Virus record (IMG/VR): IMGVR_UViG_3300042141_000168
Coordinates: 1-25,749 of that record
Direction: 5' to 3' (one strand)
DNA from: a virus
DNA: 25,749 nt
The notes under the pieces were generated by a model. It was given only the letters and a program-made list of their open reading frames with translations. It had not been told where the DNA came from and made no database searches. Shown here one piece after another: positions 1 through 25,749 of the stretch. Positions within the stretch are counted from its first letter, which is position 1; every line of letters begins with the position of its first letter. Both the position numbers and the translations under genes were made by a program.

Positions 1-157
1 CTGGAACTACCAGAGCAGTAGCTGTTTAGGTGTGGTCGGCCTAACGGGTCATCAACCTGCTCGGCTTATCCGAGATTCCGGATAAGCATCCTTATTTCAA
101 CGAGTTGCGACGGCGGGGGTCTCCCCTGCCACCTTTGCGCCGAGCGAGCACCATTAT
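1..157. other. Structured non-coding stretch with several hairpins
   Basis: No convincing gene is visible here. One frame is open from base 2 to a TAA at 83-85 and could be the last 27 codons of a gene entering from the left, but it shows no recognisable motif. Inverted repeats are dense. GCTTATCCG (64-72) pairs perfectly with CGGATAAGC (79-87). CTCGG (60-64) can instead pair with CCGAG (70-74), which would exclude the first stem. GGCGGGG (112-118) pairs with CCCC and GCC at 123-130 across a GTCT loop. No T-run follows any of these, so none is a clear terminator. The stretch could be a structured RNA, a bidirectional terminator without U-tract, or part of the adjacent repeat region. Confidence 0.3.
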
Positions 158-227
158 ATGTTCGAAGGTAAAAAAAGAATCCGTTTCCAGAGCCTCCCGG
201 GGCTCGAAATTTTCCCGTGCGGAAAGG

Positions 228-528
228 TAGGGAACCTCATAGGGAACTGGGGAACCACTCGAAAAAGTCCCCTATTTTGTAAGTCGTTGAAAAACAGAAT
301 CTCCGCTGGGGTTAGGGAACTTAGGGAACTATTTTTAAATTATAAATAAAAATATATTATATATAGCCAGTAGCCTATTACCCTACGTATGGGCTGTGTA
401 TAGCCGGAGGTTTTCAACAAGGTTCCCTATTCCCTAAGTTCCCTAAATTCCGTGTAAGTTTCTTCCCAGTTGTGTTTTACAAAATAGGGAACCATTTTTG
501 AGGTCCCCTAAATTTCCAAGGTTCCCTC
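228..528. repeat. Array of TAGGGAAC octamers in two inverted arms (candidate origin or master operator)
   Basis: The octamer TAGGGAAC or a one-base variant occurs about a dozen times. Left-arm copies are at 228-235, 240-247, 249-255 (GGGGAAC), 313-320 and 322-329. Right-arm copies are mostly inverted: 422-429, 430-436, 438-445, 503-510 and 521-528, with one forward copy at 485-492. The arms are imperfect mirror images around about position 379. TTAGGGAACTTAGGGAA at 312-328 is exactly complementary to 430-446, and 270-282 is exactly complementary to 477-489. A roughly 35-bp AT-only stretch (331-366) sits on one side of the dyad, and CCCTACGTATGGG lies near the centre. Iterons flanking an AT-rich unwinding segment are typical of replication origins; binding of a repressor is the alternative. 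The arrangement is visible directly; the function is inferred. Confidence 0.7.
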
Positions 529-589
529 AATTTTTTCTGGTATTTCGTATAGTAAGTCTGCCATACGGCAAAAACCCCACCCGGCCTCT

Positions 590-629
590 AAAAAGCTAAG
601 GCTCACAGAGAGTGGTATCCCTGTGAGCC
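590..629 (-). terminator. Rho-independent terminator of the leftward operon
   Basis: GGCTCACAG (600-608) and CTGTGAGCC (621-629) form a perfect 9-bp stem with a 12-nt loop. Read leftward, the stem is followed by TTAGCTTTTT (590-599), a fair U-tract. It lies 27 bp beyond the stop of the last leftward gene, as expected for the terminator of the whole leftward block. The T-run is interrupted, so efficiency is uncertain. Confidence 0.7.
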
Positions 630-656
630 ATTGCTAGGTTCCCTTTTCGGGGTCGG

Positions 657-1190
657 TTACTTGACGGACTCTACTTTGGGCCATTCAACCCTGATCCAAT
701 GCTGACAGTTTAACGAGAACATTTCGACTCCCGGCAGCATGGCTGGGATGCGTTTGTAGGTTTTCGCGAGGAACCGGGAGTAGGATAACCCTGTCAGCGG
801 CCCCACAACCTCCTTATGGAATTTCGTAAGCCTTCCATCCCACACCGGGGCCTGCGCCGTTGCCTCGTATCCGGAGTCCGCGTAGATTCGGATAGCCCCC
901 ATGATGACATCCACCGTGGATTTCGGTCTTTGGCGCTTGGACCCTATCTCCAGTGCCAAAACAAGCTCGTCTTCCGCTGTTAAGGGGTGGTTTTGGAGCG
1001 TTTTTGAGGCTTCCTCCGCGCTAAAATACGTCGCACGCCCGTTACAAGCGGCAAAACCCCCGACAACAGGGGCCCCCGGGGCCGCATCTGGGCTGTATTC
1101 CACCGAAATACCCCATTTTTCGCTCTTAAAGACCAGATAATCGCCTTGCCGGACGATAGCTGCCAGCGTTCCAGAGTTCGATACAATCAT
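657..1190 (-). CDS. Hypothetical phage protein, 177 residues
   Basis: Function not recognised. This is the last gene of the leftward operon. I place the start at ATG 1190 because it forms the ATGA overlap with the TGA of the upstream gene (1187-1189), the same junction used throughout this operon; the frame stays open upstream to 1307 but would then overlap the previous gene heavily. The protein is soluble-looking and mixed alpha/beta, with no signal peptide or membrane segment. It has a Trp/Cys-containing C-terminus (NCQHWIRVEW) and a basic central part (GSKRQRPK). It ends 27 bp before the operon terminator. Small unknowns at the end of an early operon are often host-interaction or DNA-modulating proteins, but nothing in the sequence proves that. 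Confidence 0.75.
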   Translation of the reverse strand: MIVSNSGTLAAIVRQGDYLVFKSEKWGISVEYSPDAAPGAPVVGGFAACNGRATYFSAEEASKTLQNHPLTAEDELVLALEIGSKRQRPKSTVDVIMGAIRIYADSGYEATAQAPVWDGRLTKFHKEVVGPLTGLSYSRFLAKTYKRIPAMLPGVEMFSLNCQHWIRVEWPKVESVK

Positions 1191-1414
1191 GCTTTTGGGT
1201 TGAACGGCATCAATTCGAACAAAAGGGCTTGCTCGAGAGCAGTTATAGTTTCTTCCCACGCTTTCGCTGTTTCCACCCACCCGCTTTCCTTGCAGAGAGC
1301 AAGACACTTACGGCTGTGGTCGAGTTTTGCTTTGGTGGTGGGGTATTTTTCTTCTTGCCCGTCAAATATACGGGTTATAGCGGGGTTTGAGTATAACTCG
1401 TGCTTAACAATCAT
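1187..1414 (-). CDS. Small hypothetical protein, 75 residues
   Basis: Function not recognised. The start is taken as ATG 1414 (MIVKHELYSNP), because this gives a 4-nt gap after the upstream stop at 1419 and a 4-bp ATGA overlap with the downstream gene. Longer readings from 1510 would run deep into the upstream gene. The middle is rich in Lys and Glu and predicted helical (residues about 20-65, with KAKLDHSRKCLALC and AKAWEETITALEQALL), so it may form a helical hairpin. Two Cys residues in that helix are too few for a metal site. No clear Shine-Dalgarno sequence precedes it, which suggests translational coupling to the gene before it. Confidence 0.65.
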   Translation of the reverse strand: MIVKHELYSNPAITRIFDGQEEKYPTTKAKLDHSRKCLALCKESGWVETAKAWEETITALEQALLFELMPFNPKA

Positions 1415-1418
1415 AGTC

Positions 1419-1961
1419 TTATTCGCAGTGCCACACTTTGTTTTGCCTGACAAGCCTTGGAGTAGGCGAGGTTTTAGGTAAAGTAAAGGACTTTTCTTCC
1501 ATGAACACATGATTCGTGGGTTGAATGGTCAGTCGGTTATTGGATAACTGGATAAAAAGGAACTCTTTTGCCTGCTCGGGGTAGGCCGAGAAGGCGTCCC
1601 CCACCGGGGCAACTGAGAATAAATACTGCCCTTCATCCCCCCATATCGTTTGGCAGGCCAAGCCGTCCAGATATGGGTAAACCAACGCCGTCCAATCCCA
1701 CCCGTAGCAGTCCCAGAACTGCGCCTTGTTGATCGGCCAGTCTACAAGGACGGCGGGAGAGAATGTGATCGCGTGCGGCGGCAGGTTGCGGTAGATCGCG
1801 CCATTTTCCAACATTACGTTTAAACCCCACGCCCGCCCGGGGTAGGAGTTCATACCGAACCAGACGGCGGGGACGAGTCCGCAGGGTTCTTTGTGTGTAA
1901 AGGTTGAGTCAACCCATATGTAGAGGTGTCTTGGCAGCGGGCCTGCAAATGTATTTTTCAT
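1419..1961 (-). CDS. Hypothetical phage protein rich in Trp and aromatic residues, 180 residues
   Basis: Function not recognised. The protein is unusually rich in Trp, Tyr, Phe and Pro (PAVWFGMNSYPGRAWG, WDCYGWDWTALVYPYLDG), suggesting a compact beta-rich globular domain. No catalytic signature, signal peptide or membrane segment stands out. The start ATG 1961 overlaps the stop of the sigma-factor-like gene (TGA 1958-1960), so the two are probably translationally coupled, which hints at a related role or at least co-expression. The C-terminus (residues about 140-180) is a polar tail ending in WHCE. I have the impression that similar proteins occur in other uncultured phages, but cannot verify this without a search. 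Confidence 0.75.
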   Translation of the reverse strand: MKNTFAGPLPRHLYIWVDSTFTHKEPCGLVPAVWFGMNSYPGRAWGLNVMLENGAIYRNLPPHAITFSPAVLVDWPINKAQFWDCYGWDWTALVYPYLDGLACQTIWGDEGQYLFSVAPVGDAFSAYPEQAKEFLFIQLSNNRLTIQPTNHVFMEEKSFTLPKTSPTPRLVRQNKVWHCE

Positions 1962-2449
1962 TTTGGTTCTTTTTTGATGAGCCTTTTCAATGCCCCCTCT
2001 GCGCGGTGGAGGCGTGCTTGGGTGGCGCTCGGTGATAAACCAACCTCATTCGCTATAACCGCTACGGTCTTGCCCTCGAAGAAGCGTTTATGGAGCAAAG
2101 CCCGTTTTTTATCAGGCATTTTACCCAAAGCGGCCATGAGTCTAGGCATCCGTGGGTCGGTTTTACTTGGGCGCTCGGGGATAATCTCTCCCCAGAACCG
2201 CTTCATAGCTGCAAACCTCCGGGCCCTTGACACTTTATGGTCAAGCGCTTGGCGCTTAACGGATACGTGAAGGAGGGTTCGCATGGTGGCTTTTTCGGGG
2301 TCGAAAGTAGCGATGTTTTTCCAGACACGCACAAGCGTCTGCTGCACAGCGTCCTTTGCCGCCTCCTCGCATCCGAGAATTGATTTAGCGGCTTTCACAA
2401 GGCTTTGAAAGTTTGACCGAACCGTCTCATTAAATTCTTCTTCAGTCAT
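1958..2449 (-). CDS. ECF-type RNA polymerase sigma factor homologue
   Basis: A 163-residue protein with both domains of an extracytoplasmic-function sigma factor. The sigma region 2 part lies at about residues 10-80, with the characteristic EAAKDAVQQTLVRVWKNI helix, FD, then MRTLLHVSVKRQALDH. The region 4 helix-turn-helix is at about 105-160, with LGKMPDKKRALLHKRFFEG, then VAVIANEVGLSPSATQARLHRA. Regions 1 and 3 are absent, as is normal for ECF factors, and the length is typical. It would recruit host RNA polymerase to specific promoters. The gene is coupled on both sides by ATGA overlaps (2446-2449 and 1958-1961) near the end of the early leftward operon, a sensible place for a middle or late transcription switch protein. 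No anti-sigma gene is recognisable. A divergent phage HTH regulator that only resembles a sigma factor is the alternative. Confidence 0.85.
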   Translation of the reverse strand: MTEEEFNETVRSNFQSLVKAAKSILGCEEAAKDAVQQTLVRVWKNIATFDPEKATMRTLLHVSVKRQALDHKVSRARRFAAMKRFWGEIIPERPSKTDPRMPRLMAALGKMPDKKRALLHKRFFEGKTVAVIANEVGLSPSATQARLHRAEGALKRLIKKEPK

Positions 2450-2919
2450 TTAGGTGTTTTCTCGTAGGCTTCGACGGCGTCCCGAAGGGCATAAATGAAC
2501 CCAGCGGTCGGCGCGGTATCCTTCCAACTCGGCTGATCCCAGCGGGCGATAAGCTCTTTGGCCTTTTCCGCCATGACATCCGCTCGTTCAAGGTCGCCAA
2601 TCACTCGGTCATGTGCTTCATCGGACTTGCGGGCGCTGATACGCGCCACGTCCCGTTCGGCGTGCGTGACTTTGAGTTGCACCTTCAACTCATCGCGCTC
2701 GGCTATTGCTTTGGTTTTTTCGTTAAAAAACTGGGCGGCGTTTACGGATTCAGTCCCCCAATGCTCCCTCGCCTCGTCGCGTTCGCGTTCCATTTTTCGG
2801 CAAAAAGCTATAACGTCGTCGCTCCACGACCCTTTTTTACGGAAGAAAGCGTCCGTCTCTGGCGAGGAGCAGAAAAACTTCGCTACGGGGGTTTCAACTT
2901 TACTTACTTCAATCTTCAT
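2446..2919 (-). CDS. Coiled-coil protein of unknown function, 157 residues
   Basis: The central part (about residues 40-130) is a long Glu/Arg/Lys-rich helix (CRKMERERDEAREHWG, then NEKTKAIAERDELKVQLKV and KSDEAHDRVIGDLERAD) with heptad-like spacing, so it probably dimerises as a coiled coil. The N-terminal segment includes FFCSSPETDAFFRKKGSW and the C-terminus a short amphipathic helix. No enzyme motif is visible. The start ATG 2919 is preceded by AAGGA a few bases upstream, one of the few good ribosome-binding sites in this operon, and overlaps the TGA of the zinc-ribbon gene. A structural or adaptor role is likely but unproven. Confidence 0.75.
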   Translation of the reverse strand: MKIEVSKVETPVAKFFCSSPETDAFFRKKGSWSDDVIAFCRKMERERDEAREHWGTESVNAAQFFNEKTKAIAERDELKVQLKVTHAERDVARISARKSDEAHDRVIGDLERADVMAEKAKELIARWDQPSWKDTAPTAGFIYALRDAVEAYEKTPK

Positions 2920-3104
2920 TTATTTCCTTTCTCTTTGAACCAGTTAGGGAAGTGCCCGTAGTCCCGAGGTTCGGTGACATTCTTGTTCTCCCCGCAGACG
3001 CCGCACTTGCCGTAGTGCCAAGTTGATACGCGGTCTTGTTTCTTGTTCGCGCCGTGCTTGGTTCCGCAGTCCCAACAAGCCCAGTTTGGGTATTCTTTTT
3101 TCAT
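2916..3104 (-). CDS. Small zinc-ribbon protein
   Basis: A 62-residue protein with two CxxC knuckles, C10-W-D-C13 and C34-G-V-C37, separated by 20 residues, the layout of a zinc ribbon. The segment after the second knuckle, NVTEPRDYGHFPNW, resembles a conserved stretch I associate with small phage zinc-ribbon proteins of unknown function. GGAGGT lies nine bases before the ATG, a strong Shine-Dalgarno. Such proteins usually bind nucleic acid or stabilise a complex, but no target can be read here. It overlaps its neighbours by 4 bp on each side, in a stretch of regulatory genes (XRE, zinc ribbon, coiled coil, sigma). Confidence 0.8.
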   Translation of the reverse strand: MKKEYPNWACWDCGTKHGANKKQDRVSTWHYGKCGVCGENKNVTEPRDYGHFPNWFKEKGNK

Positions 3105-3358
3105 GCCACGATACCTCCGAATGCCCTATCGGCTTTGACCGCGAGTTCTACTGTGAGATTGCGGTGTCCATTCTCGATGTCCGAGTAGTGTGAAGCACTG
3201 ATCCCAAGCATCTTAGCAGCCCCTCGCATGGGTATCTTTTTAGCGAGACGCCTGACTCTCATGTTCTTTGCTGCCAGTCTTTGCAGTTTTGAAAGCGCCT
3301 CTTTTTCGTGCTGAACGGTCTTTTCTATCTCCTGCATTACAAGTGTTATATTATTCAT
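3101..3358 (-). CDS. XRE/Cro-type helix-turn-helix regulator
   Basis: An 85-residue protein with an N-terminal helix (about residues 1-35: VMQEIEKTVQHEKEALSKLQ) and a C-terminal XRE-like HTH at about 37-80, including RGAAKMLGISASHYSDIENG and then RNLTVELAVKADRAFG. The pattern alanine, glycine-I-S and S-x-IE-x-G is diagnostic for lambda-repressor-like HTH domains. It would bind DNA as a dimer and could repress or activate phage promoters. It is embedded in the early operon rather than facing a divergent promoter, so it may tune expression rather than be the main lysogeny repressor. No peptidase or oligomerisation domain is attached, which fits a Cro-like role. Confidence 0.8.
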   Translation of the reverse strand: MNNITLVMQEIEKTVQHEKEALSKLQRLAAKNMRVRRLAKKIPMRGAAKMLGISASHYSDIENGHRNLTVELAVKADRAFGGIVA

Positions 3359-3642
3359 TTGTTTTCTTCAAATCCTGCGATTTCAGCCGCGCATCGTGCA
3401 TACCCGGCTATGTCTATGTATGTATCCCGCGTTGGCGTGTAGACCGCCCGGGCGATTTTAAGTAGAATCATCAAGTGCGCCACATCGAGGGCACTAAGGG
3501 AGGCCCCCATACCAGCCTTTCGCGAGCTGATGTAGGCATTCCAAAATCGAGCAATTCGCTCGTGGTTGGGTTCTGCCGCGTCGTAGTCGCGTCGGCGGTC
3601 GCCGGACGTTACTTCCAATGCTTCTTGTAGTATGCTTTTCAT
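3355..3642 (-). CDS. DUF6378-like phage protein
   Basis: A 95-residue protein matching the pattern I associate with DUF6378, a phage family without known activity: R-x-Y-D-x-A-E-P-N-H-E-R-I near residue 25, then F-W-N-A-Y, then ALDVAHLMILLKIAR near residue 52, and DTYIDIAGYARCAAE near the end. The conserved Asp, His and Lys residues in these helices look like an all-alpha MazG/HisE-like fold, so a nucleotide-handling role is possible but unproven. The first eleven codons closely resemble the start of the gene at 4131. Coupled by ATGA overlaps on both sides. Confidence 0.75.
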   Translation of the reverse strand: MKSILQEALEVTSGDRRRDYDAAEPNHERIARFWNAYISSRKAGMGASLSALDVAHLMILLKIARAVYTPTRDTYIDIAGYARCAAEIAGFEENK

Positions 3643-3881
3643 AAAGATTTTGCGGTCCGTATTTTGTAAACGAGGTCAAGAGCTTTTTTTACGCCTGATA
3701 CTAGGTGGTGCACCCCCGGGTTCAGAATTACTACCTGCTCTAAAACTTCCCCGACATGCTCGATGGATTCTTTTAACACGTCGCACTCTTTTTCCAGAAG
3801 TTGGCACGTCTGAAGCAACTGCGACAAAGCAGCGGTGAACTTCTCGACCCTCTGCTCCTCATCCGTTCTTGCGAAGCACAT
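3639..3881 (-). CDS. Downstream fragment of a frameshifted gene: helical protein
   Basis: Shown from the first in-frame ATG (3881), but the frame is open well upstream to 3956, across the 11-C run at 3911-3921. Removing one C joins it to the upstream 90-codon gene, giving one protein of 163 residues. In that joined reading, residues after the run read GAWVGENTPAFM followed by a helical, heptad-rich region (FTAALSQLLQTCQLLEKEC, then LKESIEHVGEVLEQVV). The downstream end has the usual ATGA overlap with the DUF6378-like gene, so this reading frame is certainly used. Whether it is translated alone from 3881, as a fusion by slippage, or is one gene with a sequencing indel cannot be decided here. 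Confidence 0.6.
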   Translation of the reverse strand: MCFARTDEEQRVEKFTAALSQLLQTCQLLEKECDVLKESIEHVGEVLEQVVILNPGVHHLVSGVKKALDLVYKIRTAKSL

Positions 3882-4131
3882 GAACGCGGGAGTGTTTTCT
3901 CCAACCCAAGCCCCCCCCCCCGGTGTTGAACGCCATGTATTCCTGTGCTTCCTCATAAGTCATTTCTTGCTGTGTGAGGATTGAGAGGCACAGCCCCCGG
4001 TCGTAGACGGCAAATGGCTTTCCGAACTGCCTCGCTATACCGACGAAAGCTCGCTCAAAACCATCCGCCAGTGTAATTTCTTCGTCTTCTGTAAGACACT
4101 CTTCTATTGTTTCTTGTATTAGGGTTTTCAT
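3859..4131 (-). CDS. Upstream part of a frameshifted gene: small phage protein
   Basis: A 90-codon frame starting at ATG 4131, which overlaps the stop of the PrimPol-helicase gene. Residues about 20-70 (ADGFERAFVGIARQFGKPF, AVYDRGLCLSIL, EMTYEEAQEYMAFN) look like a compact small phage domain in which a YEEAxEYxxFN motif is normally followed by a G-A-x-V-G-E-x-TP stretch. Here that stretch lies in the neighbouring frame, immediately after an 11-G run on the coding strand. As read, the frame instead ends in an unrelated tail (LGWRKHSRVHVLRKNG). This strongly suggests that the natural product continues in the other frame. Function unknown. Confidence 0.65.
   Translation of the reverse strand: MKTLIQETIEECLTEDEEITLADGFERAFVGIARQFGKPFAVYDRGLCLSILTQQEMTYEEAQEYMAFNTGGGGLGWRKHSRVHVLRKNG
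3911..3921. repeat. Homopolymer run of 11 C (G on coding strand) at a frame junction
   Basis: Eleven consecutive C, read as GGGGGGGGGGG on the coding strand. Deleting one base, or an equivalent slip, fuses the 3859-4131 and 3639-3956 frames into one open frame with a plausible motif (NTGGGAWVGENTP). Sequencing error, programmed slippage and phase variation are all compatible. Confidence 0.9.
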
Positions 4132-6335
4132 AAATCGTGGGGCATTATGGAGTAGCGGGTTGATTCAACTTTGGATTTCGTTGAGTTGTGGATTATGTGA
4201 ACCCCCGTCCCAGAGGTCTTCGCCATTTTGGAAAGGCGCATTCCGATGGAGCGCACCGTCATGGCTTGGATCAGCCCCTTAACAGCAGGGTGGGAGTTGA
4301 TTATGCTCGTCAGAGACGCCGCCGTTCCGACCCACGGCATTTTTTTCTGCTTAAGTTCGACCATGTCGTTGTCGGTCTCCCAAAGAATATCCAGAACCCC
4401 GGAAAGGTCAGAGTCGTAGGAGTTAGCTACCGCGTTTCTGCGAACAACCGGGTGGATGTAGTTCTGCATCCCCCAGCGGTGGTTCGTGTTGACCAAGCTC
4501 TTCAAAGGCTTCCAGTGGAGCAGCCAGTTCAGGAAGAAAGGGCTCTCTTGGCGCAGGGTGCGCTCGGTGACAGCGTTTCCTTGGAATACAAACGGCTTGG
4601 AGTTCAACCCGAACACCATGAGTTTGTCTTCGATGTTCCGGTCTAAGTCGGGAATCATCAACAAGCTGATTGGGTCTTCGTTCAGCGTCACCATGAGCCG
4701 CCCGTTGAATGGGACCATCTGGCGATCCACGAACTTTGGGTGGTAAGCCACCATCGGGTTTGCGATGAGGCGCTTGACGCGTTCGCTGAATTTCTGGTGC
4801 TGGACACGGTCGCTGGCAGCTAACGAGTCGTCTATGTGCCAGTGCCCGACTTCCATAAGTTCTTTGCAGAAAGACTCACCAGCTACGAGGTAGTCTCCAG
4901 CTTCCGAGCCTCCGCCCATAAGCAGAGGAATCCAGAAGGCGTTCATCAGCGTTTTTCCTCGGTTGGTTCCGCCCACCATGAAGATAGCGTGACCGCGATT
5001 GAGTGACCCGCTTCTGGCTCCTTCATAAAACAGCTTCAACCATGCAAGAAGGTAGACAAGCTGCCGTTTTGGCGTGAACATCGACCCCAGCCACGACGCG
5101 ATCCACGGGAACCCTTGTCCCCATGCTGGATTCGGGGTTGTTGTGTCTGGCTCCATCACTTTGACACGAGCTAGGTTCAAGAAACGCTTGCCCGCTATAG
5201 GCAATACCTCGCGGGTGTCGTAAACGACAGGGACAGCACCATCGAGCACCTTGCTTTGTTGAATATGCAGTAGCGCATTTTCAACTTCAGACGGGCTGTT
5301 TCCCTGCCCCTTGGTGCGGCTTAACCCCTGCGCCCCGGCGAGATACAGGATCAGATCGTCTTTAGGCTGAGCCCTCCACGCCCCATCCGGCCACTTCCGG
5401 TAGTATCCAACACGGGGTATGTAATAGATGGCTTCGGTAGCAGCACCGATCTTGTTCTCTTCGAACTTCCGTGTGAAATCCTTCCCCAGTATTTCAGCGT
5501 AGGATTTAAACAGCTTGTCCTCGGCACTGAAGCAGTAGACGCCCCACGGGCGGTAAACCGTGGACTTAGGGTTCTTCGCGTCCGGATGCCATACGGCGGG
5601 GCCTAGAACTCCGTCCTCGAAAGGGACATCCTTCGGCCATTTTCCGGGGAATTTGGCTTCGATCTCTTTAAAGACCAAGTCCATCGGGATTTCCGTGCTG
5701 CCTTTTGGTTGCTTGCTTTTGGATACTGAACGAACAGCTTTGAAAAACGTCCCTTGAACTTCAGACGAGGGCAGGGGGGCTTTATTGAAGCGCTCCCATA
5801 CCCCGCCGATGTCGTAGTAAGTCGCTGGCTTCTTGTAGGCGGCTTCGTCAAGCCCAGCCAATAGAAGCGGGAGCTTGAGGAGCTTCTTCAATGCTTCCAG
5901 CGTCTCCAATATGAACGCATCTCCTGATTCGCCCACGTTCAAAGGGTTCTCAAACTCCCAAACCAAACGATGGTTCCCACTGGGCGTGATGACCCCCCAC
6001 TGCGGCATGAGAGCCGGGGTATCTTTCAAAATCTGCTCCACGTTGTCCCTGATTTGCGACATGGTCCCCGGGGACGGGGCGTCGTAGTCTGCTACTACCC
6101 CGTGCATCCTCCACGGAGGGTTCTCGGCGCGTGTGTTAATCCGCTGCTTTGTGTTTAAACCCTCCCAAAGTGAGAAAACACAAGTGTCCGTTTTCGGGTC
6201 CGCGAGCCATTTCCTGCGGGTTTCCTTGTCCATACCAGCGGGTTCGTTTGTTTGGACGCGCTGCCCCTCTGCCCCCGGGTTCGAGAAAGTGTAGACGTCT
6301 TGCGACGATAAGTTTTTTAAAGCGAGATAGGTCAT
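4128..6335 (-). CDS. Primase-polymerase / SF3 helicase (replication protein)
   Basis: A 735-residue replication protein. The N-terminal part (residues about 1-190) resembles an archaeo-eukaryotic primase: VVADYDA supplies the D83-x-D85 metal-binding pair and PSGNHRLVWEF supplies the SGxH motif (119-122). The C-terminal half is a superfamily 3 type ATPase: Walker A GGTNRGKT (455-462), Walker B-like HWHIDD (D502, D503) and a sensor Asn in MVTLNEDP (N552). The middle (about 240-440) is a linker of the kind found in D5-like or DUF5906-like proteins. It would prime and unwind phage DNA at the origin. It is transcribed after DNA polymerase and coupled to its neighbours by ATGA overlaps. Motif assignment is by eye; the primase third acidic residue is not identified with confidence. 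Confidence 0.85.
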   Translation of the reverse strand: MTYLALKNLSSQDVYTFSNPGAEGQRVQTNEPAGMDKETRRKWLADPKTDTCVFSLWEGLNTKQRINTRAENPPWRMHGVVADYDAPSPGTMSQIRDNVEQILKDTPALMPQWGVITPSGNHRLVWEFENPLNVGESGDAFILETLEALKKLLKLPLLLAGLDEAAYKKPATYYDIGGVWERFNKAPLPSSEVQGTFFKAVRSVSKSKQPKGSTEIPMDLVFKEIEAKFPGKWPKDVPFEDGVLGPAVWHPDAKNPKSTVYRPWGVYCFSAEDKLFKSYAEILGKDFTRKFEENKIGAATEAIYYIPRVGYYRKWPDGAWRAQPKDDLILYLAGAQGLSRTKGQGNSPSEVENALLHIQQSKVLDGAVPVVYDTREVLPIAGKRFLNLARVKVMEPDTTTPNPAWGQGFPWIASWLGSMFTPKRQLVYLLAWLKLFYEGARSGSLNRGHAIFMVGGTNRGKTLMNAFWIPLLMGGGSEAGDYLVAGESFCKELMEVGHWHIDDSLAASDRVQHQKFSERVKRLIANPMVAYHPKFVDRQMVPFNGRLMVTLNEDPISLLMIPDLDRNIEDKLMVFGLNSKPFVFQGNAVTERTLRQESPFFLNWLLHWKPLKSLVNTNHRWGMQNYIHPVVRRNAVANSYDSDLSGVLDILWETDNDMVELKQKKMPWVGTAASLTSIINSHPAVKGLIQAMTVRSIGMRLSKMAKTSGTGVHIIHNSTKSKVESTRYSIMPHDL

Positions 6336-6532
6336 ACAGCGAATGGCAAACGAAAAGGCCCGTAGTAAAGGGCTTCAGCTCCGTAGAATTCAAAAACGGG
6401 GCATTCTTCCCCGCCCCAAAAAAGGACGTCTATGCCGCGCCCTCGTTGGAACACAACATACCACCCCGGTTTATCGGGGGCGTCTTTCCAACTTGGAACT
6501 ACTTTACGATTTCTTGATTTTGCTTGCGTCAT
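6332..6532 (-). CDS. Small hypothetical protein between polymerase and primase genes
   Basis: 66 residues from ATG 6532, chosen because it gives the 4-bp ATGA overlap with the polymerase stop; the frame is open further upstream but would lie inside the polymerase gene. The sequence is short and beta-rich (APDKPGWYVVFQRG, then DVLFWGGEECPVFEFYG and YYGPFRLPF), resembling small SH3-like or DUF551-like folds in which a G-W-Y or W-Y motif is followed by a strand-rich core. No function can be assigned. Its position between the polymerase and primase-helicase suggests co-expression with the replisome. It overlaps the start of the primase gene by 4 bp. Confidence 0.7.
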   Translation of the reverse strand: MTQAKSRNRKVVPSWKDAPDKPGWYVVFQRGRGIDVLFWGGEECPVFEFYGAEALYYGPFRLPFAV

Positions 6533-8442
6533 TTTGCTTTGCTGTATTTGTCTGCAATGATTGCTTCCGCTTCCACCGGAAGGGTGGGGGCCCACCTCGG
6601 GGATTTCGCCATCTCGGCAAGGATTTGTTGTTTGGCCGTCTCGGCTTGTTCTTTAGGAACCTCCACAATCAATTCATCGTGGACGTGGAAAATCACTCTC
6701 CATCCGGAGTTGGTTACGCTAAGAAGACAATCTCGGAACGCATCCCGGGCGATGCTCTGGCACAGATTCTCAATAAGGATACCTTGGTGCAGCCGAGAGG
6801 ACTGAGCCACGCCATTCCGAAGGATGTCAGCTACCACTTCACGCCCTCCTCCTTCTTTTGTCGGTATGCGACGGAATCGGCAGTGCTTGTAGACAAGCTG
6901 TCTCCCGCTCGGGAGCCCAAGAACCAAGTCCTCGCCTTTTTCGGCAGATGCTTTGGCAGCTTCAGCGAGTTGCTTCCAAAGGCTCACGAGCTTCGGCCTT
7001 CCGTTACGGAAAGTCATAATGATTTCCCAGCTCCGCATGAGGTGCTTCTTTTCAATCTCGTCGCCCTCCCTCCATTTTTTCAACCACTCCCCTCTGCCCA
7101 CCCCCTCTATGTATTCCACATAGCGTTCTGGGGTGTCTTCGCACTCCGGGCCAGCGTCCAAAATATCTGCCATACCGCTCGCTCGCATCAGCTCCATGAA
7201 CCTGTGATGCCCTGCACAATAGGAAGCGCCGAGAACCGACATCTTCGCGATTTTGTAGCGCGGGTCGTTCTTTGCCCAAACCTCGTCTGGTCCCAGTCCC
7301 ATCGCTTGTCTTGCGTAAACGATATAAGGAGAGACGCCAGCAGCCATCTGTTGGAGAGCCTCTGTCTCTCCTGCCAACCACGAGGCGACACGGGGCTCAA
7401 TCTGCGCCAAGTCGGCAGCGATCAAAGTGTGCCCGGGAGCGGCAACAAGCATATCTCGCATGTTCACTCCAAAGAGGTCTTTCCCCGATAGATTCTGAAT
7501 GTTGACGCCGCCCGCTCCCGACCAGCGCCCCGTCATTCCTGCTCCCCAGTATTTGATTTCGTAGCGCATCCGTCCGTTGATGGTCCGGACTTTCATGGAC
7601 TCCAGCTTTTTTATAAGGGCGTTTGCTCGACGCCAGTTTCTCATCGCCATCACCCAAGGATACTTGTCCCCGTATGTTTCCATCCACGCATCGCAGTCTT
7701 CGTTGCCGATAGCGAGAGATGCCGGGGCCGGGATTCCAGCTTCTCTGCAAGCCACACAGAGCGCTTTTGGGCTCAGTGGTTTTGAGGAGCCCGCGACAAC
7801 CCACGGGAGCCCTCTTTCAGCCTCCCACACGGTTTGTTTGAGGCGCTTGATGGCTTCGTCCATCTCCTTTGTGTCTGCTTGGATTCCAAAAGCTGCCCAT
7901 TCACGGGACAGGCGCGAGACGATTCTTTCTTCTTCGGGCCATTTGGAACTGAGGGCCTGCCAGAGTTTGAGGGTGAGTCGGGCGTCTTCGAGAGCGTAAA
8001 CGTCAACCGCTTCTTTCAGGTCCGGCTCCATGTCGTTCCAATGTTTGCCTTTCATGTCGCGGTCGCGGATTCCTTTATCCACCGTAGCCCCGAGAACCGC
8101 ATGGGCAGCGCCTTTGAGGGCTCTCGGGTATCCACAGTAGGCAGATAGATCAGCCGTATCGTGTAAAGCTACAGGGTCAGGAATTTTGATCCCAAGGTCG
8201 CGCAATCGCCGGATTCCTTGAATCTCAAACCCCGCGTTGTGGGCTAGTGCTACCTTGCCCTTCAGCACACTCCAGTCAGCGTCCTTCGGATGCCCGACCC
8301 ACTCAAAGCCGCAAGTGCTGGCAAAGGTAACGCGGTAGATGTCCTCCAGTGAAAGAGCGTCAAAGTATGCGTGAGTCCCAAGCGGACTGGCGCTGGTTTC
8401 GTTGTCATAAAAAGTTTCAAAATCAAATGCAATAGTTTCCAT
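6529..8442 (-). CDS. polA-like: Family A DNA polymerase with 3'-5' exonuclease
   Basis: A 637-residue replicative DNA polymerase of the Pol I/T7 class without a 5' nuclease domain. The proofreading domain shows Exo I DFE (D7, E9), Exo II HNAGFE (68-73) and Exo III YALED (Y149, D153). In the polymerase domain I see TGRWSGAGGVNIQNL (304-318), motif A AADLAQIEPR (D344, E349, R351), motif B KMSVLGASY (K400 to Y408) and motif C HVHDELIVEV (H588, D589, E590). All catalytic acidic residues appear intact. The O-helix position equal to E. coli Phe762 is Leu404, the form reported to associate with temperate phages. Upstream is a 129-bp gap with stem-loops; downstream the stop overlaps the next ATG. Confidence 0.96.
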   Translation of the reverse strand: METIAFDFETFYDNETSASPLGTHAYFDALSLEDIYRVTFASTCGFEWVGHPKDADWSVLKGKVALAHNAGFEIQGIRRLRDLGIKIPDPVALHDTADLSAYCGYPRALKGAAHAVLGATVDKGIRDRDMKGKHWNDMEPDLKEAVDVYALEDARLTLKLWQALSSKWPEEERIVSRLSREWAAFGIQADTKEMDEAIKRLKQTVWEAERGLPWVVAGSSKPLSPKALCVACREAGIPAPASLAIGNEDCDAWMETYGDKYPWVMAMRNWRRANALIKKLESMKVRTINGRMRYEIKYWGAGMTGRWSGAGGVNIQNLSGKDLFGVNMRDMLVAAPGHTLIAADLAQIEPRVASWLAGETEALQQMAAGVSPYIVYARQAMGLGPDEVWAKNDPRYKIAKMSVLGASYCAGHHRFMELMRASGMADILDAGPECEDTPERYVEYIEGVGRGEWLKKWREGDEIEKKHLMRSWEIIMTFRNGRPKLVSLWKQLAEAAKASAEKGEDLVLGLPSGRQLVYKHCRFRRIPTKEGGGREVVADILRNGVAQSSRLHQGILIENLCQSIARDAFRDCLLSVTNSGWRVIFHVHDELIVEVPKEQAETAKQQILAEMAKSPRWAPTLPVEAEAIIADKYSKAK

Positions 8443-8571
8443 TAAAAATAAAAGGGGGCGCTCACCGGGGTTGACCGACAGCCGAGCGCAAAGCTGCTAT
8501 GAGAGAGGTGGTCCATCCAAAAACCACCCACGGTTCTTTTCGGACACTCCCGGCTTGTCCGTCGCGATTAC
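8443..8571. promoter_or_regulatory. Intergenic leader before DNA polymerase with stem-loops
   Basis: The largest gap inside the leftward block. It holds two inverted repeats: GCGCTC (8458-8463) with GAGCGC (8482-8487), and GGTGG with CCACC further right across an A-rich loop. On the coding strand the polymerase ATG is preceded by an AT-rich tract (TTTTATTTTTA) with no Shine-Dalgarno. It may be a promoter leader or processing site for the polymerase gene. No clear -35/-10 pair is seen. Confidence 0.35.
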
Positions 8572-8790
8572 TTACGAAGCGAAAGTTTTAAGTGCCGAGA
8601 GTTCTGCGGAGCGCAGCTTCGAAAAGGACTCCCACAAATCGTCACCAGCATCGCCATAAAGCGACTCCGGTTTTTCTTTTGCGGTCATCAGGCCCTCCCA
8701 CACCTCCTCCGGGTTTGCCCCGGAGTAGGCTGCGAAGTGCATCAGATCGACCTCTGCGTGTTTCCTGAGAATTGGGAGAGGTGTATTCAT
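8572..8790 (-). CDS. Small hypothetical protein, 72 residues
   Basis: Starts at ATG 8790, five bases after the stop of the 252-residue gene, so it belongs to the same transcript. The product is acidic and mostly helical (ILRKHAEVDLMHFAAYSG, NPEEVWEGLMTAKEK, GDDLWESFSKLRSAEL). No motif is recognisable. The regular operon spacing and the absence of any competing frame make it likely to be real. It lies just before the structured 129-bp gap ahead of DNA polymerase; a role in replication can only be guessed from position. Confidence 0.65.
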   Translation of the reverse strand: MNTPLPILRKHAEVDLMHFAAYSGANPEEVWEGLMTAKEKPESLYGDAGDDLWESFSKLRSAELSALKTFAS

Positions 8791-8795
8791 TGTGA

Positions 8796-9554
8796 TTAAA
8801 CCCCAAGCGATTTAAGAAACGCCGCCAATTCAGGAGAAGTTTTGCCCGCTGGTTTGAGGCGGGGCAGCAACCATGTGTTACCGTTTTTTGCTTCCTTGGT
8901 AGCGGTCATCTCCCAAACACCAGACGGCAAACCTCCACGATCTTTGCGTAAGAAGGATTGGCTCGCGCTGATGAGGGTCTTTCCAACAGTCCCGTAGGTT
9001 GTGCGGGCCGCGAAAAATTTAACGACAGCGCCGTATCCTTCGGGCCCTTCAAGTGTGAAGACGTGCGGGGCGTCAACTCCTTCAGGCTGCGGAACCCAGA
9101 AACGAACACCAAGAACTTCGGCAGCTCGGGCTTCTGAGCCCCACTCAAGGCTCAAGCCCGCTGCGAAAACCTCCTCGGCTGTGCGAAACATGCGGGCGCG
9201 AACGCCCGTGCCAAAAGGAATTTGCTCCTGATAAGCCTTCTGAATTTTGATGGCTATGACTTTGAGCGGCTCAGTGTATTTGCCTATCGGAGTTTCTTTG
9301 CCAACAAGCCAAGTTCCAACTCCGTAGATTTCAGAATCGGCTGACGTTTTGGTTGTGAGGTTGAGCCCCGGCCATTGGATGTCGCGGGAGGAAAACTCTC
9401 CTTCCGCGTCTTCTCCTTCGACGTAGACTGCGACTGGCGCTGCGGGGCGCACAGCCAGTGTTTTGCTGACTTCTTCCACGTCGCGGATTTCCGCTGCGGG
9501 AGTTTCGGTTTCGACGGGTTCGGGGGTGTTATCGCTGAATGACATTGATGCCAT
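8796..9554 (-). CDS. Putative replication accessory protein, 252 residues
   Basis: Not confidently assigned. The N-terminal 40 residues are acidic and Pro/Glu-rich (DNTPEPVETETPAAEIRDVEE), likely disordered. The remainder is a globular, beta-rich domain (FSSRDIQWPGLNLTTKTS, TPIGKYTEPLKVIAIKIQK, YGAVVKFFAARTTYG) ending WLLPRLKPAGKTSPELAAFL. Size, composition and position between a helicase-nuclease and DNA polymerase make a single-stranded DNA-binding role reasonable, but no OB-fold signature is certain and the acidic tail is N-terminal rather than C-terminal. Either ATG 9554 or ATG 9545 (MSFSDN) could be the start; neither has a clear ribosome-binding site. Confidence 0.75.
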   Translation of the reverse strand: MASMSFSDNTPEPVETETPAAEIRDVEEVSKTLAVRPAAPVAVYVEGEDAEGEFSSRDIQWPGLNLTTKTSADSEIYGVGTWLVGKETPIGKYTEPLKVIAIKIQKAYQEQIPFGTGVRARMFRTAEEVFAAGLSLEWGSEARAAEVLGVRFWVPQPEGVDAPHVFTLEGPEGYGAVVKFFAARTTYGTVGKTLISASQSFLRKDRGGLPSGVWEMTATKEAKNGNTWLLPRLKPAGKTSPELAAFLKSLGV

Positions 9555-9583
9555 AGTAGTATTAGTTTGTGTTTGGTTTGATG

Positions 9584-12025
9584 TTACTTGAGTTCCCTTA
9601 GCTCCTGCGAAGGGGCTCCGGAGCTGACAGCGGAGGCGTCAAGGAGCCTCGCCATCAGTTCCTTTTTTGAGGAGCCCTTCCCACCACGGGGAAAGGTTTC
9701 CGCAAAAATCTTTTCGAGTGCGCCGATCTTTACGTCACACGCTTGAATAAAATCTTCTGGTTTTACGCGGTCTGCCACGGCCTCGAATGCGGCAGCGGCG
9801 TTAGTTATTTCCCTCGCTCCAGCCCTTTCAGCAAGGGTTAGACCGGGGATGTCGAATCCTTCCAGTCTTTTTTGGAGAGCTGCTTTGCGCCAACCTTTAC
9901 TTGCTTTTTCTACAAAGGGAGCGATGCGCCACAAAATCGCGAGCGTCTCCACATCGTCTACTTCGGGGCCCTTCAAGGAGCCAGTTTCCGGAATAGCGTA
10001 TTGTTCAAACTCCTTATCGTAGCGCGAAGCAATGCTGATACCTATTTCCGCCCAGCTACGGCAGGTTGAGAGCCGACCACAGTATTTGCAGTGCTTACCA
10101 ACTCGAAAAGTTGATGGGTCACACTCATTGGCGCGTTGAATGATGCTCGCAATCGTAGCATGGAGTCTGTTGTAGTCACCTTCTCTGGTGTAAGTCTCCA
10201 TATCAACGCTGTCTAGGAAAGGGTGTAAAACCCATACCCGAATTTCGTTTATCTCTGGAAACCTGTCCCAGACGCCAAGCATATACGCCCAGAACTGCGC
10301 TGTATCGGCTTTGTAAACATTCACCGCAAATTTTAGATCAACCAAATCCGCACTCGAATCTACATGACGGTAAAGATGATCTAAGTGTCCGAATTGGTCT
10401 TGAATAGGAAGGCGAAGCTCCTTGTTGTGAACTGTTCCGGGCTTGTTAAAGCGGGCCATGAATTGCTTGCACCGTATTGCAGCCTCGGTGAGTTCCAGAT
10501 CGTCCGGGGCCATGTCAAAGTCATCTTTCTCCACCATCTCGTGCCCCAGAGACCCCCGGTCTGCTGCGCTGCGGTCCTTGTTTGGGTCAGGGTCGTTAAA
10601 CCACCCGGGGCAGCGGGCTTTATTTTCAAGAGAAGACGGGGAGTGCTTGCTATGTGCGCGGTCGCTGTGTTCGAGTTTGTTTGCTTCTGGTGTGGTCTTA
10701 GACATGATTTCTGTTTCAACCTTAGACGAGGGTTTTTGTGTTTCGTTCAAATTATTTTTTAGTGTGTCGAGGTCCCCGTCGTTAAGTAAATCGAGGCGTT
10801 CAAGTTTCGCAGAAACCCGAGCACAAATTTTTTCTTCAATGGTCCCTGCGGCGAATAAAATTCGTTGAAGAGATTTCGATCCGCCAGACCTGTGAACCCG
10901 CCCCAGAGCCTGCCTCAAGTCTGTAGCGCTATAAGTCGGGCAGACCAGCGCAACCCGTGGGTTCGTATTGTGGATGTCGTGTAGGGACAGCGAGACTCCC
11001 CCCGCGACGATGTTGACCACGATCACACGGTCTTGGTTCGCTTGAAACCTCTCAATGCAATCCTGCCGCTCTTCTGCTGTTTGCCCTCCGTGGATCGCGC
11101 AATCGGTTTTTAGCTTTGTGCAAAGGGCGTCGAGGGTCGCTCGGTAGTTGGTAAACACGACAACAGACTTCCCTTCGTCTAAGAAATCTTCCGCGAGCGA
11201 AACGATCCCCGGGACCTTGCAGAGTTCGACTTGCTGCCGTGCGCGGAGCGCAATGGTGAGAGCCTGCGCGGGCTTGTCGTTCTCCGCTTTTTCTTCCAAA
11301 GCGGATAATTCTGCATCCATTTCTTTGTATATGCGGTCAATTTCATCTCCGAAATCAAGAGCGTCGGCTGTGATTTGTGTCTCCGGAAATTGATCCCCTA
11401 AATCGGCAATGCGGATTCTGGAGCCGCGCTTGACAAAAAGTTCGTCGTGGAGACGAGTCAATACATCCTGTCTGTGTTTGTTGAACTCAAGCCCGAAGCG
11501 CCCCTTTCGGCAACCGTTGCGGAGAAGCCAACTCCAAAAACTATGCCAGTCGCAAAGCCCCGCCACGTGAGCCACAGCGCGTAACTCCATCGGATTTTCA
11601 GCCAGTGTTGCCGACAGCAACAGCAACGGAAGCCCCTTCGCATCGCGGAGCATTTTTGCGTTTTGCGAGTCCTTTCCTTTGCAGCGGTGGACCTCGTCAA
11701 AAATTATGAGAGTGCCTTCGGGGATAGACCAACTGAATTGTTTTCTCTGATTCCAAAATCCGTATGGAGTCTTACCCGTTCGTAGCTTTTCGTAGTTCAC
11801 TACATCAAGGATGGGGACGCCAAACCCGCTCAGAATCTTCTTCCACGGCGGAATCGAAACTTTTGGGCACACAACTAAAACTTGTGTTGCCACTGATTTT
11901 GCCACATGCGCGGCGACATAAGTTTTACCTACGCCCGGATCGCTGCCGTCGAGAGCAAGAGAGTGTTCGCGAAATGCTTTTTCCACTCGGCCCGCGTGTG
12001 GAGACTGGTATGGGAGAAGTTTCAA
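9584..12025 (-). CDS. SF2/SNF2-like helicase fused to a Cas4/AddB-type PD-(D/E)XK nuclease
   Basis: An 813-residue two-part enzyme. The helicase part (about 1-420) carries Walker A DPGVGKT (29-35), the DEVH box (110-113), SAT (138-140), and motif VI QALGRVHRSG (372-381), typical of SNF2-like DNA translocases. The nuclease part (about 441-680) has H495-E496, GHLD (D549), LVDLK (D563, K565) and Q577-x3-Y581, the RecB-family core. Cysteines C472, C646, C649 and C655 give the C...CxxCx5C pattern of the iron-sulphur nucleases Cas4 and AddB. The C-terminal 140 residues are helical. The start is TTG 12025 in a TTGA overlap with the RuvC-like gene; no nearer ATG precedes the LPYQ motif. Likely role: DNA end processing during replication or recombination. 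Confidence 0.9.
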   Translation of the reverse strand: MKLLPYQSPHAGRVEKAFREHSLALDGSDPGVGKTYVAAHVAKSVATQVLVVCPKVSIPPWKKILSGFGVPILDVVNYEKLRTGKTPYGFWNQRKQFSWSIPEGTLIIFDEVHRCKGKDSQNAKMLRDAKGLPLLLLSATLAENPMELRAVAHVAGLCDWHSFWSWLLRNGCRKGRFGLEFNKHRQDVLTRLHDELFVKRGSRIRIADLGDQFPETQITADALDFGDEIDRIYKEMDAELSALEEKAENDKPAQALTIALRARQQVELCKVPGIVSLAEDFLDEGKSVVVFTNYRATLDALCTKLKTDCAIHGGQTAEERQDCIERFQANQDRVIVVNIVAGGVSLSLHDIHNTNPRVALVCPTYSATDLRQALGRVHRSGGSKSLQRILFAAGTIEEKICARVSAKLERLDLLNDGDLDTLKNNLNETQKPSSKVETEIMSKTTPEANKLEHSDRAHSKHSPSSLENKARCPGWFNDPDPNKDRSAADRGSLGHEMVEKDDFDMAPDDLELTEAAIRCKQFMARFNKPGTVHNKELRLPIQDQFGHLDHLYRHVDSSADLVDLKFAVNVYKADTAQFWAYMLGVWDRFPEINEIRVWVLHPFLDSVDMETYTREGDYNRLHATIASIIQRANECDPSTFRVGKHCKYCGRLSTCRSWAEIGISIASRYDKEFEQYAIPETGSLKGPEVDDVETLAILWRIAPFVEKASKGWRKAALQKRLEGFDIPGLTLAERAGAREITNAAAAFEAVADRVKPEDFIQACDVKIGALEKIFAETFPRGGKGSSKKELMARLLDASAVSSGAPSQELRELK

Positions 12026-12486
12026 AGCGTCTCTGCGTAGTCGAGGATTAGAAGCGCATCGCTTGTCGCAAGCGTCACATGCGCTTCAGGAAATTTTCTT
12101 TGCGCGAGGGCTTTCAATTTGTTTTTCCACTCGGTTTTCGAAGCGCATGTGCGGCTTGTTCCCACACCAAGATTTTTCTGCCATGTTTGGGGCCTTACCA
12201 TTTCCAGACGGAACCCCAGAGCCATTATGACCCCGATTAAAAAACCCGTGTTTCTACCGAAGACAAACATAGCCGATCCCGGCTGCGCCTTACCTATGTA
12301 GCCCCCTACCTCTTCCAAGAGGACAATAGTTTCATTTTGCTTAAACCCTCTCAAGAGAGCGAGAATGTCGCCCTCGGTTTCGGGCATTTTGACCGCCGTG
12401 ACTTTTTCGGCATCTCTCCAAGCAACACCTCCACTAGCTCCCGGGTCAATGGCAACGTATTTTGTTTTCGGTTTTTGTGTATCCAT
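12022..12486 (-). CDS. RuvC-like Holliday junction nuclease
   Basis: A 154-residue protein with a RuvC/RNase H-like core. VAIDPGASGG gives the first acidic residue (D14), IVLLEEV the second (E58 or E59), and a C-terminal SDALLILDYA the last (D143, with D149 nearby). Basic segments between (RPQTWQKNLG, KTEWKNKLKALAQRKF) match DNA-binding parts of phage RuvC-type resolvases. It would cut branched DNA during recombination or before packaging. It is coupled to the helicase-nuclease gene by a 4-bp overlap. Its first 45 codons overlap the end of the HTH gene in another frame, yet the start cannot be moved inward because the D14 motif begins at residue 11. Confidence 0.85.
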   Translation of the reverse strand: MDTQKPKTKYVAIDPGASGGVAWRDAEKVTAVKMPETEGDILALLRGFKQNETIVLLEEVGGYIGKAQPGSAMFVFGRNTGFLIGVIMALGFRLEMVRPQTWQKNLGVGTSRTCASKTEWKNKLKALAQRKFPEAHVTLATSDALLILDYAETL

Positions 12487-12626
12487 AATTCAAGGTCGGC
12501 TGGGGAGACCCGCACAGTCTTCCCCAGTTTAAAATGGGGCATTCCATTTTTCAACCAGTTGGCGACTGTGCGGGGGCTCACCTTCATTTTTGCAGACACG
12601 TCACGGGGGGTTAGAAAAGTGTCCAT
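12351..12626 (-). CDS. Excisionase-like helix-turn-helix protein
   Basis: A 91-residue protein whose first 55 residues match the MerR/excisionase-type HTH (helix-turn-helix 17) pattern: FLTPRDVSAKMKVSPRTVAN, then WLKNGMPHFKLGK and the wing V-R-V-S-P-A-D-L-E-L-W-I. The remaining about 36 residues form a basic tail (HKNRKQNTLP, MPKKSRRSKCPKPR) encoded where the gene overlaps the RuvC-like gene in another frame. Near an integrase, such a protein is a natural candidate for recombination directionality factor or operator-binding regulator. The ATG overlaps the stop of the RHH gene by one base (TAATG). The domain is clear; the role is inferred from location. Confidence 0.8.
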   Translation of the reverse strand: MDTFLTPRDVSAKMKVSPRTVANWLKNGMPHFKLGKTVRVSPADLELWIHKNRKQNTLPLTRELVEVLLGEMPKKSRRSKCPKPRATFSLS

Positions 12627-12970
12627 TATTTTTTGAGGTTCGCGAGATATGTGTGAACTGCGCTCCGCAAGAGGTCTGACTTGTCAATACGGTCTTTCAA
12701 AGCGAGTTCTTTCAGCTCGTCGTTGACATCTTTCCATTCCGTGTAGCTGATTCGACGCATTGGGTCTACGCGGATTTCTGCGGGGGTTTTGTATTGGGCG
12801 GGCGTCCATGCGCCGTGTTTGTGCTTCCGCAAAAAGTCCGATGTCGCATTTCGAACTATTTGGCTTACGTCGGTTCGCGACCGGAGGGCTAAGTCTTTTA
12901 GGGCTTCAAATACATCCGCAAACTCTGAGTAAGTCATACGAATTTTGCTTTCGCTAAGTTGGTTTGGCAT
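12626..12970 (-). CDS. Tandem ribbon-helix-helix DNA-binding protein
   Basis: 114 residues from ATG 12970; a longer reading starts inside the integrase repeat tract and is unlikely. The protein contains two copies of one RHH unit: residues 10-48 (RMTYSEFADVFEALKDLALR, then TDVSQIVRNATSDFL) and 72-109 (RRISYTEWKDVNDELKELAL, then DKSDLLRSAVHTYL). Each has a short strand beginning Arg-x-[ST]-Y and two helices, as in CopG/Arc repressors. RHH proteins normally dimerise to make the strand pair; here two units in one chain could form a pseudo-dimer. It follows the integrase by four bases and precedes an excisionase-like gene, so it is a good candidate for a lysogeny or integrase repressor. Confidence 0.8.
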   Translation of the reverse strand: MPNQLSESKIRMTYSEFADVFEALKDLALRSRTDVSQIVRNATSDFLRKHKHGAWTPAQYKTPAEIRVDPMRRISYTEWKDVNDELKELALKDRIDKSDLLRSAVHTYLANLKK

Positions 12971-12974
12971 AGGT

Positions 12975-14246
12975 TTATTTCTCTCTTTTGTTGTTGTTGT
13001 TGTTGTTGCTAACCTGAGCATTCCGCTCGGCTATTAGGTTTTTCCTACGTTTTTTAGGTCTAAGGACCACTGGGGCGTAGGTTTTGTTTTCTGGGGGAAA
13101 GATGTCAAACCACGCTTCTGCTTCTTCGCGGGAGACAAGTTTAAGGTAATTTGTTTCCAGCATAGTCAGGCTGTGCCCCGCCGTTTTGGAAGTTCTAGGC
13201 GGGTCGCGGTGTAGTTCGAGGTGGCACGAAACAAAAGTGTGGCGAAGGGCGTTCTGCTCACGAACTACACCAGCTTGCTTGCAGAGCTTCTGTAAATGGG
13301 CGTAGAGGTTGTAGAATTGCTCTTCGGGGTATGTTATAAAATCATCGGGTTCCCCTCTTAAATAGCTTACCCAAGCTCGCAAGTTGTCGGAGACTTCCGC
13401 GATTCGGCGGCGTCCCGTCTTTGTTATATTGGGGCCGAGAATGATCCCGTCATCGCGGACATCCTTCCATTTCAACCGTTGGGTTTCCGCAGAACGGCAT
13501 CCCGCAAACGCGCTCACCACCAAAAAAGAAGCCACTCGTTTGTTTGTGCACTCATTTAACAAATTTCTCATGCTATGTGATGATACCGTGCAAGGTTCGA
13601 CAATAGAAATCTTCGGGCGTTCAGTTTTTTGTGCTTCCGTAAGGCCCGCAGCGAGATAACCCTTTCTTTGGGCAAACGCGAAAAGAGAGCATATACTGAC
13701 GCGGTGGTTCAACCTCGTTTTAGGGTTTGGAAAATTTTTTACGAGATACTCGTCGATGTCGGTCGCCTTCACAGCGCCAAGAGTCCCGCGAAATGTTTTA
13801 CAGAATTTTTCCAAGTGCAACCTTATCGAACTTTTGTGGCGGGGGCTATTTTCTTGTCTTGACTCCAAAAACAAATCCCGTGCTTTGGAAACGCTGATAG
13901 ACTGGCTCGCAATATGGTCTTGGTAGAATTTGACAAGCTCGGCCAAGTTGACGCCGCGCAAAGTTGTGTCAGCTTCGACATATTCTCTCATCCGCTCGGC
14001 GGTGAGATTTTCCACAATTTTCGTTCCTTGCTCAAACGCTGCCACAATTTTTTTGACGAGACTTTTCAAGTCGCTTTCATCGCTGATTACTTTTCTTTGT
14101 CGTGCGATTCCATCGTGCCAACACAGCGTCCAAGCGTTTCTCTTAGACGATGGGTAGACGTCCAATTTTCGCCCTCCAATTTTTATTTTGAACTTGGCGT
14201 TTTTTGCCAACGCCTCATTCAGCTTTGCTTCGATTTTTTCGGTCAT
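12975..14246 (-). CDS. int: Tyrosine-family site-specific integrase
   Basis: A 423-residue tyrosine recombinase. There is an N-terminal arm-binding-like region (1-105) and a core-binding SAM-like domain (about 113-200: SVSKARDLFLESRQ to LFAFAQRKG). The catalytic domain follows with R251 (FAGCRSAETQRLKW), K276 (ITKTGRRRIAEV), R335 in NALRHTF, H358 (AGHSLTMLETNY) and the nucleophile Y367. The usual HxxR histidine is Asn332 here, as in some related bacterial integrases. The C-terminus ends in six Asn residues from a repeat tract. It begins the leftward block and faces the terminase across a 235-bp control region that probably contains attP. It would integrate and, with an excisionase, excise the phage. 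Confidence 0.95.
   Translation of the reverse strand: MTEKIEAKLNEALAKNAKFKIKIGGRKLDVYPSSKRNAWTLCWHDGIARQRKVISDESDLKSLVKKIVAAFEQGTKIVENLTAERMREYVEADTTLRGVNLAELVKFYQDHIASQSISVSKARDLFLESRQENSPRHKSSIRLHLEKFCKTFRGTLGAVKATDIDEYLVKNFPNPKTRLNHRVSICSLFAFAQRKGYLAAGLTEAQKTERPKISIVEPCTVSSHSMRNLLNECTNKRVASFLVVSAFAGCRSAETQRLKWKDVRDDGIILGPNITKTGRRRIAEVSDNLRAWVSYLRGEPDDFITYPEEQFYNLYAHLQKLCKQAGVVREQNALRHTFVSCHLELHRDPPRTSKTAGHSLTMLETNYLKLVSREEAEAWFDIFPPENKTYAPVVLRPKKRRKNLIAERNAQVSNNNNNNKREK
12988..13008. repeat. (TTG)7 trinucleotide repeat at the integrase C-terminus
   Basis: Seven tandem TTG units, read on the coding strand as AAC and encoding the poly-Asn end of the integrase, ten codons or fewer before the stop. 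The tract is followed at once by the start region of the RHH gene. It is slip-prone, but changes by whole units would keep the frame. Confidence 0.95.
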
Positions 14247-14481
14247 GCAATCTTCGACCGCTTGCTGACGACTATGTTCAATTTTTTTTCACTTGGTTGC
14301 ATCACGCTGCACAAACCAAGCAAGACTCAGAAACATTCTTTGAACAAAATCAACGTGTTGGTGTCATCTCAAGTGTGCAATTCGAATCCCGTTAGGGTCG
14401 CTTTGATTATCAAGCACTTAGGTTGGGTGCTGACAACTACTGACAAGTTCACTTCGAACCTCAGTAACTTACAAAAGCTCT
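14247..14481. promoter_or_regulatory. Divergent control region between integrase and terminase
   Basis: No gene fits here. The region separates the leftward and rightward blocks and holds several repeats: CTTGGTT (14292-14298) with AACCAAG (14314-14320); TGTTCAA (14275-14281) with TTGAACA (14340-14346); the palindrome TTGATTATCAA (14403-14413); and a tandem CTGACAA at 14430-14436 and 14440-14446, spaced exactly 10 bp. A T8 run lies at 14282-14289. These look like regulator or integrase-arm sites. No full consensus promoter is clear on either strand. Confidence 0.5.
14381..14401 (+). other. Candidate attP core resembling a tRNA 3' end
   Basis: TTCGAATCCCGTTAGGGTCGC reads like a tRNA T-loop (TTCGAAT), the 3' side of a T-stem (CCCGT) and an acceptor 3' strand. 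The 5' side of the T-stem (expected ACGGG) is missing, so this is not a complete tRNA. Integrases of this family often use the 3' end of a tRNA gene as attB, and the segment is 135 bp from the integrase start. Low-to-moderate confidence. Confidence 0.35.
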
Positions 14482-16371
14482 ATGGCAAATAAAAAAACAA
14501 GGGCCGAAAAGAAACCCGTTAGTCCTGTAACGGCCCCACAAACTCCAACACCGGGAAATTTTTTTTATGGGCGTGACTGGGGGGAGATGAGCGAACTCCA
14601 GATTGAGTTGGTGTGTTTTCTAACCGGGCTGTCTGTGGCAGACGGCGGGCTCGGTAAGTCTGAACACTTCTGGAATGTCGTTGCGATGCTGTGGCCCATC
14701 ACAAGTCGAAAGCCTTTTATTCGGAACCCGTGGGGCGAGCGGATGGTGGATGAGTGGTGCAAGCACAACTTCAGCTCTGTGAGCGGCTGCGCGAGCAGTA
14801 GCAAGACTGATACGGCTGCTGTGTGGGGCATCGTGAATTGGCTCGCGGCCCCCCTTGATACGAAGGTTCTTTGCACTAGCACCACTCTGCGCGAGAGCCG
14901 CAAGCGTATCTGGGGCTCTATCGAAGATTATTGGAACGCGCTGCCAGATGGCGTCCGCATGGTGGGCAAGCTCGCTTCGTCGTTCGGTCTTATACGGCTC
15001 AGTGAGGCTATGGGCGTGCGGGGCAGCGAAAAGTGCGGCATCGAATTGATACCGGGAGAAAAGAAAAGGGAGAAAGAGGCGACGGGAAAAATAATTGGTA
15101 TCAAAAACAAGAGGGTCATCCTCATTGCTGATGAGCTTCCAGAGCTGTCGCCTGCGATCATGCAAGCGGCGATCTCTAACTTAACTGCAAACCCGTATTG
15201 CCAAGCCATCGGCCTTGGGAACCCTGCGAGCTACTACGACGCGCATGGCATCTTTGCCACTCCCAAAGCGGGTTGGAAGAGCATCTCGCCGGAAGACTTC
15301 GAGTGGGAGACGATTTACGGGCACGCGATCCGATTTGACGCGACACTTTCGCCAAATGTCGTGAATAACGATGACTCACTTTACCCGTGGCTTCCGACTG
15401 TGAGGCGGCTGGAGGAGGCAAAGAAAAACATGGGGGAAGACTCGTTCGGCTTCTGGCGGCAGTGGCGTGGGTATTTCCCCCCAGAGGGCGGCGAGCAAAC
15501 CGTCTTCAGCGAGACGGACATTATATTTTTCGGATCGGAACGGACGGATGTGGAGTGGGCGTCGCCGCCGACGTCCGTTGTAGGGACCGACCCCGGTTTT
15601 ACAAACGAGGGGGACCGCACCGTGGCTTACTTCGGGCTGTTTGGCGAGGAGATGCACACTGGCCTGAGCGTTCTTCTTTTGACGGGCTATGAAATTTTGA
15701 AAGACGACATGACCGACAAAACTACTCCTCGCAATTTTCAGATTGCCCGGGCGTTTAAGCGGGAAAGCGAGCGCCGAGGAGCCACGGCGAGACACGCAGG
15801 CGTGGACGTGAGTGGGTCCCCTGCGTTCGGCGACATCGTCGCCCGCGAGTGGAGTTCGGAGGTTTACCGTTCGCAGTTCGGGGGAAAGTCCACAATGAGC
15901 CGCGTGGGCGAGGACCGGGCGATGGCAAAAGACCGTTACGCAAACCGAGTAACAGAGCTGTGGTTCGAGGCGCGAAATTACATGGAGTTCGGGCAGATTC
16001 GCGGGGTCGAACCCGATCTAGCCCGTGAGCTGACCGCCCGCAGATACACTACTGGAGCCACTGCGGGGAGCTTAGACGCTACGGTAGCCATCGAGCCCAA
16101 GAAGAAAATGAAAGGCAGGACAGGGGCTTCCCCAGACATAGCGGATGCGTTCCTTGTATTATTCGACCTTTGCCGCACCCGTCTTGGGTTTCGAGCGCAA
16201 GCGGGGGTGAAAGCAGGGAAACAGAAGTCCGAGAACTGGCAGCAGTTCAGAAAAAAGAAATTGAAACTCGGGGGCGTCGTGCCGAAAAAAACTTTCAAAA
16301 CTTTGATCTACGAAGGCAGCGGGCCGACATTGCGGATGGGGGCTGCGAGAGGTTTAAATTTAATTCGTTGA
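14482..16371 (+). CDS. terL: Terminase large subunit
   Basis: A 629-residue packaging motor. The ATPase domain has a deviant Walker A, SGCASSSKTD (K108, T109), a Walker B VILIADE (D217, E218) and the NPAS segment after it. The RNase H-like nuclease domain shows three acidic clusters: VVGTDPGF (D370), AGVDVSG (D442) and SPDIADAF (D552, D555). The protein recognises and cuts concatemeric phage DNA and drives it into the prohead through the portal. It is the first rightward gene, and no small terminase precedes it here. The start ATG 14482 lacks a clear Shine-Dalgarno. The basic, low-complexity N-terminus (KKTRAEKKPVSPVTAPQ) is probably disordered. Confidence 0.95.
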   Translation: MANKKTRAEKKPVSPVTAPQTPTPGNFFYGRDWGEMSELQIELVCFLTGLSVADGGLGKSEHFWNVVAMLWPITSRKPFIRNPWGERMVDEWCKHNFSSVSGCASSSKTDTAAVWGIVNWLAAPLDTKVLCTSTTLRESRKRIWGSIEDYWNALPDGVRMVGKLASSFGLIRLSEAMGVRGSEKCGIELIPGEKKREKEATGKIIGIKNKRVILIADELPELSPAIMQAAISNLTANPYCQAIGLGNPASYYDAHGIFATPKAGWKSISPEDFEWETIYGHAIRFDATLSPNVVNNDDSLYPWLPTVRRLEEAKKNMGEDSFGFWRQWRGYFPPEGGEQTVFSETDIIFFGSERTDVEWASPPTSVVGTDPGFTNEGDRTVAYFGLFGEEMHTGLSVLLLTGYEILKDDMTDKTTPRNFQIARAFKRESERRGATARHAGVDVSGSPAFGDIVAREWSSEVYRSQFGGKSTMSRVGEDRAMAKDRYANRVTELWFEARNYMEFGQIRGVEPDLARELTARRYTTGATAGSLDATVAIEPKKKMKGRTGASPDIADAFLVLFDLCRTRLGFRAQAGVKAGKQKSENWQQFRKKKLKLGGVVPKKTFKTLIYEGSGPTLRMGAARGLNLIR

Positions 16372-16386
16372 CAAAAGGTTTAAACC
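16351..16386. repeat. Paired GGTTTAAA boxes before the portal gene
   Basis: GGTTTAAA occurs at 16351-16358 and again as the palindrome GGTTTAAACC at 16377-16386. The same 10-bp palindrome recurs at 20431-20440 in the capsid leader. Both lie just upstream of structural genes and may be sites for a phage regulator. Confidence 0.45.
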
Positions 16387-16399
16387 ATTGTATGCACAA

Positions 16400-18688
16400 A
16401 TGCCTTTCGTGAATAAGCGCCGTAACACTTCTAAATCCTCGTCACCCAACGAAACTACAGCTTCCAGTTTGGAGCTTCAGCCTTTTCCTGAAAAGGGGAA
16501 ACCGGGATCGCGGGTTAAAAATCTCAAGGCTCTGCATTCGGTTTACACACGATTCTTACGCGATGATGAAAAAAGTGCTTACAATCGTTCTCTTGTCCGT
16601 GATGCTGCGGACGGCGCACCCCCTTATGAAGACGCAACAATAGAGCAAGAGGGCAGGTTCAATTTAAACTTCCACGATCTTTCGGGGCTGCTTGACGAGC
16701 GCAACGCTACATACACAGACCTGATTGACAGCACTGCCGACCTTGCCCGTTTTTATTTTCCAGAAAGCACCGACGACGCAGGGGGCAGCGAGCGTGAAGA
16801 AAAAGCCGCGATCATCGGGGAGGAGTTCACACAGCTCAACCGCCATGACTGGCCCGACTTTTATCCGCACTGGGATATGTTGGTGAACGAACTAAGCCAA
16901 CATGGAGTTTCGCTTGCTTATTTTGCTGATGAGACAACGTGGAAGTGGAAATCGGCGGGGTTAGATGAATTCCTTATCGCACGCCAATGCCGCGCTTCCG
17001 AGGATTCGGTGGATGTCATGTTCATCCGAGACAAAGTCCCGGTTCATGCTTTTTATAGTTACGTCAAAGACGAAAAGATTGCTCGCGGCGTAGGCTGGAA
17101 TGTCGATGAAGCGCGGGCAGCTTTAGTCAGAGCGACTACCAATAGTTCGGTTAAGGCGCGTTCGTGGGGGCGGTATTGGGCAGAGACCGTGGATGAGCTT
17201 GCGAACAATGATTTCGGGAGCACCTACTCTAAGTCGTCTGAGGTCGATTGCGTTCATGCGTTGATACGCGAGTTCGATGGGTCCTACTCGCATTACATTT
17301 TTAACGAGGACGGAACCGGAGAAGACTTTCTTTTCAAGCGGGTGTCACGCTACCCCAGCAACGAAGACCTTTTTGCTATTTTCACTTCCCGGGTCGGGCG
17401 GAATGGGAAATACCATTCTGTTCGTGGCGACTTGTGGAGGGCTTACCCCGAGGCTCAGGCCCTAAATCGTCTCCGTTGTGCGGCGTTGGATTCGACGGCG
17501 CACTCCATGGCGATCCTGCTTCAGCCAAACGACCCTGAGTCCATGGAGGATTTTGCGCTCGTGCTAAACGGCCCTGTGGCGTGGCTCCCTCCTGAAGCCA
17601 ATGTTATTCAGCAACGGAGCAACCCGAACCTTGCACAGAATGCTCTTCCTATGATCCAAGATTTGTCTTCGGTCATGCGGACAAATCTGGGGCTCCCGGG
17701 ACCGCAGGGGGAACTTCAACAGGCGACCACAAAATACGGGCAAACCTATCAGCAGTTGCGCGAAGGATCGCTGACGGGGGCACAAGTCACCCGTTTTTAT
17801 CGCACATGGCGTCGGCTTCTCTCCGCGCAGTTCCGACGCATTCAGCGCATCGGTCCGGACAACAACAAGTATCCGGAGATTCAAAATTTTTATACTCGGT
17901 TGGCGCTTCGCGGAGTGATGCCGGAAGATGTATTTGCTATCGAGCGCGTCGAGCCTTACCGCTCGGCTGGAAGCGGCTCAGTGGGTGCGAGGCTCCGTGC
18001 CTACGATGGAGGGATGGAGACAGTTGGGATGCTTGACGAGGTGGGGCGTGCTAGATTTTTACGGGATTTCTACAGCGAAAAATTCGGGAGGGACCTTTCA
18101 GCTCAGTATGTCGGTAAGTCGCAGAAACCGCGCTTTATTGTGGACGCCCGCATGGCGGAATTGGAAAACGCCTCCCTTCGCACAGACCCTAACATTGTCC
18201 CAATGCCCGGAGAAAACGATCTTATCCACTCTCAGATTCACTTGGGCAAAGCCAACGAGCAGTTGCAGCAAGTCGAGGAGCTTCTGACACAAAAAGGCGA
18301 TGTTGATCCGACCCCCGCGATGCCTGTGTTGGGCTACATTCAGACGCTCCTTCAGCATACGCAACCGCACATCGAAGCGATGGCGCAAGACCCAACAAGG
18401 GAGGGGCAGTTCGTAGAATTCCGCAAAGCGTTCCAGCAAATTTCTGCCCGCACGGAGAGTATGGCCGAGCTGGCGCAGCGCCTCACGCCGAGTGACGAGC
18501 AGCAGCAAGAGCAGATGACCAAGCTCCAGATGAAGATGCAGGAGCACCAGTTGAAGATGCAGATAATGCAAGAGCAGCACCAAGCGAAAATGGTTTTGAA
18601 AAGTCAGGACGTTCAAAACCGGGCCAGCCTCCGAAAATTTCAAACGGATACGAAGCTGGCTATGGAACTGAGCAGGCCGCGTAAATAA
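16400..18688 (+). CDS. Portal protein (large, podovirus-like)
   Basis: 762 residues from ATG 16400. The frame opens earlier at a TTG (16388), but ATG is preferred and several neighbours begin Met-Pro. The protein follows the terminase by 28 bp and precedes scaffold and capsid genes, the canonical portal position, and its size fits large portals of short-tailed phages. Sequence support includes a helical N-terminal wing (YNRSLVRDAADGAPPYED), a central mixed region (LWRAYPEAQALNRLRCAAL) and a long Gln/Met/Lys-rich coiled coil near residues 690-745 (QMTKLQMKMQEHQLKMQIM). It would form the dodecameric ring at the unique vertex through which DNA passes. Identity rests on synteny and size as much as on motifs. 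Confidence 0.85.
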   Translation: MPFVNKRRNTSKSSSPNETTASSLELQPFPEKGKPGSRVKNLKALHSVYTRFLRDDEKSAYNRSLVRDAADGAPPYEDATIEQEGRFNLNFHDLSGLLDERNATYTDLIDSTADLARFYFPESTDDAGGSEREEKAAIIGEEFTQLNRHDWPDFYPHWDMLVNELSQHGVSLAYFADETTWKWKSAGLDEFLIARQCRASEDSVDVMFIRDKVPVHAFYSYVKDEKIARGVGWNVDEARAALVRATTNSSVKARSWGRYWAETVDELANNDFGSTYSKSSEVDCVHALIREFDGSYSHYIFNEDGTGEDFLFKRVSRYPSNEDLFAIFTSRVGRNGKYHSVRGDLWRAYPEAQALNRLRCAALDSTAHSMAILLQPNDPESMEDFALVLNGPVAWLPPEANVIQQRSNPNLAQNALPMIQDLSSVMRTNLGLPGPQGELQQATTKYGQTYQQLREGSLTGAQVTRFYRTWRRLLSAQFRRIQRIGPDNNKYPEIQNFYTRLALRGVMPEDVFAIERVEPYRSAGSGSVGARLRAYDGGMETVGMLDEVGRARFLRDFYSEKFGRDLSAQYVGKSQKPRFIVDARMAELENASLRTDPNIVPMPGENDLIHSQIHLGKANEQLQQVEELLTQKGDVDPTPAMPVLGYIQTLLQHTQPHIEAMAQDPTREGQFVEFRKAFQQISARTESMAELAQRLTPSDEQQQEQMTKLQMKMQEHQLKMQIMQEQHQAKMVLKSQDVQNRASLRKFQTDTKLAMELSRPRK

Positions 18689-18690
18689 TT

Positions 18691-19050
18691 ATGCCGAGAA
18701 AAACCAAAGTCGCCGCGAGGCGCGAACTCCCGAAGCCTTTCTCTCTTGAACAGTGGGCAAAGGACGACCTCAAACGCCAAAGGCTTGTAGAGTTACTCGA
18801 AGACCCCGTGTTTCAGGATGCGCTTGAAACTCTTGAAGCAGCCTACACCCCCGCTGTCCCTTCTTATGTGGCTACTGAATCTAGTGCCACAATTCCTTCC
18901 CAAGCTGATTTAAACAATCTCCTAGCGCTTCGACACGTCCACCGTGCCGGGTATTTCGGATTTGCTAACGCGCTCCGAAACCTCACACGGGAGCGAGTAT
19001 TGAAGCGAGCCGAGCGCTCTCCATGGGGCGACCTCGTGCCGACTGAATAA
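18691..19050 (+). CDS. Small structural-block protein, 119 residues
   Basis: Function not recognised. It sits between portal and scaffold with 2- and 3-bp gaps, so it is translated with the head genes. The N-terminus is basic (RKTKVAARRELPKPF), followed by a helix (EQWAKDDLKRQRLVELLEDP) and a C-terminal helical segment (LALRHVHRAGYFGFANALRN) with basic residues. The alternating charge would suit a head-assembly accessory, a minor capsid component or a portal-bound factor. No catalytic motif is present. The start ATG 18691 is tightly placed after the portal stop, which favours translational coupling. Confidence 0.75.
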   Translation: MPRKTKVAARRELPKPFSLEQWAKDDLKRQRLVELLEDPVFQDALETLEAAYTPAVPSYVATESSATIPSQADLNNLLALRHVHRAGYFGFANALRNLTRERVLKRAERSPWGDLVPTE

Positions 19051-19053
19051 TCT

Positions 19054-20262
19054 ATGCCAACCGAAACAGCACCAGCACCAGCAGCGGCTCCAGCAGCCGC
19101 TTCCGTTCCAGACACCACTACAACATCCACACCAGAGCCAGCAAAAGGCGGGTCGTTTATCGAAAACGCGCTTGCGGCTCTGTCTGGGGGTGGTGATGAG
19201 CCCAGCAACGGGCATGAGCCGCCCACTCCACAACAACCAGCGGTAGAGCCAAAAACTGAGCCCCAGCAAAACTCCCAAACACAAGACAGGGACGACGAAG
19301 ACGCTAAGGCTGAAGCTGACATCAAGCGCGAGACCGCTAACATGCCTGCTTCTCAGCGGGCGGCTTTCACTAAGCTGCGATATGAAGCTCGCGATTTGAA
19401 ACGCCAACTCAAAGCCGCGATGGAGGAAAAACAAGTGGCTCAAACCCCGGCTGAGAATACTGAGGCAAATGCGGAGTTGGAGCGCCTGCGCGGGGAATAC
19501 GAAGCCATGAAAACCAAGATGGCTGACTATGAGAACGAAGCGTATGTGACCCGCCTCGAAAGCACGGAGGTTTTTCAAAAAGAAGTCACGCAGCCCCGCG
19601 ATTCCGTCGCTACAGCAATCTCCGACATCGCGAAGCGCTACTCCGAAATCGACCAAGACGCTGTTGTGGCGGCAGTTCGTAGCGGCGATCCAGACCGCGT
19701 AAGCCGGGTCACGGCTGACATGAGCGAGTTTGATCGCTATCGGTTTTATCAGCACGTCGAAAAATACCACGAGATCAACGCTCGCGAAGCCAGTCTCCGC
19801 GAAAACTCCAAGGAGTCTCTCGAAAACATTTACCGTTCCCAGCGCGAGCAACAACAAGCTCGTGCCGCTGAAGAGCGGACGCAGTGGGATAAATCTATTT
19901 CCGATGTGTGGAGACAGCTCGAAGAGGATTTCCCGGTCCTAGCCAATGTGGACGGGGACGAAGACTGGAACAAAAAAATGGAGAGCGTCCGCAGTTTTGC
20001 GTCTCCGGATCGTTTTGAAAAACTCACAGTCAGAGAACGTGCCGAAGCGCTTCATCGCGCAGCCGCGTTCCCAGTCTTGGTTACAGAACTCGAAGCCGCG
20101 TTGGAGGAATTAAAAACAGCACAGGAGAAGCTCTCCCAGTATGACAGCGCCACTCCCGGTGTCTCAAGCAGCGGGCGCGAACCAAGTTCTTCCATGGGGT
20201 TTGGTAATGGCGGCTTTGTGGAAAACGCGCTCAGTGAATTCAGGCGGCTTGGAGCCCGATAA
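19054..20262 (+). CDS. Capsid scaffolding protein
   Basis: A 402-residue, highly charged, mostly helical protein lying directly before the major capsid gene, as scaffolds do. The N-terminal 90 residues are Ala/Pro/Thr-rich and probably disordered. Residues about 100-370 form long helices rich in Glu, Lys, Arg and Gln (ARDLKRQLKAAMEEKQVA, SQREQQQARAAEERTQW). The peptide F-[IV]-E-N-A-L appears at both ends, GGSFIENAL (32-40) and GGFVENAL (386-393), suggesting duplicated capsid- or portal-binding hooks. There are no Cys residues and few hydrophobic cores, typical of scaffolds. It would guide prohead assembly and leave on maturation. No protease domain is visible, so removal may not need cleavage. 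Confidence 0.82.
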   Translation: MPTETAPAPAAAPAAASVPDTTTTSTPEPAKGGSFIENALAALSGGGDEPSNGHEPPTPQQPAVEPKTEPQQNSQTQDRDDEDAKAEADIKRETANMPASQRAAFTKLRYEARDLKRQLKAAMEEKQVAQTPAENTEANAELERLRGEYEAMKTKMADYENEAYVTRLESTEVFQKEVTQPRDSVATAISDIAKRYSEIDQDAVVAAVRSGDPDRVSRVTADMSEFDRYRFYQHVEKYHEINAREASLRENSKESLENIYRSQREQQQARAAEERTQWDKSISDVWRQLEEDFPVLANVDGDEDWNKKMESVRSFASPDRFEKLTVRERAEALHRAAAFPVLVTELEAALEELKTAQEKLSQYDSATPGVSSSGREPSSSMGFGNGGFVENALSEFRRLGAR

Positions 20263-20284
20263 AAATAATTGGAAAAATTATTTT
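20262..20284. promoter_or_regulatory. Perfect 9-bp AT-rich inverted repeat overlapping the capsid promoter -35
   Basis: AAAATAATT (20262-20270) and AATTATTTT (20276-20284) flank GGAAA. The repeat starts at the scaffold stop codon and overlaps the TTGACA box. It could be a weak terminator for the upstream genes, an operator, or an AT-rich upstream element of the promoter. Confidence 0.5.
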
Positions 20285-20311
20285 GACAGGTTGAAACATA
20301 AAGATTATACC
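20283..20311 (+). promoter_or_regulatory. Sigma-70-like promoter for the major capsid gene
   Basis: A perfect TTGACA (20283-20288), a 17-bp spacer and TATACC (20306-20311, four of six bases). An AT-rich tract lies just upstream. Transcription would start near 20318, giving a leader of about 190 nt before the capsid ATG. A separate promoter for the most abundant virion protein makes biological sense. Confidence 0.6.
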
Positions 20312-20504
20312 TGAAGTATTGCGAGTTGGTGCTGCTTACACCATCCGGTGCGCGTGAGGCCGTAAACCCATTGCTGACAGATTAAAAACGGAACGCCACG
20401 CCCGCAAAAGTGCGGTGGCGGATTCGACCCGGTTTAAACCAATTAAATAAACTGGGCGTCGGCCAATGGAGTTCCAAAACCTCAATTTTAACGCACATAC
20501 GATT
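20312..20504 (+). other. Structured 5' leader of the major capsid gene
   Basis: No gene is seen here. TGGTG (20327-20331) pairs with CACCA (20339-20343). A long stem follows: CGCCA (20394-20398) with TGGCG (20416-20420) and inner CCGCA with TGCGG around AAAG. GGTTTAAACC (20431-20440) precedes CTGGG, which pairs partly with the preceding CCC. The leader may stabilise or regulate the capsid mRNA. An ATG at 20466, in frame with the capsid gene, would add 13 residues. Confidence 0.5.
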
Positions 20505-21731
20505 ATGCCAACTCCAAATACAACAGCACCAGCTATCAACGACATCATGGTCCGACTCTCGGGCCAGATTTCGCCCGAGATTTACTCTCGCGGCATCCAC
20601 ACCAGCGTTTGGCTTGACCTTCCTAAGCAGGAAGCATGGCCTGAAGGCATGGGAACAACTCTCAAGGTTCTTACCATGGGTCGTTCGCTTCCACGAAACA
20701 CTATTGAGTGGGAGGACGTCGCTCCATCCGATTCGGCAGCAGCAGACAAGGGAGGAGCTTGTATTCCTCCTGTTCAGCGCCTCGAACTTACCAACAAGTT
20801 CGCGCAGTATAACCTCCAGCAGACTTCGTTGGAGTCTCCTGACATCTGCTTGCTCGACCTCGTCACGGCTTTCCAAGCCGAGCAGCAGCTCTCCCACATG
20901 ATGGAGGTTCTCACTGAGAACACCCGTCAGGTTTGGATCAGCCGCAACCGTTCTGAGTATATTCGGCTCTGCCCGAATAAATTCATTGCTACGGACACAG
21001 GCTGGCTCGAACCTATCGCTGCTGCTGCCGGGTCTACCGACAACATGGCTTTTGCCAAGCAGCTCCCGACTCAGAATCTTACTGGGGGCCACCTAAAGCG
21101 CATTTACGCCCGTGCGATCCGCGCTGGCGCAGGCAAGAAATCCTACGGCACTGTGGACGGTCGCCCGACCTTCATGGCTATCACAGGCATGGAGACCAGC
21201 GAGCAGATCGCCCAAGCCACTGAGTATCGTCAGGACCTCCGTTGGAGCGACCGCGTCCCTGAGCTTCTCACTCCTCTTGGCATCGAGAAGATGTTCAAAG
21301 GATTCTGGCTCGCGGACGATGTGAATCCTCCTCGCTACACCACAACTGGCACAGCAGGCTCTACCCTCGCTTTCGTTGAAGTGCCTCCTTACATCTGGTC
21401 TGGCACTGGCGCAAACGCTGAGCTGGTTGAAAACCCAGCCTACGAAACCGCTCCTTACGAAGATACCATTATCTTCCACCAAGAAGCGGTCCGCCACGTC
21501 ATCATGCCTCCTGCGAAGAACTACGGCCAACTGAAGTTCGATCCGCAGAGCTATCGCGGCGATTGGAAATGGCTTAACATCCAACACCGCACCGACAATC
21601 CGGACGGCAACTACGGCTTCTTCCGTGGTGTGTTCGCCAGCGGAACCAAGCCCGTATTCCCACAATACGGCTTCGTTATCCGCCACAAGCGCTGCAACCT
21701 GCCGATTGAAGCCTCGGCTTGCGCTGCCTAA
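20505..21731 (+). CDS. Major capsid protein
   Basis: 408 residues from ATG 20505 (MPTPNTTAP); an in-frame ATG at 20466 is possible, but the neighbours' Met-Pro starts favour the shorter form. It follows the scaffold and has its own promoter and long leader. Composition is typical of a capsid subunit: mixed alpha/beta, no long disordered region, many Trp and Tyr, two aromatic-rich C-terminal segments (YRGDWKWLNIQHRTDNP, NYGFFRGVFASG) and a C-terminal FVIRHKRCNLP. Codon choice is strongly biased to C-ending codons, as expected for high expression. The HK97-like fold is assumed from position, since no diagnostic motif can be seen by eye. The N-terminal 20 residues may act as an arm. Confidence 0.88.
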   Translation: MPTPNTTAPAINDIMVRLSGQISPEIYSRGIHTSVWLDLPKQEAWPEGMGTTLKVLTMGRSLPRNTIEWEDVAPSDSAAADKGGACIPPVQRLELTNKFAQYNLQQTSLESPDICLLDLVTAFQAEQQLSHMMEVLTENTRQVWISRNRSEYIRLCPNKFIATDTGWLEPIAAAAGSTDNMAFAKQLPTQNLTGGHLKRIYARAIRAGAGKKSYGTVDGRPTFMAITGMETSEQIAQATEYRQDLRWSDRVPELLTPLGIEKMFKGFWLADDVNPPRYTTTGTAGSTLAFVEVPPYIWSGTGANAELVENPAYETAPYEDTIIFHQEAVRHVIMPPAKNYGQLKFDPQSYRGDWKWLNIQHRTDNPDGNYGFFRGVFASGTKPVFPQYGFVIRHKRCNLPIEASACAA

Positions 21732-21748
21732 GTAGCAGGCTCCCTACC

Positions 21749-21781
21749 GAGCGGCAGTGGGAACTAACCCCGCTGCCGCTC
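21749..21781 (+). terminator. Strong stem-loop after the capsid gene
   Basis: GAGCGGCAG (21749-21757) pairs with CTGCCGCTC (21773-21781), and the stem continues through a G-U and three G-C pairs to about 13 bp with a 7-nt loop. It is followed by TTGG and the next gene's ribosome-binding site, not a T-run, so it is more likely an mRNA-processing, stabilising or partial attenuation element than a full terminator. Confidence 0.55.
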
Positions 21782-21795
21782 TCTTGGAGACTGAT

Positions 21796-23271
21796 ATGCC
21801 TATAGGATCAATCGAACTTTCAAATCGGAATGTAGCGCCCGCTCCCCCATTAGCTGGTAAAAAACTTTTTTTAAACGCTAGTGGTGATTTAAAACTCCTC
21901 GCACCAGACGGCAGCGTGACTGCGATTGGCGGCGGGTCAGGGGGAAGTGGCACTGACGGTCGTGAAGTGGAGTTCCAAAAAAGCGCTACTCACATTCAAT
22001 GGCGGTATGTAGGCGATCTCACATGGACCGATCTGGTTGCGCTGAACGATCTAAAAGGCGCGAACGGAAACGACGGAGCGGCGGGGGCTGACGGAAGTGA
22101 AGTAGAGCTTCAAAAAAGCGCTACTCACATTCAATGGCGGTATGTCGGCGGAACCTCATGGACTAACCTTGTTGCGCTGAACGATCTGAAGGGCTCTGAC
22201 GGGGCTGATGGAAGTGACGGAGCTGCCGGGGCTGACGGAAGTGAAATAGAGCTTCAAAAGGGAACGACTCATATCCAGTGGCGGTATGTCGGCGGCACTA
22301 CATGGACCAATCTGGTTCTGCTGGATGATCTAAAGGGCGCTGCGGGGGCTAACGGAGTCAATGGTCGCGGGTATAACCTCACATTTACTTCTCTTAATAT
22401 AGATGTATCAATGGGGGGTAAAACACTTATCTTGGGTAGTATGGCCCAACCCAGCAATTCGCCTAATATGGTCGCTGCGCTTGCAGCGGCTTATTCTACT
22501 GGTAATCGAGTTAGGTTGTCCGCAAACTCAAGCACTTGGATAGAGGGGCAAATGACAATAATCTCGCCTTCAGGGATGTATGGGTGGGGGCTAACTGTCA
22601 CAAAAATATCCGGCAGCGGAACTTACTCGACTTGGAATGTTTCGATTGCTGGAGAGCCGGGGTTGGACGGCGGCGTGACGAGCTACGCCGACCTCACTAA
22701 TGTCCCGAGCACATTTGCTCCCAGCTCGCACCCGCACGCCATCGGAGATGTCACCGGGCTCCAAACCGCCCTCGACGACAAACAAGCCGCAGGCAGCTAC
22801 GCCACGCTGGTCGGCGGCGTCGTGCCAGCCTCGCAGTTGCCGAGCTTCGTCGACGATGTCGTCGAGTTCGCAAACCTCGCCGCATTCCCAGCCACCGGAG
22901 AGAGCGGCAAGCTCTATGTAGCGCTTAACACTGGCAAGGCCTACCGCTGGAGCGGCTCCACCTACATCGAAATTGTCGCCGCTCCCGGCTCGACCGACGC
23001 AGTGCCGGAAGGCTCCGTAAACAAATACTACACCGACGCACGCGCAGCCGCAGCCGCCCCAGTGCAAAAAGTCGCCGGTCGCACGGGCGAAATCGTCATT
23101 GGCATCAGCGATGTCACAAATCTCCAGACATCCCTCGACGCCAAACAAATCAAAACCGTCTACGCCGATTCCGCCCCCTCGCACGCAGCCGGGCTCGAGT
23201 GGGTGGATACCACCGAGCTTCGCGCCTACCGCAGCTATAACAACCAATGGGTTGAAATCGACCGCGCTTAA
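21796..23271 (+). CDS. Collagen-like and repeat-containing fibre protein
   Basis: 491 residues. The start ATG 21796 has GGAG six bases upstream and is preferred over the GTG at 21757, which lies in the stem-loop. An N-terminal segment ends in a Gly/Ser linker. Three copies of a module follow (GREVEFQKSATHIQWRYVG type, ending DLxxLNDLKG) separated by short collagen-like Gly-X-Y stretches (GANGNDGAAGADG). A beta-rich middle region comes next. The C-terminal third has motifs common in phage fibres: GVTSYADLTNVPSTF, SGKLYVALNTGKAYRWSG and VPEGSVNKYYTDARA. The last 35 residues resemble the N-terminal domain of the next gene. Probably a trimeric fibre on the virion, either tail or capsid. Confidence 0.82.
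   Translation: MPIGSIELSNRNVAPAPPLAGKKLFLNASGDLKLLAPDGSVTAIGGGSGGSGTDGREVEFQKSATHIQWRYVGDLTWTDLVALNDLKGANGNDGAAGADGSEVELQKSATHIQWRYVGGTSWTNLVALNDLKGSDGADGSDGAAGADGSEIELQKGTTHIQWRYVGGTTWTNLVLLDDLKGAAGANGVNGRGYNLTFTSLNIDVSMGGKTLILGSMAQPSNSPNMVAALAAAYSTGNRVRLSANSSTWIEGQMTIISPSGMYGWGLTVTKISGSGTYSTWNVSIAGEPGLDGGVTSYADLTNVPSTFAPSSHPHAIGDVTGLQTALDDKQAAGSYATLVGGVVPASQLPSFVDDVVEFANLAAFPATGESGKLYVALNTGKAYRWSGSTYIEIVAAPGSTDAVPEGSVNKYYTDARAAAAAPVQKVAGRTGEIVIGISDVTNLQTSLDAKQIKTVYADSAPSHAAGLEWVDTTELRAYRSYNNQWVEIDRA
21964..22341 (+). repeat. Three tandem coding repeats in the first fibre gene
   Basis: Copies begin near 21964, 22099 and 22243 (spacing 135 and 144 bp). Each encodes E-V-E-x-Q-K-S-x-T-H-I-Q-W-R-Y-V-G, then a W-T-x-L segment. 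The first two share a run of identical bases over the ATHIQWRYV codons, so duplication looks recent; the third has diverged. Confidence 0.85.
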
Positions 23272-23277
23272 AGTTTT

Positions 23278-25218
23278 ATGGCACTTGTTTTCCCAAACAA
23301 CCCGACAGTTGGGCAGACGCACACCAATGCCGGACGCGCATGGCAGTGGACAGGGTCTCGCTGGCAACGCTTTGACCTGGCTGGTGTAATGGTTTCGGAT
23401 ACAGCCCCAACTAACCCCGTCCCCGGAATGCGCTGGATTCACGAAGACCAAGGCCGCGCTTACGAGTATCTTGATGACACATGGGTCGAACTCGGCGGCG
23501 GTGGCGGCGGCTCTGGCGGCGGCGTGACCAGTTACAATCAACTGACAGACAAGCCAACGCTGGGGACTGCCGCCGCAACCGATGCTACGGCTTACGCCAC
23601 GGCTTCGCAGGGGGCGAAAGCCGATTCTGCTCTCCAAGCGTCTGCACTCACGCCATACCGCACTTCAGCGGCTCAAGACCTAATCGATGCTGGCAAAGCC
23701 TCTTTAACCCACGATCACGACAGCCGCTACTATACCGAGGCGGAAATCGACACCAAGCTCGCTGCAAAGCAAGATGCTGGGAGTTACGCCACAGCCGCGC
23801 AAGGTGTTAAAGCTGATTCTGCGTTGCAAGCCTCTGCCCTCACTCCTTACCGCACAAGTGCCGCTCAAGACACGATCGACGCGGGCAAAGCGGCTTCCAG
23901 CCACACTCACCCGCTCAGCCAACTCACTCAAAGCGGAGCGACCACAAACCAAGTCCCGACTTGGAACGGCACAGCATGGGTTCCTTCGACACCTGCAAGC
24001 GGTGGGGGTAATTTTGTTGTGAACGGGGGCGGTGTCGCTTCGATACAAATGGTGTCGAGTGAGCCAAATTCTCCGACAACAAACACGCTTTACGCTGTTG
24101 TTCCACCAAGCGGAGTAAATAATGAACTTTGGCTTGGGGTGGATAGGATTTTCCCTGCTGCCCCTTCAATTCCTAATTGGATGAATGTCGGGCCAACTCA
24201 CTGGAGTTCGTATCAGTATTGGATACGCAGAACAACAAAAACGGCCTCCGTTGCAAACACGGTTTTTACGCCTTCCGTAAATTTTAATGGTTTTATTGGT
24301 GGAGTGCTGATGACGGATGGCAGGGTATTCTGTATCCCTCATACAGCCACTTCAGCAGCCATATACAACCCAAATACCGACACAATTTCTACAATTCCCT
24401 TTTGGTCAAACCCTTATTTTTCAGGCGGCGTGTTGCTTCGCGATGGAAGGGTTTTTTGCATTCCTTCTTATGGTGGAACAGCAAGAATCTACAACCCTGC
24501 GAATGATACAATAACGGATGTAAACGGTTTTCCGGGCGGAAACCATATTTCAGGCGGGGTTGTGCTTTCTGATGGTAGAGTGTTTTGTGTGCCGAATTTT
24601 GGAACTACAGCCCGAATCTACGACCCAACTACGAACACCATCACAACGCCGAATGGCACATACCCAACAGGCCAGCCCTTTTCTAATGGAGTTCTACTCC
24701 CTGATGGGCGAGTGTTTTGCGTTCCTTTCAATAGCACCACGGCAAGAATCTACGACCCAATTACAGATACGGTCACTACTCCAAACGGCACATACCCCGG
24801 CAGTAAGGCTTTTACAGGAGGTGTTTTACTCCCTGATGGGCGAGTGTTTTGCGTTCCAGCAAATAGTGTAACTCCAAGAATCTACGACCCTGCCACGGAT
24901 ACACTCACAACGCCAAATGTAAATATAGGTGGATCGGAAGCGTTTTTTGGAGCTGTGCTTTTGCCAAATGGGAATGTTTTTTGCGTCCCTCGCATGGTGA
25001 GTTCGGCAGCAATTTACAACCCCGCGAACAACCAAGTTAGCTATACAGAAAGCCTTGGCGAAGAACAAAACGGATATAACCGTTTTTTCGGAGGAGTTTT
25101 ACTTTTAGACGGTAGAGTATTTTGTGTCCCTAAAAGTAATTCTACTGCGAGAATTTACGGAGGAGGGCAAGCGTTTAATCAAAATATAGCATTATCAAGT
25201 TACTACAATAAGATATGA
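23278..25218 (+). CDS. Fibre protein with a Kelch-like beta-propeller tip
   Basis: 646 residues. The N-terminal domain (1-70: [20 protein letters not shown], then [20 protein letters not shown]) is the anchor type found in many phage fibres. Next come a Gly-rich hinge, two copies of a helical-looking module ([20 protein letters not shown]), and a spacer ([20 protein letters not shown]). The C-terminal part carries seven consecutive repeats of about 44 residues, each with F-x-G-G-V-L-L-x-D-G-R-V-F-C-[IV]-P, then A-R-I-Y-[ND]-P. This is the signature of a galactose-oxidase/Kelch-like propeller, with one Cys per blade. The gene ends in an ATGA overlap with the next fibre gene. The propeller is a candidate receptor-binding tip. 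Confidence 0.85.
23614..23892 (+). repeat. Duplicated 87-bp module in the second fibre gene
   Basis: Copies at 23614-23700 and 23806-23892 encode [20 protein letters not shown] followed by D-x-I-D-A-G-K-A. The copies differ at many third positions, so the protein repeat is older than the DNA repeats elsewhere in the gene. Confidence 0.85.
23899..24008 (+). repeat. 110-bp direct repeat, copy 1 (second fibre gene)
   Basis: Nearly identical to 25413-25522 in the next gene, offset 1514 bp, including a central block of about 50 bases without differences. It encodes [19 protein letters not shown] and the following [16 protein letters not shown]. The reading frame matches in both copies. Confidence 0.9.
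24298..25149 (+). repeat. Seven-fold coding repeat (beta-propeller blades)
   Basis: The Gly-Gly at the start of each blade lies at 24298, 24424, 24553, 24685, 24817, 24949 and 25090, spacing 126, 129, 132, 132, 132 and 141 bp. Blades 4 and 5 share long identical stretches around the [11 protein letters not shown] codons. The near-constant period and DNA similarity suggest growth by tandem duplication. Confidence 0.9.
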
Positions 25219-25749
25219 TTAACTTTCCTGACTCGCCAACTCTTAACCAAACCTTTACCTCCTCTGGGAAAACTTGGCAGTGGAACGGCTTAGCTTGGCA
25301 AGCCGAAGGAGGCTCCGGTGGCGGCGGTGGCGCACCCACCGCTCACGCCAGCACACACGCCACAGGTGGTCTTGATCCGCTAACTCCCGCGCAGATTGGT
25401 GCGGCAGCGTCAAGCCACACCCACCCTCTCAGCCAACTCACTCAAAGCGGAGCGACCACAAACCAAGTCCCGACTTGGAACGGGACGGCGTGGGTTCCTT
25501 CGACCCCTGCAAGCGGTGGGGGGGCGAAGTCCCCGCAAATTGACAGATTCGTAGGTTCTGGCACATGGACAAAACCAGTAGGCGCAAAACAAGTTTTATT
25601 TGAATGCGTTGCAGGCGGTGGCGGTGGTGGTGCTGGAATAAAAGTTGCTGCTGCTACAATTTCTTCTGGCGGTGCTGCTGGAGGTTCTGGTGGATATTCC
25701 CGCGCAACAATCAATGCTGCTGATTTAACAGATGCTACCTATACAGTAA
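25215..25749 (+). CDS. Third fibre protein, glycine-rich (partial, cut by window end)
   Basis: Starts at ATG 25215, overlapping the TGA of the previous gene, and stays open for 178 codons to the window edge. The N-terminus ([19 protein letters not shown], then QWNGLAWQ) is a short version of the anchor domain in the previous fibre. A Gly-rich hinge and the same [19 protein letters not shown] spacer follow. Downstream is [20 protein letters not shown], then E-C-V-A and a poly-Gly stretch, typical of the glycine-rich tip domains of phage fibres. It is therefore a paralogue of the previous gene with a different tip. Its end, and any further tips, lie outside the window. Confidence 0.85.
25413..25522 (+). 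repeat. 110-bp direct repeat, copy 2 (third fibre gene)
   Basis: Partner of 23899-24008. The differences are mostly silent or near the ends. Recombination between the two would fuse the N-terminus of the second fibre to the glycine-rich tip of the third, in frame, deleting the propeller. Confidence 0.9.

Follow-up and report, generated by a model that had tools for sequence, protein, structure and literature searches.

The array of TAGGGAAC-like octamers in the window, by which we mean the whole 25,749-bp stretch of viral DNA that was analyzed, is as a whole best explained as a phage replication origin, with the PrimPol-SF3 helicase encoded by the same phage as its proposed initiator. We consider this reading probable on the basis of sequence comparison and a structure model. 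An origin had been proposed here in a preliminary description of the DNA, and the array itself, the mirror order of its octamers, its conservation, its place 3′ of the PrimPol gene and the predicted fold of the PrimPol protein all lend support to that proposal.

Seven exact copies of TAGGGAAC were found in the window, every one of them within positions 228–492; 100 shuffles gave a mean of 0.47 per whole window and a maximum of 3. When up to one mismatch was allowed, 12 copies fell within 228–528, compared to 0.35 per kb in the rest of the window. The octamers are oriented + + + − + + in the left arm and − − − + − − in the right arm, and form six mirror pairs about an axis at 376.5, an arrangement equalled by 0.5% of random placements. 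The window's best mirrored 7-mer array was matched by 0 of 60 dinucleotide shuffles. Both the clustering and the mirror order are beyond chance, which bears out the mirrored arms that had been described, and the exact 17-bp and 13-bp inverted repeats reported with them were confirmed. The inner pair of the left arm (313/322) has 9-bp spacing, with the G-rich strand facing the centre. An AT-only stretch had also been noted, at 331–366; it is present, one base away from those coordinates (Table 1), and is the sole all-AT 36-mer of the window, which is likewise more than chance would give.

Table 1. Features of the window that bear on the iteron array and its proposed initiator.
Feature	Position	Strand	Comment
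Window	1–25,749		Complete IMG/VR record; uncultured bacterial virus; classed linear
Final codons of gene convergent with replication operon	1–21	+	Match read by eye
Iteron array, putative replication origin	228–528	.	Non-coding; 12 TAGGGAAC-like octamers in two mirrored arms
Left arm	228–329	+	Octamers start at 228, 240, 248, 313, 322 (+) and 267 (−)
21-bp inverted repeat	262–282 and 477–497		86%; exact 13-bp core 270–282/477–489
IHF-like site	279–291	−	TTTCAACGACTTA, one mismatch from IHF consensus WATCAANNNNTTR
17-bp inverted repeat	312–328 and 430–446		Exact
AT-only 36-bp segment, putative melting site	330–365		Near-identical in L002
Central segment between arms	366–421		GC-richer; conserved in L002
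Right arm	422–528	−	Octamers start at 422, 429, 438, 503, 521 (−) and 485 (+); mirrors left arm
Terminator-like hairpin, end of leftward replication operon	600–629	−	
PrimPol-SF3 helicase, proposed initiator	4128–6335	−	Weak DUF5906 match; predicted C-terminal winged helix at residues ~668–730

A close relative, a 33-kb record (L002) with a PrimPol 88% identical to that of the window, has the same structure at positions 15600–15905. The centre and the AT-rich segment are almost unchanged between the two and the octamer is kept, whereas the arm spacers have diverged and the iterons are spaced at 8 bp in L002 versus 9 bp in the window. TAGGGAAC has been retained in a relative despite altered spacing, and this pattern of a constant octamer among changed spacing and spacers fits selection on the octamer.

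Arrays in the same place were also found in far more distant relatives. A PrimPol profile search of viral contigs yielded 47 loci, and PrimPol identity between lineages was 30–39%; tblastn searches of phage genomes with the PrimPols of the window, L048 and L027 gave no match. Mirrored arrays lie 3′ of the PrimPol gene in L003, L027 and L048, each equalled by 0 of 60 shuffles, and their words are AAGTGGGTT/AAGTGGATT in L003, GGTGATGGT in L027 and its near-copies, and GGTAGGGG in L048. Weaker arrays 3′ of PrimPol in L023, L024, L029, L068 and G006 individually fail the exact 7-mer shuffle test, and were judged partly by clade and place; L023, L024 and G006 contain the L003-clade word, AAGTGGRTT/AAGTGTATT, in fewer copies, and L029 and L068 have GGTGGT-type arms. 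The octamer is accordingly TAGGGAAC, AAGTGGRTT, GGTGATGGT, GGTGGTRGT or GGTAGGGG, depending on lineage, and in a PrimPol tree the carriers of TAGGGAAC form one clade, as do the carriers of AAGTGGRTT. In the arrays with clear arms (window, L002, L027, L029 and L048), the G-rich strand is mostly directed toward the centre. The distance from PrimPol to the array is about 0.5 kb or less in L027, L029 and L068 (in L068 the array begins ~30 bp or less from the PrimPol stop), 1–3.5 kb in L003, L023, L024, L048 and L002, and 3.6 kb in the window, where about nine small genes intervene and the array stands at the end of PrimPol's operon. No array was detectable in 14 sampled PrimPol relatives of one clade (L031–L067, e.g. 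L043, L049, L059 and L060), the tested members of which were also without RuvC and Int. Array-like repeats in L033, L040, L060, L061 and L067 were rejected as low-complexity and mostly coding.

Several of the arrays also contain putative IHF-like sites, which were scored against the IHF consensus. Exact WATCAANNNNTTR occurs inside the arrays of L003 (two sites), L027, L029 and L048, at a place matching that of the window's near-consensus site, on the PrimPol strand and to the right of the centre; each of these whole loci contains 1–3 exact copies.

The array lies beyond the terminator of the replication operon, as had been described. Because a rightward gene ends on one side of it and the leftward replication operon on the other, it is flanked by convergent gene ends. 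The rightward gene is complete in L002 (16133–16627, − strand), where its product is an HTH protein, and the array is situated between convergent genes in L002, L003, L023 and L024 as well. An Rfam search gave no match. Cumulative GC skew, which had been suggested as a check, has an extremum inside the array of the L002 record (24054–24357), with a peak at 24159. However, this extremum is a maximum, its sign being that of convergent genes and not that of a bidirectional origin with G-rich leading strands; since the convergent genes account for the sign, the skew is uninformative and gives the origin no support. Elsewhere in the window, the first gene of the replication operon encodes an integrase (12975–14246), ~12 kb away from the array. 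The operon also encodes a phage ECF-like sigma factor (1958–2449; Sigma70_r2 and r4), which was found in L002 but in no other tested relative. The phage has its own PolA and a tail protein (21757–23271), and two neighbouring tail-fibre-like genes (23278–25218 and 25215–25749) have a common repeated linker.

To which protein the array might bind was addressed by comparing twenty window proteins with the distant array-bearing loci. Only PrimPol, PolA, SSB-like, SNF2-Cas4, RuvC and Int were common to most of these loci, and gp180 and gp62 each matched one locus. For the XRE, RHH, sigma and small operon proteins, no homologue was detectable across the distant relatives with arrays, which makes them unlikely binders; the convergent HTH protein was rejected as a binder on the same grounds. 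These results also bear on a large operator, which had been named as the alternative to an origin. Operators can take the form of palindromic arrays, and genes for small DNA-binding proteins lie close by, so that the array might serve a repressor such as the XRE, RHH or convergent HTH protein. However, no homologue of these candidates was detected with the distant arrays, and because the array is located between convergent gene ends, with no match to a sigma-70-type promoter in window positions 1–800, we regard an operator as very unlikely.

The window PrimPol matched only DUF5906 in Pfam, and AEP-like motifs in it were picked out by eye. The HBD profile PF22763 gave no Pfam match to it up to an E value of 0.1, a profile miss that does not exclude the domain, and a PDB sequence search with a three-protein profile gave no match. 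In an AlphaFold model of the protein (mean pLDDT 83.5), residues 668–730 are predicted to form a strand-helix-helix-helix-strand-strand order typical of winged helices, with lower confidence (~70). For the helicase part of the model, structural matches were the CTR of NrS-1 polymerase (Z 20.6, 289 residues, rmsd 3.8), the SaPI5 primase-helicase (Z 15.3) and helicases of the poxvirus D5 type. The shared-gene pattern, together with the predicted winged helix and helicase fold, makes PrimPol the leading candidate to bind the array. Among the binders suggested in the preliminary description, the PrimPol-helicase is thus the best supported, in contrast to the small DNA-binding proteins.

The same word was also encountered beside other primase-helicases. 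GGGAAC was chosen as a scan word because of the window array. A DNA-only scan for TAGGGAAC pairs matched SaPIs, an NrS-1-type protein locus and Prim-Pol/VapE loci, the repeats lying at the gene's 3′ end or close to it. These matches included a SaPI with a PF16560 SaPI-family gene (L014), a SaPI in which a TAGGGAAC octamer lies directly 3′ of the rep gene for a DUF927 Rep with a Cch-type HTH (L020), an NrS-1-type protein with an NrS-1-type HBD and TAGGGAAC repeats 3′ of its gene (L012), and Prim-Pol/VapE proteins (L016 and its kin). DNA-only scans for mirrored GGGAAC arms matched 13 and 6 contigs, one of the 6 being L002's own, and most of the matches were at the 3′ end of ~980-aa Toprim/DUF7146 genes or 10–45 bp from Toprim/AAA_25 genes. 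Control scans with two permuted words yielded 0 matches, and the exact P4-type GGTGAAC mirrored pattern yielded 0 matches in the scan. In named phages related to the AAA_25 type, inspection by eye showed different words in the same place: Salicola phage CGphi29 has GGGGACA, Idiomarinaceae phage 1N2-2 has GGTACA and Alteromonas phage PB15 has GGTTCA. Judging from these sequences, the place is kept and the word drifts, as in the PrimPol family of the window. In L106 (7436–10372) and similar genes (L102–L112), the mirrored GGGAAC array lies in the last 220 bp of the ~980-aa Toprim/DUF7146 open frame, and origin-like repeats therefore overlap coding sequence. A non-coding region of L019 (1664–2040) has mirrored TAGGGAACA arms plus GTGAACA repeats around an AT-rich stretch. 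It is conceivable, although we offer this tentatively and find it somewhat doubtful, that GGGAAC iterons are an "origin word" common to several non-orthologous primase-helicase families (PrimPol-DUF5906, NrS-1-type, Prim-Pol-VapE, DUF927 SaPI Rep, Toprim-DUF7146 and Toprim-AAA_25), with the repeats at the 3′ end of the gene or operon. A transferable winged-helix/iteron module could account for such a word, as could convergent evolution toward one lineage-drifting recognition code.

We seriously considered that the array might be an attP site, because most of the array-bearing records tested encode a tyrosine integrase, whereas none was found in those members of the array-less clade that were tested. 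The octamers would then be arm-type sites of the integrase, and the conserved centre the crossover core, with bending by IHF as in lambda attP; the IHF-like sites and inverted arm sites are compatible with this. However, the array-less relatives form a single clade, so the correlation between integrase and array may reflect one event, and G006 (68 kb, with ends overlapping by 123 bp) has a weaker array and no integrase detectable by PF00589, phrog_1 or tblastn. Moreover, the array is at the far end of the operon from int, and unrelated primase-helicases, including a SaPI Rep, have the same word at the 3′ end. No integrated prophage with the array and a visible junction was found, the candidates being short or array-less MAG contigs and L068, which is too short for a junction. 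An attP function is, in our judgment, unlikely.

An initiator may also bind a locus that is not the start site. In phage P4, alpha binds the same iteron type at ori1 and at crr, which are located apart, and the distance between array and PrimPol in the window would suit a control or enhancer locus of the crr kind, acting in copy control and handcuffing. Nevertheless, no second array of TAGGGAAC was found in the window, the full L002 record or G011, and an AT-only segment flanked by the inner arms is consistent with melting there; a control locus is therefore quite unlikely.

In the favoured reading, with the array as a replication origin, the C-terminal winged helix of the PrimPol-SF3 helicase would contact the octamers, and the protein would probably sit as two facing hexamers, one on each arm. 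Binding from two sides, together with bending at the IHF-like site, would open the 36-bp AT-only stretch that the inner iterons enclose. The helicase would then load onto the opened strands, the PrimPol domain would prime, and the phage PolA would extend.

These observations suggest that a SaPI/PICI-like origin layout occurs in PrimPol-PolA phages and, possibly, that several non-orthologous primase-helicase families use GGGAAC iterons, both of which would be new; the DNA-only scan places the layout beside Toprim primase genes as well. Mirrored iterons 3′ of a primase-helicase may provide a rule for finding phage origins, and the natural initiator/iteron pairs could be used to decode winged-helix specificity.

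The preliminary description regarded the design as unrecognised, but it is already known, since the layout matches that of the SaPI/PICI origin (PMC6092414). PICI origins always have two iteron sets around an AT-rich region, 3′ of rep, a layout that is absent from other known bacterial replicons according to the same survey (PMC6092414). The C-terminal domain of SaPI Rep binds the iterons, apparently as two hexamers, and Cch2 is similar (PMC7581432). The window array has the same two iteron sets around an AT-rich region as the pri-rep-ori segments of SaPIbov1, SaPI5 and EcCICFT073, and is likewise 3′ of the initiator gene, but 3.6 kb off. Ubeda and colleagues reportedly found that melting of the SaPIbov1 origin requires both arms. 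The SaPI/PICI initiator is an AAA+/SF3 helicase with a C-terminal DNA-binding domain, as is the window PrimPol by its predicted fold, and by analogy the window array may work like a PICI origin. However, a PICI is a satellite without its own tail genes or replicative polymerase, whereas the window phage has PolA, an integrase and tail genes, and is thus not a PICI. Its initiator is a PrimPol-SF3 fusion of a different family, and the IHF-like site is additional.

The ori1 and crr of phage P4 combine a primase-helicase initiator, alpha, with GGTGAACA-type octamers in both orientations and an AT-rich segment; P4 differs from the window in the Toprim primase of alpha, the separate crr locus and the octamer. 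The SCCmec Cch2 origin also has iterons downstream of the operon, bound by a self-loading helicase via its C-terminal domain (PMC7581432), but there are three direct iterons of 5 nt, mirrored arms are not reported as needed, and CCPol-MP primes. NrS-1 phage, the source of the best structural match to the window model, likewise joins a PrimPol to a ring-forming C-terminal helicase region. Its polymerase recognizes an 8-nt priming site with only two genome copies (PMC7102993) rather than an iteron array, in contrast to the mirrored iterons of the window.
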